Assembly: GCA_016789705.1 (NCBI GenBank)
Contig: JAEUQR010000028.1
Span: forward strand, 1-64,000
DNA: 64,000 nt
Origin: Acidobacteriota bacterium
GTDB taxonomy: Bacteria; Acidobacteriota; Vicinamibacteria; Vicinamibacterales; UBA2999
Direction: 5' to 3'
Shown here: positions 1 to 64,000 of the stretch, in pieces
Layout of the letters: each line of letters begins with the position of its first letter
Numbering within the stretch: the first letter of the stretch is position 1
The notes under the pieces: generated by a model
Told to the model about the DNA's origin: nothing
Database searches by the model: none
Seen by the model: the letters and a program-made list of their open reading frames with translations, nothing else
Program-made: the position numbers and the translations under genes

Positions 1-1056
1 GTATCGCTGTTCCACCATCCGCCGCGCCCGGCGCGTAACGGCGTGCCGCGTGGGCGCCTCGAGCGCCCGCCGCATCGCCTTGGCGGTGGCCATGTCGCCG
101 CGGCCCGGCAGCGCCCAGCCCGTGCGCTCATCGACGAGGAAGTCTTCGATGCCGGCGACGACACGGGCCGCGACCGGCACGCCGAGCGCCATGGCCTCGA
201 GCACCGCGAGCCCCTGGCCCTCGTCTGCTGACAGCGACACGAAGAGCGACCAGCGGCGCACGTATCTGGTGACATCGCGCACGCGTCCGGCGAGCGCCAC
301 GGATCCGCTCAGGCCCAGGCGCGCGATATCGGCGTCGAGCGCCCGCGCGTAGGCCTCATCGGCCACGGGGCCGACGAGCTCGAGGCGCGCGGCCGGCATG
401 GCGCGTCGCAGCCTGGCGAAGGCCGCGACGAGGGCCCGCTGGTTCTTCCGCGGTTCGATGCGCCCGACGAAGCCGATGACGGGCGGGCCGTCCGGCCGCT
501 CTGCCGCGCTACGGGCGGGCAGTGCCGTGAGATCGAGTCCCCACGGCAGGTACACGAGCCGGCGCGCCGGAACACCGCCGTCGCGCAGCAGACGGCTGTA
601 GGCACGCGCCGAGCTGACGACCACGTCGGCCTGACGAAACGCCCACAGGTCCTGCGTATTCATCCAGCCCGGCCGGTCCGGGCCCCAGCTGTACATCTGG
701 CCGACGATTGGCACCCGCAGACCGGCGATGTCGCGCGCCACGGCGGCCACCCCTGTCGGCACGCCGGCATGCGCGTGAATGGCGCGCGGCCTGACGGATG
801 ACAGAACTGCAGCCAGCGCAGCCGCGGAGGTCCACACCGTGCCGGCGTCGCGATGGAACGTATCGAGCGTGAGGTGGCGTACTGCGGCCCGCGCGAGCGT
901 GCGGCGATACGACGGCCAGTCCGCGAGATCGCCCGCCGATCCGGAGGTCACGAGCACGACCGGTCGACGGCGCGCCTGCTCCAGGCAGAGCGCAGTGATG
1001 ACGCGGCCGGCGCCGCTCCAGAGGAAGGGCGCAATGTGCAGGATGGGCGCAGACAT
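1..1056 (-). CDS. Glycosyltransferase family 4 (GT-B), 3' end cut by window edge
   Basis: The frame reads without a stop from an ATG at 1056 to the window edge, so the C-terminus is missing. The N-terminus (MSAPILHIAPFLWSGAGRV) looks like the first Rossmann strand of a GT-B enzyme. The second domain starts near residue 195 with GFVGRIEPRKNQRALVAAF, and the nucleotide-sugar binding stretch EGQGLAVLEAMALGVPV (E-x7-E type) follows near residue 280. This is the usual layout of retaining GT4 enzymes that build lipopolysaccharide, capsule or glycolipids. Donor and acceptor cannot be read from sequence. It diverges from motA. Confidence 0.85.
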   Translation of the reverse strand, partial: MSAPILHIAPFLWSGAGRVITALCLEQARRRPVVLVTSGSAGDLADWPSYRRTLARAAVRHLTLDTFHRDAGTVWTSAAALAAVLSSVRPRAIHAHAGVPTGVAAVARDIAGLRVPIVGQMYSWGPDRPGWMNTQDLWAFRQADVVVSSARAYSRLLRDGGVPARRLVYLPWGLDLTALPARSAAERPDGPPVIGFVGRIEPRKNQRALVAAFARLRRAMPAARLELVGPVADEAYARALDADIARLGLSGSVALAGRVRDVTRYVRRWSLFVSLSADEGQGLAVLEAMALGVPVAARVVAGIEDFLVDERTGWALPGRGDMATAKAMRRALEAPTRHAVTRRARRMVEQRY

Positions 1057-1172
1057 CGTGACGACGGCCGATTATAGGTCCGCGCCGGCTGGCACGGGAC
1101 TTTCAAGGAAATCCGCAGCGGGCCGATTGCCCCCCTGAGTCCCGGCCGTTCCCCCGGACCACCAGATACGAC

Positions 1173-2045
1173 ATGTTCGTCATTATCGGCACGCTCATCG
1201 TCATCGGCTCGGTGCTTGGCGGCTACGTCATGCACCACGGCAAGATCGCGCTGCTCAACCAGCCGAACGAGTTCCTCATCATCTTCGGGGCCGCCGTCGG
1301 CCAGCTCCTCATCGGCACGCCGCTGCCGACGGTGATGAAGCTGCTCAAGCAGATCGGCGACGTGATGAAGCCGGGCCTGGCCAAGGGCGACTACGCGGAT
1401 CTGCTGGCGATGCTCTACCAGCTGTTCCGCCTGTCGCAGCAGACCGGCATCATGGCCCTCGAAGGCCACTTCGAGAATCCGAAGGAAAGCACGATCCTCT
1501 CGAAGTACCCGAAGTTCCTCGCGCGGCACGAGTCGCTCGACTTTCTGTCCGACTCGATCAAGGTCATCATCGTCGGCGGCATGGCGCCGCACGACCTCGA
1601 TGCCCTGATGGACGAGGACCTCTACGTGCACCACCACGAAGCCAAGGCGCCGTCGGGCGCGCTCGCCAAGATGGCCGACGCGTTCCCCGGCCTCGGCATC
1701 GTCGCCGCCGTGCTCGGCGTCGTCATCACGATGCAGGCCATCGACGGCCCGCCGTCGGAAATCGGCGAAAAGGTCGGCGCCGCGCTGGTCGGCACGTTCC
1801 TCGGCATTCTGCTCTCGTATGGCATCTTCGGCCCGCTCGCCACCATCATCGAGACGCGCGTCGACGAAGAAGGCAACTACGAGAAGTGCATCAAGGCGGG
1901 CGTACTCGCGACCTTCAAGGGCCTGCCGCCGGCGATTGCCATCGAGTTCGCGCGCCGCGTGCTGCCGCATCAGGTGCGGCCGAGCTTCGAAGAGACGGAG
2001 AAGTTCTGCAAGGCCGCGGGCAAGCCCGAAGCGGTGGCGGCGTAA
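1173..2045 (+). CDS. motA: Flagellar motor stator protein MotA
   Basis: This 290-residue protein is the normal MotA length. It has four predicted membrane segments: residues 1-20, about 30-50, about 165-190 (GLGIVAAVLGVVITM) and about 197-220 (LVGTFLGILLSYGIFGPLA). A large cytoplasmic loop between the second and third carries the charged surface that contacts the FliG rotor. The conserved Pro residues before TM3 (AFPGLG) and at the end of TM4 (GPLA) are present. It forms the ion-conducting stator with MotB, which starts 3 bases after the MotA stop, so the two are surely co-transcribed. Confidence 0.95.
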   Translation: MFVIIGTLIVIGSVLGGYVMHHGKIALLNQPNEFLIIFGAAVGQLLIGTPLPTVMKLLKQIGDVMKPGLAKGDYADLLAMLYQLFRLSQQTGIMALEGHFENPKESTILSKYPKFLARHESLDFLSDSIKVIIVGGMAPHDLDALMDEDLYVHHHEAKAPSGALAKMADAFPGLGIVAAVLGVVITMQAIDGPPSEIGEKVGAALVGTFLGILLSYGIFGPLATIIETRVDEEGNYEKCIKAGVLATFKGLPPAIAIEFARRVLPHQVRPSFEETEKFCKAAGKPEAVAA

Positions 2046-2048
2046 GCC

Positions 2049-2936
2049 ATGAAGCCGACGCAGCCGGTCATCATCATCAAGAAGAACCGCGGCGGCCACG
2101 GTGGCCACCACGGCGGCGCCTGGAAGGTCGCCTACGCGGACTTCGTCACGGCCATGATGGCGTTCTTCCTCGTGATGTGGCTCGTCGGCGCGAGTCCCGA
2201 CGTGAAGAAGTCGGTGGCCGGCTACTTCCGCGACCCGGGCGTCTTCGACTACGAGCGGTCGACCGGCATGATGGCCGGCGGCATCACCGGCATCGATGAA
2301 GGCCGCGCGCCGGAAACGGTGCAGCAGCCTGACGCCGCCGCGCTCACCGTCGAGCGCCAGAAGATGGAAGAGGCGGCCGCGCACATCCGCGACAGCCTCG
2401 CCGACACCGGCGGCCTCGAGCAGCTGCGCGACCAGATCGAGTTCTCGGTCACCGAGGAGGGCCTGCGCATCGAGCTGCTCGAGAAGGATGCGTCGAGCTT
2501 CTTCGACAGCGGCAGTGCCGTGTTGCGCGGCGAAAGCGTGCGGATTCTCAGCATCATCGGCCGCGAGCTGGGCCAGATGACGAACGACATCGTGGTCGAA
2601 GGCCACACCGACAGCCGGCCGTTCGGCGCCGGCCAGACGTACTCGAACTGGGAGCTCTCGGCCGACCGGGCCAACGCCGCCCGGCGGGTGATGGAGGCGG
2701 TGGGCCTCAATCCCGGCCAGGTGCAGGGCGTGCGCGGGTTCGCGGCGACGCAGCTGCGGCTGCCCGAGGCACCGATGGATCCCCGCAACCGCCGCATTTC
2801 CATCGTGGTGCGCAGCCAGTCGCGCGCCCGGCTCGAGGATTCGCTGCGCCGCGGCACCCCGCCGGCTGCGCCACCCACGCCGGCCGCCGCTCCGCCGGCG
2901 GCTGCTCCCGGGGCGGCCGCGTCGCCCGCGCATTGA
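2049..2936 (+). CDS. motB: Flagellar motor stator protein MotB
   Basis: This 295-residue protein has a short basic N-tail, then one membrane helix (AYADFVTAMMAFFLVMWL). Asp31 in YADF is the ion-carrying residue of the stator channel, which argues for a proton-type motor. Residues about 140-265 are an OmpA/MotB peptidoglycan-binding domain (VVEGHTDSRPFG, NWELSADRANAARRVM, RRISIVV). The last 30 residues are a Pro/Ala-rich tail. It pairs with MotA immediately upstream. The stop is followed by a hairpin-rich intergenic stretch. Confidence 0.95.
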   Translation: MKPTQPVIIIKKNRGGHGGHHGGAWKVAYADFVTAMMAFFLVMWLVGASPDVKKSVAGYFRDPGVFDYERSTGMMAGGITGIDEGRAPETVQQPDAAALTVERQKMEEAAAHIRDSLADTGGLEQLRDQIEFSVTEEGLRIELLEKDASSFFDSGSAVLRGESVRILSIIGRELGQMTNDIVVEGHTDSRPFGAGQTYSNWELSADRANAARRVMEAVGLNPGQVQGVRGFAATQLRLPEAPMDPRNRRISIVVRSQSRARLEDSLRRGTPPAAPPTPAAAPPAAAPGAAASPAH

Positions 2937-2944
2937 AGCTTTCA

Positions 2945-3020
2945 CCCCAGTAGCCGATTTGCCACTGGGGAACAACCGCCGGCCATGAGGCCGGCAACGG
3001 CGGGTCACCGCCGGATGACC
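2945..3020 (+). other. Structured intergenic segment with three hairpins (possible RNA leader)
   Basis: Three perfect stems lie in a row between motB and the next gene. They are CCCCAGT/ACTGGGG (2945-2951 with 2964-2970, 12-base loop), GCCGGCC/GGCCGGC (2978-2984 with 2989-2995, loop ATGA) and GGTCA/TGACC (3003-3007 with 3016-3020). No U-tract follows, so this is not a standard terminator. It may be a cis-regulatory leader of the downstream signalling gene. It does not fit the c-di-GMP-I, c-di-AMP, cobalamin or fluoride riboswitch consensus as I know them. Its class is unknown. Confidence 0.4.
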
Positions 3021-3037
3021 GTTCCCGCGAGGTGCCG

Positions 3038-4603
3038 ATGCTAGCCGCGCAAACCGCCGCCCCCGTGCCGTCCGCGACCGTCGTGCCGGGCTCCGAGTTC
3101 GCCGAGCCGGTGGCCGAGCTGGTCGTGTCTCCGGACGGGCGCATTCTCGAGTGCGGGCCCTCCGCGGCCCGCGTGCTCGGCCTGAGCGACCCGCGCGAAG
3201 CGACGGGCGTGCACCTGAGCCTCTTCTGCCGCGATGCCGACCGCCTGGCCGAAGCCCTCGGGGCGGCCGCCGTCACCGGCCGTCTCGAACGCTGGGACGC
3301 GGACCTCGTGCGGCTCGACGGCAAGGCGCTGCCGGCCGTGGTCGATCTGGTGGCGTCGTTCGACGCGCCCCGCACCCTCACATCCCTGCGCGTGGCGATC
3401 AAGCCCGTCACGGCGTGGCGCACGCCTGCACCGGGCCCGGTCGCCGTGCCGGCCAAACGCGACGAAGCCAGCCAGCTCTCGCACGAACTGAACAACCTGC
3501 TCGCCATCATCAGCGGCCACGCCGAGTGCCTGGTGGCGCCCGGCGCCAGCGCCGCCGATGCCGGCGCCGTCGAAGCCATCCGCCGCGCCGTGGCCGCTGC
3601 CGCGCAGGTGTCGGCCCGGGTGCGCGGTCTCAGCCAGCGCCGCGAACAGGCGGCGCGCGCCGTGGACATCGACGCGCTGCTGGCCGCCGTGCAGGACGAT
3701 CTCCGCCGCACCTTCGGGCACCGCCTCGGCGTGGCCGTGCAGCCGGCGCCACATCCGTGGACGGTCTCGATCGATCGCGCCGTCGTGCACCACGCGCTGG
3801 CGGCGCTCGCCGCCGAAGCGCTCGAAGCGATGCCGCATGGCGGCACGCTGACCTTCCGCACCATGAACGTCGAGGTGGGCCCGCGGCGTCCGCACACGCC
3901 CGTCGGCGCCCGCCCCGGACGCTACGTGCGTGTCGAAGTGAGCTATCTCACCGCCGACGTGCCGGCGCCGCCCAATCAGCAGCGCCGCGACACCGACGAG
4001 GCCGGCGTGGCGGCCATCGAAGCCCTGCGTCGTGCCGGCGGCCGCGTGATGGTCGAGACCGACGGCGATCGCGTGGCCAGCGTCGTCCTGCTGCTGCCGT
4101 CGGACGGCGTCACGGTGCTGCGTCCGCGCAGCACCGACACGCCGCGCCAGTCGGGACAGACCGTGGTGCTCGTGGAGGGCGACCCGACGCACCGCCGCCT
4201 GCTGCAGGCCGTGCTGCGCGGACGGGGGCACGACGTCGAGACCGTGCAGACGGCCGAAGAGGCCGACCGCCTCACGGCCGAACAGCCGGGACTCGTGCTC
4301 GTGACCGACCGTCTGCCCGGGGCCTCGCTGGCCGAGGCCGCCGCCTGGGTGGCCGCGCGTCCGGCGCTGCGGCTGCTCGGGACCTCGGACGAGGTGGCGA
4401 GGGCACTCGCGCTCGTGAGCGAACCGCGGCAGGCGATCTCGATCTCGCGGCCGCTGGCCGCCGGCCAGATCACCGACGCGGTCAAGGCGCTCTTCGACGG
4501 GGAGGTCACGCTCGACGCTGCCGATGCCGGTGCGGACGTGCTGGCGCCGCTGTGGCTCAAGCGCGACGGCACGCAGCCGATTCACCCGCTGGAGGCGTCC
4601 TAA
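3038..4603 (+). CDS. Degenerate PAS / histidine kinase-like / receiver-like signalling protein
   Basis: A 521-residue cytoplasmic protein. A PAS-like sensor covers about residues 22-130. An H-box follows near residue 150 (SHELNNLLAIISGHAE), with a dimerisation helix after it. The ATPase region (about 225-355) keeps only a weak echo of the N-box (ALEAMPHGG): the Asn positions are Ala and no G1, F or G2 box is visible. The C-terminus (about 370-490) resembles a receiver (VVLVEGDP, VLVTDRLPG, LLGTS) with a broken acidic pocket. It is likely a pseudokinase or scaffold. The ATG at 3038 has GCGAGG ahead of it; a GTG at 3032 is possible. It lies 36 bases before the GGDEF gene. Confidence 0.7.
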   Translation: MLAAQTAAPVPSATVVPGSEFAEPVAELVVSPDGRILECGPSAARVLGLSDPREATGVHLSLFCRDADRLAEALGAAAVTGRLERWDADLVRLDGKALPAVVDLVASFDAPRTLTSLRVAIKPVTAWRTPAPGPVAVPAKRDEASQLSHELNNLLAIISGHAECLVAPGASAADAGAVEAIRRAVAAAAQVSARVRGLSQRREQAARAVDIDALLAAVQDDLRRTFGHRLGVAVQPAPHPWTVSIDRAVVHHALAALAAEALEAMPHGGTLTFRTMNVEVGPRRPHTPVGARPGRYVRVEVSYLTADVPAPPNQQRRDTDEAGVAAIEALRRAGGRVMVETDGDRVASVVLLLPSDGVTVLRPRSTDTPRQSGQTVVLVEGDPTHRRLLQAVLRGRGHDVETVQTAEEADRLTAEQPGLVLVTDRLPGASLAEAAAWVAARPALRLLGTSDEVARALALVSEPRQAISISRPLAAGQITDAVKALFDGEVTLDAADAGADVLAPLWLKRDGTQPIHPLEAS

Positions 4604-4639
4604 CGCGTCTGGCCCCGCCGGGCAGCGCGCGAAGGTTTC

Positions 4640-5716
4640 ATGGAGAACAACGCGGTCATCTCGCTCGACCTCAGGCGCCGTGGGCGCGAAGGCGATCATG
4701 CCGTCGTCATGCGCCTGCTGGACGAGGTGCTGGCGTGGGCGCGTGACTTCCTCTCGGCCGACGAGGACGCCGGCTGGCAGCCGCTGGCGCAGCGCTTCGA
4801 AGCGTGCCGTACGGCCGTCGCCGGCGGCGCGCCGTCGACCGAAGTGGAAGCGCTCGCCAGTGCGTGCCTGAGCGAAGGCCGCGATCTCATCCAGCAGCTC
4901 CAGCAGCTCCGCACGCAGCGCGTCGAGGAGTCGTTCGCCGTGGTCGAGGCGCTGCGCGACGTGATGGCCACCATGGGCGCCGAGATGAGCACCATGCACA
5001 CGAGCCTCGCGCAGTCGACCGAACGCTTCGAGGCGATCGGGCAACTGAACGACGCGCGACAGATGAAGGTGCGGCTCATGGCCGAGGTGCTGACGCTGAA
5101 GCAGGTCGCTGCCAGGCGGCGCAAGGCGTGGGAAGAGACCGCGCGCTCGCTCACGCAGAAGGTGGCGGCGCTCGAGAAGGATCTGTCGGCGGTGAAGGGC
5201 GAGGCCTCCACCGACTCGCTGACCGGCGTGGCCAACCGCCGCGGTTTCGATGAGACGCTCGAGCGCTGGCTCGGGCCGTCGCGTTCGAGCTTCGTGCTGG
5301 CCGTGCTCGACATCGATGACTTCAAGGGCATCAACGACGCCTACGGCCACGCCGCCGGCGACGACGTGCTGCGCTACGTGGCGCGGTGCCTCACGCAGTC
5401 ATTCCGCAGCGACGACCTGGTGGCGCGGCTCGGCGGCGACGAGTTCGCCGTGCTGGCGGCCGGTCTGACGTCACGGCAGGCGGAAAGCCGCCTCGCCGGC
5501 GTGATCGCGCGGATCGCCAGCGGCAAGCCGGGCGAGGAAGGGCGGCCGCCGCACGTGCCCACGATCAGCTGCGGCCTGTCGGAATGTGCCGCCGGCGACA
5601 CCGCGGCCAGTCTCTACGAACGCGCGGATGACGCGCAATACGCGGCGAAGCGGCACGGCAAGAATCGCGTGGTCGCCAAGGACGCCCGTCTCCTGCGCGA
5701 CCTCGCGAGGCATTGA
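4640..5716 (+). CDS. Diguanylate cyclase (GGDEF)
   Basis: A 358-residue soluble protein. The N-terminal 190 residues are helical with coiled-coil character and have no recognised sensor. The GGDEF domain starts near residue 190 (DSLTGVANRRGFDE). The active site RLGGDEF is intact and is preceded by RSDD-LVARL, which matches the RxxD inhibitory site at the correct five-residue spacing. It should therefore make c-di-GMP from two GTP and be product-inhibited. It sits between the degenerate kinase and an HD-GYP gene, so synthesis and breakdown are encoded side by side next to the flagellar stator. Confidence 0.92.
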   Translation: MENNAVISLDLRRRGREGDHAVVMRLLDEVLAWARDFLSADEDAGWQPLAQRFEACRTAVAGGAPSTEVEALASACLSEGRDLIQQLQQLRTQRVEESFAVVEALRDVMATMGAEMSTMHTSLAQSTERFEAIGQLNDARQMKVRLMAEVLTLKQVAARRRKAWEETARSLTQKVAALEKDLSAVKGEASTDSLTGVANRRGFDETLERWLGPSRSSFVLAVLDIDDFKGINDAYGHAAGDDVLRYVARCLTQSFRSDDLVARLGGDEFAVLAAGLTSRQAESRLAGVIARIASGKPGEEGRPPHVPTISCGLSECAAGDTAASLYERADDAQYAAKRHGKNRVVAKDARLLRDLARH

Positions 5717-5724
5717 GGCACGAC

Positions 5725-6762
5725 ATGCGCGAAATCGGGGCTCGCCGCGTTCTCATCGTCGACGATTCACCCGCGTTCACCGACGCCCTCACGCGCCTCC
5801 TGACCGCCGGGGGCTTCGTCGTCGACGTGCTGCACGACAGCGAAGGGGTGATTGGCGCCGTGGCGCAGTTCGCGCCCGATGTCGTGCTGCTCGACGTGGA
5901 CCTGCCGGGCGCCAGCGGCTTCGAGGTGTGCCGCCGCCTGAAGCGCTTCGAAGCCACCCGTCTCATCCCCGTGGTGCTGCTGACCGGCCTCGTCGGCCGG
6001 GAACATCGCCTGGCCGGCATCGAAGCGGGGGCCGACGATTTCCTGACCAAGCCCTTCGATTCCTCGGAGCTCACCGCGCGTGTGCGGTCGCTCTCGCGGC
6101 TCAAGCGTTACACCGACGAACTCGAATCCGCCGAATCCGTCATCGTCAGCCTGGCGCTCACGGTGGAAGCGCGCGATGCCTATACGGAAGGCCACTGCGA
6201 CCGGCTCTCGACGTACGCCGTGGCCCTCGGCCGCGCCATCGGACTCTCGGCCGACGACCTCTGGGCGCTGCGCAAGGGCGGCCTGCTGCACGACGTCGGC
6301 AAGGTGGGGATTCCCGACGCGATCCTGCTGAAGCAGGGCCGGCTGAACGCCGAGGAATACGAGATCGTGAAGTCGCACACCGTCATCGGCGAGCGCCTCT
6401 GTTCGGGGCTGCGATCGCTGGCGTCGGTGCGACCGATCATCCGTCAGCATCACGAGCGGCTGAATGGCAGCGGATACCCGGACGGCAAGAAGGGCAGTGA
6501 GGTGTCGCTGCTCGCGCAGATCATCGGCGTGGTCGACGCCTTCGACGCGATGACGACCGACCGCCCCTATCGCAAGTCGCTCGGCATCGCGCGCGCGTTC
6601 GAGGAGCTGCGGGGAGACGTGGCGAAAGGGGCGATGGACGCGACGCTGGTCGAGCGCTTCATCGATCTCGCGCCCGCGATCTTCGCGTCCACGCCGCCGA
6701 GTGCTGGGTGGGACGAGGCGCGCGTCGAGCGCACCGCGGACCTGTCGCCGGCGACGGCCTAG
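5725..6762 (+). CDS. Response regulator with HD-GYP c-di-GMP phosphodiesterase domain
   Basis: A 345-residue protein. Residues 1-120 form a receiver with an intact acidic pair (LIVDDSP), phosphoacceptor Asp (VVLLDVDLPG), Thr (LLTG) and Lys (LTKPFD). The HD-GYP domain follows from about residue 140. It has the metal-binding LLHDVGKVGIPD and the signature HHERLNGSGYPDG, both consistent with activity. It should hydrolyse c-di-GMP when phosphorylated. GAGG at 5715-5718 supports the ATG at 5725, 8 bases after the cyclase stop. Its stop overlaps the stop of the convergent gene by four bases (CTAG). Confidence 0.93.
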   Translation: MREIGARRVLIVDDSPAFTDALTRLLTAGGFVVDVLHDSEGVIGAVAQFAPDVVLLDVDLPGASGFEVCRRLKRFEATRLIPVVLLTGLVGREHRLAGIEAGADDFLTKPFDSSELTARVRSLSRLKRYTDELESAESVIVSLALTVEARDAYTEGHCDRLSTYAVALGRAIGLSADDLWALRKGGLLHDVGKVGIPDAILLKQGRLNAEEYEIVKSHTVIGERLCSGLRSLASVRPIIRQHHERLNGSGYPDGKKGSEVSLLAQIIGVVDAFDAMTTDRPYRKSLGIARAFEELRGDVAKGAMDATLVERFIDLAPAIFASTPPSAGWDEARVERTADLSPATA

Positions 6763-8000
6763 CGCTCGCCGCCGGGGCCGCGCGGCACGGCCATGCGATC
6801 GCCACCGCCGGAGAACCCGCCGGAGTAGCCCGAGCCGCTCACGCCGCCGCTCGTCGACGTGGTGCCCGACGACCCGCCGCCGGCGTTGTTCGTGCCGTTG
6901 CTGCCGCCGCCCTCCGGCATCGAGTACGCCGTGTCGACGGGGCGCACCTGCGTGTAGCCGCGGCCATTCACGACGCGGCCTTCCGGGATCGCCTGTGGCG
7001 GGGTGACGCCGCCGCCGGTCGCCGGCTGCGTGATGATCCAGTCAGGACCGAAGGCCCCCCAGTAGCCGTTGTAGTAGCCGGGATACGACACGTACATCCG
7101 CGGGTCGTAGCCGGCGCAGTTGCCCCAGTAGCTCGTCGCCGCCCAGCCGTAGCTCGAGTAGCAGTTGAAGAGGGCCGCCGGGCCGATGATCGGCGAGAAG
7201 AACGGATCCGCCATCGCGTTGATGCCGGGGCCGGGGCCGGCCCAGCCGCCGCCGGTGGCGCGTTCGATCTGGAACCGCGCCGGATAGGTGACGCCGACCA
7301 TCAGGTCGATCACGCGATCACCCACACCCGCCTCGGCCATCGCCACGAGCGCCCGGGCGTTCAGCCGGAACGGCGCGGGCGCCTCGGCAATCGCCGCCTG
7401 CACGCCGTCGGCGGGCAGGGCGGAGCTCAGGTCGATGATGTCCTCGACGGTGAACTTCGCCATCGCTTCGGCCGACGGACCACGGGCGCCGGCCGGCCGC
7501 GCGAGCGACGTGCCGTCGGGCAGCGTCTGATTCGCGGCGCGCACGAGACGGCTCACGCGCACGCTCGTCTGGCCGTCGTGTTCGACCGTCTCGACGTCCA
7601 CCCAGGCCGGACCGGCCACGAAGAACGAGGCGGTCGAGAGGGTGCGCGGCGCGCCGCCGTCGCAGGCGATCGTGGCCTTGCGGTAGAGGCGCAGGCCCCT
7701 GGCGGACCAGCGGGCGGATTCGGTGCCGCGGCAGCCGTCGGTGTCGACCGCGCGCGCGGTGCCATCGGCGATGCGCGTATCGTCGCTGACGCGCTGCCCG
7801 CCGACGATCGTGGTGACGGTGACACCGCTCGGGACCGGCGAGACGCAGACGCGGGCGCCGGTGCCGGCCGGGTCGTCCACGGCGCGCCAGCAGCCGAGGA
7901 AGGCCGACCAGCGGGTGTCGGTGGGTGCGGGCGCCTGGCCGAGGGCCGGAGCGGCGATGGCGAAGGCGAGCAGAGACGCGCCGAGGAATGTGCGAGTCAT
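6759..8000 (-). CDS. Exported protein of unknown function, Gly/Ser-rich C-terminus
   Basis: About 413 residues. The protein starts with a signal peptide (TRTFLGASLLAFAIAAPALG) ending near residue 21. The body has no domain I recognise. It includes two Cys-containing stretches (FLGCWRAV, DTDGCRGTE) that may form disulfides, and an aromatic Tyr/Trp-rich segment around residues 265-330. The last 60 residues are Gly/Ser/Thr repeats typical of exported low-complexity tails. GGGAG eight bases ahead supports the ATG at 8000 over the one at 8006. It lies just downstream of the outer-membrane protein gene, probably in one transcript. Confidence 0.7.
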   Translation of the reverse strand: MTRTFLGASLLAFAIAAPALGQAPAPTDTRWSAFLGCWRAVDDPAGTGARVCVSPVPSGVTVTTIVGGQRVSDDTRIADGTARAVDTDGCRGTESARWSARGLRLYRKATIACDGGAPRTLSTASFFVAGPAWVDVETVEHDGQTSVRVSRLVRAANQTLPDGTSLARPAGARGPSAEAMAKFTVEDIIDLSSALPADGVQAAIAEAPAPFRLNARALVAMAEAGVGDRVIDLMVGVTYPARFQIERATGGGWAGPGPGINAMADPFFSPIIGPAALFNCYSSYGWAATSYWGNCAGYDPRMYVSYPGYYNGYWGAFGPDWIITQPATGGGVTPPQAIPEGRVVNGRGYTQVRPVDTAYSMPEGGGSNGTNNAGGGSSGTTSTSGGVSGSGYSGGFSGGGDRMAVPRGPGGER

Positions 8001-8017
8001 GGTCATGGCTCCCGGAC

Positions 8018-8809
8018 CTAGAAGACCAGCTTCAGGCTGGCGCCGACACGCGCGCCGGCCAGATCGATCGGCTCGAAATCCACGAAGTCGGCGCTCAACT
8101 TCGCCGAACTCCAGGTGTAGCGGGCTTCGCCCATGAGATAGAGCTTGCGGAAGACGCGCAGGTCGGCGCCGGCCAGCGCGTGCACGCTCGGCGCCCAGCC
8201 TTCGGAGCGGAAGCTGTCGTTGAAGACGCGCAGCGTCTGGAAGTCCACGAAGCTGCCGTACTGCTCGAAGCGGTACTTCATCGCGCCCGCTCCGGCGCCG
8301 ATGAACGGGGTGAGGGTGCGCGGGATCCAGGCGAAGCGGCTGATGCGGCGGCCCGAGGGCAGGAGCGACCAGCGCACGGTGGCGGCGATCTGATGATCCT
8401 GCCGCATCGTCGTCTGCGTGATGGGCAGGCCGGCGTTGTCGATGAAGTCGCGGTATTCCGACGCCGTCTGCGACTTCGCGTTCTCGTAGAGCACGCCCAC
8501 TTCGAGCCGCGGCGAAATCATGACGCCGACGCGTCCACCGATGACCGGCGCGTTGAAGTTCTTCTTCTCGACCGTGAGCTGGTTGGTCACGAACTCGTAG
8601 AGGTCGCTGCCGGCGCTCGCGAAGAGAAACCCGCCGTCCACGGAGATGAACCCCTTGGGCCGGCCGAGCATGAAGTCTGACGGGGGAGGCGGCGACACCA
8701 CCGGGGAGGACGGTGCCGTTTGGGCCGACGCGCCGGGGGCACTCGAGGCGAGGGCCGCGAACGCGAGCACCGCCGCGCGAAGGACGAGGACGAACCGGCC
8801 GTGGATCAT
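8018..8809 (-). CDS. Outer-membrane beta-barrel protein (OmpA-like or porin-like barrel)
   Basis: 263 residues with a signal peptide (LRAAVLAFAALASSAPGASA, cleaved near residue 30) and GGGAGG five bases before the ATG. The mature part has alternating hydrophobic residues in short strands with Gly/Tyr turns (VIGGRVGVMISPRLEVGVLY, FIGAGAGAMKYRFEQYG). It ends in a barrel-type terminal strand (ARVGASLKLVF) with C-terminal Phe, the usual BAM recognition signal. It is probably an eight-stranded barrel. The precise role is unknown. Confidence 0.75.
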   Translation of the reverse strand: MIHGRFVLVLRAAVLAFAALASSAPGASAQTAPSSPVVSPPPPSDFMLGRPKGFISVDGGFLFASAGSDLYEFVTNQLTVEKKNFNAPVIGGRVGVMISPRLEVGVLYENAKSQTASEYRDFIDNAGLPITQTTMRQDHQIAATVRWSLLPSGRRISRFAWIPRTLTPFIGAGAGAMKYRFEQYGSFVDFQTLRVFNDSFRSEGWAPSVHALAGADLRVFRKLYLMGEARYTWSSAKLSADFVDFEPIDLAGARVGASLKLVF

Positions 8810-8898
8810 GTGCGCCTCCCGACAGGTCAGGCTATCGCAAGTGCCACGTTAGCACGATGATCGGCGAGGAGCCTGGAATTCGCCGGGAGGGGGCGAAC

Positions 8899-8974
8899 TG
8901 GAGCCGGCGACCAGACTTGAACTGGTGACCTGCTGATTACGAATCAGCTGCTCTACCAACTGAGCTACGCCGGC
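8899..8974 (-). tRNA. tRNA-Thr (anticodon CGT)
   Basis: The reverse strand folds into a full cloverleaf. The acceptor stem is GCCGGCG/CGCCGGC, the D arm is GCTC...GC, and the anticodon stem is GCTGA/TCAGC around the loop TTCGTAA (anticodon CGT, reads ACG). The T arm is ACCAG-TTCAAGT-CTGGT. The discriminator base is T and the 3' CCA is encoded. The tRNA is 76 bases including CCA. Confidence 0.97.
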
Positions 8975-9071
8975 TCGGCGTGGGTCTGGCCGGTCGGGAA
9001 CCCGATGGCCAAGACTCAGGATTCTACCACCCCCGGCACTGCCGGGGAAGCCGGAAACGCGGGCGGCCGGC

Positions 9072-10865
9072 TCAGGAGACCGGGACGGCCGTGTCGGAGC
9101 CGCGCCGGCGGCGTGTCGACCCCGGGGCGGTGCCGGCCCACCAGTCGGTGCCGGCCGCGGCGTCGAGTTCGAGCAGGCGGAGCAGGTCGTCGGCCGCCAC
9201 GGCGCGTGAGAACAGGAAACCCTGGCCGAGCGGGCAGCGGAGCGTCTTGAGGGCCTGCAGCTCTGACGGCGTCTCGATGCCCTCGGCCACCACGTCGATG
9301 CCGAGGATGGCGGCCAGTTCGATGGCGTACTGCACGATGGCGGCGCTGCCGCCGTGCTGCGGATTGCCGCCGAGGTAGCTGCGATCGATCTTGATCGTGT
9401 GCACGCCGAGCGCGCGGATGTGCTCGGTGGCGGCGAGCCCGAGGCCGAAATCGTCGAGCGCCACCTTGAATTCCGCGTCGCGCAGCGCCTGCGAGATCTG
9501 CACGACGCGATCGAAGTTGGCCATCGCGTCGAGCTCGGCGATTTCGAGTTCGAGGTCGCCCGGCTCCACGCCGGCGTCGCGCACGGCGGTGATGAGGCGT
9601 CCCACGAGGTCGGGCGCGAGGACCTGGGAGCTCGAGAGGTTCACCGAGATACGCATTGCCTGGGCCGGCGCATGCACGGTGCGCCAGTGGGCCAGCGATC
9701 GGCAGGCGTCGGTGATCGTCTGCCAGCCGAACGGCACGAGCCGACCGGCCTGCTCGAGCAGCGGCACGAAGATGTTCGGCCGCAGCAGGCCGCGGACGGG
9801 ATGCCGCCACCGCAGCAGCGCTTCGGCGCGCACGATGGACCCGTCGCCGAGGTGCACCGTGGGCTGGAACCACATCTCGAACTGCCCGTCGCGCATGGCT
9901 GTCTCGAGGTCCGAGGCGAACTCCATGAACTCCGACGGGGCGGCGCGGGCCGAATCGTCGAAGATCTGCGTTTCCGCCGGGCCGCGCGTCTTGGCGCGCA
10001 CGAGCGCCGAGTAGGCGTCGCGCAGCAGGTCGTCCACCGAATCGTGGCCGGCACTGTTCATCGCGATGCCCACGCAGGCCGAGGCGAACAGGCGGTGGCC
10101 GGCAATCGGGAACGGGGCGGCGAGCGCGTCGTGGAGGCGCGCGGCCACGCGCTGCGCGTCGCGGACGTCGATGAGGTTCGAGATGACGAGCGCGCACTCA
10201 TCACCGCCAAGCGGCGGCAGGGCGACGTCGCCGGCTCTGGCCTGCGTGTCGTGCACGCCGATGCGGGCCACGAGATCGCCCTCGCGCAGGCAGCGGGCCA
10301 GCCGACGCAGGGCTTCGCGCAGCAGCACGTCGCCGCCGTCGTGGCCGAGCATCGCGTTCATCTCGCCGAACCGATCGAGGTCCACGAGCAGCAGCGCGAA
10401 CCGCGACGACGGGGTCTCGCGCGCCGCCGCCACCAGGCGGTCCACATGGGCACGCAGCGCGAAGAGGCCGGGCAGCCCGGCCAGGGTGTCGGTGCGGTTG
10501 CGCTCCTGCACGTCGGCCAGGGTGCCGGCCAGCCGCACGGCGCGTCCGTTGGTGTCGCGCACGGCCACCCCTTCGGCCACCACCCAGCGGAACGCGCCGG
10601 CGTGCGAGCGCAGGCGATGCTCACAGCGGAAGGCGGCCGCGCCACCGCTCAGGTGCCGGTCGAGCGCGTGCATGACCGAGGCGACATCGTCGGGGTGCAC
10701 GCGGCCGAGCCAGGCGTGGAGCGATTCGGTGGTGTCGCCCTTGCCGTCGCCGAGCAGGGCATGCCACGCCGCGGAGTAGGCGACGCGGTCGGACGTGACC
10801 ATCCATTCCCACGTTGCGCTCGACGGCGTGTCAGGCATCCCGGAAGGGGAAGGTGTGCCAGCCAC
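9072..10865 (-). CDS. PAS - GGDEF - EAL dual-domain c-di-GMP protein
   Basis: 597 residues, GTG start. A PAS fold covers about residues 15-120 (WLGRVHPDDV, FRWVVAEGVAVRDTNG). The GGDEF-like domain (about 125-290) reads GGDEC in place of GGDEF and has about 16 extra residues just before it, so cyclase activity is doubtful. The EAL domain (about 315-565) keeps EALLRW, the metal ligands around ELEIAE, the DDFG loop, KIDRSYL and VVAEGIET, so phosphodiesterase activity is likely. There is no signal peptide or membrane segment. A -10-like TACCAT lies 11 bases upstream of the start. Confidence 0.88.
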   Translation of the reverse strand: MAGTPSPSGMPDTPSSATWEWMVTSDRVAYSAAWHALLGDGKGDTTESLHAWLGRVHPDDVASVMHALDRHLSGGAAAFRCEHRLRSHAGAFRWVVAEGVAVRDTNGRAVRLAGTLADVQERNRTDTLAGLPGLFALRAHVDRLVAAARETPSSRFALLLVDLDRFGEMNAMLGHDGGDVLLREALRRLARCLREGDLVARIGVHDTQARAGDVALPPLGGDECALVISNLIDVRDAQRVAARLHDALAAPFPIAGHRLFASACVGIAMNSAGHDSVDDLLRDAYSALVRAKTRGPAETQIFDDSARAAPSEFMEFASDLETAMRDGQFEMWFQPTVHLGDGSIVRAEALLRWRHPVRGLLRPNIFVPLLEQAGRLVPFGWQTITDACRSLAHWRTVHAPAQAMRISVNLSSSQVLAPDLVGRLITAVRDAGVEPGDLELEIAELDAMANFDRVVQISQALRDAEFKVALDDFGLGLAATEHIRALGVHTIKIDRSYLGGNPQHGGSAAIVQYAIELAAILGIDVVAEGIETPSELQALKTLRCPLGQGFLFSRAVAADDLLRLLELDAAAGTDWWAGTAPGSTRRRRGSDTAVPVS

Positions 10866-10925
10866 AGGGTGGAGCGATGGTAGCCCCCCGGCGCCCCGAG
10901 GCCAAGAGGGAAGCGGCGCCGACGG

Positions 10926-11309
10926 CTACGACGGCAGCAGCTTCTCGACGCTCTCGACCAGGTGTTCGACGTCCACCGGCTTGGCTTCGAAGGCGTCGCA
11001 CCCCACCCGCATGGCCAGATTGCGCGAGTCGGTCTGGGTGTTCTCCGAGAGCGCCACGACCAGGATGTTCCGCGTGACCGGATCGGCCTTGAGGCGCCGG
11101 GCAGATTCCCAGCCCTCGAGGGCCGGCGGATCCATATCCATCAGAATGACGTCCGGCTTGTCGGTCCGGACGCTCTCGAGCGCCTCGCGCCCGGAACGCG
11201 CCGAGCGCGCCCGGAAGCCCCGAGCGAGCAGTGTCCGCACCATGGCCTGGCGCAGCGCGTCCTGATCGTTGACGACGAGGACGCTCCGGCCGGCGGTGGT
11301 TGATGCCAT
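10926..11309 (-). CDS. Stand-alone receiver domain protein
   Basis: About 127 residues, one receiver domain only. The phosphoacceptor Asp (VILMDMDPP), the Thr/Ser position (VVALSENTQ) and Lys (FEAKPVD) are present. The acidic pair is Asn-Asp (VVNDQD) rather than Asp-Asp, which may weaken Mg binding. AGGGA about eight bases upstream favours the ATG at 11309; an ATG at 11318 would add three residues. It follows the GGDEF-EAL gene's start at 60 bases on the same strand but lies upstream of it, so both may be co-transcribed. The output partner is unknown. Confidence 0.8.
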   Translation of the reverse strand: MASTTAGRSVLVVNDQDALRQAMVRTLLARGFRARSARSGREALESVRTDKPDVILMDMDPPALEGWESARRLKADPVTRNILVVALSENTQTDSRNLAMRVGCDAFEAKPVDVEHLVESVEKLLPS

Positions 11310-11488
11310 TGGATTCATCCCTGTGCGAAGTGCCGGTATCAGGATCCGTGCCACCCGGCGGGCGCGCGCGAACGTGTGCAGCGCCGTGCAGGCCGCGCCC
11401 CGAAATTTTGCATGGCCGTCAAAAGTTGGTGGACGGCGACGAGAATTGTTGGCGGTGGGGCATTGGGCTACCATTCAGGGTTCCCGCC

Positions 11489-14389
<2,901 letters not shown>

Positions 14390-14499
14390 CTTTCCCGGGC
14401 GCCGCCGTGTCTCATGTGCAGGTTCTACAGGATGACGGTCCAGGTCTGCCCGCGCCCGCTCCGGCTCCTGCCACCAAGATGCTCCGGACGAGCTAGCCC

Positions 14500-15084
14500 G
14501 TGGTCAACGTCCCCCTGCCCACCGACGATCCCGACGCCGACCTCGTGGCGCGCGCCCGGCACGCGCCGGCGGGCGACACGCGCGCCTTCGACGAACTCAT
14601 GGCGCGGCATCGCAGTCGCGTGGTCGCCAACTGCCGCTATCTCACCTCCGGCAACGAGGCCGAGGACCTCGCGCAGGAGGTGCTCGTGAAGGCCTACTTC
14701 GCACTGAAGAAGTACGAGAGCCGCGCCAAGTTCTCGACCTGGCTCTACCGCATCAAGGTCAATCACTGTCTCAACCATCGCCGGGCGGAGAAGCGGCACG
14801 ACGGCGCCGTGCCGCTCGACGACGCCGCGCCCGACAGCACCGCGCTCACCGTACCGCCGGAGGCGGATGTGGCGCTCGACCGCGCCGCCGACGTCACCCG
14901 CGTGCGGGCGGCCGTGGCCAGCCTGTCGGAGACGCTGCGCCAGCCGCTCGTGATGCGCGAGCTCGACGAGATGAGCTACGACGAGATCGCGGCCGCGCTC
15001 GGCTTGTCGCTCTCGGCCGTGAAGATGCGCATCCTGCGCGCGCGGCAGGAACTGCGCGTGGCGCTCGGGGCCGCGCATGGCTGA
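14500..15084 (+). CDS. ECF-type RNA polymerase sigma factor
   Basis: 194 residues. Region 2 covers about residues 25-95, with the core-binding helix and the -10 reading part (AEDLAQEVLVKAYFALKKYE, FSTWLYRIKVNHCLNHRR). An acidic linker follows. Region 4 (about 130-190) has the helix-turn-helix MSYDEIAAALGLSLSAVKMRILRAR. GTG start; there is an in-frame stop just upstream. It overlaps the next small gene by eight bases. Its regulon cannot be told from the sequence. Confidence 0.92.
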   Translation: MVNVPLPTDDPDADLVARARHAPAGDTRAFDELMARHRSRVVANCRYLTSGNEAEDLAQEVLVKAYFALKKYESRAKFSTWLYRIKVNHCLNHRRAEKRHDGAVPLDDAAPDSTALTVPPEADVALDRAADVTRVRAAVASLSETLRQPLVMRELDEMSYDEIAAALGLSLSAVKMRILRARQELRVALGAAHG

Positions 15085-15319
15085 GCCGCCGGTGCCGGAC
15101 GAGCCGCGCGACGAGCCGCTCGGGCTCGCCGGCTTCCTCGACGAGGACGTCGAGTGGAACCGGCTGATGACACGTGTGCACCGATCGATCGCCCGGCGCG
15201 AGCTCTCGGGGCAGGCCGTGGAACTCGGCGCCCACGGCTTCACCGGCGTGGTGCTCGAATACCTGAAGGCGTTCTTCGAAATGTTCGGCGGACCGGGAGG
15301 CAGACGGCGTGGTGACTGA
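15077..15319 (+). CDS. Small acidic protein coupled to the sigma factor (possible partner)
   Basis: 80 residues, starting inside the last codons of the sigma factor, so translation is probably coupled. There is no signal peptide, and no HxxxCxxC zinc motif of ZAS anti-sigma factors. The only hydrophobic patch is short (VVLEYLKAFFEMF). The first half is acidic (EPRDEPLGLAGFLDEDVEW). Position suggests a partner or regulator of the ECF factor, but the sequence itself does not prove it. Its end overlaps the start of the channel gene. Confidence 0.6.
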   Translation: MAEPPVPDEPRDEPLGLAGFLDEDVEWNRLMTRVHRSIARRELSGQAVELGAHGFTGVVLEYLKAFFEMFGGPGGRRRGD

Positions 15320-16151
15320 GCATCTCCAGACGGCGTGGAACGATCTCGTGGCTACGGTCACCGGCGTGCTGCCGCGCCTCGTGATGGGCGTGGTCATCGC
15401 GGTGGTGCTCGTGCTGACGGCGAAGTTCATCCGCCGCATGACAGCCATCGCCTGCCGCCGGGCGCAGGTGGACCGGCTGAGCGAGGCCCTGGGATTGAAC
15501 GCACTCGTCTCGCGGCTCGGCGTGCGCCAGCCGGCCAGCGAGTGGCTGCCGTCACTCGTCTACACCGGCACGCTGCTGCTCTTCGCGCAGACCGGCGCCA
15601 CGATGCTCGGGCTGGCGCCCATCGCCGATTCGATCCGCGCCTTCTTCTCGTACCTGCCGAACGTCGTCGCCGCCATCGCGGTGCTGCTCGCCGGGAGCGC
15701 CGCCGCGGACTTCGCCGGCAACGCCGTGCGCCGCGCCGCCGAAGACTCGGGTATCGATCTCGCGCCCACGCTCGGTAGCGTCTCGTCGGCGCTCATCCTG
15801 TTCGTCACCGGGATCATGGCGCTCTCGCAGTTGCGCATCGACACGGAGATGATCCGCATCGTGACCATCTGCGCGCTCGGCGGCATCGCCCTCGCCTTCG
15901 GGCTGTCGCTCGGCCTCGGCAGCCGCGAAGTCACGCGCAACATGATTGCCGGCTTCTACGCCCGCAAGGTGCTGCGGCCCGGCGACACGGTGACGGTGGG
16001 CGAGCGCACCGGCACGCTCGTGATGATCACGCCCACGCAGACCGTGATTGCGCTGCCCACGCGCGAGGAACTGGCGGTCTCGAACGGCGTGTTCCTCGAG
16101 AGTGGTCCCGGCGTCGCCTTCACTGCCGCCGACCGGTCGCACGAAGGATAG
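15309..16151 (+). CDS. MscS-family mechanosensitive channel-like membrane protein
   Basis: 280 residues, GTG start overlapping the preceding ORF. Four to five membrane helices are visible: about residues 18-38 (LPRLVMGVVIAVVLVLTAKF), 78-98, 110-130 (PNVVAAIAVLLAGSAAADF), 155-172 and 178-200. A conserved beta-domain start follows (GFYARKVLRPGDTVTVGERTGTLVMITPTQT). The TM_helix repeats and short C-terminal domain resemble CmpX-type small-conductance channels. It would release solutes or respond to membrane stress in the inner membrane. It sits in an operon with an ECF sigma factor, which would fit envelope stress control. Confidence 0.8.
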   Translation: MVTEHLQTAWNDLVATVTGVLPRLVMGVVIAVVLVLTAKFIRRMTAIACRRAQVDRLSEALGLNALVSRLGVRQPASEWLPSLVYTGTLLLFAQTGATMLGLAPIADSIRAFFSYLPNVVAAIAVLLAGSAAADFAGNAVRRAAEDSGIDLAPTLGSVSSALILFVTGIMALSQLRIDTEMIRIVTICALGGIALAFGLSLGLGSREVTRNMIAGFYARKVLRPGDTVTVGERTGTLVMITPTQTVIALPTREELAVSNGVFLESGPGVAFTAADRSHEG

Positions 16152-16168
16152 CGGGGCAGACGCCAGCC

Positions 16169-16840
16169 ATGCCGAGGCGTGCCGGCCGCGTACTGCCCGC
16201 GAGCTTCTACGCGCGGCCGACGCTCGTCGTGGCGCGCGAACTCCTTGGCGCCCGGCTCGTGCACGAGACGGCCGACGGCATCGTGGCCGGGCGGATCGTG
16301 GAGGTCGAGGCCTACATCGGCGAGTCGGACCCGGGCTGTCACGCGGCCGCCGGGCCGACGCCGCGGAATCGCCCGCTCTACGAAGCCCCCGGCCACGCCT
16401 ACGTGTATCTGAACTACGGCGTGCACTGCCTGCTGAACGCCGTGACCGAAGAGCAGGGCCGTCCGGCCGCGGTGCTGCTGCGCGCGGTCGAGCCCCTCGA
16501 GGGGCTCGCTCTCATGCGGGCCAGGCGCGTGCGCGGCACGCAGGCGCCGCTGGCGGACGCCGCGCTCTGCCGCGGCCCCGGCAATCTCTCGCGCGCGTTC
16601 GCCGTGTCCCTGTCGCACAACCGGTTGCCGCTCGCCGGCGCGCTGCGGATCGAAGCGGGGCAGGCGGTGACGGGCGCCGTGTGGTGGACACGCCGCATCG
16701 GTCTGTCGCGCGGCGGAGATCGCTTCTGGCGGCCGGTGGTGGCGGGCAGTGCGGCGGTGTCGGGCACGCGCCTGTGGAACGCCGATGCGCGCCCGCGGCC
16801 CTGGCCGGCACACACCATCGCGGATCGCGCCGGCGAGTGA
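16169..16840 (+). CDS. 3-methyladenine DNA glycosylase (AAG/MPG family)
   Basis: 223 residues, typical for bacterial AAG-type enzymes. These excise alkylated purines in base-excision repair. Signature stretches are VARELLGARLVH, the catalytic-Glu region VEVEAYIGESDPGCHA, NRPLYEAPGHAYVYLNYGVH (Tyr wedge region) and CRGPGNLSRAF. The start is 17 bases after the channel gene. It is convergent with htrA, ten bases apart. Confidence 0.93.
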   Translation: MPRRAGRVLPASFYARPTLVVARELLGARLVHETADGIVAGRIVEVEAYIGESDPGCHAAAGPTPRNRPLYEAPGHAYVYLNYGVHCLLNAVTEEQGRPAAVLLRAVEPLEGLALMRARRVRGTQAPLADAALCRGPGNLSRAFAVSLSHNRLPLAGALRIEAGQAVTGAVWWTRRIGLSRGGDRFWRPVVAGSAAVSGTRLWNADARPRPWPAHTIADRAGE

Positions 16841-16850
16841 CGCCGCGCGC

Positions 16851-18026
<1,176 letters not shown>

Positions 18027-18036
18027 GGAGAGAGCC

Positions 18037-18438
18037 CTAGCCGACGTCGACCTTGCGCGGCCCGTGTCCGGGCAGCTTCGGCACGACGACGGTGAGAACG
18101 CCGTCCTTCAGATCAGCGGCGATGCGGTCGGCGTCGATACCTGACGGCAGGCGGAAGGTGCGCGAGAACTCGCCGTGGCCGCGCTCCACCTGGTGATACT
18201 GCTCACAGGCGACACGGGCGTCGCGCCGGCCGTGCAGCGTGAGATGCCCGTCGTGCACCTCGACCCGCACCTGGGAGCGGGCGACCCCCGGCAGTTCCGC
18301 GGTCACGATGTAGGCGTCAGCGGTTTCGCAGAGGTCCGCGGCCGGCACCCAGCCCTGCGGCGCGGGCGCGGGCAGGCGCTCCATTTTCAGCTGAATGGCC
18401 AGCAGGTCACGAACCGGATCCCAGCGCGCGAATGCCAC
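18037..18438 (-). CDS. Hsp20/alpha-crystallin small heat-shock protein
   Basis: 133 residues, GTG start (VAFARWDPVRDLLA). The alpha-crystallin domain covers about residues 38-130 (YIVTAELPGVARSQVRVEV, LTLHGRR, FSRTFRLPSGID). The hallmark A-x-x-x-n-G-V-L motif is ADLKDGVLTVVVPKL. It is an ATP-independent holdase. A longer open frame reaches upstream, but family length and the GTG next to a promoter favour this start. It is followed by htrA. Confidence 0.9.
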   Translation of the reverse strand: MAFARWDPVRDLLAIQLKMERLPAPAPQGWVPAADLCETADAYIVTAELPGVARSQVRVEVHDGHLTLHGRRDARVACEQYHQVERGHGEFSRTFRLPSGIDADRIAADLKDGVLTVVVPKLPGHGPRKVDVG

Positions 18439-18445
18439 GGATCGG

Positions 18446-18454
18446 ATGGTAGCA
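18446..18454 (-). promoter_or_regulatory. Extended -10 promoter element of the Hsp20 gene
   Basis: The reverse strand reads TGC-TACCAT, an extended -10 box. Only seven bases separate it from the GTG at 18438, so the transcript would begin at or next to the start codon (leaderless). No clear -35 is seen. Confidence 0.45.
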
Positions 18455-18500
18455 CGGGCCCCGACCGGGCGTGTCGCCGGGGCCGGAACCCCGGGGGGCG

Positions 18501-18509
18501 TGGTAGCAT
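18501..18509 (+). promoter_or_regulatory. Extended -10 promoter element of efp
   Basis: TGG-TAGCAT lies 32 bases before the efp ATG, in the 103-base divergent region shared with Hsp20. It would give a 5' leader of about 25 bases. No good -35 is visible. Confidence 0.45.
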
Positions 18510-18541
18510 CGATAGATCGAGGCCGCCCTCGACCACGACCC

Positions 18542-19108
18542 ATGGCAAACACTCTCGCAGCGACGCGCCTCAAGCGGGGCATGATCATCATCCAGAACGG
18601 CGACCTGCTCCGGATCCTCGACCTGGAGCACAAGACGCCGGGCAACCTCCGCGGCTTCGTCCGCGTGAAGACGCGCAACCTGCGCAACAACTCGAGCTCC
18701 GAGCAGCGCCTGCGGTCGGAAGACGTCGTCGAGCGCGCCGTGCTCGACGAGAAGCAGATGCAGTACCTCTACAGTGACGCCGACGGGCATCACTTCATGG
18801 ACACCGAGACCTACGAGCAGACCCGGCTCTCGGAAGAAGCGATGGGCGACTCGGCCGGCTACCTCAAACCCGAGATGACCATCAGCGTCGAGTTCTACGG
18901 CAGCGAGCCGGTGGGCATCGAACTGCCGCAGACGGTCGATCTCAAGGTCATCGAGACCGCTCCCGGCATCAAGGGCGCCACCGCCACCAACCAGCTCAAG
19001 CCGGCCAAGACCGAGACGGGGATGGTCGTGAACGTGCCGCCGTTCATCGGCGAAGGCGACGTCATCCGGGTCAACACCGAGACGGGCGAGTACCAGTCGC
19101 GGGCGTAG
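18542..19108 (+). CDS. efp: Elongation factor P
   Basis: 188 residues, three beta-barrel domains as usual. It relieves ribosomes stalled at polyproline stretches. The N-terminal KOW-like domain has its tip at residues 31-38 (KTPGNLRG). The position of the modified Lys34 of E. coli EF-P is Asn35 here, so neither lysylation at that site nor Arg rhamnosylation is expected. The C-terminal signature is [18 protein letters not shown]. The ATG at 18542 gives the family N-terminus, although the frame is open further upstream. Confidence 0.95.
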
Positions 19109-19136
19109 GCCCGCCAGGACCATAAGGGAAGTCGCC

Positions 19137-19733
19137 ATGGACGTCGTCCGGGCCGCCAGCCAGGGCTGGATCGAAGTCATCGTCGGCAGCATGTTCAGCG
19201 GCAAGAGCGAAGAGCTCATCCGCCGCGTCCGCCGCGCGCAGATCGCGCGGCAGCGCGTGCAGATCTTCAAGCCGGCCGTGGACGTGCGGTATTCCGACGA
19301 CCACATCGTCTCGCACAGCGAACTGCGGATCGAAGCCGAGCCGGCCGCGTCGGCGGCGGACCTGCTGGCGAAGGTGCGGCCCGATACCGAGGTCGTCGGC
19401 GTGGACGAAGGGCAGTTCTTCGACGCCGCGCTGCCGGCGGCGTGTGTCGAGCTGGCCGGGCGGGGCATGCGGGTGATCGTCGCCGGGCTCGATCAGGACT
19501 ACCTCGGCCGGCCCTTCGAGCCGATGCCGCACCTGCTGGCGATCGCCGAGTTCATCACCAAGACGCGCGCCATCTGCATGGTGTGCGGCAATCCGGCGAA
19601 TCACACGCAGCGCCTCGTGCACAACGCCGATCGTGTGCTGCTCGGGGCGCACGGCACCTACGAGGCGCGCTGCCGGCGTTGTTTCGATCCGACGCTGTCG
19701 CGCCAGGACGCCCCTATCCAGACGGCGAATTGA
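19137..19733 (+). CDS. tdk: Thymidine kinase (class II)
   Basis: 198 residues. It phosphorylates thymidine for the salvage route to dTTP. The P-loop is [14 protein letters not shown] (about residues 17-30). [10 protein letters not shown] carries the catalytic Glu, followed by the lasso and [14 protein letters not shown]. Four cysteines form a zinc site: CMVCG near residue 146 and CRRC near 182. The start follows efp by 28 bases, so they may be co-transcribed. Confidence 0.95.
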
Positions 19734-19764
19734 CGCGCACCGGCGGCGCGGGCAGAATCGGCCT

Positions 19765-20328
19765 GTGACGCTCGTCGACCTGCTGCCGCAGGTCCTGTTC
19801 GTGCTCGGGCTCGGCTTCCTCGTCGCCAACGTTCGTGCGGCCGTCGACCTTGCACGCTGGGTGCGGCGCAAACCCGGGGCCCTCGCGGTGTGGCTGCCGC
19901 CGAAACCGCCCTTCTACGCCATGAGCCTCGCGATTGGCGGGGCGATGGGCTGTCTGCTGCTCTCGGCACTCTTCGTGCCGCGGCCGTTCCCCGCCGTCTT
20001 CGGCGAGCTGATGATGTTCATCTACTACGCCGCGATCGTGCCGGCCAGCGCACGCATCGCCCGCGGCCTCTACGCCGACGGCATCTGGGCCGACTCGGGC
20101 TTCATGCCGTACGAGCAGATCGGCGGCCTGCGCTGGCAGGAGGGCGAGTCGACGATCCTGGTCGTCGCCTCGCGTCTCCAGACCCTCGCCCGGCGCCTTC
20201 CGGTGCCCGGCCCCCGGCTGGGCGAGGTGCGGCGGCTGCTCCGCGAGAAGATTGCCGAACACGCCATCGACATCGAGTCGGGGCCCGGGCTGCATCTGGG
20301 CGGTCACGACGCCCGCAACGACGTCTAG
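19765..20328 (+). CDS. Predicted membrane protein, function unknown
   Basis: 187 residues, GTG start. Three hydrophobic helices are seen: residues 3-24 (LVDLLPQVLFVLGLGFLVAN), about 50-70 (SLAIGGAMGCLLLSALFVP) and about 75-95 (GELMMFIYYAAIVPASARI). A cytoplasmic C-terminal part includes YEQIGGLRWQEGESTILVVA, which resembles the small membrane-associated PH-like domains of uncharacterised families. I cannot name its role. The stop codon is directly followed by a seven-base repeat array. Confidence 0.65.
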   Translation: MTLVDLLPQVLFVLGLGFLVANVRAAVDLARWVRRKPGALAVWLPPKPPFYAMSLAIGGAMGCLLLSALFVPRPFPAVFGELMMFIYYAAIVPASARIARGLYADGIWADSGFMPYEQIGGLRWQEGESTILVVASRLQTLARRLPVPGPRLGEVRRLLREKIAEHAIDIESGPGLHLGGHDARNDV

Positions 20329-20369
20329 GAACAGGGCACAGGGAGCAGGGACCACGGACCCTGGGATCT
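20328..20369. repeat. Degenerate seven-base tandem repeat (six units)
   Basis: Units in register: GGAACAG, GGCACAG, GGAGCAG, GGACCAC, GGACCCT, GGGATCT. The array begins on the last base of the preceding stop codon and runs into the Ku leader. Confidence 0.75.
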
Positions 20370-20496
20370 GCCCAGGCAGCAGCGTCCGGCCGTGGTGGTT
20401 CGTCCCAGGAATCAGCCCCGCCCGGCCCTGCACGCTAATGCAGGGCGCGGCCCCGACCGATAGTCCCGGTGCCGAAGCCTCCGTGCGGGAGGCGTC
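20349..20496 (+). promoter_or_regulatory. Multi-stem 5' leader of the Ku gene (possible RNA switch)
   Basis: Nested helices are visible. CCACGG at 20352 pairs with CCGTGG near 20395. Inside it GGAC pairs with GTCC, enclosing CCTGGG-ATCTG-CCCAGG. Downstream is an eight-base-pair hairpin GCCCTGCA-CGCTAA-TGCAGGGC. The last hairpin, GCCTCC-GTGCG-GGAGGC (20477-20493), hides the Shine-Dalgarno of the first ATG. A second GGAGGC copy at 20499-20504, the Shine-Dalgarno of the second ATG, can pair with the same arm. No known riboswitch class is recognised. Confidence 0.45.
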
Positions 20497-20508
20497 ATGG
20501 AGGCTCCG

Positions 20509-21384
20509 ATGGCCGCGCGCCCGACCTGGAAGGGTTTTCTCAAAGTCAGCCTGGTGACCATCCCGGTACGGGTCTATCCCGCCACCGAGTCGGCCGCGAC
20601 GATCTCGTTCAACCAGCTCCACGAGGAGTGCCAGACGCGCATCCAGCAGAAGAAGTGGTGCCCGTCCTGCGAACGGGACGTCACGAGCGCCGAGATCGTC
20701 AAAGGATATGAGTTCGAGAAAGGCCGCTGGGTGGTGGTGGGCGACGACGACATCGCCAAGGTCAGGACCGAATCCACCAAGGTCATCAACCTGCTCCAGT
20801 TTGCGAGCGACGACGAGATCGACCCGATGTACGTGGACAAGGCCTACTACCTCGCCCCGGAAGGTCCGATGGCCGGGGATGCCTACGCGGTGATGCGCGA
20901 CGGCATGAAGGGCAAGGCCGGCATCGGCAAGGTGGCCATTCATGGCCGCGAATACCTGGTGGCGGTGAAGCCGCACAAGCAGGGCCTCGTGATGTACACG
21001 CTGCACCACGCCGCCGAGATCCGCACCATCGACCAGATCGACGAACTGCGCGAGGTGCGCGGCAAGGTGTCGCCGGCCGAAGCCAAGCTCGCGCAGCAGG
21101 TGATTGCCAGCTACGAAGGGCCGCTCGACCTCAAGAGCTACACCGACGAGTACCAGGCCGGGCTGCGCGCCATCATCGACGCCAAGGTGGCCGGTGAGGA
21201 ATTCGTGGCGCCGAAGGAAGACGCGGCGCCGAAGGTCATCGACCTGATGGAAGCGCTGCGCCGCAGCCTCGATCAGGTGAGCGCGGGCCGCAAGCCGGCC
21301 GCCAAGGTCAGCGACGCGAAGGCGGAGCCGGCAGCCAAGGCGCTCGGCCCGAAGGCCGTCGCGCGCAAGCGGAAGGCGTCGTAG
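20509..21384 (+). CDS. ku: Ku domain DNA end-binding protein (non-homologous end joining)
   Basis: 291 residues. The Ku core spans about residues 1-250 (WKGFLKVSLVTIPVRVYPAT, CPSCERDVTSAEIVKGYEF, YYLAPEG, LVAVKPHKQGLVMYTL). It homodimerises around DNA ends and recruits LigD. A Lys/Ala-rich basic tail (about 255-291) should add DNA binding. Ku proteins usually begin MA-x-x-x-W-K-G, which favours the ATG at 20509; an in-frame ATG at 20497 has its own GGGAGG. No ligD gene is in the window. Confidence 0.93.
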   Translation: MAARPTWKGFLKVSLVTIPVRVYPATESAATISFNQLHEECQTRIQQKKWCPSCERDVTSAEIVKGYEFEKGRWVVVGDDDIAKVRTESTKVINLLQFASDDEIDPMYVDKAYYLAPEGPMAGDAYAVMRDGMKGKAGIGKVAIHGREYLVAVKPHKQGLVMYTLHHAAEIRTIDQIDELREVRGKVSPAEAKLAQQVIASYEGPLDLKSYTDEYQAGLRAIIDAKVAGEEFVAPKEDAAPKVIDLMEALRRSLDQVSAGRKPAAKVSDAKAEPAAKALGPKAVARKRKAS

Positions 21385-21411
21385 CCGTGGGCGAACAGCG
21401 CAAGGTGGTGT

Positions 21412-21425
21412 GGGCCTGACGGCCC
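21412..21425. terminator. Short hairpin between convergent ku and phosphatidyltransferase genes
   Basis: GGGCC-TGAC-GGCCC, a five-base-pair palindrome in the 45-base convergent spacer. There is no U-tract. It may act as a weak bidirectional terminator. The GCCTGACGGC core recurs at other gene ends. Confidence 0.35.
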
Positions 21426-21429
21426 GCGG

Positions 21430-22200
21430 TCACCGCAGCAGCCAGCCGAGCAGCCCGAGGCCCGACGCGGTCGGGTCGCGCAGCCAGTCGGGCGGCGTCA
21501 GCCACACGAACGACAGAATCGCGATCACCCACACGTCGTAGTGCAGCGTGGCTCGATCGTCGCGCCAGAAGAAGTAGCGCGAGACGAGTCCGAAGACGCC
21601 GTCGGTGGCCGGCATCGGCAGCTTGTTGAGCGCCAGATACGTGTAGTGGATGCGGTTGGCTACCGTGACGATGGCCAGCGTGAGGATCACCCACAGCACG
21701 CCCGCCATGCGGTCGGTGAAGGCGCCGATCATGAAGAGCACGATGCGCTCGGGCCGCTCCATGAAGCCGACCTTGCACTTGTCGATGAGGCATTCCGCCC
21801 GGGCCCGGGCGTAGCTCGTCATGATCGAGAAGATGAGGGCGGCGGTGGCGACGAGCACGTAGCCCTCGCGGCCGAGCGACGAGTAGAGCCAGATGAGGCC
21901 GGTGAAGAGCGCCAGGTCCGAGAAGCGGTCGAGCGTCGAGTCCCAGAAGGCCCCGAACTCCGACTGCTTGCCGGTGATGTGGGCCACCTTGCCGTCGATG
22001 AAATCGAAGATGTTGGCGCAGATCATGATGACGCCGGCCAGCACGAAGCGGTCCACGGCCAGCGCCCAGGCGGCGGCGACGTTGATGATGACGCCGATGA
22101 GCGTGAGCACGTTCGGGTGAATTCCGAGCGCCACGCTCGTGTTGATGATGAGGCGCAGGGGGAACATGCACGCCGCACCGATGAATCCTGTGAAAGTCAT
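21430..22200 (-). CDS. CDP-alcohol phosphatidyltransferase family membrane enzyme
   Basis: 256 residues with about six membrane helices. The family catalytic motif is present near residues 66-92: DFIDGKVAH...GAFWDSTLDR, i.e. D-x2-D-G-x2-A then G-x3-D-x3-D. The usual Arg after the Ala is His here. These enzymes transfer a phosphatidyl group from CDP-diacylglycerol to an alcohol; the substrate (glycerol phosphate, inositol phosphate or other) is not evident. An insertion of charged residues (RARAECLIDKCKVGFMERPER) lies on the cytosolic side. It diverges from uvrC with only 24 bases between start codons. Confidence 0.88.
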   Translation of the reverse strand: MTFTGFIGAACMFPLRLIINTSVALGIHPNVLTLIGVIINVAAAWALAVDRFVLAGVIMICANIFDFIDGKVAHITGKQSEFGAFWDSTLDRFSDLALFTGLIWLYSSLGREGYVLVATAALIFSIMTSYARARAECLIDKCKVGFMERPERIVLFMIGAFTDRMAGVLWVILTLAIVTVANRIHYTYLALNKLPMPATDGVFGLVSRYFFWRDDRATLHYDVWVIAILSFVWLTPPDWLRDPTASGLGLLGWLLR

Positions 22201-22204
22201 TGGC

Positions 22205-22211
22205 TAGAATG
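22205..22211. promoter_or_regulatory. Shared back-to-back -10 element between phosphatidyltransferase gene and uvrC
   Basis: TAGAATG on the plus strand reads CATTCTA on the minus strand, so both genes could use an overlapping -10. The uvrC ATG is 14 bases downstream. The phosphatidyltransferase ATG lies five bases from the minus-strand box, implying a leaderless transcript. Confidence 0.4.
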
Positions 22212-22224
22212 AGAAGCGTAACGC

Positions 22225-24072
22225 ATGGCCATTCAGGATCTCAAGGAACAGATCAGCCGGCTGCCGGAGCAGCCCGGCGTCTACCTGTATGGCAATGCCG
22301 CCGGCGAGACGATCTACGTGGGCAAGGCGCGGGCGCTGCGCGACCGGGTCCGGAGCTACCTGGCGGCCCGCGGCAGCAGCCCGAAGACCGACGCGCTGCT
22401 CGACGAGGTGGCCGCGCTCGAGGTCATCGTCACCGATTCGGTGGTCGAGGCGCTGGCCCTCGAGAACAACCTGATCAAACAGCGGGCGCCGCGCTACAAC
22501 ATCCTGCTGCGCGACGACAAGAGCTACCCGTACTTGAGGCTCACGCTCAGTGAGGCCTTTCCGCGGGTGCTCGTGGCGCGTCAGGTGGCCCGCGACGGCG
22601 ACCTCTACGCCGGACCGTTCCTGCCGGCGTCGCTGGCCCGCCGCACGATCGGGCTCGGGCACAAGCTGTTCGGGCTGCGTTCGTGCAACGAGGTCATCAC
22701 CGGCAAGCGCGCCCGGCCGTGCCTCGAATACGACATCAAGCGCTGCCTCGCGCCGTGCGTGGACACGGTGTGTTCGCCCGAGCGGTATCAGCGCGCCGTC
22801 GACGACATGCGGCTCCTGCTCGAGGGCCGCGTCGACGAACTGGCGGCCGATCTCGAGGCGCGCATGCGGGCGGCGGCAGGGGCCGAACGGTTCGAGGAAG
22901 CGGCGCAGCAGCGCGATGCGATGCGGGTCGTGCAGGCGGTGGGCGCCCGGCAGCAGAAGATGGCCACGCCGGCGCTGGGTGATCGCGACGTGTTCGGCGT
23001 GGCGGTGGGCCCGGCCGGCGCCGTGATTCAGGTGTTCCAGGTGCGGCGCGGGCGTGTCGTCGAACGTGTCACCCTGCAGGGCGTCGAAGGTGACGCGGCC
23101 GAGTCCGCCGGCGCGCTGGTGGCCGCGGCGCTGCAGCAGTTCTACGAAGAGCACGAGCCGCCGCGCGAGGTCGACCTGCCGGTCGATATCGACGATGCCG
23201 ACATGACCGAGGCCTGGCTCTCGTCGCGCGCCGGGCGGCGGGTGAGCCTCCTCGTGCCGCAGCGTGGAGACCGCCGGCGCCTGGTGGACCTGGCGGTGCG
23301 TAATGCCGAAGTGGCCGTGCGCGGGGCGGCGGCGCCGGGCGGCGACGCCTTCGCGGCGCTGGACGGACTGCGGCAGGCGTTGAGCCTGGCGGGCCTGCCG
23401 CGCCGCATCGAGTGTTTCGACATCTCGACGCTCCAGGGCAGCGAGACCGTGGCCTCGCTCGTGGTCTGCGAAGACGGCCGGATGGCGAAGGGCGAGTACC
23501 GGAAGTTCCGCGTCAAGGGAGCAGGGAACGGGGCGTCGGAAACCGAAGGTTCGGGACGGTTCCTCAACGATTTCGCCGCCATGGCGCAGGTGGTGCACCG
23601 GCGCTTCTCGCGGCTGGTCGAGGCCGGGGGGCCGTTTCCGGACCTCCTCGTCATCGACGGCGGGCGTGGTCAGCTCGATGCCGCCTACGGCGCGCTCGAG
23701 CGGCTCGGTCTGGCGAATCTCGTCGCCGTCGGTCTGGCCAAGCGCGAGGAACTCGTCGTCACGCGCGACGCCGATACGCCAGTCGCCTTCGAGCGGACGA
23801 GCCCGGCCCTGCGCCTGCTGCAGCAGATTCGCGACGAGGCGCACCGCTTCGCCGTCACGTTCCACCGCACGGCGCGGTCGCAGCGCGACTTCGGCTCGGA
23901 CCTCGACACGATTCCCGGCGTCGGCCCGCGCCGCCGCCGCCAGCTGCTGACACGGTTCGGGAGCCTGGCCGGTGTGCGGCGGGCGACCCGCGAAGACCTC
24001 GTGCCGGTCGTGGGGCAACGCTGCGCGGACGCGGTGCTGACCCACTTTGCGCGCGGCCTGCCGTCACACTGA
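22225..24072 (+). CDS. uvrC: Excinuclease ABC subunit C
   Basis: 615 residues. It makes both incisions in nucleotide excision repair. The GIY-YIG nuclease is at residues 14-95 (PGVYLYG, TIYVGKA, KSYPYLRL). A UVR helical region follows near 205-245. The RNase H-like endonuclease covers about 380-545 (IECFDISTLQGSETVASLVV, LLVIDGGRGQLD, with catalytic acidic residues). Tandem helix-hairpin-helix motifs end the protein (IPGVGPRRRRQLL). Between KFRVKG and DFAAMAQVV there are about 11-12 more residues than in E. coli or Bacillus UvrC; this segment is encoded by a seven-base repeat array. Confidence 0.97.
   Translation: MAIQDLKEQISRLPEQPGVYLYGNAAGETIYVGKARALRDRVRSYLAARGSSPKTDALLDEVAALEVIVTDSVVEALALENNLIKQRAPRYNILLRDDKSYPYLRLTLSEAFPRVLVARQVARDGDLYAGPFLPASLARRTIGLGHKLFGLRSCNEVITGKRARPCLEYDIKRCLAPCVDTVCSPERYQRAVDDMRLLLEGRVDELAADLEARMRAAAGAERFEEAAQQRDAMRVVQAVGARQQKMATPALGDRDVFGVAVGPAGAVIQVFQVRRGRVVERVTLQGVEGDAAESAGALVAAALQQFYEEHEPPREVDLPVDIDDADMTEAWLSSRAGRRVSLLVPQRGDRRRLVDLAVRNAEVAVRGAAAPGGDAFAALDGLRQALSLAGLPRRIECFDISTLQGSETVASLVVCEDGRMAKGEYRKFRVKGAGNGASETEGSGRFLNDFAAMAQVVHRRFSRLVEAGGPFPDLLVIDGGRGQLDAAYGALERLGLANLVAVGLAKREELVVTRDADTPVAFERTSPALRLLQQIRDEAHRFAVTFHRTARSQRDFGSDLDTIPGVGPRRRRQLLTRFGSLAGVRRATREDLVPVVGQRCADAVLTHFARGLPSH
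23517..23558 (+). repeat. Seven-base repeat array inside uvrC
   Basis: Units GGGAGCA, GGGAACG, GGGCGTC, GGAAACC, GAAGGTT, CGGGACG, read in frame as a Gly/Ser/Asn-rich insert. The core GGAGCAGGGAACG is identical to the array at the start of prfB. Confidence 0.65.
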
Positions 24073-24090
24073 ACCGCCCCGTCGCGCCGG

Positions 24091-24732
24091 GTGCCTGTGG
24101 TACGCTTGAGCGCTTTGGCGGACCTCGATTTCCTGCAGATCGGTCTTCTGCTGGCCGTGCTGATTGCCTCCCTGACGTTCCACGAGGCGGCGCACGCCTG
24201 GGCCGCGGACCGTCTGGGCGACCCGACGGCCCGCCGGCTGGGCCGGCTGTCGCTCAATCCGCTCGTGCACATCGACCTCATCGGCACCGTGCTCTTCCCG
24301 CTCATCGCCGCCGCGACCGGCGTGCCGCTCATCGGCTGGGCCAAGCCGGTGCCGGTGGACGTGCGGAACCTCATGGCGCCCCGGCGCGACTTCGCGCTCG
24401 TGGCAGCGGCCGGGCCGGCCAGCAATCTCGTCCTCGCGGCCCTTGGCGCCGTCACGTTCGCCGCCGTTGCCGGCGACGAGTTCGGCCAGGTCGAATACAC
24501 CGTGGCGTTCTTCGTCGTGATGAACGTCATGCTCGCAATCTTCAACCTCATCCCCGTGCCGCCGCTCGACGGCGGCAACATCCTGCTCGGCGTGTTGCCC
24601 CATTCGATGGTGGGCGTCGTCGAGCGCATCCGCCCCTACGGCATCGTGGTGCTGTACGGGCTCATGTTCTCCGGCCTCCTGTCGCGGGTCACCGCGCCGG
24701 TACAGCTCGGGATTCTGAGATGGCTGCTGTGA
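24091..24732 (+). CDS. Site-2 protease family (M50) membrane metalloprotease
   Basis: Up to 213 residues, five or six membrane segments. The zinc site HEAAH sits at about residue 31, and the second motif is FNLIPVPPLDGG near 150, giving the Asp ligand. This short form without a PDZ domain belongs to the YwhC/SpoIVFB-like group. Its substrate is unknown. The GTG at 24091 is used here; TTG codons at 24106 and 24115 are possible and nearer to a membrane-start MxDL. Its stop overlaps the trpS start region (ATG at 24720). Confidence 0.88.
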   Translation: MPVVRLSALADLDFLQIGLLLAVLIASLTFHEAAHAWAADRLGDPTARRLGRLSLNPLVHIDLIGTVLFPLIAAATGVPLIGWAKPVPVDVRNLMAPRRDFALVAAAGPASNLVLAALGAVTFAAVAGDEFGQVEYTVAFFVVMNVMLAIFNLIPVPPLDGGNILLGVLPHSMVGVVERIRPYGIVVLYGLMFSGLLSRVTAPVQLGILRWLL

Positions 24733-25721
24733 CGACGAAGCGCGTAGTGTCGGGGATGCGCCCGACCGGACGACTGCACCTCGGGCACCTCGTGGGCGCC
24801 CTCGACAACTGGGTCGCGCTGCAGCGCGACTACGACTGCTACTACTTCATTGCCGACTGGCACGCGCTCACGAGCCATTACGCCGAGACGGCCGAGCTCG
24901 TCGAGAACGCGATGGACAACGTGGCCGACTGGATCGGCTGCGGCATCGACCCCGAGCGCAGCACGATCTTCGCGCAGTCGCTCGTGCCAGAACACGCCGA
25001 GCTCTACCTGCTCCTGCAGATGGTCACGCCGATCCCATGGCTCGAGCGGGTGCCCACCTACAAGGAACAGACCGAGCAGCTCGCCGATCGCGATCTGAGC
25101 AGCATCGGCTTCCTCGGCTATCCGCTGCTGCAGACGGCCGACGTCATCATCTACGACGCCAACATCGTGCCGGTGGGCGAGGACCAGGTGCCGCACCTCG
25201 AGCTCTCGCGCGAGGTGGTGCGCCGTTTCAACAACTTCTACGGCGAGGTGTTCGTCGAGCCGCAGTCGATGCTGACGCCGACGCCGCGCCTGCCCGGGCT
25301 CGACAACCGCAAGATGAGCAAGAGCTACGGCAACACGATCGACCTCTCGGACGACGCCGTCGCGGTCGTGAAGAAGGTCCGCCAGATGTACACGGACCCC
25401 AAGCGCGTGCGCGCTGACATCCCCGGCACCGTCGAAGGCAATCCGGTGTTCATCTACCACGATGCCTTCAACCCGGACGTTGCCGAGGTGGACGATCTCA
25501 AGGCCCGCTACCGCGCCGGCGCCGTCGGCGACGTGGAAGTGAAGACCAAACTGGCGGCCGCCGTGAACGCCCGCCTCGGGCCGATCCGCGAACGCCGCGC
25601 CGCCGCGCTGGCCCGTCCGGGCTACCTGCGCGAGGTCGTCATGGAAGGCTCGAAGAAGGCGCGCGCGCAGGCGATCGAGACGATGACCCGCGTGCGCGAG
25701 GCGGTGAAGCTTGTCTACTGA
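24720..25721 (+). CDS. trpS: Tryptophanyl-tRNA synthetase
   Basis: 333 residues, standard length for the class Ic enzyme. It charges tRNA-Trp. The HIGH-type motif is RPTGRLHLGHLVGAL (about residues 14-28), and the KMSKS loop is NRKMSKSYGN (about 198-207). The ATG lies inside the end of the M50 gene, and the stop region overlaps scpA, so M50-trpS-scpA-scpB is one overlapping operon. Confidence 0.97.
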   Translation: MAAVTTKRVVSGMRPTGRLHLGHLVGALDNWVALQRDYDCYYFIADWHALTSHYAETAELVENAMDNVADWIGCGIDPERSTIFAQSLVPEHAELYLLLQMVTPIPWLERVPTYKEQTEQLADRDLSSIGFLGYPLLQTADVIIYDANIVPVGEDQVPHLELSREVVRRFNNFYGEVFVEPQSMLTPTPRLPGLDNRKMSKSYGNTIDLSDDAVAVVKKVRQMYTDPKRVRADIPGTVEGNPVFIYHDAFNPDVAEVDDLKARYRAGAVGDVEVKTKLAAAVNARLGPIRERRAAALARPGYLREVVMEGSKKARAQAIETMTRVREAVKLVY

Positions 25722-26649
25722 CGGCCCGGCGCGCGACCCGAACTTCGAGTCGCAGCTGGAGTCGATCCCGCTGCATCTCGAGACGTTCGACGGGCCGCTC
25801 GACCTGCTGCTGCACCTCATCAAGAAGAACGAGGTGAACATCTACGACATCCCGATTGCGCTCATCACCGAGCAGTACCTGGCGTATCTCTCGCTGATGC
25901 AGGAGCTCAATCTCGATCTCGCGAGCGAATTCCTCGTGACCGCCGCCACGCTCATCCACATCAAGAGCCGGCAGCTCCTGCCGCGGCCCGAGGCCATCAG
26001 CGAAGACACCGGCGAAGAAATCGATCCGCGGGACGCGCTCGTGCAGCGCCTGCTGGATCACCAGCGCTTCAAGGCGGCCGCCGAGCTGCTGCACGAACGC
26101 GAGACGCTGCGCAACGCCCAGTGGACGCGGCCCGATGCCCGCGTCGAGGCGATCGCCGGCGAAGAGGTGGAGCCCGAGCTCGACGTCGATCTGTTCGGCC
26201 TGCTGGCCGCGTTCCGTCGTGTGCTCGAGCGGTCGAAGGCGCCGCCCGACGTGCCGCTGCCGCCGGAAGAGACGTCGATCGAGGGGCGCATCGAGCAGCT
26301 GCTCGAGCGGCTCTCCGAGAGCGAAGCGTGCGGCTTCGAGGACCTCTTCGACGACGTGGCGACCCGCGGCGATCTCATCGTCACGTTCCTCGCGCTGCTC
26401 GAGATGGTGCGCCTGAAGCTCGTGCGCGCTTTCCAGCAGGGCGGCGGCCCGATCCGCATCTACAAGCGCGCCCGGCCCACCGACGCGCCGCACCCGATTC
26501 ACGATCCCGAAGACGAGTACAAGGCGCACCACCGCGATGGCGGCGATGTGCCGCCGCCCTCGGCCGATGCCCCGGCCGACGAGTCCGGGCCCGATAACGA
26601 GGCCGATGAGGCCGGCGCGGACGACCGCGACGGCGAGGACGACGAGTGA
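25711..26649 (+). CDS. scpA: Segregation and condensation protein A
   Basis: 312 residues, TTG start overlapping trpS by 11 bases. This is the kleisin of the SMC-ScpA-ScpB condensin. The N-terminal signature is LHLETFDGPLDLLLHLIKKNEVNIYDIPIA, of which residues 20-50 contact the SMC head-neck. The C-terminal winged helix is near 200-255 (EDLFDDVATRGDLIVTFLALLEMVRLKLV). About 60 acidic, low-complexity residues follow, beyond the usual ScpA end. It is followed immediately by scpB. Confidence 0.95.
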   Translation: MSTDGPARDPNFESQLESIPLHLETFDGPLDLLLHLIKKNEVNIYDIPIALITEQYLAYLSLMQELNLDLASEFLVTAATLIHIKSRQLLPRPEAISEDTGEEIDPRDALVQRLLDHQRFKAAAELLHERETLRNAQWTRPDARVEAIAGEEVEPELDVDLFGLLAAFRRVLERSKAPPDVPLPPEETSIEGRIEQLLERLSESEACGFEDLFDDVATRGDLIVTFLALLEMVRLKLVRAFQQGGGPIRIYKRARPTDAPHPIHDPEDEYKAHHRDGGDVPPPSADAPADESGPDNEADEAGADDRDGEDDE

Positions 26650-27488
26650 TGAGCGACGAGATGCCCGACGACACCCGAGACGAGACCGCCGAGGCCGCGT
26701 GCGAGCCGGCCGCGCCCGAGGTCGTCGCGCCGGACGAGGTCACCCCCGACGCGGTCGCGCCCGCCGAGCCCGTGGCGGCAGATGCCGACGCGGCGTCCGA
26801 GCCCACGGCCGCGGTCGCGGCGGCGGAGGAGGGCGAGCCGGCGGCGCCGCGTCCCTCGATGGACGGCGGTCAGCTCGAGGCCATCCTGGAGGCGCTGGTG
26901 TTCGCCTCGCCCGAGCCGCTCACGCCGAAGATGCTCTTCCAGCTGCTCGCCGACGAGCCGAAGGAGGACGTGCAGGCGGCCCTCGATCGGCTGGTCGCGC
27001 GCTACGAGCATCCCGGCGGCCTTCACCTGGCGCAGGTGGCCGGCGGCTACCAGATCACGACGCGGCCGGAACTGCACGAATGGGTGCGGCGGCTCTTCCA
27101 CGAGCGCAACACGCAGAAGCTGTCGGTGGCGGCGCTCGAGACCCTCTCGGTCATCGCCTACCGTCAGCCGGTGACGGCCGCCGAGGTGAACGAGATCCGC
27201 GCCGTCAACGCCTCGGGCGTGCTGTCGACGCTGCTCGAACGGCACCTCATCAAGATCGTCGGCCGCAAGAACGTCGTCGGCCGGCCGTTCCTCTACGGCA
27301 CGACGAAGGAATTCCTGATCCGCTTCGGGCTGAAGGATCTGAACGACCTGCCCAACATGCAGGACATGGTGCAGGCGCTCGGCTTCGATCCGCCGGCCCT
27401 GCTCATGGAGCGGCCGGTGACTGACGAGATGCTGCCGCTCGAGGAAGGCGACATTCCCACGGCGTCGCCCGGCGCGGAAGAAGACTAG
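26649..27488 (+). CDS. scpB: Segregation and condensation protein B
   Basis: 279 residues. The ATG overlaps the scpA stop (TGATG). The first 75 residues are an acidic Ala/Glu/Pro-rich tail not found in most ScpB. Two winged-helix domains follow (AILEALVFASPEPLTPKMLF; TLSVIAYRQPVTAAEVNEIRAV with GRPFLYGTTKEFLIRFGL). It dimerises and binds ScpA to control the SMC complex in chromosome segregation. Confidence 0.95.
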   Translation: MSDEMPDDTRDETAEAACEPAAPEVVAPDEVTPDAVAPAEPVAADADAASEPTAAVAAAEEGEPAAPRPSMDGGQLEAILEALVFASPEPLTPKMLFQLLADEPKEDVQAALDRLVARYEHPGGLHLAQVAGGYQITTRPELHEWVRRLFHERNTQKLSVAALETLSVIAYRQPVTAAEVNEIRAVNASGVLSTLLERHLIKIVGRKNVVGRPFLYGTTKEFLIRFGLKDLNDLPNMQDMVQALGFDPPALLMERPVTDEMLPLEEGDIPTASPGAEED

Positions 27489-27495
27489 TCAGGAC

Positions 27496-27517
27496 GCGGC
27501 GCCGCTGACGGCGCCGC
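27496..27517. terminator. Strong hairpin between convergent scpB and rluB
   Basis: A perfect nine-base-pair stem GCGGCGCCG-CTGA-CGGCGCCGC fills the 28-base convergent gap and touches the rluB stop. There is no U-tract on either side, so termination would be weak or factor-assisted. Confidence 0.5.
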
Positions 27518-28497
27518 TACTTCGACGATTTGCGCAGCGCCGCCACTTCCTCGGGGCGCAGGTCTCGCCACGCGCCGAGTGGCAGGCCGCGCAGCGTGAG
27601 CGAGCCGTAGCGCACGCGCTGGAGCTGGCGCACCGGGTGGCCCACGCGCGCGCACATCTCGCGCACCTGGCGGTTGCGACCTTCGTGCAGGGTGAGGATC
27701 AGCTTCGTGGTGGGCACCTTGCCGGTCTTCACCGTGGCGCCGCGCGTGACATCCGCTTCGGCGGTGCGGCGGTTGTCGAGGTACACGCCGCGCCGCAGTT
27801 CGTCGATCGCGGCATCGTCGGGAATGCCGACGACGATGGCTTCGTACACACGCGGCACCTCATGCCGCGGGTGGGTGAGGCGCGCCGCGAAGTCGCCGTC
27901 GCTCGTGAGCAGCAGCAGCCCTTCGGTGTCGTAGTCGAGGCGCCCCACCGGGTAGATGTACTCGCGCACGCCGCCGAGCAGATCCATCACCGTGCGGCGG
28001 CCTTCCGGATCCTGCCGCGTGGTCACGAAGCCACTCGGCTTGTTGAGCATGATGTAGCGCGGCCGGCCGGCCGGCTTCACGCGCCGGTCGTCGACGCGCA
28101 CGTCATCGACGTCGGGCACCGCCTTGGCGCCGAGCGTATCCACCACCACGCCGTTGACGGTGACGCGGCCTTCGGCGATGAGCGACTCGGCCGTGCGGCG
28201 CGAGGCGACTCCGGCGGCTGAGAGCAGCTTCTGCAGGCGGATGGCGCCCGGACGGTCGTCGTCGGGCACCGGCACGCGCTTCTTCGGGGCCGGCCGTTCG
28301 CCGCGTTCAGGTCGCGCCGCCGCGGCGCCGCGCGGCGCCTGGGTGCGGGGCGGCGCGCTGCGCCGGCCCGCGGCGTGTCCCGCGCCGGACGCGCGAGGGC
28401 CTGACGGGCGAGAGTCCCCGGGACGCGGCGTGGACGGACGCGACTGCGGACGTCGTGACGGGGCAGCGGGGCGGCGTGATGGATTGCGAGGTGGCAT
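27517..28497 (-). CDS. rluB: 23S rRNA pseudouridine synthase, RluB/RsuA family
   Basis: 326 residues. The first 90 are a basic Pro/Arg/Ser-rich tail. An S4 RNA-binding domain follows (IRLQKLLSAAGVASRRTAESLIAEG). The catalytic domain has the family motif GRLDYDTEGLLLLTSDG with the nucleophilic Asp. It isomerises uridine in large-subunit rRNA near the peptidyl-transferase centre. The position beside scpAB is conserved in many bacteria. Confidence 0.93.
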   Translation of the reverse strand: MPPRNPSRRPAAPSRRPQSRPSTPRPGDSRPSGPRASGAGHAAGRRSAPPRTQAPRGAAAARPERGERPAPKKRVPVPDDDRPGAIRLQKLLSAAGVASRRTAESLIAEGRVTVNGVVVDTLGAKAVPDVDDVRVDDRRVKPAGRPRYIMLNKPSGFVTTRQDPEGRRTVMDLLGGVREYIYPVGRLDYDTEGLLLLTSDGDFAARLTHPRHEVPRVYEAIVVGIPDDAAIDELRRGVYLDNRRTAEADVTRGATVKTGKVPTTKLILTLHEGRNRQVREMCARVGHPVRQLQRVRYGSLTLRGLPLGAWRDLRPEEVAALRKSSK

Positions 28498-28531
28498 GGT
28501 GGGCGGAGCGCCTGGGAAATCTGCGCTCCGC

Positions 28532-29740
28532 CTAGTATCGCATCAGCCCGCGCCAGAAGCGGGTGAGGTCCCACACGTCACCGATGGCGGCCGACTTGTC
28601 GACCTCGGCGTGGGTGATGAGGCCGCTCAGCAGTCCGGTGACACGCGTGCGGTCGCGCAGGTGCGTGGCGAGGAACAGCGTTTCGACCGGCGGGATGACC
28701 GTGTCTTCGCTGCCGTGCAGCAGGAAGACCGGGGCGGCGGGGGGCGGCACCAGCTCCGGCGACATCGCCCGGATCCCGGTGTCGGTGCCGAGCGCGTCGA
28801 CGACGGGGAAGAGGCGAGGCCCGAGCTCGCCGACGGCGCGGTCGTTGACCCACGTCATGAAGGTGCGCGCGGGTTCGGGCAGCGTGGCGGCGATCTCGCG
28901 CGCCCGGGTGAACTCGGCGTTCGCCTGCGCCATGTCCACGAGGGTGAGCGACGACGCTGTCAGATAGACGAGGATGGCGTCGCGCAGCGGTTCCACCTGT
29001 TCGGCCGGCACGACGCGGTCGGCGAAGGTGAGCAGCACCACGGTGACGCCGTAGTCGTGCGGCGGCAGCAGGTGCATGCCGTTCGCGCCGGCGACGGCGC
29101 CGCGTGCGGTGATGTCCGCGGGCGGCGACGGCGTGCGGCCCGACGTCAGATACCGCATCACCCGTGTCAGGTCGCCGTGACCGCCGAACGACATCACGAA
29201 CGCGACCTTGTCACGCAGCGCCTCGCGGCCGGCGGCGACGATCGAGAGTCCGCCCGAGAAGCTGATGCCCAGCATGCCGACGCGGCCGTCGGGCGCGAGC
29301 GCCGGCTGTGTCGTGATCCAGCGCGCCGCATCCTCGATGACGTCGGTGTTCGCGGGGGTGATCTGGAAACGCCGCAGGTCCGGCGGCGCCACCGTGACGA
29401 CGGCGTAGCCCGTCTCCGCCAGATCCTCGGCCATGCCGACCAGCCGCGTCTCGTCGATGCCGTCCATGTGCACGCCGGGCACGAGCAGCACCGTGCGTGA
29501 GAAACGCGTGGGCCGATAGAGGCGGGCCGGGATCGCGCCGTGTCGCGTGGGAATCGGTGCCAGGGCCTCGCGTGTCGTGCTGAAAGCGCGCGCCGCGGCG
29601 AGGCGCCCGGGCACGCCGGCCGTCAGGCCGGCGGCCCGCACGATGAACGCGGCTGCGTCCACGTACGGCCGCACGCTCCAGGTGCCGGCGACGACGAGAC
29701 CGACCACGAGCACGAGGCGCTGCACACGGAAATTCACCAC
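28532..29740 (-). CDS. Alpha/beta hydrolase-fold protein, membrane anchored or exported
   Basis: 402 residues. An N-terminal hydrophobic segment (LVLVVGLVVAGTWSV) anchors or exports it. The hydrolase core has the nucleophile elbow GISFSGG near residue 175, an oxyanion region LLVPGVHMDG, and a late FLLHGSEDTVIPP strand with the Asp. A His would be in GLITHAEV. The substrate is unknown; the core resembles dienelactone hydrolase or acyl-peptidase-like enzymes. It is divergent from cmk. Confidence 0.75.
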   Translation of the reverse strand: MVNFRVQRLVLVVGLVVAGTWSVRPYVDAAAFIVRAAGLTAGVPGRLAAARAFSTTREALAPIPTRHGAIPARLYRPTRFSRTVLLVPGVHMDGIDETRLVGMAEDLAETGYAVVTVAPPDLRRFQITPANTDVIEDAARWITTQPALAPDGRVGMLGISFSGGLSIVAAGREALRDKVAFVMSFGGHGDLTRVMRYLTSGRTPSPPADITARGAVAGANGMHLLPPHDYGVTVVLLTFADRVVPAEQVEPLRDAILVYLTASSLTLVDMAQANAEFTRAREIAATLPEPARTFMTWVNDRAVGELGPRLFPVVDALGTDTGIRAMSPELVPPPAAPVFLLHGSEDTVIPPVETLFLATHLRDRTRVTGLLSGLITHAEVDKSAAIGDVWDLTRFWRGLMRY

Positions 29741-29750
29741 GGAATGCGCA

Positions 29751-29759
29751 TGTTACACT
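29751..29759 (+). promoter_or_regulatory. Extended -10 promoter element of cmk
   Basis: TGT-TACACT lies eight bases before the GTG at 29768, which predicts a leaderless or nearly leaderless cmk mRNA. A weak TTCACC lies upstream. Confidence 0.45.
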
Positions 29760-29767
29760 GCCCGATT

Positions 29768-30436
29768 GTGAAGCGTCTGGTGGTCGCCGTTGACGGACCG
29801 TCCGGTGCGGGCAAGGGCACCGTGGCCCGCGCCGTCGCCCGGGCGCTGGGATATCGCCACATCGACACCGGTGCGATGTATCGCGCCGTGGCGTGGCGCG
29901 CACGGCAGACGGGCGTCGCGCTCGAGGCCACAGGCGACGTGGCGATCGTGGCCGCCGGCGCCAGCTTCGAACTCGGCGACGGCGTCATCGCCATCGACGG
30001 ACACGATGTGACGGCGGCCATCCGCACGCCCGACATGGACAAGGCGGCGGCGCTCGTCGCGCGCAACGCCGCGGTGCGTGACGTGCTCGTGACCCGTCAG
30101 CGCGCGCTTGGCGCCGGCGGCGGCGTGGTGATGGAAGGGCGGGACATCGGCACGGTGGTCTTCCCGGAGGCCGAACTCAAGATCTACCTCGATGCCTCGC
30201 CGGAAGAACGGGCGCGCCGGCGCGCCGCCGACCCGGCGCACGCGAGCAGCCGGACGAGCGACGTCGCGCACGTGGCGCAGGACCTCGCGGCGCGCGACAA
30301 GTCCGACTCCACCCGCAGCGTCGCACCGCTCGCGCAGGCGGCCGACGCCGTCTACATCGACACCACCGGCGTGCCGGTCGAGGCCGTGGTCGCCCGCGTG
30401 CTGGCACTCGTACACGAAAAAGCCGGCGCCGCGTAA
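29768..30436 (+). CDS. cmk: Cytidylate kinase
   Basis: 222 residues. It phosphorylates CMP and dCMP with ATP. The P-loop is DGPSGAGKGTVAR (about residues 8-20), followed by YRHIDTGAMYRAVAW, the NMP-binding part, EGRDIGTVVFP and the lid Arg region (LDASPEERARRRAAD). The GTG at 29768 yields the family N-terminus MKRLVVAVDG. An ATG at 29750 would add six residues but lies within the promoter. Confidence 0.95.
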   Translation: MKRLVVAVDGPSGAGKGTVARAVARALGYRHIDTGAMYRAVAWRARQTGVALEATGDVAIVAAGASFELGDGVIAIDGHDVTAAIRTPDMDKAAALVARNAAVRDVLVTRQRALGAGGGVVMEGRDIGTVVFPEAELKIYLDASPEERARRRAADPAHASSRTSDVAHVAQDLAARDKSDSTRSVAPLAQAADAVYIDTTGVPVEAVVARVLALVHEKAGAA

Positions 30437-30450
30437 GCGGTCGCCGGCTT
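30417..30450 (-). terminator. Intrinsic terminator of the histone-like gene, embedded in the cmk 3' end
   Basis: On the reverse strand AAGCCGGCG pairs with CGCCGGCTT, with an inner CCGC/GCGG extension, and is followed by a run of five U. It spans the last codons and stop of the convergent cmk gene. Confidence 0.75.
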
Positions 30451-30477
30451 CGAGTCCGTCCGGGCCCGGGGCCCGTT

Positions 30478-31299
30478 TCAGCGTTCGTCGAAATCGTCCG
30501 ACGAGGCCGGGTCCAGTTCCCAGCGGTCGTGGTCGCGGGCCGCGATTTCGTCGCCGCCCTGAAGCTCCTCGTCGTCGTCGTACTCGACGCCCAGCGCTTT
30601 GCCGATTTCGTCCACCACGTCCTGGTCGGGCGTGGGGTTGTCGCCGCCCGGGGCCTCATCCCCCACGGTCTCGGCGGCCTCCCAGTTCGCGTCCACGTCA
30701 CCGGCCGTGATCGCCGGTCCGGTGCCGGTGTACGAGGCGAGCCTGACCCGCAACTCGTCGGCGCCGCTGCTCGCGGCGCTGGCGTGCCGGTTGGAGACGA
30801 GGCTCGACGGCGCGGTGGGGGAGGATTCAGCGACCGTCCGGCGCTCGCGCTCGATGGCGGGCATGTGCCGGGCCGGGGCGGTCGTGCGGGCGGCCGCGGT
30901 CTTCCCGGCCGGCTTCGCTGCCACTGTGGCCTTCGATGCCGCCTTCGGGGCCGCCTTGGGAGTCGCTCTCCGGACCACCGCGGGCCTGGCGGCGGCCTTC
31001 CGGGCCGGCGCCTTCTTCGCGGCGACCTTCCGGACGAGCACCTTCTTCGGGGCGGCCTTTCTGGCCGCGGCGGTCTTCTTGGGGACCTTCGCTGCCGGCT
31101 TCTTTACCGCCTTCTTTACCGCCTTCTTTACCGCCTTCTTCGCGACCTTGCCCGCCGGCTTGCGGGCCGCCGCGGCGGCCTTCCGGGCAGGCGCTTTCCT
31201 GGCGGGCGCCTTCTTCGAGCGGGCAGCGGCCTTCACGGCGCGCTTCGGCGCCGGTGTGCGGGCGGCCGTCTTCTTCTTCGCGGCGGATTTCTTGGCCAT
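30478..31299 (-). CDS. Histone H1-like Lys/Ala-rich tail fused to a DUF6335-like domain
   Basis: 273 residues. GAGGAC precedes the ATG. Residues 1-150 are a basic Lys/Ala/Pro tail (AKKSAAKKKTAARTPAPKR, repeated KKAV) resembling bacterial histone H1-like proteins; it should bind DNA non-specifically. Residues about 185-273 form an acidic, conserved block (GDVDANWEAAETVGDEAPGG, TPDQDVVDEIGKALGVEYDD, DRWELDPASSDDF) that I recognise as the DUF6335 type, of unknown function. The combination suggests a nucleoid-associated protein with a separate C-terminal module. Codons for the KAVK repeat are identical. Confidence 0.75.
   Translation of the reverse strand: MAKKSAAKKKTAARTPAPKRAVKAAARSKKAPARKAPARKAAAAARKPAGKVAKKAVKKAVKKAVKKPAAKVPKKTAAARKAAPKKVLVRKVAAKKAPARKAAARPAVVRRATPKAAPKAASKATVAAKPAGKTAAARTTAPARHMPAIERERRTVAESSPTAPSSLVSNRHASAASSGADELRVRLASYTGTGPAITAGDVDANWEAAETVGDEAPGGDNPTPDQDVVDEIGKALGVEYDDDEELQGGDEIAARDHDRWELDPASSDDFDER
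31100..31135 (-). repeat. Three exact 12-base tandem repeats in the histone-like gene
   Basis: TTCTTTACCGCC occurs three times in a row (plus-strand reading), encoding KAVK repeats in frame. Identical copies suggest recent slippage. Confidence 0.9.
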
Positions 31300-31320
31300 G
31301 CATTCGTCCTCTCGGAAACC

Positions 31321-31349
31321 TTGACAGCCCAACTTAAGTAACGTAAATT
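31321..31349 (+). promoter_or_regulatory. Sigma-70 promoter of rpsA
   Basis: TTGACA, a 17-base spacer and TAAATT: a near-consensus promoter in an A/T-rich island unlike the surrounding GC-rich DNA. Transcription would start near 31356 and leave a leader of about 105 bases containing a hairpin around GCCGA...TCGGC. This leader could be where S1 autoregulates, by analogy with E. coli. Confidence 0.75.
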
Positions 31350-31460
31350 CTGTTGGTTACGCCGACGGTGCCTTCGGGCCCATCGGCGGACAACCTGCGG
31401 GGCGCCGGCCCCCGCTCACCCAGTCCGGCAAATTCGTACGTCAGGAGGACGCGCACGTCA

Positions 31461-33242
31461 ATGGCAACACACGAAGAGCAGGCACTGGAGCCCCAGGGCG
31501 CGTCGACCCCGGGAGCCTCACAGCCCGCGGGCCGGCACACCCTCAAAGCCACCCCGCAGATCACAGGTGGCTTCGACGAGGACATGGACCCGGCGGAATT
31601 TTCCCGCCTCTTGGACCTTTACGATAACAGCTTCCGCAACATCGCGGAAGGTGAGGTCGTCAAGGGCACCGTCCTCAAAGTGAACGAAAACGAAGTCGTC
31701 GTGGACGTCGGCTACAAGTCCGAAGGTGTCATCTCGGTCAACGAGTTCCTCGACGAAACCGGCGCCGTGATGGTGCAGCCGGGCGACGTCGTGGACGTGC
31801 TGCTCGAACGCACGGAAGACCGCGACGGTCACATCGTCCTCTCGCGCGAAAAAGCCGAGAAGATGAAGATCTGGGACGAAGTCGAGAAGGCCTTCGCGGA
31901 TCGCAAGGTCGTCATCGGCCGTGTCATCGAACGCATCAAGGGCGGGCTCGCCGTCGACATCGGCGTCCGCGCGTTCCTCCCCGGCAGCCAGATCGACGTG
32001 CGCCCCGTGCGCAACCTCGACGCGCTGCGCGGGCAGGAGCTCCGCATGCGCGTCATCAAGGTCAACAAGAAGCGCGGCAACATCGTGCTCTCGCGCAAGG
32101 TGCTCCTCGAAGAGGAGAACGCCGAGAAGAAGAAGCACACGCTCGAGACGCTGGCCGAAGGCAAGGTGCTCACCGGTGTGGTCAAGAACATCACCGACTA
32201 CGGCGCCTTCATCGACCTCGGCGGTATCGACGGCCTGCTGCACATCACCGACATGTCGTGGGGCCGCGTCGGCCATCCGTCGGAAGTGCTGAAGGTCAAC
32301 GAGAACATCGAGGTCGTGGTGCTCAAGTACGACCAGGCGACCGAACGCGTCTCGCTCGGCCACAAGCAGCTCGTGGCTGACCCGTGGACGACCGTGATGG
32401 ATCGCTACCCGGCCGGCGCCCGCGTCAGCGGCAAGGCCGTCAGCCTCACCGACTACGGCGCCTTCATCGAACTCGAGCCCGGCGTGGAAGGTCTCATCCA
32501 CGTGAGCGAGATGTCGTGGAGCAAGCGCGTCAAGCATCCCTCGAAGATCCTCAACGTGGGCGACACGGTCGAGGCGATGGTGCTCGGTGTCGATCCGGCG
32601 GCGCGCCGGATCTCGCTCGGCCTCAAGCAGGTCGAGAGCAACCCGTGGCACGAGCTGGTCGAGAAGTACCCCGTCGGCACGAAGATCACCGGCAAGGTGC
32701 GCAACCTCACCGAGTTCGGCGCCTTCGTGGAAGTCGAGGACGACATCGACGGCCTCATCCACATCTCCGACATGTCGTGGAGCAAGCGCATCAAGCACCC
32801 GAGCGAAGTGCTCAAGAAGGGTGACACGGTCGAGGCGATGGTGCTCAGCATCGACGCCGAGAACCAGCGCCTGTCGCTCGGCCTGAAGCAGCTCGCCACC
32901 GACATCTGGGAAGATTTCTTCGCCCGCCACAAGGTGGGCCAGAACATCGAAGGCAAGGTCGTGCGCATGACCAACTTCGGCGCGTTCGTCGAGCTCGACG
33001 AAGGCATCGAAGGCCTCATCCACGTCTCGGAGTTCGACGACTCCCAGGGCGGCGAGAAGGTCGAACTTCAGGTAGGGACGTCCTACCAGATGAAGATCAT
33101 CAAGCTCAGCCCGTCGGAGCGGAAGATCGGCCTCAGCATCCGCGCGCTGAAGTCGGACGAATACCGCACCGACTGGGAGAACTACTCGGCGTCACAGGGC
33201 GACGGCTCGGCGACGCTCGGGGATCACTTCAAGATCAAGTAA
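31461..33242 (+). CDS. rpsA: 30S ribosomal protein S1
   Basis: 593 residues with an acidic, low-complexity N-terminus of about 50 residues. Six S1 (OB-fold) repeats follow, beginning at GEVVKGTVLKV, VIGRVIERIKGGLAVD, VLTGVVKNITDYGAFID, GKAVSLTDYGAFIEL, GKVRNLTEFGAFVEV and GKVVRMTNFGAFVEL. The first two are divergent, as expected for the ribosome-binding modules. It recruits structured mRNA to the 30S subunit. AGGAGG lies 12 bases upstream of the ATG. Confidence 0.97.
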   Translation: MATHEEQALEPQGASTPGASQPAGRHTLKATPQITGGFDEDMDPAEFSRLLDLYDNSFRNIAEGEVVKGTVLKVNENEVVVDVGYKSEGVISVNEFLDETGAVMVQPGDVVDVLLERTEDRDGHIVLSREKAEKMKIWDEVEKAFADRKVVIGRVIERIKGGLAVDIGVRAFLPGSQIDVRPVRNLDALRGQELRMRVIKVNKKRGNIVLSRKVLLEEENAEKKKHTLETLAEGKVLTGVVKNITDYGAFIDLGGIDGLLHITDMSWGRVGHPSEVLKVNENIEVVVLKYDQATERVSLGHKQLVADPWTTVMDRYPAGARVSGKAVSLTDYGAFIELEPGVEGLIHVSEMSWSKRVKHPSKILNVGDTVEAMVLGVDPAARRISLGLKQVESNPWHELVEKYPVGTKITGKVRNLTEFGAFVEVEDDIDGLIHISDMSWSKRIKHPSEVLKKGDTVEAMVLSIDAENQRLSLGLKQLATDIWEDFFARHKVGQNIEGKVVRMTNFGAFVELDEGIEGLIHVSEFDDSQGGEKVELQVGTSYQMKIIKLSPSERKIGLSIRALKSDEYRTDWENYSASQGDGSATLGDHFKIK

Positions 33243-33250
33243 CGACCTCC

Positions 33251-33278
33251 GGGGCCCGGGGCTCGGGTCCCGGGACCG
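33251..33278. repeat. Seven-base repeat array after rpsA (left arm of an inverted pair)
   Basis: GGGGCCC, GGGGCTC, GGGTCCC, GGGACCG in exact register, eight bases after the S1 stop. Confidence 0.75.
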
Positions 33279-33326
33279 AAGACAGACAGGAACGTGGGGT
33301 GCCGGCCGGCGTGGCCGGCATCCTTC

Positions 33327-33360
33327 GTCCCGGGACCCGGATCCCGGGACCCGAGCCCCG
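33327..33360. repeat. Seven-base repeat array before the HU gene (right arm)
   Basis: GTCCCGG, GACCCGG, ATCCCGG, GACCCGA, GCCCCG. A 19-base stretch (33342-33360) is the exact reverse complement of 33257-33275, so the two arrays can form a long hairpin ending four bases before the HU start codon. Confidence 0.75.
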
Positions 33361-33364
33361 CCCT

Positions 33365-33694
33365 ATGACCAAGGCCGAACTCGTCGAGGAAGTCTCGCGC
33401 GTCTCCGAGCTCACGAAGAAGCACTCGGAAGTCATCGTCGAGACGGTCTTCCAGAGCATCATCGACGCGCTGCACCGCGGCGAGAAGATCGAGTTGCGGG
33501 GCTTCGGCAGCTTCCGCCTGCGCAAGCGTGAGCCGCGCAAGGGCCGCAATCCCAAGACCGGTGACAAGGTCGACGTGCCGCCGAAGAGCGTGCCGTACTT
33601 CAAGCCCGGCAAGGAACTGAAGGACCTCATCAATCGCGAGGACGAGGACGCTGCCGCCGCCGCACCGGGGCCGTCCACGCCCTCGACCTTCTAA
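33365..33694 (+). CDS. HU/IHF family DNA-binding protein
   Basis: 109 residues. It is the compact DNA-bending nucleoid protein, with core signature GEKIELRGFGSFRLRKREPRKGRNPKTG (residues 39-66; Pro at the DNA-intercalating tip is in the NPKTG arm). KSVPYFKPGKELKDLIN follows, and an acidic Ala-rich tail of about 18 residues ends it. Sequence resembles IHF-beta/HU of Gram-negatives. No Shine-Dalgarno is visible, and the start lies directly beside a large hairpin. Confidence 0.93.
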   Translation: MTKAELVEEVSRVSELTKKHSEVIVETVFQSIIDALHRGEKIELRGFGSFRLRKREPRKGRNPKTGDKVDVPPKSVPYFKPGKELKDLINREDEDAAAAAPGPSTPSTF

Positions 33695-33705
33695 GAACGG
33701 ACTCC

Positions 33706-34215
33706 GTGGAGCGGCTCTGGTCACCCTGGCGCCACGCCTACGTGACACGCGACGAGCGTGAGCCGGCCGGCTGCGTCTTCTGTCACATCGACAGCCCCGA
33801 GGCTCAGGCGCTCGTCCTGCACACCGGCGCGACGGCGTTCGTCATCCTGAATCTCTATCCGTACAACGGCGGCCATACGATGGTCGTGCCGCGGCGTCAC
33901 GTGGCCACGCTCGCCGGGCTGCGCGACGAGGAACTCGTCGAGATCGCCCGCCTCACGCGCCTCACCGAGATGGCGCTCACCGAGGTCTACCATCCGCAGG
34001 GGATGAACATCGGCCTGAACCTCGGCCGTCCGGCCGGCGCCGGCATCGTCGATCACGTGCACGTGCATCTCGTGCCGCGCTGGAACGGCGACACCAACTT
34101 CATGCCCGTCGTCGGCCAGGTGCGCGTGCTGCCGGAGACGCTCGATACCACCGCCGCGAGACTGCGGCCGGTGCTGGCGCGTCTCATAGGCGAGGCAGGA
34201 GATTTCCACGGATGA
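33706..34215 (+). CDS. HIT-family nucleotide hydrolase or AP4A phosphorylase-like
   Basis: 169 residues, GTG start 11 bases after HU. The histidine triad HVHVHLVPRW is near residue 112. An N-terminal CVFCHI zinc-like half and MVVPRRHVATL match the HIT group that includes Ap4A-processing enzymes. It hydrolyses or phosphorolyses nucleotide conjugates. It overlaps the next gene by four bases. Confidence 0.9.
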   Translation: MERLWSPWRHAYVTRDEREPAGCVFCHIDSPEAQALVLHTGATAFVILNLYPYNGGHTMVVPRRHVATLAGLRDEELVEIARLTRLTEMALTEVYHPQGMNIGLNLGRPAGAGIVDHVHVHLVPRWNGDTNFMPVVGQVRVLPETLDTTAARLRPVLARLIGEAGDFHG

Positions 34216-34961
34216 CGTTCGAACTCGACACTGACGCCGCCGCCCGCCAGGCCGCGGCCGATGCCGCGGCCCGCGCCGCCGCCGCACCGGCGGCCGCCGC
34301 CGATGCCGCCGCCGACGTGCCGCTTGACGTGCGCACCGCGATCAGGGCGATCGTGCCGGCCGCGCCCGCCGGCGCCTCGGTGGACTGGGTGGTGGCGCTC
34401 GAAACGCTGGCCGCCGTCTCGCCCGCGCTCGCGATCGTGGCCGCCGGCGAGGCCCTGGGCGGCGCGGCCGTGACGACCGTGGCGCAGTGGCCGGGCCTGC
34501 GCGGCGTGGACGTGGATGGCCTGCGTGCTTCCTTCGCCGCCGACCCCTCGTGGCATCTGGCCGTGACGGCCACGCTCGTCGGCGCCGGCCGCGGCGCGGT
34601 CGAGGCGGCGGTGGCCGCGCTCAAGGCGTCGCGTGCGGCGGGCGCGGCCGCGCAGGCCGGTCAGCCGCGCGTGGCGGATGCCGCCACCGCGGTTGATGCG
34701 TCGCGGCTGCTGTTGTGGGATGCGGCAGGTCAGGGCGTGGCGGGTGAGACCACCGGCGTGGCCCGCGGTCTGGCGCGCCTGCACGCGCTCGACGCGCTGA
34801 CGGCGGCGCTCGCAGCGGCCGAGGCGGCGTGCGGCGCCGAGTCCTTCCGCCCTGGCATGCCGCTCGAGCGGCTGCGCCGCGATGCCACCACCGTGGCGCA
34901 GGTGCTTGGCGAGCGCATGGCAGCGGCCGAGGCCGTGGCCGTCGGCACGCTCCCGGCCTGA
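34212..34961 (+). CDS. Acyl-CoA dehydrogenase homologue lacking the central FAD barrel
   Basis: 249 residues, very Ala-rich. Residues 50-85 resemble the N-terminal helical part of acyl-CoA dehydrogenases (VALETLAAVSPALAIVAAGE). From about 115 the sequence jumps to the C-terminal helical bundle (LVGAGRGAVEAAVAALKASR, VADAATAVDASRLLLWDAA, PGMPLERLRRDATTVAQVL). The middle beta-domain, which holds most FAD contacts and the active-site loop, is absent. It is probably a shortened, catalytically dead relative. Alternatives are a structural partner or decaying gene. The frame is intact. Confidence 0.6.
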   Translation: MTFELDTDAAARQAAADAAARAAAAPAAAADAAADVPLDVRTAIRAIVPAAPAGASVDWVVALETLAAVSPALAIVAAGEALGGAAVTTVAQWPGLRGVDVDGLRASFAADPSWHLAVTATLVGAGRGAVEAAVAALKASRAAGAAAQAGQPRVADAATAVDASRLLLWDAAGQGVAGETTGVARGLARLHALDALTAALAAAEAACGAESFRPGMPLERLRRDATTVAQVLGERMAAAEAVAVGTLPA

Positions 34962-34975
34962 CGGCGCGGGTCGGC

Positions 34976-35188
34976 TCAGCGCTGCACGCTGTAGCCGAGC
35001 TTGCCGATCTTCGCCTCGATGTCGCCTGCCGTCACGAGGGCCGGATCGAATGTGACGACCACCTGATTGTCGCGGTGCGAGGCGGTGACCTCGGCGATGC
35101 CGGTCATGGCGCCGACCGCGCGCTTCACCGCGTTTTCGCAGCCGCCGCAGGTCATGCCGTGGACCGGCAGGGTGAGTGTGGTGGACAT
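34976..35188 (-). CDS. Heavy-metal-associated domain protein (CopZ-like metallochaperone)
   Basis: 70 residues, one HMA domain. GMTCGGCENAV carries the metal-binding CxxC. AGGAGG precedes the ATG at 35188. It probably carries Cu(I) to a P-type ATPase, which is not in the window. It lies downstream of the acyl-CoA dehydrogenase gene on the same strand, 22 bases apart. Confidence 0.9.
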   Translation of the reverse strand: MSTTLTLPVHGMTCGGCENAVKRAVGAMTGIAEVTASHRDNQVVVTFDPALVTAGDIEAKIGKLGYSVQR

Positions 35189-35210
35189 GGGATGCCTCCT
35201 CGCCCGGCCG

Positions 35211-36377
35211 TCAGGCCAGACAGGCCTTGGCAATCGTCGAGAGCTGCATGTTCGACGTGCCTTCGTAGATCTGGCCGATCTTGGCGTCGCGATACAGTTT
35301 CTCGACCGGATATTCCTTCACGAAGCCGTTGCCGCCGAAGAGGTTGATGGCCTCCGACGTGACACGTTCCGCGACCTCGCTCGTGATGAGCTTGCAGATG
35401 GCCGCTTCGTGCAGGAACGGCTTGCCCTGGTCGCGCAGCCGCGCCGCGTTGTAGGTGAGCAGGCGCGCGATCTCGACATCCGCCGCCATGCGCGCGATCT
35501 GGAACTGCACGCCCTGGAACTCGGCGATGTGCTTGCCGAACTGCGCCCGTTCCTTCACGTACTTCACGGTGTGATCGAAGGCGCCCTGGGCGAGCCCGAG
35601 CATCTGCGCGCCGATGCCGACCCGGCCCTCGTTCAGCGTCTCGATGGCCACCTTGTAGCCCTTGCCGACCTCGCCGAGCACGTTGGCCTTCGGCACGCGG
35701 CAGTCTTCGAAGAGCAGTTCGCAGGTGCTGCTCGCGCGGATGCCGAGCTTGTCTTCCTTGCGGCCCACGGTGAAGCCGGGCGTGCCGCGTTCGACGACGA
35801 ACGCGGTGATGCCCTTGTAGCCGGCGTCGGGATTCACGGTGGCGAAGGTGATGAAGAGGTCCGCCTCGTTGCCGTTCGTGATCCACAGCTTGCGGCCGGT
35901 GATCCGGTAGCTGTCGCCGTCCTCGACCGCGCGGGTCGTGAGCGCGAAGGCGTCGGAGCCCGAGCCGGCCTCCGAGAGACAGAAGGCGCCGATGGTGGTC
36001 TCGGCCAGCTTCGGCAGGTAGCGCTTCTTGAGGTCGGCCTTCGCCCAGCGCACGAACGAATTCACGACGAGCGTGTTCTGCACGTCCACGAGCACGCCGA
36101 TCGCCGGGTCGACGCGTGACAGCGACTCGACGGCCAGCACCGAGTGGAACAGGGTGGCGCCGGCGCCGCCGTATTCCTCGGGGATCTCGATGCCCATGAT
36201 GCCGAGTTCGAAGAGCTTCGGCAGCAGCGCCGGCGCCATCTTGGCGTGTTCATCCATCTCGCGCACGAGCGGCCGTACCTCACGGTGGGCGAACTCGTAG
36301 ACGCTGTCGGCGAACAGGCGTTCGTCGTCGGAAAGCTGGGTGAGGGCGAGCGGCGGAGCGAACGTCGAGTCGGACAC
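35211..36377 (-). CDS. Acyl-CoA dehydrogenase
   Basis: 388 residues from the GTG at 36377, the usual length. It oxidises acyl-CoA to 2-enoyl-CoA with FAD, passing electrons to ETF. Signatures are FCLSEAGSGSDAFAL (FAD/substrate loop), ITGRKLWITNGNEADLF, KEDKLGIRASSTCELLFEDCRVP, and a C-terminal FGGNGFVKEYPVEKLYRDAKIGQIYEGTSNMQ. The catalytic Glu is in YEGTSN, as in short- and medium-chain enzymes. The open frame extends upstream, but that part is Arg/Pro-rich and unconserved. Substrate range is unknown. Confidence 0.93.
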   Translation of the reverse strand: MSDSTFAPPLALTQLSDDERLFADSVYEFAHREVRPLVREMDEHAKMAPALLPKLFELGIMGIEIPEEYGGAGATLFHSVLAVESLSRVDPAIGVLVDVQNTLVVNSFVRWAKADLKKRYLPKLAETTIGAFCLSEAGSGSDAFALTTRAVEDGDSYRITGRKLWITNGNEADLFITFATVNPDAGYKGITAFVVERGTPGFTVGRKEDKLGIRASSTCELLFEDCRVPKANVLGEVGKGYKVAIETLNEGRVGIGAQMLGLAQGAFDHTVKYVKERAQFGKHIAEFQGVQFQIARMAADVEIARLLTYNAARLRDQGKPFLHEAAICKLITSEVAERVTSEAINLFGGNGFVKEYPVEKLYRDAKIGQIYEGTSNMQLSTIAKACLA

Positions 36378-36452
36378 GGGCACCTGCGATTCGGGAGGGG
36401 AGGACACCCGCGCGGAGACTGGTCTCGGTGCGGGCCTCGACTCTGCGCTCGA

Positions 36453-36461
36453 TGTTATCAT
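36453..36461 (+). promoter_or_regulatory. Extended -10 element upstream of the VWFA protein gene
   Basis: TGT-TATCAT in the divergent spacer, 41 bases before the ATG at 36503. It sits in the near-palindrome GATGTTATCATC, which may also be an operator. Confidence 0.35.
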
Positions 36462-36502
36462 CGTGTCAGCGCCCCAGCCAGTTCCCTCGAGGTGTGCCGC
36501 CC

Positions 36503-38605
36503 ATGCGTTCGAGCAGCGTTCGACTCGTCCTCGCCACGGTCGGGGCCGTCTGCATGGCCGGCGCGGTCGCCGTCCTCGGGCAGGCCCCGGGACAGGCGCC
36601 GGCGTCGCCGCCGCCCGCGGCACCCGCCACGCCGCCCGCGCCAGGTCAGGCGCCGGCCGCCCCGGACGATCAGCCCGTGTTCCGGGCCGGGGTGAACTTC
36701 GTCCGGGTCGATGCCATCGTGACCGACAAGCAGGGCAACCCGGTCACCGACCTGACACAGGACGATTTCGAGGTCATCGAAGACGACAAGCGGCAGACGA
36801 TCGATACGTTCCGCCTCGTGAAGATCGATACCCAGGCGGCGGTCGAGACGCCGGGCCGCCTGACGACGCGCCAGGACGAAGAGAACGCCGCCGCCGATGA
36901 AGACGCGCGCATCTTCGTCTTCTTCCTCGATGAGTATCACGTGCGGCTCGGCAACTCGATGGCCGCGCGGAAGCACCTCATCGACTTCGTGCAGACCCAG
37001 CTCGGGCCGAAGGATCTCGTGTCGGTGATGTATCCGCTCAGCCCGCTCGACAGCGTGATTCTGACGCGCGACCACCGGCAGCTCGTCAACGCCATCGACC
37101 GCTTCCAGGGCCGCAAGTTCGACTACACGCCGCGCAACGCGCTCGAAGACCGCTACGCGAATCAGCCGACCGAAGTGGTCGAACGCATCCGGCGGCAGGT
37201 GTCGCTGTCGGCCTTGACCGGGCTCTCGGTCAAGCTTGGCGCGCTGCGCGAGGGCCGCAAGGCGATCGTGCTCGTGAGCGAAGGCTACCTCGCGATGCTC
37301 CCGCCGCAGCTGCGCGGCGCGATGGCGACGATGCCGGGCCTCGGCAATCCGAACCGCAACAACCCGCTCGCCGGCGAGAACGACTTCCAGGAAGACCGCG
37401 CGCGGTTCACGGGCGAGCTCGACGTGCAGCGTGAGCTGCAGCGGGTGTTCGAGGAGGCGAACCGCAGCAACACCGCCATCTACGCGGTCGATCCGCGCGG
37501 CCTCTCGACCGGCGAGTTCGATATCCAGGACAACGTCGCGGGGCGCGCCAGTCAGGACGCCCTGCGGCAGACGCAGAACACCCTGCAGGTCCTGGCGGGT
37601 GAGACCGACGGCCGCGCGATTATCAACCGCAACGACCTCGCCGTCGGCATGAAGCAGATCGTGCGCGATTCGAGCGCCTACTATCTGATTGGCTACAACT
37701 CGACACAGTCGCGCAGCGACGGCAAGTTCCACCCGATCAAGGTGCGCGTCCGGCGTCCCGGTCTGCAGGTGCGCGCGCGGAAGGGCTACTGGGCGATGAC
37801 GGCCGTGGAAACGGCGCGGGCGACCGCGCCGCCGAAGCCCGGGCCGCCGCCGGCGATCGCACGGTCCCTGGCCGGCATCACCGCAAGCGCTGACCGGCGG
37901 CTCATCCGCACGTGGGTGGGCACGGCGCCGGCCGATGGCGGCAGGACGCAGGTCACGGTGGTGTGGGAGGGCATTCCCCCGGCCCCCGGGGCCCAGCGAG
38001 CGCTCGTCGGCCGCGTCATGCTGACGGCCGCGGCGCCGTCCGGCGAGCAGTATTTCAAGGGGCAGGTGGGTGCCGACGCGCCGGCTGATGCGCCTGCGAG
38101 CGCGCGACGGGGCGCCGTCACCTTCGAGGTGCCGCCCGGCAAGGTCAGCCTGCGGATGTCGATCGAGGAGAAGCCCGACGAAGTGCTCGACACCGACGAT
38201 CGCACGATCGAGGTGCCCGACTTCACCGAGCCGAAGGCGCGGCTCACGACGCCGCGCGTCTACGTCGCGCGCACGCCGCGCGAGTTCCAGACCATCAAGA
38301 ACGACGCCGCGGCGGCGCCCACCGCCACGCGCGAGTTCCGTCGCACCGAGCGTTTGTTCCTGCGGCTCGACGCGGTGGCCCCCGGCGGCCAGGCCGGCGC
38401 GCTGGCCTACTCGGCCCGGCTGCTGAACCGGCAGGGCGATCGCATGGCCGACCTGCCGGTGACGCCGCCGGCCGTCGGCGGCGCGGCCACACTCGACGTG
38501 CCGCTTGCGAGCCTGCCGGCGGGCGAGTTCCTGATCGAGATTGCCGCCAGGGGGCCGGACGGCGCCGACGCCACGGAGCTCGTCGCGTTCAGGATGGTTG
38601 GCTAG
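36503..38605 (+). CDS. Secreted VWFA-related protein of the acidobacterial type
   Basis: 700 residues with a signal peptide (VRLVLATVGAVCMAGAVAVLG) and a Pro/Ala linker. Residues 70-110 have the family opening (FRAGVNFVRVDAIVTDKQGNPVTDLTQDDFEV). The VWA-like domain continues to about 430, with a DEYH strand in place of a classic DxSxS metal site, GRKAIVLVSEGY, and SSAYYLIGYNS. The C-terminal third is beta-rich and Pro-containing. This family is greatly expanded in Acidobacteria; its job is unknown (adhesion or envelope interaction is a guess). Confidence 0.85.
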   Translation: MRSSSVRLVLATVGAVCMAGAVAVLGQAPGQAPASPPPAAPATPPAPGQAPAAPDDQPVFRAGVNFVRVDAIVTDKQGNPVTDLTQDDFEVIEDDKRQTIDTFRLVKIDTQAAVETPGRLTTRQDEENAAADEDARIFVFFLDEYHVRLGNSMAARKHLIDFVQTQLGPKDLVSVMYPLSPLDSVILTRDHRQLVNAIDRFQGRKFDYTPRNALEDRYANQPTEVVERIRRQVSLSALTGLSVKLGALREGRKAIVLVSEGYLAMLPPQLRGAMATMPGLGNPNRNNPLAGENDFQEDRARFTGELDVQRELQRVFEEANRSNTAIYAVDPRGLSTGEFDIQDNVAGRASQDALRQTQNTLQVLAGETDGRAIINRNDLAVGMKQIVRDSSAYYLIGYNSTQSRSDGKFHPIKVRVRRPGLQVRARKGYWAMTAVETARATAPPKPGPPPAIARSLAGITASADRRLIRTWVGTAPADGGRTQVTVVWEGIPPAPGAQRALVGRVMLTAAAPSGEQYFKGQVGADAPADAPASARRGAVTFEVPPGKVSLRMSIEEKPDEVLDTDDRTIEVPDFTEPKARLTTPRVYVARTPREFQTIKNDAAAAPTATREFRRTERLFLRLDAVAPGGQAGALAYSARLLNRQGDRMADLPVTPPAVGGAATLDVPLASLPAGEFLIEIAARGPDGADATELVAFRMVG

Positions 38606-38644
38606 AAGACCGGCGCCGGGCCCAGTGCTTGATCTCAGGAAAGA

Positions 38645-38674
38645 CGAAGGGCCGGGGGATACCCCGGCCCTTCG
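38645..38674. terminator. Strong bidirectional hairpin between VWFA gene and gdhA
   Basis: A perfect 13-base-pair stem, CGAAGGGCCGGGG and its complement, around the tetraloop GATA. No U-tract on either strand. Confidence 0.7.
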
Positions 38675-38694
38675 CATCATCGGGGTGTGGGCAT

Positions 38695-38729
38695 GCCCCA
38701 GCACCCAGAACCCAGCCTCCAGCCCCTAG
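38695..38729. repeat. Seven-base repeat array at the gdhA stop (five units)
   Basis: GCCCCAG, CACCCAG, AACCCAG, CCTCCAG, CCCCTAG. The reverse strand is G-rich like the other arrays; the gdhA stop codon lies in the last unit. Confidence 0.75.
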
Positions 38730-39976
38730 GCATACATCCCGCGCATCCGCGTCACCGTCGCGACCCGGTTGATGGCCACGATGTAAGCCGCGGTGCGCAT
38801 GTCCACGTTGTGCTTCTTCGCGGTCGCGAGCACGGCGTCGAAGGCCTCGACCATCTTCACTTCGAGGCGCTCGTTCACTTCCTTCTCCGACCAGAAGTAG
38901 CCGTGGCGGTCCTGCACCCACTCGAAGTACGAGGTGGTGACGCCGCCGGCGTTGGCGAGGATGTCGGGCACGACGAACACGCCGCGCTTGTGCAGGGCGT
39001 GGTGGGCGTCGGGCGTGGTCGGGCCGTTGGCGCCCTCGATGACCATCTTCGCCTTGATGGTGGCCTGGTTCTCGGCCGTGATCTGGTTCTCGAGCGCCGC
39101 CGGCACGAGCACGTCGACGTCGAGGGCGAAGAGCTGGTCGTTCGTGATTGGCTCGGAGCCGGGGAAGCCGGCCACCGTCTTGTGTTCGGCCGCCCACTTG
39201 AGCAGCGCCGGCATGTCGAGGCCCTTCGGGTTGTGCACGCCGCCCTTCCAGTCGGTGGCGGCCACGATCTTCGCGCCTTCGGCGTGCATCAGCTCGGCGC
39301 CGATCGAACCGACGTTCCCGAAGCCCTGCACGGCGACGGTCGAGCCCTTCAGCTCGAAGCCGAGGTGACGGGCCGACTCGCGCGCGATGATCATCACGCC
39401 GCGGCCGGTCGCTTCGCGCCGGCCGAGTGAGCCGCCCATCTCCACCGGCTTGCCGGTGACGACGGCGGTGGAGGTGTGGCCGACGTGCATGGAGTAGGTG
39501 TCCATGAACCACGCCATGACCTGCGCGTCGGTGTTGACGTCGGGCGCCGGCACGTCCTTCTCCGGGCCGATGGCGTCGATGATCTCGGCGGTGTAGCGGC
39601 GCGTCAGCGCTTCGAGCTCGCGCTTCGACATCGTGGTCGGGTCACAGATGATCCCGCCCTTGCCGCCGCCGAAGGGCACCTGGGCCACGGCGCACTTCCA
39701 GGTCATCCACGCGGCGAGCGCGGTGACTTCGTCGAGCGTGACGCCGGGATGGTAGCGGATGCCGCCCTTGGCCGGGCCGAGGGTGATGTTGTACTGGACG
39801 CGGTAACCGGTGAAGACTTCGATCTGGCCGTTGTCGCGCTGGATGGGGCACGAGACCACGATCTGCCGCTTGGGGTGGGTCAGGATCTGCCAGATCCCGG
39901 GGTCGAGGTCGAGAATGCGCGCCGCACCTTCGAACTCCTGGAGCATTGCGCTGAAGACGCTGCCATGTTTGGGCAT
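38726..39976 (-). CDS. gdhA: Glutamate dehydrogenase
   Basis: 416 residues, hexameric class. It interconverts glutamate and 2-oxoglutarate plus ammonia. Substrate lysines lie in GPAKGGIRYHP and PFGGGKGGI. The catalytic Asp is in VPAPDVNTDAQVM. The dinucleotide fold is VAVQGFGNVGSIGAE, and the late motif is PDILANAGGVTTSYFEWVQ. GAGGAA precedes the ATG at 39976. Coenzyme preference is not certain. It is divergent from the mutase genes. Confidence 0.95.
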   Translation of the reverse strand: MPKHGSVFSAMLQEFEGAARILDLDPGIWQILTHPKRQIVVSCPIQRDNGQIEVFTGYRVQYNITLGPAKGGIRYHPGVTLDEVTALAAWMTWKCAVAQVPFGGGKGGIICDPTTMSKRELEALTRRYTAEIIDAIGPEKDVPAPDVNTDAQVMAWFMDTYSMHVGHTSTAVVTGKPVEMGGSLGRREATGRGVMIIARESARHLGFELKGSTVAVQGFGNVGSIGAELMHAEGAKIVAATDWKGGVHNPKGLDMPALLKWAAEHKTVAGFPGSEPITNDQLFALDVDVLVPAALENQITAENQATIKAKMVIEGANGPTTPDAHHALHKRGVFVVPDILANAGGVTTSYFEWVQDRHGYFWSEKEVNERLEVKMVEAFDAVLATAKKHNVDMRTAAYIVAINRVATVTRMRGMYA

Positions 39977-40045
39977 GGGTTGGGTTCCTCTGGGTGCCCC
40001 GTCAGCCCACCTGGGCCGCACACGGGCGGGTCGAACAAACGATCA

Positions 40046-40075
40046 AAAGTAGCCCGTCTGTGACGTCGATGTCAA
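40046..40075 (-). promoter_or_regulatory. Sigma-70 promoter of gdhA
   Basis: On the reverse strand TTGACA, an 18-base spacer and TACTTT. It predicts a leader of about 60 bases before the ATG at 39976. Confidence 0.6.
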
Positions 40076-40115
40076 TTTCACGTTCATTCCATGCGACGCG
40101 GTTATCGATTGCCGG

Positions 40116-40129
40116 GCGCCGATCGGCGC
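40116..40129. other. Perfect 14-base palindrome between gdhA and the mutase gene
   Basis: GCGCCGATCGGCGC is its own reverse complement and sits in the 237-base divergent spacer, between the gdhA promoter and the mutase -10. It could be an operator. The rest of the spacer holds only promoter elements. Confidence 0.3.
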
Positions 40130-40200
40130 GGTCGGGCGCCGCGGCGCGCCCCCGTGCCTGCGTGGACGTTCGCAGACATCGTCCACCCATGAGCATCCTC

Positions 40201-40206
40201 TATACT
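40201..40206 (+). promoter_or_regulatory. -10 element of the acyl-CoA mutase gene
   Basis: TATACT lies seven bases before the ATG at 40214, so the mRNA would be leaderless. No -35 of quality at 17-18 bases. Confidence 0.5.
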
Positions 40207-40213
40207 GAAAACG

Positions 40214-41886
<1,673 letters not shown>

Positions 41887-41887
<1 letters not shown>

Positions 41888-41921
41888 GGGCTGGGGATTC
41901 GGGGCTGGGGGCTGGGGCGGG
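41887..41921. repeat. Seven-base repeat array between mutase subunit genes (five units)
   Basis: GGGGCTG, GGGATTC, GGGGCTG, GGGGCTG, GGGCGGG, beginning on the last base of the large-subunit stop codon. A GGCCTGACGGCC palindrome follows. Confidence 0.8.
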
Positions 41922-41952
41922 TGCTCGGCCTGACGGCCTCGCGAAGGAACAG

Positions 41953-42360
41953 ATGGATCGCAAGATTCGAGTGGTTATCGCCAAGCCGGGGCTGGACGGG
42001 CACGACCGCGGGGCGAAGGTGATCGCCCGCGCGCTGCGCGATGCCGGTATGGAGGTCATCTATACGGGCCTGCGGCAGACGCCCGAGATGATCGTGGGCG
42101 CGGCGCTGCAGGAAGACGCGGACGTGATCGGACTGTCGATTCTGTCAGGCGCCCACATGCACATCTGTCCGAAAATCGTGGAACTGCTGAAGGTGCAGGG
42201 ACTCGACGACGTGCTCGTCGTGGTGGGCGGCATCATTCCCGATCAGGATCTCCCGAAACTGCATGCGATGGGCATCACCGGGGTCTTCATTCCCGGCACG
42301 CCGATGCAGCACATCGTGGACTTCATCGCCGCCAACGCCCGCGTCCGTTCCGACGCCTGA
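41953..42360 (+). CDS. icmB: B12-binding small subunit of the acyl-CoA mutase
   Basis: 135 residues. The cobalamin site is [18 protein letters not shown] (D-x-H-x-x-G; the His is the lower axial ligand of base-off B12). Supporting loops are GLSILSGAH and VGGIIP with [15 protein letters not shown] precedes the ATG; the open frame upstream covers the repeat and is not conserved. The length matches known small subunits of isobutyryl-CoA mutase. Confidence 0.92.
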
Positions 42361-42402
42361 CGGCCCGGAGCTTGCACCGGCGGGGGCCGGAGAGTGGTCC
42401 CC

Positions 42403-43263
42403 ATGACGGTCGCGCCCCCTCGTGTCCTCCTGATCTCGGAAAGCCGCATCACGCGCCGCGTGGTCGAGATGACCTTCGCCGACCAGCAGGTCGAGCTGGT
42501 CACGGCCATGACGAGCCAGGAAGGCCTGGCGGCGTGCGACGACACGCCGGCCACGGTCGTGCTGGCCGATCTCGCCATGGACGCGCCGCCCGACGGCATC
42601 GGCGTGGCGCGCCACGTGCTCGCCCACGCCCACGCGGGCGGCCGTCACGTGACCGTGCTGCTCATGGCCGGTCAGCACGACGCCGTCGACGACGCCGAGA
42701 TGGCGGCGGCCGGTGTGCGCGGCGTGCTCCGCAAGCCCCTCGACTCGCTCCAGCTCATCGAGGCCGTGCGCGGCGCCGTGCGCGCGAGCCGCGGACAGGC
42801 GCCATGGGCTCCGCCCGCGCCGCCCGAATCCGTGGCCCCGTCTGACAGCGTGGTCGACGTGCCCGAACCTGCGCCGGCATCCGCCGACGCGCTGCCCGAG
42901 GAGGCTCCCGCGATGACCATGGCCGACCCCACCGTGCCGCACCCGCTCGGCGACGAGGATCTGGAGCGTGTGGCCGCGCGCGTCGCCGCCATCTGGGGTG
43001 GTGACGAAGACCGCGAGCGCCGCCTGGCGTCACTGCTCGCCGATCGGGCCGAGCAGACCGCCGCCGCCACCGCCGCCGCCACCGCGGCCGCCGCCGCTGA
43101 ACGTGTCGCCCCGGCGGCGACGAGCGAGGCGGCCGAGCGGCTCGTGCGCGAACTCGCCCCGGCTCTCGTAGCCGAAGTCGCGCGGCTGGTCGTGGCCGAC
43201 GTCTCCGAGCGCCTCGTGCGCGAGGAGATCGCGCGCATGCGGTCGTTGTCGGCGAGCCGCTAG
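42403..43263 (+). CDS. Receiver-like regulator with Ala-rich helical C-terminus
   Basis: 286 residues. A receiver-like domain covers residues 5-120 (RVLLISESRITRRVVEM, TVVLADLAMD, VLLMAGQ, VLRKPLDSLQ). The Asp-Asp pair is Ser-Glu, while the phosphoacceptor Asp and the Lys remain. A Pro/Ala linker follows. Residues about 180-286 are predicted helices with regular heptads (LVRELAPALVAEVARLVVADV), probably a dimeric coiled coil. There is no DNA-binding or enzymatic output domain. GGAGAG supports the ATG at 42403. Confidence 0.7.
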   Translation: MTVAPPRVLLISESRITRRVVEMTFADQQVELVTAMTSQEGLAACDDTPATVVLADLAMDAPPDGIGVARHVLAHAHAGGRHVTVLLMAGQHDAVDDAEMAAAGVRGVLRKPLDSLQLIEAVRGAVRASRGQAPWAPPAPPESVAPSDSVVDVPEPAPASADALPEEAPAMTMADPTVPHPLGDEDLERVAARVAAIWGGDEDRERRLASLLADRAEQTAAATAAATAAAAAERVAPAATSEAAERLVRELAPALVAEVARLVVADVSERLVREEIARMRSLSASR

Positions 43264-43368
43264 GGGCACCGCCCGGGGGTGTCCGGGGGCGTCGCCGCGG
43301 TTGCACGCGCCGGAGCGACTCGGTACGATGAGGGACTGTCCGCGGCTCCGTGGCCGCGCCCTTGTCCC

Positions 43369-45945
43369 ATGCACACACCCCAGCCGCCCGCCGTCCCCGC
43401 ATCGCCCGCGCTCGAAGGCCTCGAAGGCAAGTTCACCGAGCGCTGGGAGCGCGAGGGCACCTACCGGTTCGACCGTTCGCGGCCGCGGCCCGAGGTCTAC
43501 GCCATCGACACGCCGCCGCCCACGGTGAGCGGTTCGCTGCACGTCGGCCACGTGTTCTCCTACACGCACACCGACATCGTCGCCCGCTTCAAGCGGATGC
43601 GCGGCATGGCGGTGTTCTATCCGATGGGCTGGGACGACAACGGACTGCCCACCGAGCGGCGCGTGCAGAACTACTTCGGCGTGCGCTGCGACCCGTCGCT
43701 GCCGTACGACCCGTCGTTCCAGCCGCCCGAGAAGCCCGAGAAGCAGCAGGTGCCGGTGTCGCGCCCGAACTTCATCGAGCTCTGCGTGAAGCTCACGGTG
43801 GAGGACGAAAAGGCGTTCGAGCACCTGTGGAAGTACCTGGGGCTCTCGATCGACTGGTCGATGACCTACGCCACCATTGCGCCGCCGGCGCAGAAGGTGT
43901 CGCAGCTCGCGTTCCTGCGCCTGCTGCGGCGTGACCAGGCCTACCAGCTCGAAGCGCCCACGCTCTGGGACGTCGACTTCAAGACGGCCGTGGCGCAGGC
44001 GGAACTCGAAGACCGCGAGATGCCCGGTGCCTACCACCGGCTGCGCTTCGCGCGCGCGGACGCGCCCGGCTCCCATGTCGAGATCGACACGACACGGCCG
44101 GAACTGCTGCCGGCCTGCGTTGCGCTCGTCGCGCATCCGGACGACGCGCGGTACCAGCCGCTCTTCGGCACCCACGTGCTGACGCCGCTCTTCGGCGCCC
44201 GCGTGCCGGTCGTCGCGCATCCGCTCGCCGATCCCGAAAAGGGCAGCGGCATCGCCATGATCTGCACCTTCGGCGACATCACCGACGTCACGTGGTGGCG
44301 CGAACTGAAGCTGCCGGTGCGGGCGGTCATCCAGCCGAACGGTACGCTCGGTCCGGTCACGTGGGGCAGCGCCGGCTGGGAATCGGCCGACGCGACGGCG
44401 GCGCAGACGGCCTACGACCAGCTGGCCGGGCTGTCGGCGAAGAAGGCGCAGGCGAAAATCGTCGAGCTCCTGACCGCGTCGGGCGATCTGCTCGGCGCGC
44501 CGAAGCCGATCACCCACCACGTGAAGTTCTTCGAGAAGGGCGACCGCCCGCTCGAAATCGTCACGAGCCGCCAGTGGTTCATCAAGACCATCGAACACAA
44601 AGAGGGGTTGCTGGCGCGCGGCCGCGAACTGCAGTGGCATCCGGAGTACATGCGCGCCCGCTTCGAGAACTGGGTGCACGGCCTGAACGGCGACTGGTGC
44701 GTGAGCCGGCAGCGCTTTTTCGGCGTGCCGTTCCCGGTGTGGTACGCCGTGCGCGAGGACGGCACGACCGACTACACGCGGCGGCTCCTGCCCGACGAAT
44801 CGCGGCTGCCGATCGACCCGTCGACCGACGTGCCCGAGGGCTACACGGCGGCCGAGCGCGGTCAGCCCGGCGGATTCATCGGCGATCCGGACGTGATGGA
44901 CACGTGGGCCACGTCGTCGGTCTCGCCGCAGCTCGTCACCGGCTGGGAACGCGACCCCGAGCTCTTCGCGAAGACGTTCCCGATGGACCTGCGCCCGCAG
45001 GCGCACGACATCATCCGCACGTGGCTGTTCTCGTCGGTGCTGCGCGCGCATCTCGAACACGACTCGCTGCCGTGGGCGCACGCGTCGATTTCCGGCTGGG
45101 TGCTCGACCCCGACCGCAAGAAGATGTCGAAGTCCAAGGGCAACGTCGTGACCCCGATGGGCATGCTGCAGGAATACGGCAGCGACGGCGTGCGCTACTG
45201 GGCGGCGCGCGGCGGCCCGGGTGTCGATACCGCGTTCGACGTCGGCCAGATGAAGATCGGCCGCCGGCTGGCCATGAAGCTGCTGAACGCGTCGAAATTC
45301 GTGCTCGGCCGCGAGGCGGAAGTCGGCCAGGTGACGGCGCCGCTCGACCGCGCGCTGCTCGCGGGTGTGGCCGATCTGGTGGCCGACGCGACGGCCGCGC
45401 TCGATGGCTACGAGTACACGCGGGCGCTCGATCGCGCCGAGTCGTTCTTCTGGTCGTTCTGCGACGACTACCTCGAACTCGTGAAGGCCCGCCGCTACGG
45501 CGACCACGGGCCCGAGGGTGCGCAGTCGGCCAACGCCGCGATGCGCGTGGCGCTGTCGGTGCTCACGCGCCTCTTCGCGCCGTACCTGCCGTTCGTGACC
45601 GACGAAGTGTGGTCGTGGTGGCAGTCCGGGTCGGTGCACACGGCGGCGTGGCCGACGGCCGACGAGGTCAACGCGCACCTCGCCGCGCCCGGCGACGCCA
45701 CGACGCTCGCGGTGGCCGTGGAGGTCACGGCGGCCCTTCGCCGCGCCAAGTCGGAAGCGAAGGTGGGCATGAAGACCGCCATCGCGCGAGCCGTCGTGCG
45801 CGACACGGCCGACCGCCTGGCCGCGCTCGATGCCGTGCGCGGCGATGTGTGCGCCGCCGGCAACGTGCGCGAGCTCGTGCTCGAGCCCGCCGAGGCGTTC
45901 TCGACCGAGGTGACCTTCGAAGCGCCGGCGGGAGGGCCCGCCTGA
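43369..45945 (+). CDS. valS: Valyl-tRNA synthetase
   Basis: 858 residues. It charges tRNA-Val and edits Thr. HIGH-type motif GSLHVGHVF (about residue 55), WDDNGLPTERRVQNYFGVRCDP (ValS-specific), CP1 editing domain with TTRPELLPACVALVAHPDD, and KKMSKSKGNVV near 585. An anticodon-binding helical domain follows; the C-terminal coiled coil of longer bacterial ValS is short or absent. The open frame upstream (43279) is unconserved, so ATG 43369 is used. It is the first gene of a five-gene overlapping operon. Confidence 0.96.
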   Translation: MHTPQPPAVPASPALEGLEGKFTERWEREGTYRFDRSRPRPEVYAIDTPPPTVSGSLHVGHVFSYTHTDIVARFKRMRGMAVFYPMGWDDNGLPTERRVQNYFGVRCDPSLPYDPSFQPPEKPEKQQVPVSRPNFIELCVKLTVEDEKAFEHLWKYLGLSIDWSMTYATIAPPAQKVSQLAFLRLLRRDQAYQLEAPTLWDVDFKTAVAQAELEDREMPGAYHRLRFARADAPGSHVEIDTTRPELLPACVALVAHPDDARYQPLFGTHVLTPLFGARVPVVAHPLADPEKGSGIAMICTFGDITDVTWWRELKLPVRAVIQPNGTLGPVTWGSAGWESADATAAQTAYDQLAGLSAKKAQAKIVELLTASGDLLGAPKPITHHVKFFEKGDRPLEIVTSRQWFIKTIEHKEGLLARGRELQWHPEYMRARFENWVHGLNGDWCVSRQRFFGVPFPVWYAVREDGTTDYTRRLLPDESRLPIDPSTDVPEGYTAAERGQPGGFIGDPDVMDTWATSSVSPQLVTGWERDPELFAKTFPMDLRPQAHDIIRTWLFSSVLRAHLEHDSLPWAHASISGWVLDPDRKKMSKSKGNVVTPMGMLQEYGSDGVRYWAARGGPGVDTAFDVGQMKIGRRLAMKLLNASKFVLGREAEVGQVTAPLDRALLAGVADLVADATAALDGYEYTRALDRAESFFWSFCDDYLELVKARRYGDHGPEGAQSANAAMRVALSVLTRLFAPYLPFVTDEVWSWWQSGSVHTAAWPTADEVNAHLAAPGDATTLAVAVEVTAALRRAKSEAKVGMKTAIARAVVRDTADRLAALDAVRGDVCAAGNVRELVLEPAEAFSTEVTFEAPAGGPA

Positions 45946-46796
45946 TGGCGCTCGCGCCGCTGCCGGTCGAGGCGTATCGCGACCTGGTCGCCAGGGCGCT
46001 GGCCGAGGACATCGGTCAGGGCGACGTGACGAGCCGCGTCGTCGTGGACGCCGACCTTGCGGCGCGGGGCGTGATCCTGGCCAAGGCGCCGCTCGTCGTC
46101 GCCGGGCTCGACGTGGCGTTCGAGGTCTTCCGGCAGTGCGATCCCGACGTGGTCATCGACGTGCGCTGGGGCGACGGCGCGCACTGCGAACGCGGCGAGG
46201 CGGTGGCCGTGGTCACCGGCCACGCGCGGGCGCTCCTCACGGCCGAGCGCACGGCCCTCAACCTGTTGCAGCGCCTGTCGGGGATCGCCACCCTCACGGC
46301 CGCCTACGTGCAGGCGGCGGCGGGACGGATCACGCTGCTCGACACGCGCAAGACCACGCCGACGTTCCGCGCGCTCGAGAAGTACGCCGTGCGCTGCGGT
46401 GGCGGCACGAATCACCGCTTCGGACTCGATGACGCGATCCTCATCAAGGACAACCACAAGCGGCTGGCCGGCGGCATCACGCCGGCAGTCACGCGCGCGT
46501 TGGCGGCGGCGACCGGCCTGCGCGTCGAGGTGGAAGTCGAGACACAGGCCGAACTCGACGAGGCGCTCGCGGCCGGCGCGACGGCGGTGCTGCTCGACAA
46601 CTTCACGACCTACGACCTGCGGCGCGCGGTGGAGCGCGTGGCGGGACGGGCGCGCATCGAGGTATCCGGCGGCGTGACGCGCGAACGCATACCCGAGATT
46701 GCGTCGACCGGCGCCGATACCGTGTCGGTCGGCGCGCTGACACATTCCGCGCCGGCGGTAGACCTGAGCTTCGAGCTCGAGCCGGCGCCCCACTGA
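45945..46796 (+). CDS. nadC: Nicotinate-nucleotide pyrophosphorylase (carboxylating)
   Basis: 283 residues, ATG overlapping the valS stop. It converts quinolinate and PRPP to nicotinate mononucleotide, in de novo NAD synthesis. Signatures are EDIGQGDVTS, LTAERTALNLLQRLSGIAT, LLDTRKTTPTFRALEKYAVRCGGGTNHR, IKDNHK and VSVGALTHSAPAVDLS. The nadA and nadB genes are not in the window. Confidence 0.96.
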   Translation: MALAPLPVEAYRDLVARALAEDIGQGDVTSRVVVDADLAARGVILAKAPLVVAGLDVAFEVFRQCDPDVVIDVRWGDGAHCERGEAVAVVTGHARALLTAERTALNLLQRLSGIATLTAAYVQAAAGRITLLDTRKTTPTFRALEKYAVRCGGGTNHRFGLDDAILIKDNHKRLAGGITPAVTRALAAATGLRVEVEVETQAELDEALAAGATAVLLDNFTTYDLRRAVERVAGRARIEVSGGVTRERIPEIASTGADTVSVGALTHSAPAVDLSFELEPAPH

Positions 46797-46801
46797 CCGC
46801 C

Positions 46802-47617
46802 GTGGTGGAGTTCGCGCCTCTGCCGGCCGCGCTCGCCGACGCCGTGGCCGTGGCGCGTCCGCGCTTCGGCGCGCACGTCGCCGGCGTGTGGTACTCGCCG
46901 ACGTTGCCGTCCACGATGGATACCGCGGCGGCCCTGGCCGATGCCGGCGGCGCGCACGGGCTCGTCGTCGTGGCCGGGCACCAGACCGCCGGGCGCGGGC
47001 GTCGCGGGCACACGTGGTCGTCGCCTCCGGGCGCGGGCCTGTATTTCTCGACCGTCGTGCGGCCGCCCGTCGCCCCGCATGTCGACGGCGTCCCGAGTCT
47101 GCTGGGGTTGCTGACGCTCGCCGCCGGTCTGGCCGTGGCGGAAGGGGTGGGGCACGCGACCGGCCTCGAAGCGTCGCTCAAATGGCCGAACGACCTCTTC
47201 TACGGCCACAAGCTGGCGGGCGTGCTGGCAGAAGGCCATCACATCGGCACGGCGGAGCAGCACGTGGCGGTGGGGGTCGGCATCAACCTTCTCGACGTGT
47301 CCTACGTGAGTGACCGGGAGCGGGCGACGTCCCTCGAGCGCGAACTCGGCCGCGTGCCCGACGCCGGCCTCGTGCTGGCCGAGGTACTGGCCGCATGGGC
47401 CGGCCGCTACCAGGATCTGCTCGACGGCCGGTATGCGCGTGTCGTCGACCGTTGGCGCATCAGGGCCACGGGCCTGGCCGGACGCCCGGTGACCTGGGTG
47501 GATGCGCGTGGTGAACACGAGGGCACGACCACCGGTGTCGACGCGGCTGGCGCGCTGCTCGTCGACACCGGTGTCGAGGTGGTGCGCATCACGTCAGGGG
47601 CGGTGCAGTGGCAATGA
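46802..47617 (+). CDS. birA: Biotin--[acetyl-CoA carboxylase] ligase
   Basis: 271 residues, GTG start five bases after nadC. It activates biotin and attaches it to the carboxylase carrier protein. The biotin-adenylate loop is TAGRGRRGHTW, and LKWPNDL holds the catalytic Lys. SH3-like C-terminal domain. There is no N-terminal HTH, so it is the non-regulatory class I ligase. It overlaps the next gene by four bases. Confidence 0.95.
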   Translation: MVEFAPLPAALADAVAVARPRFGAHVAGVWYSPTLPSTMDTAAALADAGGAHGLVVVAGHQTAGRGRRGHTWSSPPGAGLYFSTVVRPPVAPHVDGVPSLLGLLTLAAGLAVAEGVGHATGLEASLKWPNDLFYGHKLAGVLAEGHHIGTAEQHVAVGVGINLLDVSYVSDRERATSLERELGRVPDAGLVLAEVLAAWAGRYQDLLDGRYARVVDRWRIRATGLAGRPVTWVDARGEHEGTTTGVDAAGALLVDTGVEVVRITSGAVQWQ

Positions 47618-48342
47618 GCGCGCGGGAGCCGGCCGCGGCGATGACCACCGACGAGATGCACGCCTACTGTCGTGAGGTGGAGGCGTATCTCTGCCGCCGC
47701 AACGACGGGCACCTCATCCGCGTGGTCGGGCCGGCCTTCGAGCTCGTGAAGGGCTGGGCCGCGCAGGGCATCCCGCTCACGCTGGTGCGCGGCGCCATCG
47801 ATCGTGTGGTCGAGCGTGCCGACAAACGGGCCGGACGGCGGCGGCCGGTGCGGATCGAGTTCTGCGACGACGAGGTGCTCGATGCGTTCGCGCGCTGGCG
47901 GCGGGCCGTCGGCGTCGCGCCGGTGGCATCGGCCGAGGCCGCCGGCGGGCCGAAACGTGGCTCGCTGCACGCGCACGTCGAGCGCGTGGTCGTGCAGCTG
48001 GCGGCGGCGCTCGGCAGCGACCGCGCCCCGGCCGCGCTGATTCCCGCCATCCAGACGGCGCTCTCCGCGCTCGATGGCGTGCAGGCCACGAGTGCGACGG
48101 CGCGGGGCGCCGCCCGCGAGGCGCTCATCGCATCGCTGGCGGACGTCGATCGCGCGCTCGTCGAGGCCGCCGCCGCGGCGCTGCCGGCGGCAACGCTCGC
48201 CGCGTTCACCGCCGAGGCCGCGGGTGAACTGGCCGCCTTTCGCAGCCGTCTGCCGGCGGCGCAGTGGGAGGCGGCCGTGATGGCCGCCCGCGGCCGTCTG
48301 ATCCGGGCCGCCGCCGGCGTGCCCGTCGTGAGCTTCGACTGA
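47614..48342 (+). CDS. Conserved-looking helical protein of unknown function
   Basis: 242 residues, no membrane or signal segment. The first 100 residues carry charged and aromatic motifs (YCREVEAYLCRRNDGHLIRV, ELVKGWAAQGIPLTLVRGAID, RRPVRIEFCDDEVLDAF). The rest is Ala-rich helix. The pattern resembles small regulatory or nucleic-acid-associated helical proteins, but I cannot assign a family. Overlap with birA and trmA-family genes (ATGA on both sides) shows it is translated in the valS operon. Confidence 0.6.
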   Translation: MSAREPAAAMTTDEMHAYCREVEAYLCRRNDGHLIRVVGPAFELVKGWAAQGIPLTLVRGAIDRVVERADKRAGRRRPVRIEFCDDEVLDAFARWRRAVGVAPVASAEAAGGPKRGSLHAHVERVVVQLAAALGSDRAPAALIPAIQTALSALDGVQATSATARGAAREALIASLADVDRALVEAAAAALPAATLAAFTAEAAGELAAFRSRLPAAQWEAAVMAARGRLIRAAAGVPVVSFD

Positions 48343-49595
48343 TGACACAGACCGGTGAACTTCTCACGCTTGCGATCGAACGGCCGGCGGTGGGTGGGCG
48401 GATGATTGCGCGCCATGGCGGCGCGGTCGTGCTCGTGGCCGGCGCCATTCCCGGCGAGCGGGTGACCGCGCGGGTCGAACGCGTCCAGCGGCGCACGGTC
48501 TTCGCGCGGACGGTCGAGGTGCTCGAGGCGTCGCCCGATCGGGTCGCCGCCGATGCCGGCCTGGCCTGCGGCGGCCACGTGTTCGCGCACATCGACGCAC
48601 CGCGGCAGGCGGCGCTCAAAGCCGAGATGATCGCCGATGCGTTCCGGCGGCAGGGGCGGCTCGAGATCGAGGCCGTGCCCGTCTCGACCGGGCCCGCCGA
48701 CGGTTATCGCACGCGCGCCCGCGTGCACGTGCGCCGCGGCCGCTGGGGGTTCTTCGAAGACGGGTCGCATGCACTCTGTGACATCACGGCCTCGCGCCAG
48801 TTGCGCCCGGAAAGCGCAGCCGTGCTCGATCGGCTCTGCGGCGCCGTGGCCGCCGATCCGAACGCCGCGGCCGAGGTGGAGTGGGCCGAGTCGGTGGATG
48901 GCACGCGGCGCGTGGCGCACGTGGCGCTGACGGCGGCCGGCGCCGCCCTGACGCTGGCGCCGGCTGACGGCCTCGACGGCGCGTCATGGAGCGACGTGCG
49001 CGGACGGATGCGGCAGGCCTGGGGCGAGCCCTTCGTCGTCGACACGCTCGGTGTGGCCGGCGGCGCGGCGGCCACGGTGGACGTGCGCCATCACGTGCGC
49101 GCGTTCTTCCAGGGCAACCGCTACCTGCTGCAGGCGCTCGTCGATGACGTCGTGGGCCGTGTGACCGCGCCCGTCGTGGCGGACCTCTACGCCGGCGTCG
49201 GGCTCTTCAGCCTCGTGCTGGCCGCGCAGGGCCGCGCCGTCGAAGCCGTCGAAGGTGACGACTGGGCGGCCGGCGACCTGCAGGCCAACGGCGGGCCGAC
49301 CAGCCGTGTGCACGTGCACCATCGCGCCGTCGAGTCCTACGTGCAGCGCACACGACTCGACGCCTTCGGCGCGGTGGTGGTCGATCCGCCGCGTACGGGC
49401 CTCGCGCCGGAGGTGACGACGGCGCTCGTCGGCGCGCGTGTGCCGCGCGTCGTCTACGTGTCGTGCGACCCGGCCACGCTCGCGCGCGACGTCCGGCTCT
49501 TCGTGGACGGCGGCTATGCCGTGCGCGACATGCGGGCGTTCGACCTCTTCCCGCGCACCGCGCACGTCGAGACCGTGCTGACGCTGACGCGTTAG
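48342..49595 (+). CDS. TrmA/RumA-family RNA (uracil-5-) methyltransferase, cluster-less
   Basis: 417 residues. A TRAM OB-fold opens it (residues 5-60). The SAM domain has ADLYAGVGLFSLVLA, VVVDPPRTGL and the catalytic Cys in YVSCDPATLARD. FQGN(RY)LL matches the family's F-x-G-N element. RumA-type enzymes carry four cysteines for a Fe-S cluster after the TRAM domain; here only one is left (GLACGGH), so no cluster is expected. It methylates U in rRNA or tRNA; target not certain. Final gene of the operon, convergent with the amidotransferase gene. Confidence 0.88.
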   Translation: MTQTGELLTLAIERPAVGGRMIARHGGAVVLVAGAIPGERVTARVERVQRRTVFARTVEVLEASPDRVAADAGLACGGHVFAHIDAPRQAALKAEMIADAFRRQGRLEIEAVPVSTGPADGYRTRARVHVRRGRWGFFEDGSHALCDITASRQLRPESAAVLDRLCGAVAADPNAAAEVEWAESVDGTRRVAHVALTAAGAALTLAPADGLDGASWSDVRGRMRQAWGEPFVVDTLGVAGGAAATVDVRHHVRAFFQGNRYLLQALVDDVVGRVTAPVVADLYAGVGLFSLVLAAQGRAVEAVEGDDWAAGDLQANGGPTSRVHVHHRAVESYVQRTRLDAFGAVVVDPPRTGLAPEVTTALVGARVPRVVYVSCDPATLARDVRLFVDGGYAVRDMRAFDLFPRTAHVETVLTLTR

Positions 49596-50275
49596 GACGG
49601 CCGCCGGCAGGCGTCCACGAAGCCCTCGAAGAGCGGCCGGAACTCGCCGGTGCGCCAGAAGTTCTCCGGATGCCACTGCACGCCGAGGCAGAAGGTGCCC
49701 GGGCGCTCCACCGCCTCGATGACGCCGTCCGGGGCGGTGGCCACCACTTCGAGGCCGGCGCCGAGGTGCTTCACGGCCTGATGGTGCCGGCTGTTCACCT
49801 GGCAGCTTTCACCGTCCACGAGTTTCTCGCGCATCAGCGTCGAGAAACGCGACCCCTGCGTGGTCCATACCTCGTGCGCCAGCGCGTAGCGCGGCTCGCG
49901 GATGTCGTGATGGGCGGCGCCATTCACCTCGGTGGGGATGTCCTGCACGAGGTCGCCGCCCAGGGCCACGTTCAGCACCTGCATGCCGCGGCAGATGGCG
50001 AACACCGGCTTGCCGGCATCGAGCACCGCGCGCACGAGGGCGATCTCGAAGGCATCGCGGCCCGGTTCGGCGGCGCTGTAGGTGCTGTGCGGAGCGGCGC
50101 CGTAGAGGGCCGGATCGACGTCGCCCCCGCCGGTGAGCAGCAGGCCATCGACCTCGGCCGCGACGGCGGCAGGCTGGTCGGCCAGGGTGAGCTCGCGCGG
50201 CGACGCGCCCGCGCGGCGCACCGACTCCAGATAGTCGGACATCTGCCGGCAGGGCGAAAGGGCGATGGTGGGCAT
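49592..50275 (-). CDS. Class I glutamine amidotransferase, gamma-glutamyl-GABA hydrolase-like
   Basis: 227 residues. The nucleophile is in FAICRGMQVLN (Cys), and the partner His is in GVQWHPENF, with the Glu two residues after. GDVDPALYG and NSRHHQAVKHLG are typical of the PuuD/peptidase C26 group that cuts gamma-glutamyl-GABA or related amides. The ATG at 50275 gives the canonical MPTIALS start. It lies 11 bases after argS on the same strand. Confidence 0.9.
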   Translation of the reverse strand: MPTIALSPCRQMSDYLESVRRAGASPRELTLADQPAAVAAEVDGLLLTGGGDVDPALYGAAPHSTYSAAEPGRDAFEIALVRAVLDAGKPVFAICRGMQVLNVALGGDLVQDIPTEVNGAAHHDIREPRYALAHEVWTTQGSRFSTLMREKLVDGESCQVNSRHHQAVKHLGAGLEVVATAPDGVIEAVERPGTFCLGVQWHPENFWRTGEFRPLFEGFVDACRRPS

Positions 50276-50286
50276 GCGCCAGTGTC

Positions 50287-52308
50287 CTACATACGGGTCG
50301 GCACGTCGATGCCCATCGTGTGCAGGGCCGCGGCGAGCTGCTGGCGCACGTAGCCAAGCGCCGCCGCGCGCCACAGGCGCACGTCGTCGCGTTCCTCGGC
50401 CAGCACCGGCAGTGCGTGGTAGACGGCATTGAAGCCCTGCGCGAGGCCGAAGGCGTACTTGGCGAGGCCGGCGAACTCGAGCGTGCGCACGCACCCATCC
50501 ACCACATCGTCGAGCTTCGCCGCGTCGAGCACGAGCGACCACAGGCGGTCGGCGGCGTCGTCACCGGCGAGCGCCGTGGGCGGATGCGCGGCCACGGCGC
50601 GGGCGATGGCGGCCTCGTCGAGCCCGTCGCGATCGCGCAGCTTCTGGAAGATGTTATTGGCGCGGACGACCGCATACTGGAGGTACGGGCCGCTCTCGCC
50701 TTCGAAGCTCAGGGCCTCGTCGATGTCGAACGCGATGACCTTGGTGCGCGAGAACTTCACCATGAAGTAGCGCACGGCGGCGACGCCGACCCGTTCGGCC
50801 GTCTGCCGGGCATCGGCGGCCGGCAGTTCGGGATTGCGGCGCACCACCTCGCCGAGTGCCTTGTCGATCATGCGGTCGAGCAGGTCGTCGGCCTTGACGC
50901 CCAGTCCCTTGCGGCCCGACACCTCGACGAACGGTTTGGCCGCTTCCTCCGAACCAGGCGGCGGCGCGAAGCCGAGCTCTCGCGCCGTCGCATGCGAGAG
51001 CGCCACCATCTCGTACGAGAAGTGCGTGTGCAGGCGCGCCGCCTCGGGATGGCCCGCCACCGCAAGCGCCTGCTTGAGCAGCTGCTGCAGGTACGCCTGC
51101 CGGACATCGATGACGTTGACCGTGGCGGTGGCCGCGCCGAACGACGGATGCGGCTCGACGGCCTCGTCGGTGCGGCTCGTCGTGGCCCACAGCGTCTCGC
51201 CGTCGAGGCGCGTGCCGAAGCGGCGGTACTTGAAGTCGCGGCCGAGCACGCCGAGCTTCCAGAACTGGTAGGCCATGTCCTTGCCGACGTAGGTGACCGT
51301 GCCGTTCGAGCGCACGATGACCTTCTCGCGCGGCTCCTCGCCGTCGGCCCCGTCGGCCGGCGCGGCGGGCTCGGCGCCCTCCGCGGGCACACCGCCGTCT
51401 TCGTCGATGGTCATCACCCAGCAGCCGGCCAGCTTGCCCTCGGTCTGCAGGAAGATGGCGCCCTTCTGCTTGAGCAGTTCGAAGGCCCGCGCCCAGAACT
51501 GCAGGCGCAGGATGTCGCCTTCCCAGGTGAGCAGCTCGTAGTCGATGCCGAGGCGTCCCATCGTGACGAGATGGGTGCGCACGATCCGCTCGGCGACGAA
51601 CGCGCCGATGGCGGCCGACGGGTCGATGGCGTGTTCGATCTCGTGCAGCGTCTCGGCGCGCACGGCGAGCCGGGCCTTGTCCGCCTCGTACCACTCGGTG
51701 ACGCGCGCGTAGAGATCCCAGCAGTAATAGTCGAACCGGGTCGAGTCGGCGATGGCGCGCACGCCCGCCAGATCGAGTCCCTCGAGATGGCGCAGCCCGA
51801 CCACGACGTCGGCCACCTGTACGCCGGTGTCGTCGATGTAGTTCTGCACCTCGACGGGGGAGCCGCGGAACCGCAGCGCGCGCACCAGCGTGTCGCCCAG
51901 GCAGGCGTTGCGCAGGTGGCCGATGTGCGCCGCCTTGTTGGGGTTGATGGCCGTGTGTTCGACGATCGTCTTGCCGCCGCGGGGCCCGGCCGTGCCGCGG
52001 GCCGCGAGACGCGCCGTGAGGAAGGCGCCGCGATCGAGGAACACGTTCAGGTAGCCGTTCGGCGCCGCGGAGACCGACGTCACGCCCTCGATCGGGCCGA
52101 GTGCGGCCGCCAGATCCTGGGCGATGACGCGGGGCGCCTTGCGCAGTTCGCGCGCCAGCTCGAAGGCCACCGGCGAGCCGATGTCGCCGAAGGCGCGGGT
52201 CGGCGGCGTCTCGAGCGGAATTGCCGCGGCGTCGCGGTCGAGTGCGTACTGGGTGGCGAGGGCAGTGCGGATGGCGGAGCGCAGGCGGTCGTAGAGCGGC
52301 AGCATCAT
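50287..52308 (-). CDS. argS: Arginyl-tRNA synthetase
   Basis: 673 residues. N-terminal Add1 domain contacting the tRNA elbow. Active-site motif NPNKAAHIGHLRNACLGD (about residue 120). The second signature EVSGRKGLGVKADDLLDRM replaces KMSKS, as is normal for many ArgS. The C-terminal DALR anticodon domain is present (LPVLAEERDDVRLWRAAALGYV). An acidic insert (about residues 299-328) interrupts the catalytic core, which makes it longer than E. coli ArgS. Confidence 0.96.
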   Translation of the reverse strand: MMLPLYDRLRSAIRTALATQYALDRDAAAIPLETPPTRAFGDIGSPVAFELARELRKAPRVIAQDLAAALGPIEGVTSVSAAPNGYLNVFLDRGAFLTARLAARGTAGPRGGKTIVEHTAINPNKAAHIGHLRNACLGDTLVRALRFRGSPVEVQNYIDDTGVQVADVVVGLRHLEGLDLAGVRAIADSTRFDYYCWDLYARVTEWYEADKARLAVRAETLHEIEHAIDPSAAIGAFVAERIVRTHLVTMGRLGIDYELLTWEGDILRLQFWARAFELLKQKGAIFLQTEGKLAGCWVMTIDEDGGVPAEGAEPAAPADGADGEEPREKVIVRSNGTVTYVGKDMAYQFWKLGVLGRDFKYRRFGTRLDGETLWATTSRTDEAVEPHPSFGAATATVNVIDVRQAYLQQLLKQALAVAGHPEAARLHTHFSYEMVALSHATARELGFAPPPGSEEAAKPFVEVSGRKGLGVKADDLLDRMIDKALGEVVRRNPELPAADARQTAERVGVAAVRYFMVKFSRTKVIAFDIDEALSFEGESGPYLQYAVVRANNIFQKLRDRDGLDEAAIARAVAAHPPTALAGDDAADRLWSLVLDAAKLDDVVDGCVRTLEFAGLAKYAFGLAQGFNAVYHALPVLAEERDDVRLWRAAALGYVRQQLAAALHTMGIDVPTRM

Positions 52309-52351
52309 GGTGTGGACCGGACGATCCTAGCGGGAACGGCGTCCCGGCGGC

Positions 52352-52381
52352 TAGGTACCGCGCGCGGTGGCGGTTGGACAA
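52352..52381 (-). promoter_or_regulatory. Putative promoter of argS
   Basis: Reverse strand TTGTCC, an 18-base spacer and TACCTA. It gives a leader of about 35 bases. Moderate match. Confidence 0.4.
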
Positions 52382-52433
52382 GGCTTCGGCCGCTGGGGTA
52401 CCCTCCACGGCGCCGCCGCATGTCCGGTCATTC

Positions 52434-53027
52434 TCACAGCGCCGCCTGGCGGATCGCCGCCTGGAGATCCTCGGGCGTGTTCACGTTGAGCAGCAGCCGT
52501 CCGTCGGGGTCGAACGGCGCCAGGTCGGCGTCGGTCATGGCGCCAACCGTCAGGTCCTCGAGCGCGTCGGTGACGCGCCAGTGCCCCCGATCGATGCGGT
52601 CCCTGAGCCGCGGCGCGACGTCCCGATGATAGACCCCACAGAGCGGCTGCCAGCGTCCCCCCGGTCGCGGCACGATGGCGTCGGCGTCTTTCCGGCGCGC
52701 GATGAGCTCGGCGAGAAACGGCGCGGTCAGGAACGGAAGGTCGCCGGCAATCGCCAGCACGTACGGTGTCGGCGACGTGGCCACCGCGGTGTACAGCGCG
52801 CCGAGCGCGCCGGCCGCGACGAGGTCGGGCACCACCTCGAAGGGCAGGCCAGCAAACGGCGCCGGATCCGGCGCGATGAGACGGGGCACCGATTCGAGCG
52901 CGGCCAGGGCCGCCACCTGGCGGGCCAGCATGGTGTCGCCCGGCGCGAGTTCGACGAGCGGCTTGGTGCGGCCGTCGAGCCGGCGGCCACGGCCTCCGGC
53001 CAGGATCGCGGCGGACCACGTGTGCAT
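52434..53027 (-). CDS. mobA: Molybdenum cofactor guanylyltransferase
   Basis: 197 residues. It transfers GMP to molybdopterin. The nucleotide motif is ILAGGRGRRLDG...KPLVEL at residues 8-26. LAIAGDLPFLTAPFL (metal-binding Asp), RPGGRWQPLCGVYH and NVNTPEDL match the family. No other molybdopterin genes are in the window. Confidence 0.92.
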   Translation of the reverse strand: MHTWSAAILAGGRGRRLDGRTKPLVELAPGDTMLARQVAALAALESVPRLIAPDPAPFAGLPFEVVPDLVAAGALGALYTAVATSPTPYVLAIAGDLPFLTAPFLAELIARRKDADAIVPRPGGRWQPLCGVYHRDVAPRLRDRIDRGHWRVTDALEDLTVGAMTDADLAPFDPDGRLLLNVNTPEDLQAAIRQAAL

Positions 53028-53065
53028 CAGGTCCGCTACGCTAGCAGAATCGTGGAGGCGCGGCG

Positions 53066-53656
53066 ATGACCGACGACGGGATCGGCCGCCTGCTCGTGGC
53101 CAGCCTGCACCAGAGCATCGGCGAAGAGCTGCCGACGCGGCTCGACTACTACGAACACTGGCTGTCGCCGATGGGCCTGCGCGAAGGCCGTTCGGGCCTC
53201 GCGCCGCTCGGGGCGGTGTTGAGTTTCCTGCGCCAGGAGGGCGAGGGCGCCTACGGCGCCGTCATGACGACGGCGGGGCGTCTGTCCGCCGAATGGCACT
53301 TCGCCGAGGGCGGCATGGGCCGGCGGGTCGTGGCCTGGCAGCCAAGATGGTTGCGCCGGCGGTCGGCGTTGAAGGGCGCCGCCCGTCTGCTGCGCGCCGG
53401 CTATCAGCCGCTGGTCGTGGCGACGGCCGTCAGGCGCGGCCGGGGCACCCTCAGCATGACCGGGAGTGTGTTCTGCTCGCTGCGCGACACATGGCCGTGG
53501 CCGACCTGCGCCTATGCGGCCGCGGCCGTCACCCGGCATCTCGAGCTCCTCGGCTTCACGCCGGACGTCCGAATCGACACCTGCCGGGCCCAGGGCGGGC
53601 AGACCTGCACGTTGACGGTGCACTTCGACGGTCGGCCGGAGGGCGAGTCGGCATGA
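53066..53656 (+). CDS. Unknown protein with a V4R/HNOB-like C-terminal pattern
   Basis: 196 residues, soluble. The middle has WHFAEGGMGRRVVAWQPRW. The C-terminus has three cysteines in a layout (FCSLRD-TWPWPTC, DTCRAQGGQTCTLTV) that recalls the small-ligand V4R/heme-NO fold, where the last part reads as an alpha-beta unit. That assignment is weak. It overlaps the TPR gene by four bases, so they probably act together. Confidence 0.55.
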   Translation: MTDDGIGRLLVASLHQSIGEELPTRLDYYEHWLSPMGLREGRSGLAPLGAVLSFLRQEGEGAYGAVMTTAGRLSAEWHFAEGGMGRRVVAWQPRWLRRRSALKGAARLLRAGYQPLVVATAVRRGRGTLSMTGSVFCSLRDTWPWPTCAYAAAAVTRHLELLGFTPDVRIDTCRAQGGQTCTLTVHFDGRPEGESA

Positions 53657-55263
53657 CGGCGTGGCCGGTGCTTCTGGCGTGCCTGCTCGGTACCGCCATC
53701 GCCGCCCCGGCGATGGCGCAGTCGGACACCGTGCTCGTCGTGCCCTTCGAGCTCGAGCGGTTCGACCCGCGCGTCGGCTGGCTGGCCGAAGGCGTGGCGG
53801 TCGGGGTGACGCGGGCGCTCCAGATGCGCGGCGTCGAGGTGGTCGCGCGCGACGAGCGGCTGGCGGCGCTCGAGCGGCTGCAATTACCGCCGGCGGCCGC
53901 GCTCACGCGCGCCACGCTCATCAAGGTGGCCGAGCTCGTGGGAGCCTCGCGCATCGTCCTCGGTACGGTGCGCGAAGCCGAGGGCACGGTCACCATCGTG
54001 GCTCGGCGGCTCGACGTGGACGATGCGCGGCTCATCGAGTTACCCGTGGTCGCCGCACCGGCGCCCCGCCTGTTCGACGCTTTCACGCGCCTGGTCGAGC
54101 ACCTCGATGCGCCGGCCCTGACCGCGGAGTCGCGCGCCGCGGCGGTTGCGCCGTCCGTCCCGGCCTTCGAACTCTACGTGCGTGGCCTCGTCGCCCCCTC
54201 GCCCGAACTGCAGGAGAAGTCGCTCGCGCAGGCGCTGGCGCTCGCGCCCGACTACGAGGAGGCCCGCAGGGCCCTCTGGGCGGCGCAGACAACGCGCGGC
54301 GCGCACGAGCTGGCGCTCGCCACCGCCGGCGGCGCCTCGGGCACGCGCGTCGCGGGGGCGGCCGGTCCCGAGTGGCGGCTGCGCGCGGCCTCCGCGCTCG
54401 TGCAGCTGCGCCGCTACGACGAAGCGTTCGCGCAACTGACCGCGCTCGCGGCCGTCAGCCGCGAACCCGCCGTGCCGGCGCTGCTCGGCGTCGTGCAGCT
54501 GCGCCGCGGCTCGACGCCGCAGACAGGGCGTGCCACCTACTATTTCAACCAGGCCGTCGAGCGCGATGCGGCGAGCGCCGATGCCTGCTTCAACCTCGGC
54601 TACGCGTACTGGCTCGACAAGGACGCCCTGGCCGCCGCCTACTGGCTGCGCGAGGCGGTCCGTCGCGATCCGACCGACGGCGATGCCCACTTCGTGCTCG
54701 CCGCGGCGCTCGGCGCGAGCGGCGCCGGTCCGGAATCGGAGCGCGAGCGCGAGCTGGCGCGGCGCCTGTCGGAGCGCTGGGAGAGTGCCGGCGCGGGCGA
54801 TGCCGTGCCGCGCGGCCTCGAACGCCTGCCGGAGTTCTCGCGGCCGGCCGCACGTAGCCTCGAATCCACGCTGACGGCCGGCGTGCAGCGTGATCAACGG
54901 GCGCTTGCGGCGTTCCACCTCGACACCGCGAAGCGCGCCTTCGAGGCCGGACACGACCAGGAGGCGATCCGCGAGACGCAGCGCGCGCTGTACCTCACCC
55001 CGTACGACGTCGAGGGCCTGCGGCTGCTCGGTCGCGCCCAGGCGCGCAGCGGACTGCTGCAGGATGCGATTGGCGCGCTCAAGATCGCCATCTGGAGCCA
55101 GGAGTCGGCCGCGGCGCAGGTCGAACTCGGTGAGCTGCTGCTGCGGGCGCGCGATGCGGCCGGAGCGCTGGCGGCGGCCGAGCGCGCGCTCGTGCTCGAG
55201 CCCGGCCATGCCGGCGCCGCCGATCTCGCGGCGCGGGCCCGCGCCAGCCGCGGTGCCGCGTGA
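53653..55263 (+). CDS. Exported TPR-repeat protein
   Basis: 536 residues, signal peptide (AWPVLLACLLGTAIAAPAMA). Residues 25-145 resemble the periplasmic alpha/beta domain seen in FlgO/TolB-N-like proteins (VLVVPFE, WLAEGVAVGVTRALQ, GASRIVLGTV). TPR helices follow from about 175 to the end (LAQALALAPDYEEARRALW, ADACFNLGYAYWLDKDALAAAYWLREAV, AALRRALVLEPG-type units). It is probably a periplasmic scaffold. ATG overlaps the previous stop. Confidence 0.8.
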   Translation: MTAWPVLLACLLGTAIAAPAMAQSDTVLVVPFELERFDPRVGWLAEGVAVGVTRALQMRGVEVVARDERLAALERLQLPPAAALTRATLIKVAELVGASRIVLGTVREAEGTVTIVARRLDVDDARLIELPVVAAPAPRLFDAFTRLVEHLDAPALTAESRAAAVAPSVPAFELYVRGLVAPSPELQEKSLAQALALAPDYEEARRALWAAQTTRGAHELALATAGGASGTRVAGAAGPEWRLRAASALVQLRRYDEAFAQLTALAAVSREPAVPALLGVVQLRRGSTPQTGRATYYFNQAVERDAASADACFNLGYAYWLDKDALAAAYWLREAVRRDPTDGDAHFVLAAALGASGAGPESERERELARRLSERWESAGAGDAVPRGLERLPEFSRPAARSLESTLTAGVQRDQRALAAFHLDTAKRAFEAGHDQEAIRETQRALYLTPYDVEGLRLLGRAQARSGLLQDAIGALKIAIWSQESAAAQVELGELLLRARDAAGALAAAERALVLEPGHAGAADLAARARASRGAA

Positions 55264-55269
55264 TACGAT
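55261..55269 (+). promoter_or_regulatory. Extended -10 element upstream of the SPOR gene
   Basis: TGA-TACGAT directly on the stop codon of the TPR gene, 25 bases before the ATG at 55295. Confidence 0.35.
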
Positions 55270-55294
55270 CGCGGCTGTTCCTCGCGTGTCAGAC

Positions 55295-55999
55295 ATGACG
55301 ACGTCCGACGACAGCGTTCGCGAAATCCAATTGAGCGGGAAGCAGCTCGTCTTCCTCTTCATGGCGGTCACGGTTGTGTCCGTCGTGATCTTCCTGTGCG
55401 GCGTGCTCGTCGGCCGTGGGGTGCAGGGCCGCGCGGCCACGGCCACCGCTGAGACCTCCACGGCGCCGATCGAAGAACCCGCCGATCCGACCGCCCCGGG
55501 CGCACCGGCACCCACGGCGCCGCCCACCGAGGCCACGGCGGTGCCCAATCTTGGGTTCCAGGGACGTCTCGAATCCGACGCGCCCGTGGCTGAGACGCTC
55601 GCGAAGCCGGGCGAGCCGGCGCCAGTGCCGGCACCGACGAAGACGGCGCCGCGAAACACTCCGGAAGCACAATCCGCGTCAGCGGCCCAGGCCGCGGCGC
55701 CGGCGCCCGCGGCGGCGCCGGCGACCGCCAAATCCGTGCCTCCCAACCCCGCCTTCGTCGAGCCTCGGGGCGACGGTTTCGCCATCCAGGTGGCCGCGCT
55801 CAGCGGCCGCGCCGAGGCCGAGGCCGTGGCCGCGCGCCTGAAGGCGAAGGGCTACGCGGCGTTCGTGCTCACGTCGTTGCCCGGCCAGCCCTCGGGATAC
55901 AAGGTGCGCGTCGGCAAGTTCAAGGCCCGGGCCGAGGCGGAGAAGGTCGCCACCAGGCTCGAACGGGAAGAGCAGTTCAAGCCCTGGATTACCCGCTAG
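55295..55999 (+). CDS. Membrane-anchored SPOR-domain protein
   Basis: 234 residues. A short cytoplasmic start, one membrane helix at 20-42 (LVFLFMAVTVVSVVIFLCGVL), and a Pro/Ala/Thr-rich periplasmic linker of about 100 residues. The C-terminal SPOR domain (155-234) reads FAIQVAALSGRAEAEAVAARL to FKPWITR. SPOR domains bind denuded septal peptidoglycan, so it should localise to division sites, as DedD and FtsN do. An in-frame GTG at 55286 is an alternative start. The end overlaps the lnt start. Confidence 0.88.
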   Translation: MTTSDDSVREIQLSGKQLVFLFMAVTVVSVVIFLCGVLVGRGVQGRAATATAETSTAPIEEPADPTAPGAPAPTAPPTEATAVPNLGFQGRLESDAPVAETLAKPGEPAPVPAPTKTAPRNTPEAQSASAAQAAAPAPAAAPATAKSVPPNPAFVEPRGDGFAIQVAALSGRAEAEAVAARLKAKGYAAFVLTSLPGQPSGYKVRVGKFKARAEAEKVATRLEREEQFKPWITR

Positions 56000-57516
56000 C
56001 CCTCCTCGCCGGTGCGCTGCTCGCGCTGTCGTTCCCGCGCTACGGCCACGCGGTGGTGGCGCTCGTCGCCATCGTGCCGCTCATCGTCGCGGTGGCCGGC
56101 TGGCGCGGCCGTCCCGGCGACTTCCGCGGCCAGCCGTTTCGCCGTGGCGCCGCGCTTGGCGCCGCCGCCGGACTCGTCCACTACCTCGGTACCATCTACT
56201 GGACCGGCGCGGTCGTCGAGACCTTCGGCGGCCTGCCCGGTATCGTCGCCTGGTTGTGCGCGGCGCTGCTGGCGCTCTACATGGCGGCCTACACGGCGCT
56301 CGCCTGCGGCCTGCTCGGCGCCACGGTACAACGGCTCGGCGCCCTCGGCCTCGTGATCACCCCGGTGGCGTGGGTGGCGGCCGAGTTCGCGCGCGGTCAC
56401 GTGCTCGGCGGTTTCCCGTGGATTCCGCTCGGCAGCGCCGTCGTCACCCTCGTGCCCGTGGCGCAGCTGGCGAGTCTGGTCGGCGTCTACGGGCTGTCGT
56501 TCTTCCTCGTCACGCTCGGCACCCTCGTGGCGCTGGCGCTCGCCAGCGACGGGCGCACGCGGGTGAAGGCGGCCGCGGCAGCGGTGGTGCTGCTGCTCGC
56601 CGTGTCGGTCTGGGGCAGCCTCCGGGTGGCCGACGCGCGCCTGACGCAGGAAGGGACGCCGCTCACCGTGGGACTCATCCAGCCGAACATCTCGCAGGAT
56701 GACAAGTGGAACCGCGCGATGGTGGGCGAGATCGGGCGCCGCTTCACGGCCCTCACGCGCCGTGCCGTGGCGGATGGCGCCGAGGCCATCGTGTGGCCCG
56801 AGTCGTCGACGCCGTATCTCTTCAACGAGGACCCGGTGCAGTCCGAGGCCGTGCGCGCGCTCGTGCGCGAATCGGGCGTGCCGCTGCTCTTCGGCACGGA
56901 TGAAGTGGAGCGGGGCAGTCCTGACACGTACTACAACTCCGCCTTCATGCTCGATCCGACCGGCGCGGTGGCGGCCGTCTACCGTAAGATCCAGCTGGTG
57001 CCCTTCGGCGAGTTCGTGCCGCTCAAGCAGTTTTTGTTCTTCGTCGCGCCGCTCGTCGAGGCGGTGTCGGAGTTCACGCCCGGCGACCGCGTGACGATGC
57101 TGCCGATTGGCGGGCACATGGCGAGCACGGCCATCTGCTACGAGGTCGTGTATCCCCATCTCATCCGGCGCGGCGTGCTCGAAGGCGCCGAACTGCTGAC
57201 GACGATCACCAACGATGCGTGGTACGGCGACTCCTCGGCGCCCTACCAGCATTTCGAACTCGCCTCGATGCGCGCCATCGAGCAGGGGCGGTATCTCGCG
57301 CGGGCCGCGAACACCGGCATTTCCGGCATCATCGACCCCTACGGCCGGCCGGTCGTGGCGACGCGCGTCTTCGAGGAAGCCGTCGTCACCGCCGAGATCC
57401 GCTTCCTGCAGTCGCGCACGCTGTATGCGACAATCGGAGACGCGGTGGCCATCGCCTCGCTCGTCGCGGCGCTCGCAACCGCGGCGTGGCTGGTGCTGAC
57501 CCGCCCCGCGCGGTAG
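55984..57516 (+). CDS. lnt: Apolipoprotein N-acyltransferase
   Basis: 510 residues from a CTG at 55984. It adds the third acyl chain to lipoproteins in the inner membrane. The catalytic triad is Glu273 (VWPESSTPY), Lys335 (YRKIQLVPFGEF) and Cys385 (AICYEV), close to E. coli 267/335/387. The N-terminus LDYPLALLAGALLALSFPRYG is the conserved first helix of Lnt, but no ATG, GTG or TTG precedes it in frame; the first standard codon, GTG at 56053, would cut that helix off. The gene overlaps the SPOR gene by 16 bases. Confidence 0.88.
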   Translation: MDYPLALLAGALLALSFPRYGHAVVALVAIVPLIVAVAGWRGRPGDFRGQPFRRGAALGAAAGLVHYLGTIYWTGAVVETFGGLPGIVAWLCAALLALYMAAYTALACGLLGATVQRLGALGLVITPVAWVAAEFARGHVLGGFPWIPLGSAVVTLVPVAQLASLVGVYGLSFFLVTLGTLVALALASDGRTRVKAAAAAVVLLLAVSVWGSLRVADARLTQEGTPLTVGLIQPNISQDDKWNRAMVGEIGRRFTALTRRAVADGAEAIVWPESSTPYLFNEDPVQSEAVRALVRESGVPLLFGTDEVERGSPDTYYNSAFMLDPTGAVAAVYRKIQLVPFGEFVPLKQFLFFVAPLVEAVSEFTPGDRVTMLPIGGHMASTAICYEVVYPHLIRRGVLEGAELLTTITNDAWYGDSSAPYQHFELASMRAIEQGRYLARAANTGISGIIDPYGRPVVATRVFEEAVVTAEIRFLQSRTLYATIGDAVAIASLVAALATAAWLVLTRPAR

Positions 57517-57525
57517 GCACGACAA

Positions 57526-57553
57526 GGAGCAGGGAACGTGGCGCAGGCACAGG
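57526..57553 (+). repeat. Seven-base repeat array spanning the prfB Shine-Dalgarno and start
   Basis: GGAGCAG, GGAACGT, GGCGCAG, GCACAGG in register. The first 13 bases, GGAGCAGGGAACG, are identical to those in uvrC; the units supply both the prfB AAGGAG and its GTG. Confidence 0.5.
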
Positions 57554-58675
57554 ACGAACTGGTTCGGCGGTCGGGAGATCTGCTCAAACGAGCTGGCGAT
57601 CTCCGGAGCTATCTTTGACCGGGCTACCGGTACCGACGAACTCGCCACGCTCGAAGCCCGCATCTCCGCGCCCGACTTCTGGAAGGATCAGGCCGAGGCC
57701 CAGAAAGCCCTGCAGCGCCGCCGCCGTCTCAGTGAAGACGTCGAGCTGCGCGATTCGCTCGGACGCCGTATCGGCGACCTCGGCGTGCTGCTCGAGTGGG
57801 CGGCCGGCGGGGAGGACGTGGCCGCCGATCTCGAGCGCGGCCTGAACGAGCTCGAACACGAGATCGACACCGCCGAGACGAAAAAGATGCTCTCGGGCGA
57901 ACACGACAACTCGGCCGCGATTGTCACGATCCATCCCGGCGCCGGCGGCGTCGACTCGCAGGACTGGGCGGAGATGCTGCTCCGCATGTATCTCAAGTGG
58001 GCCGAGAAACGCGGTCTGCGGCGTGAGGTCATCGACTACCAGGCCGGCGAAGAAGCCGGTCTCAAGAGTGTGACGCTGCTGCTCGAAGGCGACTACGCGT
58101 TCGGGCTGATGTCGGCCGAGGCCGGCGTGCATCGGCTCGTCCGCATCTCGCCGTTCGACCAGGCGGCCCGCCGGCACACCGCCTTCGCGTCGGTGTACGT
58201 GTGGCCGCAGATCGACGACGACATCGACATCGAGATCGCCGACAAGGACCTGCGCGTCGACACCTACCGGTCGAGCGGCGCTGGTGGCCAGCACGTCAAC
58301 GTGACCGATTCGGCCATCCGCATCACGCACCTGCCGACCGGGATCGTGGTGTCGTGCCAGAACGAACGGTCGCAGCACAAGAACCGCGACGTCGCCATGA
58401 AAGTGTTGCGGGCGCGCCTCTACGACCTGCGCCTCAAGGAGCAGCAGGCGCGGCTCGAACAGATTGGCGGCGCCAAACGCGACAACGCGTTCGGCAGCCA
58501 GATCCGCAGCTACGTGCTGCAGCCCTACCAGATGATCAAGGACCACCGCACGAAGCTGCAGGTGGGTGACGTACATCGCGTGCTCGACGGCGAGCTGGAC
58601 CCGTTCATCAAGGGCTATCTGATGGCGAAGGCCGCCGGCACGCTGGGGCAGGCGACGCCCGACGACGACGAGTAG
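57538..58675 (+). CDS. prfB: Peptide chain release factor 2 with programmed +1 frameshift
   Basis: 378 residues after a frameshift. The first 26 codons run from the GTG at 57538 to the TGA at 57616-57618. The slip site is CTT-TGA-C preceded by TAT and a Shine-Dalgarno-like GGAG, as in E. coli. The second frame starts at GAC (57617). RF2 reads UGA and UAA, so it controls its own synthesis. SPF in RISPFDQAARRHT gives RF2 specificity, and AGGQHVNVTDSAIRI holds GGQ for peptide release. AAGGAG supports the GTG start. Confidence 0.95.
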
Positions 58676-58742
58676 CGGCTCTTCGAGTCGTCCTGTTCGA
58701 GGCGGAGAGAGCCCCGCGACCACGCCCGCGCACCAGCCGCCG

Positions 58743-61013
58743 TCAGCGGCTCGGCTGCGTGCCGGTGATGAAGGCTTCGGTGATGGCCTGCGGCGTGCCG
58801 GCGTCGACGGGCTGACCGGTGGCGCGATCGACCGGCACGAACACGATGTTGCCCGGCGCCTCGAACTGCGGCGGGTGCTCGCGGTCGCGGCCCTCGAGAT
58901 ACGCGCGCATGATGTCGATCCAGATCGGGAGCGCCGCCGTCGTGCCCGTTTCGCCGTTGCCGATCGGCTTCTTCTCGTCGTAGCCGAGCCACACGCCGAG
59001 CGTGATCTCGGGATCGAAGCCCATGAACCAGGCGTCGGTGTAGTCGTTGACGGTGCCTGTCTTGCCGGCGAGTGGCCAGTTGAGTGAGGCGGCCGAGGCC
59101 GCCGTGCCGCGCTGCACGACGCCGCGCAGCATGTTCGTCATCACGTAGGCGGTGTCGGCGCGGATCGCGTCACGGGCCACCGGCGTGTGCTCTTCGAGCG
59201 TGACGCCTTCGCGGTCGGTGACCGACAGGACCTGCGTGGGCTCGATCCGCACGCCGTGATTCGGGAACGCGCTGTAGGCGGACGCCAGGGCGAGGAGCGT
59301 CGATTCCCCGGCGCCGAGCGCCGACGACAGATACGGCGGCAGCTCACCGGGCAGGCCGAAGCGCGTGGCGTAGGGGGCGACCTGCGCCGGCCCGAGCATC
59401 TCCATCACCAGCACGGCCGGGATGTTCCGTGACCGCTCGAGCGCGGTCCGCAGGGTCAGCGGCCCTTCGAACTTGCCGTCGTAGTTCCGTGGCGTGTAGG
59501 GCGGCTGGCCCGCGCCGGCGTCGAAGGCGTGCGGTTCGTCGACGAGCACCGTGGCCGGCGTGAGTCCGCGGTCGATGGCGGCGGTATAGAGGATGGGCTT
59601 GAAGGTCGAGCCGATCTGGCGCAGGGCCTGCGTCGCGCGGTTGAACTTGCTGCGCTGGAAGTTGAAGCCGCCCACCATCGCGAGCACGTGGCCGGTGCGG
59701 TTCTCGAGGGCCACGACCGCACCTTCGAGCAGCGGCGTCTGCTCGAGCCGCACGGTGGCAGTGTTGGCCGTGGCGTCCACCGTGAGCAGCTCGACGTCCA
59801 CGAGATCGCCGGCCGCGACCACCTGCGACGCGTGCGTGCGACGCGTCCACTGGAAGCTCTCTTTGGTGAGCTCCGCACGCAGCGGGCCGATGCGCAGCGT
59901 GGCGTGTCCGGGGGCGGTGCCTCCAGCGTCCACCCGCTCGACGATCGCCGGCACGATGTCGCCGGGCGCGAGCGCGCGGTTCCAGCGTTCGTGGCGATAG
60001 GTGCCGATGGCGTCGCCCGTGGCCACGGCCTTCGGATGCGCGCGGCGGAAGCCCGTGCGGCGCTTGTCCACCCGGCGCAGGCCGGTGTCGAGGGCGCGCG
60101 TCGCGATGCGCTGCAGGCGCGCGTCGAGCGGTGTCTTCACCGTCAATCCGCTCTCGTAGAGCTGCTGGGCGCCGTAGCGCGCTTCGAGGTGCTTGCGCAC
60201 CTCCTCGAGGTAGTAGGGGGCGAACGACGATTCGCGCGCCGGATCACCGCGCGTGACGATGGGCCGCGCCTTCGCCGCCGTGGCCTCGGCCGCCGGGACG
60301 TAGCCCTCCGCCGCCATGCGGTCGAGGGTGTAATTGCGGCGGCGCAGCGCCGCGTTCATGTTGACATACGGACTCTGCCGCGCATTGCCCTGGAGGATGC
60401 CGGCGATCATCGCCGCTTCCTCGACGGCGAGATCCTGCACGGGTTTGCCGAAGTAGAGCTGGGCGGCGGCTTCGACGCCGTAGGCGCCGTGGCCGAAGTA
60501 CATCTGGTTGCAGTAGAGCGTGAAGATCTCTTCTTTGGTGTAGCGCTTCTCGATCTGCACCGCGAGCAGCAGTTCCTTCACCTTGCGTTCCCAGGTCTTC
60601 TCGTCGGTCAGGAAGAGCTTGCGGGCGAGCTGCTGGGTGAGGGTGCTGGCGCCGCCGGCCTTGCGCATCTCGATCACGTTGGTGACGACGGCGCGGACGA
60701 GGCCGGTGACGCTGAAGCCGAAGTGCTCGAAGAAGCCGGAGTCTTCGGCCGAGAGCACGGCCTGGCGCATGACCGGCGGGATTTCGTCGTAGCGCAGCAC
60801 GACGCGGCGTTCAGTGGCGAATTCGCCCACCACGCTCCCATCGCGGCCAACGACGCGGGTGATGGTGTCGGGTTGGTACTGGTCGAGGGCGGAAATCGCC
60901 GGCAGGTCGTCCGAATAGGCGAAGAGCACGCCGCTCGCGGTGCCGGCGAGCGCGGCACCGACGAAGAGCAGCGCGAGGCCGGCGTGTCGCGCGAACGTGG
61001 GCAGAGCAGACAT
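58743..61013 (-). CDS. mrcA: Class A penicillin-binding protein (PBP1A type)
   Basis: 756 residues. It polymerises and cross-links peptidoglycan. One N-terminal membrane helix (GLALLFVGAALAGTASGVLF). The GT51 transglycosylase covers about 50-230 (LSAEDSGFFEHFGFSVTGLVRA with the catalytic Glu, GGASTLTQQLARKLFL, KEEIFTLYCNQMYFGHGAYG). The transpeptidase has STFK (IGSTFKPILY), the KTGT box (LAGKTGTVNDYTDAWF) and a long OB-like insert between the domains. The C-terminus is short. Unlinked to other wall genes here. Confidence 0.96.
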   Translation of the reverse strand: MSALPTFARHAGLALLFVGAALAGTASGVLFAYSDDLPAISALDQYQPDTITRVVGRDGSVVGEFATERRVVLRYDEIPPVMRQAVLSAEDSGFFEHFGFSVTGLVRAVVTNVIEMRKAGGASTLTQQLARKLFLTDEKTWERKVKELLLAVQIEKRYTKEEIFTLYCNQMYFGHGAYGVEAAAQLYFGKPVQDLAVEEAAMIAGILQGNARQSPYVNMNAALRRRNYTLDRMAAEGYVPAAEATAAKARPIVTRGDPARESSFAPYYLEEVRKHLEARYGAQQLYESGLTVKTPLDARLQRIATRALDTGLRRVDKRRTGFRRAHPKAVATGDAIGTYRHERWNRALAPGDIVPAIVERVDAGGTAPGHATLRIGPLRAELTKESFQWTRRTHASQVVAAGDLVDVELLTVDATANTATVRLEQTPLLEGAVVALENRTGHVLAMVGGFNFQRSKFNRATQALRQIGSTFKPILYTAAIDRGLTPATVLVDEPHAFDAGAGQPPYTPRNYDGKFEGPLTLRTALERSRNIPAVLVMEMLGPAQVAPYATRFGLPGELPPYLSSALGAGESTLLALASAYSAFPNHGVRIEPTQVLSVTDREGVTLEEHTPVARDAIRADTAYVMTNMLRGVVQRGTAASAASLNWPLAGKTGTVNDYTDAWFMGFDPEITLGVWLGYDEKKPIGNGETGTTAALPIWIDIMRAYLEGRDREHPPQFEAPGNIVFVPVDRATGQPVDAGTPQAITEAFITGTQPSR

Positions 61014-61078
61014 GGCAGAGGCCGCGCGGGGCGGACGCCGCTATTGTGCCACCACGCCGCCGGGATGCGAACGCTGCC

Positions 61079-62782
61079 TCAGCGCCGCCGGCGTGGGCCG
61101 CCCTGGCCGCCTGAACTGTGGCCACCGGCGCCGTCACCGCCACGACGACCACGCGGCTCGGCGGCGGTACCGCCCGAGCTGCCTGCGCCGGCCGCCGACG
61201 CCCGTGCGCTCCTTCGGCTCGAGGCAGGTGCGGAGGGCGCGGGCGGTGTGGCCGCCGGGGCTTCGACGCGCGGCACGCGGACGGGAGCGCCGACGGGCGC
61301 CTGCTCGCGCGGCGCGGGTCGCGGCCGTGCGGGCGCGGGTAGGACAGATGTGCCCTCGGCCGGACCTGGTGCCCACCCGCGCTCGGGCGCGCCGGCGGCC
61401 GCCGCGGGATCGATCGGCGGGGCGTCCATCGGGCGCCGGCGTGGCGGCGCGTACGGCGCGGTCTCCTGGCGTGGCACCGCTGCCGGTGGCGCCGGGGGTT
61501 GATATGCAATGGGCGGCACGACGGTGCCGCGTGACGAGGGACGCGGCCCCGGCAGCGCGCGGCGGCCGGGCCGGGTGGCGAAGCGGTCGTCCGGGCCGGC
61601 GGGTCCGCGCGGGCCGATCATCTGCGAGACGAAGCCGCCGAGCACCGGACCCGGCAGGTACCGCGGATCGGTGAGATCACGATCGATCCAGCCGCGGCGG
61701 CCGAACACGTGACGCGGCAGGACCGACCACGTCGAGGCCAGGGGGCCGCCGGGGCCCAGGCGCGCGGCGACGGAGAAGTTCACGAGCGGCCGGCGGTCCC
61801 AGCCGAGCGGCGACCACGCGACGTGGTCGGCGGCGACCGCCCAGCCGACCCACGCCGGCCCCCACGCCCGGTGCGGAATCCAGTACCAGCCGCGCGCCGG
61901 GTGCTGTCCCCAGCGCCCATAGTGATGCACCGGCCACGCCCAGCGCTGCCTGTCGATCCAGGTCCAGCCGTACCGCGTGAAGCGCCACGTCCCCATCTGA
62001 TACGGCCGCCACGCCGGGCCGGCCGCTGGGAACCACACCGGGCCGTAGGGGGCCACCGTGGACCACTGCCCGTTGGCGGCGAGCTCCGCCGCCCAGGGCT
62101 GCACCGGCGGCGGCAGCGCGGCATGCCGGGCGCTCACGGCCGCGTGCAGCCGCCGGTCCGACCATTCGGCGAAGGCATCGCGCGGCGTGCCGCGTTCCCA
62201 GCGCGGCCGTGGGTCGCGCGGGTCCACGCGCAGGATGTCGTCGGTGCCGATTGGCGTCTCGGTGTCTCCCGTGATGAGCGCGGCGTGACCGGCCACCACG
62301 GCGATGACGGTGTCGCCATCGAGGTCCGCCGCCGCGATGTCGTAGACGCCGGCGGCGGCGAGGCGCAGTGGCCCGGCCGGTGACGCGAGGACCAGCGCGT
62401 CGATGTCCGGGGGCGTGTGCACGCGCAGGCGTCCGCGCACGAGCCGCAGGCGCACGCCGGGATCGACACGCACATCGGACACGCGATCGATGTGCACCAC
62501 GCTGCCATCGTCGAGGACGAGTTCGGCGCGGCCGTCGGTCGTGACGAGGCGATCGTCCTCTTCGAGCAGGTCTGGCGCCTGCGCCGGCTGCACGCCGTCG
62601 GGCCGCACGTGGTCGACGCGGCCGTCGATCCAGGCGAGACTGAGCGGGGCAGGAGCACCAGGGGCGTCCGTCTCCGGGCGGGCGCCGGGGAAGGGCGCGC
62701 CGGCGGACGGCTGGGCCGCGGCGGGTGCCGCCAGCGCCAGGAAGGCCACGAAGACGACGGAAGCGAAGCGGTGAGCGCGCAC
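61079..62782 (-). CDS. Exported FecR-domain protein with a Trp-rich (DUF6600-like) C-terminus
   Basis: 567 residues. GGAGGT six bases before the GTG at 62782, and a signal peptide (RFASVVFVAFLALAAPAAAQ), support that start over the GTG at 62815. A FecR-like beta domain covers about 45-180 (LLEEDDRLVTTDGRAELVLDDGSVVHI). Residues about 195-360 repeat W-rich units (WSTVAPYGPVWFPAAGPAWRPY, WRFTRYGWTWIDRQRWAWPVHHYGRW). Pro/Arg/Ala low complexity follows to the end. The combination is common in Acidobacteria; it is probably envelope-associated. Confidence 0.75.
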   Translation of the reverse strand: MRAHRFASVVFVAFLALAAPAAAQPSAGAPFPGARPETDAPGAPAPLSLAWIDGRVDHVRPDGVQPAQAPDLLEEDDRLVTTDGRAELVLDDGSVVHIDRVSDVRVDPGVRLRLVRGRLRVHTPPDIDALVLASPAGPLRLAAAGVYDIAAADLDGDTVIAVVAGHAALITGDTETPIGTDDILRVDPRDPRPRWERGTPRDAFAEWSDRRLHAAVSARHAALPPPVQPWAAELAANGQWSTVAPYGPVWFPAAGPAWRPYQMGTWRFTRYGWTWIDRQRWAWPVHHYGRWGQHPARGWYWIPHRAWGPAWVGWAVAADHVAWSPLGWDRRPLVNFSVAARLGPGGPLASTWSVLPRHVFGRRGWIDRDLTDPRYLPGPVLGGFVSQMIGPRGPAGPDDRFATRPGRRALPGPRPSSRGTVVPPIAYQPPAPPAAVPRQETAPYAPPRRRPMDAPPIDPAAAAGAPERGWAPGPAEGTSVLPAPARPRPAPREQAPVGAPVRVPRVEAPAATPPAPSAPASSRRSARASAAGAGSSGGTAAEPRGRRGGDGAGGHSSGGQGGPRRRR

Positions 62783-62860
62783 GGGCGACCTCCACCCGAC
62801 GAAACGGCGGTGCACCTCGGAACGTCGGCTCCGGCCGGGCGCACGCTGGCTGGCCTGGCC

Positions 62861-62869
62861 AGTATAACA
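62861..62869 (-). promoter_or_regulatory. Extended -10 promoter element of the FecR gene
   Basis: Reverse strand TGT-TATACT, 78 bases before the GTG at 62782. No good -35. Confidence 0.4.
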
Positions 62870-62901
62870 ACGCGCCTCCGGCCGTGACGTTACGTGAAAA
62901 G

Positions 62902-62930
62902 TTGACAGTGCATGACTCAGATTCCATACT
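62902..62930 (+). promoter_or_regulatory. Sigma-70 promoter of the dnaJ-type gene
   Basis: TTGACA, a 17-base spacer and CATACT. The ATG at 62940 is nine bases after the -10, so transcription would begin within a few bases of the start codon. Confidence 0.7.
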
Positions 62931-62939
62931 GAAGACGGT

Positions 62940-64000
62940 ATGGACTTCTACGTCGTGCTGGGCGTGCGACGGGGGGCGAACGACGGCGACATCCGGCGCG
63001 CCTACAGACGTCTCGCCCGTCAATACCATCCCGACATCAATCCCGGGGATCGCGAAGCGGCCGCACGCTTCCGCGACATCGCCACCGCGTACGAAACGCT
63101 CGTCGATCCCGAACGCCGTCAGCGCTACGACGCCGGCGAACACACCGGCCCCGATGCGGCGGACGCGGGCTTTGCCGGCTTCGACTTCTCGCCGCAGGTG
63201 CACGCCGAGCCTTCGACCACCTTCGGCGACCTGTTCGCGAACGTGCTCGTCGGCGCGCCGGATCGCCGTCCGGCGCGCGGCGCCGACGTGCACGTGCAGG
63301 CCGCGGTGACGCTCGAGGACGTGGCGCGCGGCACGACGGCACGCGTGACCGTGGCGCGGCACGTGGCCTGCCGCGTCTGCGCCGGGGGCGGCGTGGCCCC
63401 TGGCGCGCGGGCCGCCTGCCTGGCCTGCGATGGCGGCGGCACCACCCGTGTCGTCCGCGGCCACATGGTCTTCACGCGGCCTTGCGACGGCTGTGATGGG
63501 ACGGGCTACCGCGTGCGGCAGGCGTGCGTGGCCTGTCACGGCGCCGGCACCGAACCACGCAGCGACGTCCTGGACGTGCCGGTACCCCCGGGCGTCCTCG
63601 ATGGCGCGGTCGTCTCCGTTGAGGGCATGGGCCATGGCGGCCGCTTCGGGGGGGCGCCCGGCGACGCCCGAGTCACGATCGCCGTACTGCCGCACCGGTT
63701 GTACCGCCGCGAGGGTGACGACCTCCACGTCGAAGTGCCGGTGGCGGTGCACGAAGCCGCGCTCGGCACACGGATCACGTTGCCGATGCTCGACGGCGCC
63801 CCGGTGCGCCTGAAGGTGCCGCCCGGCACGCAGTCCGGCCAGCGCTTCCGCCTGCGCGAGCGCGGCCTGCCGTCGGCGCGCGGTGGCGTGCCCGGCGATC
63901 TGCTGGCCGAGATCCGCGTGATGCTTCCGCGCGTGCTCGACGAACGCTCGAAGGAACTGCTGCGCGAGTTCGGACGGCTCCAGCCGGACAGCGTCCGCGA
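62940..64000 (+). CDS. dnaJ: DnaJ-type co-chaperone, 3' end cut by window edge
   Basis: About 353 residues in the window, running off the edge. The J domain is residues 2-66 (YVVLGVRRGANDGDIRRAYRR, HPD in QYHPDIN, DPERRQRYD). The G/F linker is short and Gly-poor. Four C-x-x-C-x-G-x-G-type zinc repeats are CRVCAGGG, CLACDGGG, CDGCDGTG and CVACHGAG. The C-terminal client-binding domains follow (GDARVTIAVLPHRLYRREGDDLH). It stimulates DnaK. The poor G/F linker makes a CbpA-like or second DnaJ possible. Confidence 0.92.
   Translation, partial: MDFYVVLGVRRGANDGDIRRAYRRLARQYHPDINPGDREAAARFRDIATAYETLVDPERRQRYDAGEHTGPDAADAGFAGFDFSPQVHAEPSTTFGDLFANVLVGAPDRRPARGADVHVQAAVTLEDVARGTTARVTVARHVACRVCAGGGVAPGARAACLACDGGGTTRVVRGHMVFTRPCDGCDGTGYRVRQACVACHGAGTEPRSDVLDVPVPPGVLDGAVVSVEGMGHGGRFGGAPGDARVTIAVLPHRLYRREGDDLHVEVPVAVHEAALGTRITLPMLDGAPVRLKVPPGTQSGQRFRLRERGLPSARGGVPGDLLAEIRVMLPRVLDERSKELLREFGRLQPDSVR

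Follow-up and report, generated by a model that had tools for sequence, protein, structure and literature searches.

Heptameric G-quadruplex repeats of the GGGNATC type have been described in Xanthomonas and Nostoc, where they form convergent pairs (Rehm et al. 2015, PMC4692102). Rickettsia palindromic elements (RPEs) are the precedent for repeats that are carried in frame within bacterial genes (Ogata et al. 2000, reviewed in PMC2229807). Our search of the open-access literature gave no report of heptamers in uvrC or in Acidobacteriota, and none of one repair-gene coding site that is filled by lineage-specific heptamers across an order. Here, we analyzed a stretch of 64,000 nucleotides (the window) from a genome of the order Vicinamibacterales, Acidobacteriota (G000), together with its relatives. 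Our results make it likely that the dispersed heptamer arrays of the genome itself recurrently land and expand in one surface loop of the UvrC endonuclease domain, which lies between a strand and a helix. In this order of soil and water bacteria, the G-rich seven-base repeats are scattered between genes. Because those in the loop vary in length and sequence between species, repeat DNA has rewritten a core protein again and again.

The window protein belongs to UvrC, since it matches the TIGR00194 equivalog model (512 bits, cut-off 285) and its catalytic residues D399, D478 and H540 are invariant in 37 UvrC proteins. The segment that separates YRKFRV from NDFAAM is 17 residues long (KGAGNGASETEGSGRFL), and alignment with solved UvrC structures from other bacteria leaves a gap of 11–12 residues at this place; the extra residues reported in the first-pass annotation are thus real. 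That annotation had also divided the insert into five heptamers. The insert DNA starts with AAGGGAGCAGGGAACGGGGCGTC..., in which GGGAGCA and GGGAACG are clear (23517–23530) and are followed by GGG and a weaker unit, GGGCGTC, but the proposed GGAAACC and GAAGGTT do not fit. Taken by itself, the insert has no significant lag-7 signal (z = 0.9), no inverted arm and no RNA structure (z = +1.5). Its remainder is possibly a decayed array or the old loop.

Structure prediction with AlphaFold2 gave an overall pTM of 0.44, and therefore only local confidence was used. Residues 433–445 of the window protein had pLDDT values below 50. The inserts of this protein and of a long-insert relative were both predicted to be disordered, with values of about 89–94 in the next helix and the flanking blocks.

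The second line of evidence offered earlier was a 13-mer common to the insert and prfB. The match is exact (57526–57538), but with 864 different 13-mers repeated on a single strand of the window, it does not point to a repeat unit. The prfB copy is the ribosome-binding region of that gene (AAGGAG, spacer, GTG), which is kept in congeners (AAGGAGCAGGGCACGTG in G003 and G004, AAGGAGCGAGGGGCGTG in G001). In prfB (57539–57620), a GTG start is followed by the usual RF2 +1 frameshift site, CTTTGAC, with conservation in each of the seven genomes that were checked. The earlier evidence from within the window alone is therefore thin. There is strong support, most of it from relatives, for the general suggestion that coding sequence can take up heptamer units as long as the frame is preserved.

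Heptamer arrays are present elsewhere in the window and its genome. When the spacing of GGG tracts in the window was counted for periods 4 to 15, period 7 gave 12 three-tract places and every other period at most three, so that period 7 was the sole spacing clearly in excess. In this genome, GGGARCRGGGARCRGG occurs four times and its reversed control does not occur. Twenty of the 23 arrays with at least four tracts were intergenic and the other three were a few dozen bases at most from the end of a predicted gene, as counted on fetched stretches of the genome with a home-made gene caller. The present arrays are mostly of the GGGGCTC/GGGTCCC and GGGGCTG types. The spacer of the inverted pair between rpsA and the next gene holds a GC-rich hairpin. 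We also noticed a run of about 40 G at C198:6337–6383 of this genome and a similar one in G001 (C4:147620); the former is perhaps an assembly or sequencing artefact. The features are listed in Table 1.

Table 1. Coordinates of uvrC, its insert and heptamer arrays in the window, and of array-bearing genes in the relative G028.
Feature	Position	Strand	Remark
uvrC, excinuclease ABC subunit C, 615 aa	22225..24072	+	open frame and TIGR00194
In-frame insert, residues 431–447 (KGAGNGASETEGSGRFL)	23515..23565	+	site hypervariable across whole order
Heptamer units GGGAGCA, GGGAACG (clear), GGGCGTC (weaker)	23517..23537	+	read from sequence
Insert remainder without clear heptamer	23538..23565	+	lag-7 z = 0.9 for whole insert
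Intergenic heptamer element, rpsA / next gene	33251..33359	.	G-first array 33251–33274, spacer, inverted array 33329–33359
Intergenic heptamer array, GGGGCTG type	41887..41917	+	2 nt past a stop codon
G028 mfd	L206 8202–11675		array-bearing
G028 uvrA	L204 1654–4236		array-bearing
G028 der	L202 1990–3342		array-bearing
G028 metH	L197 1–3540		array-bearing

We then compared the uvrC loop across the order. It was found at the same place in all 90 genomes where it could be cut, with lengths of 5–75 aa (up to 96 aa in named relatives); many genomes have loops of 5–9 aa. The inserts are read in frame in every genome examined. A frame or sequencing artefact was ruled out by the open frames in the 90 genomes, two of them single-contig. 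Most of the genomes are metagenome-assembled genomes (MAGs), in which repeats can be misassembled; the single-contig genomes G026 and G038 show the same pattern. Many inserts are plain arrays, such as GGGATTCGGGATTTGGGATTCGGGATTC...AATCCCCAATCCCCAATCCC in G028 and GGGACCGGGGACCAGGGACCGGGGACCG...GGTCCCCGGTCCC in G002, and many carry (GGGNNNN)n with an inverted copy of it behind. The heptamer state changed at least 25 times on a UvrC tree from which the loop was left out; thus, the pattern does not reflect one inherited event.

Self-matching was calculated for the 69 inserts with a length of at least 36 nt, and lag 7 and its multiples were strongly enriched (z = 25.4, 20.1 and 11.4 for lags 7, 14 and 21) against shuffles that kept only base composition and treated related sequences as if they were independent. 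Lag 7 was the best lag with z > 3 in 33 inserts, and all other lags together accounted for three. The remaining 36 of the 69 longer inserts have no significant best-lag-7 signal, and some carry other repeat types. Within an insert, the left arm resembled the reverse-complemented right arm more closely than in permuted pairs (sum 205; permuted mean 139, maximum 198, 5000 permutations), and the G-arm preceded the C-arm in all 16 clear two-armed inserts, with one more being mixed. The insert units also matched the intergenic arrays of their own genome (p = 5 × 10−5, n = 11 genomes), in permutations that take the genomes as independent, which relatives are not.

Some loops hold other repeats. REP-like palindromes occur in L031 (GTAG-tagged, GTAGTGCCCGGCTTCAGCCGGGC) and L032 (a GCCCGCCGTAGCGCGAAG... 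palindrome, GCCCGCCGTAGCGCGAAGCGCGAAGGCGGGC). A repeat encoding ASGGGAPR-like residues, possibly a third in-frame family, was seen in the uvrC loops of L169, L270 and L234 and in metH of G028 (L197).

The comparison of close relatives suggested in the first-pass annotation can be made among five congeners, in which the 150-bp flanks of the loop are 79–94% identical and, nearly flush, enclose five different inserts of 8 aa (G001), 17 aa (G000), 27 aa (G004), 44 aa (G002) and 45 aa (G003). The contrary outcome named there, namely that all relatives share an insert of one length but with unrelated codons, was not found: the lengths differ, and relatives carry unmistakable heptamer arrays at this place. 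The units of the window insert are not the dominant units of its own genome. GGGAGCA and GGGAACG are the dominant units of G001, and the GGGARCR family that includes them has 148 hits in G001, 51 in G004, 36 in G003, one in G002 and four in G000. Because these units are abundant in three of the four congeners and nearly lost in G000, we most likely see in the window insert a short array of the GGGAACA/GGGAGCA family that has partly decayed, the remnant of an older unit family.

Arrays in coding sequence are not confined to uvrC. In G028, they occur in frame in der (in the linker that joins its two GTPase domains), mfd (at two places), metH (between domains) and uvrA, and each product is still recognised as its family; others lie at the ends of four further genes (ppdK, dxr, glgA and gmhB). 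Among 30 der linkers taken for comparison, eight could be cut out and one, that of G028, had heptamers. The uvrA, uvrC and mfd genes of G028, all array-bearing, act in nucleotide excision repair, which is possibly chance. Seven is not divisible by 3, and a tandem heptamer consequently encodes the same seven-residue peptide in all three frames; for example, (GGGATTC)n gives GIRDSGF in all of them. An array is therefore free of stop codons in all frames or in none.

Outside the order, the loop is much more uniform. It is mostly 5–7 aa in other phyla and in other Acidobacteriota, with one loop of 14 aa among the Acidobacteriota outside the order. Six-tract heptamer arrays were found in 23 of 60 sampled Acidobacteriota genomes. 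Eight of the array-bearing genomes outside the order had a readable loop, and in these it was 6–7 aa long. Heptamer load by itself was thus rejected as the cause of the insert, and the UvrC loop of the order is unusually receptive, because heptamer-rich Acidobacteriota outside it keep the 6–7 aa loop. The genome G209, outside the order, has 1848 six-tract pattern matches (the listed units are mostly GGGTTCA, GGGTTCC and GGGTTCG) and a short uvrC loop.

These observations may be explained as follows. Arrays would be copied in trans from the pool of the genome into the uvrC loop, as the shared units suggest. Inserts that are divisible by 3 and without stops would survive as the loop tolerates disorder, and the 7-bp unit would help here, given that one stop-free frame makes all frames stop-free. 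They would then decay by point mutation, and newer units would replace them. Local slippage certainly adds and removes units, although alone it does not give one unit family per genome. It is not necessary to assume a function of the insert.

Slippage might nevertheless be thought sufficient, with arrays arising on short GGG seeds by local polymerase errors and no copying between loci. It has been proposed for heptamers (PMC4692102), array length varies widely, and local tandem expansion surely contributes. However, it leaves unexplained why dozens of loci in a genome have one unit in common and those of a congener have another, why the inverted arms match and why the G-then-C polarity is constant; we therefore consider slippage alone unlikely. 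The insert could also simply be a disordered Gly/Ser/Pro loop that evolves rapidly in GC-rich DNA, in which the GGG spacing of the window arose by chance. This would suit the window insert, which lacks a significant period, and GGGNNNNGGG is found on neither strand in 76 of 127 distinct inserts. On the other hand, loops elsewhere are 5–7 aa, and for the whole insert set chance is refuted by period 7 and its harmonics, the matched arms and the genome-specific units, so that we regard this origin as quite improbable.

A mobile origin, in which a RAYT (Y1) transposase moves elements of the REP/REPIN kind, was also considered. Two two-armed inserts are predicted to form hairpins (z = −3.4 and −4.2), a few loops have the REP-like palindromes mentioned above (L031, L032), and Y1_Tnp matches exist in 12 of 15 genomes. 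Tandem heptamers do not have REP anatomy, however, and G020 (98% complete) and G159 (95%) are array-bearing without a Y1_Tnp match. Because these two genomes are nearly complete, within the limits of MAGs, the transposase seems unneeded; RAYT is not supported as a required mover, and the idea as a whole is barely credible. Selection would give the insert a role: the loop of the order would be an evolved acceptor, and array length, or a putative G-quadruplex in mRNA or DNA, or the disordered loop, would alter nucleotide excision repair by tuning the level or activity of UvrC. If this is true, the heptamer pool would supply a contingency locus for repair and mutation rates. The recurrence at one site of one repair gene, the rapid length variation, the G4-type spacing and the arrays in mfd and uvrA of G028 speak for it. 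Nevertheless, lengths remain multiples of 3 with no frame switching, many genomes have loops of 5–9 aa, and der and metH are also hit; we hold selection to be very doubtful.

Recurrent landing and expansion of the arrays of the genome itself, the reading we prefer, has wider consequences. The five congeners and some 90 relatives form a natural series in which repeat DNA has been written many times into a loop of a core repair enzyme. With this series, the spread of heptamers, the maintenance of one unit family per genome and the turning of repeat DNA into protein sequence become testable. Caution is also needed, since alignments of UvrC, Der, Mfd, MetH and UvrA in this group include repeat-derived residues.

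The arrays share small size, dispersal and inverted symmetry with REPs that carry a GTAG tag and with REPINs (PMC3733652), and the uvrC loop itself holds a few REP-like palindromes; however, those elements are not tandem heptamers, and a Y1 transposase does not appear to be required for the arrays described here. The likeness to RPEs is that inverted-repeat DNA lies in frame within conserved genes and is read through and tolerated, as in uvrC and in der, mfd, metH and uvrA of G028. RPEs, however, are sequence families of 105–146 bp found in many genes, whereas no single palindromic family of that size is involved here: the heptamers are tandem, their unit and length vary by lineage, and one site is used recurrently.

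The repeats of Rehm et al. (PMC4692102) are closest. Both systems have GGG-led 7-bp units, often about four (two or three in the uvrC copy of the window), and the period-7 excess is seen in the window and the genome samples alike. Both are mostly intergenic near stop or start codons, form convergent inverted pairs (22 opposite-strand pairs G-then-C vs. 0 C-then-G in our genome samples) and differ greatly in length between relatives. The units are not generally of the GGGAATC or GGGGA(C/T)T type; they are GGGACCG, GGGATCA, GGGGCTC or GGGAACA depending on the genome, and GGGATTC or GGGAATC units occur in some genomes only. In the earlier study, 7–11% of the repeats overlap genes and their coding use was not followed up, whereas here one conserved coding site is filled in frame repeatedly, and the N4 part of the unit varies among congeners.
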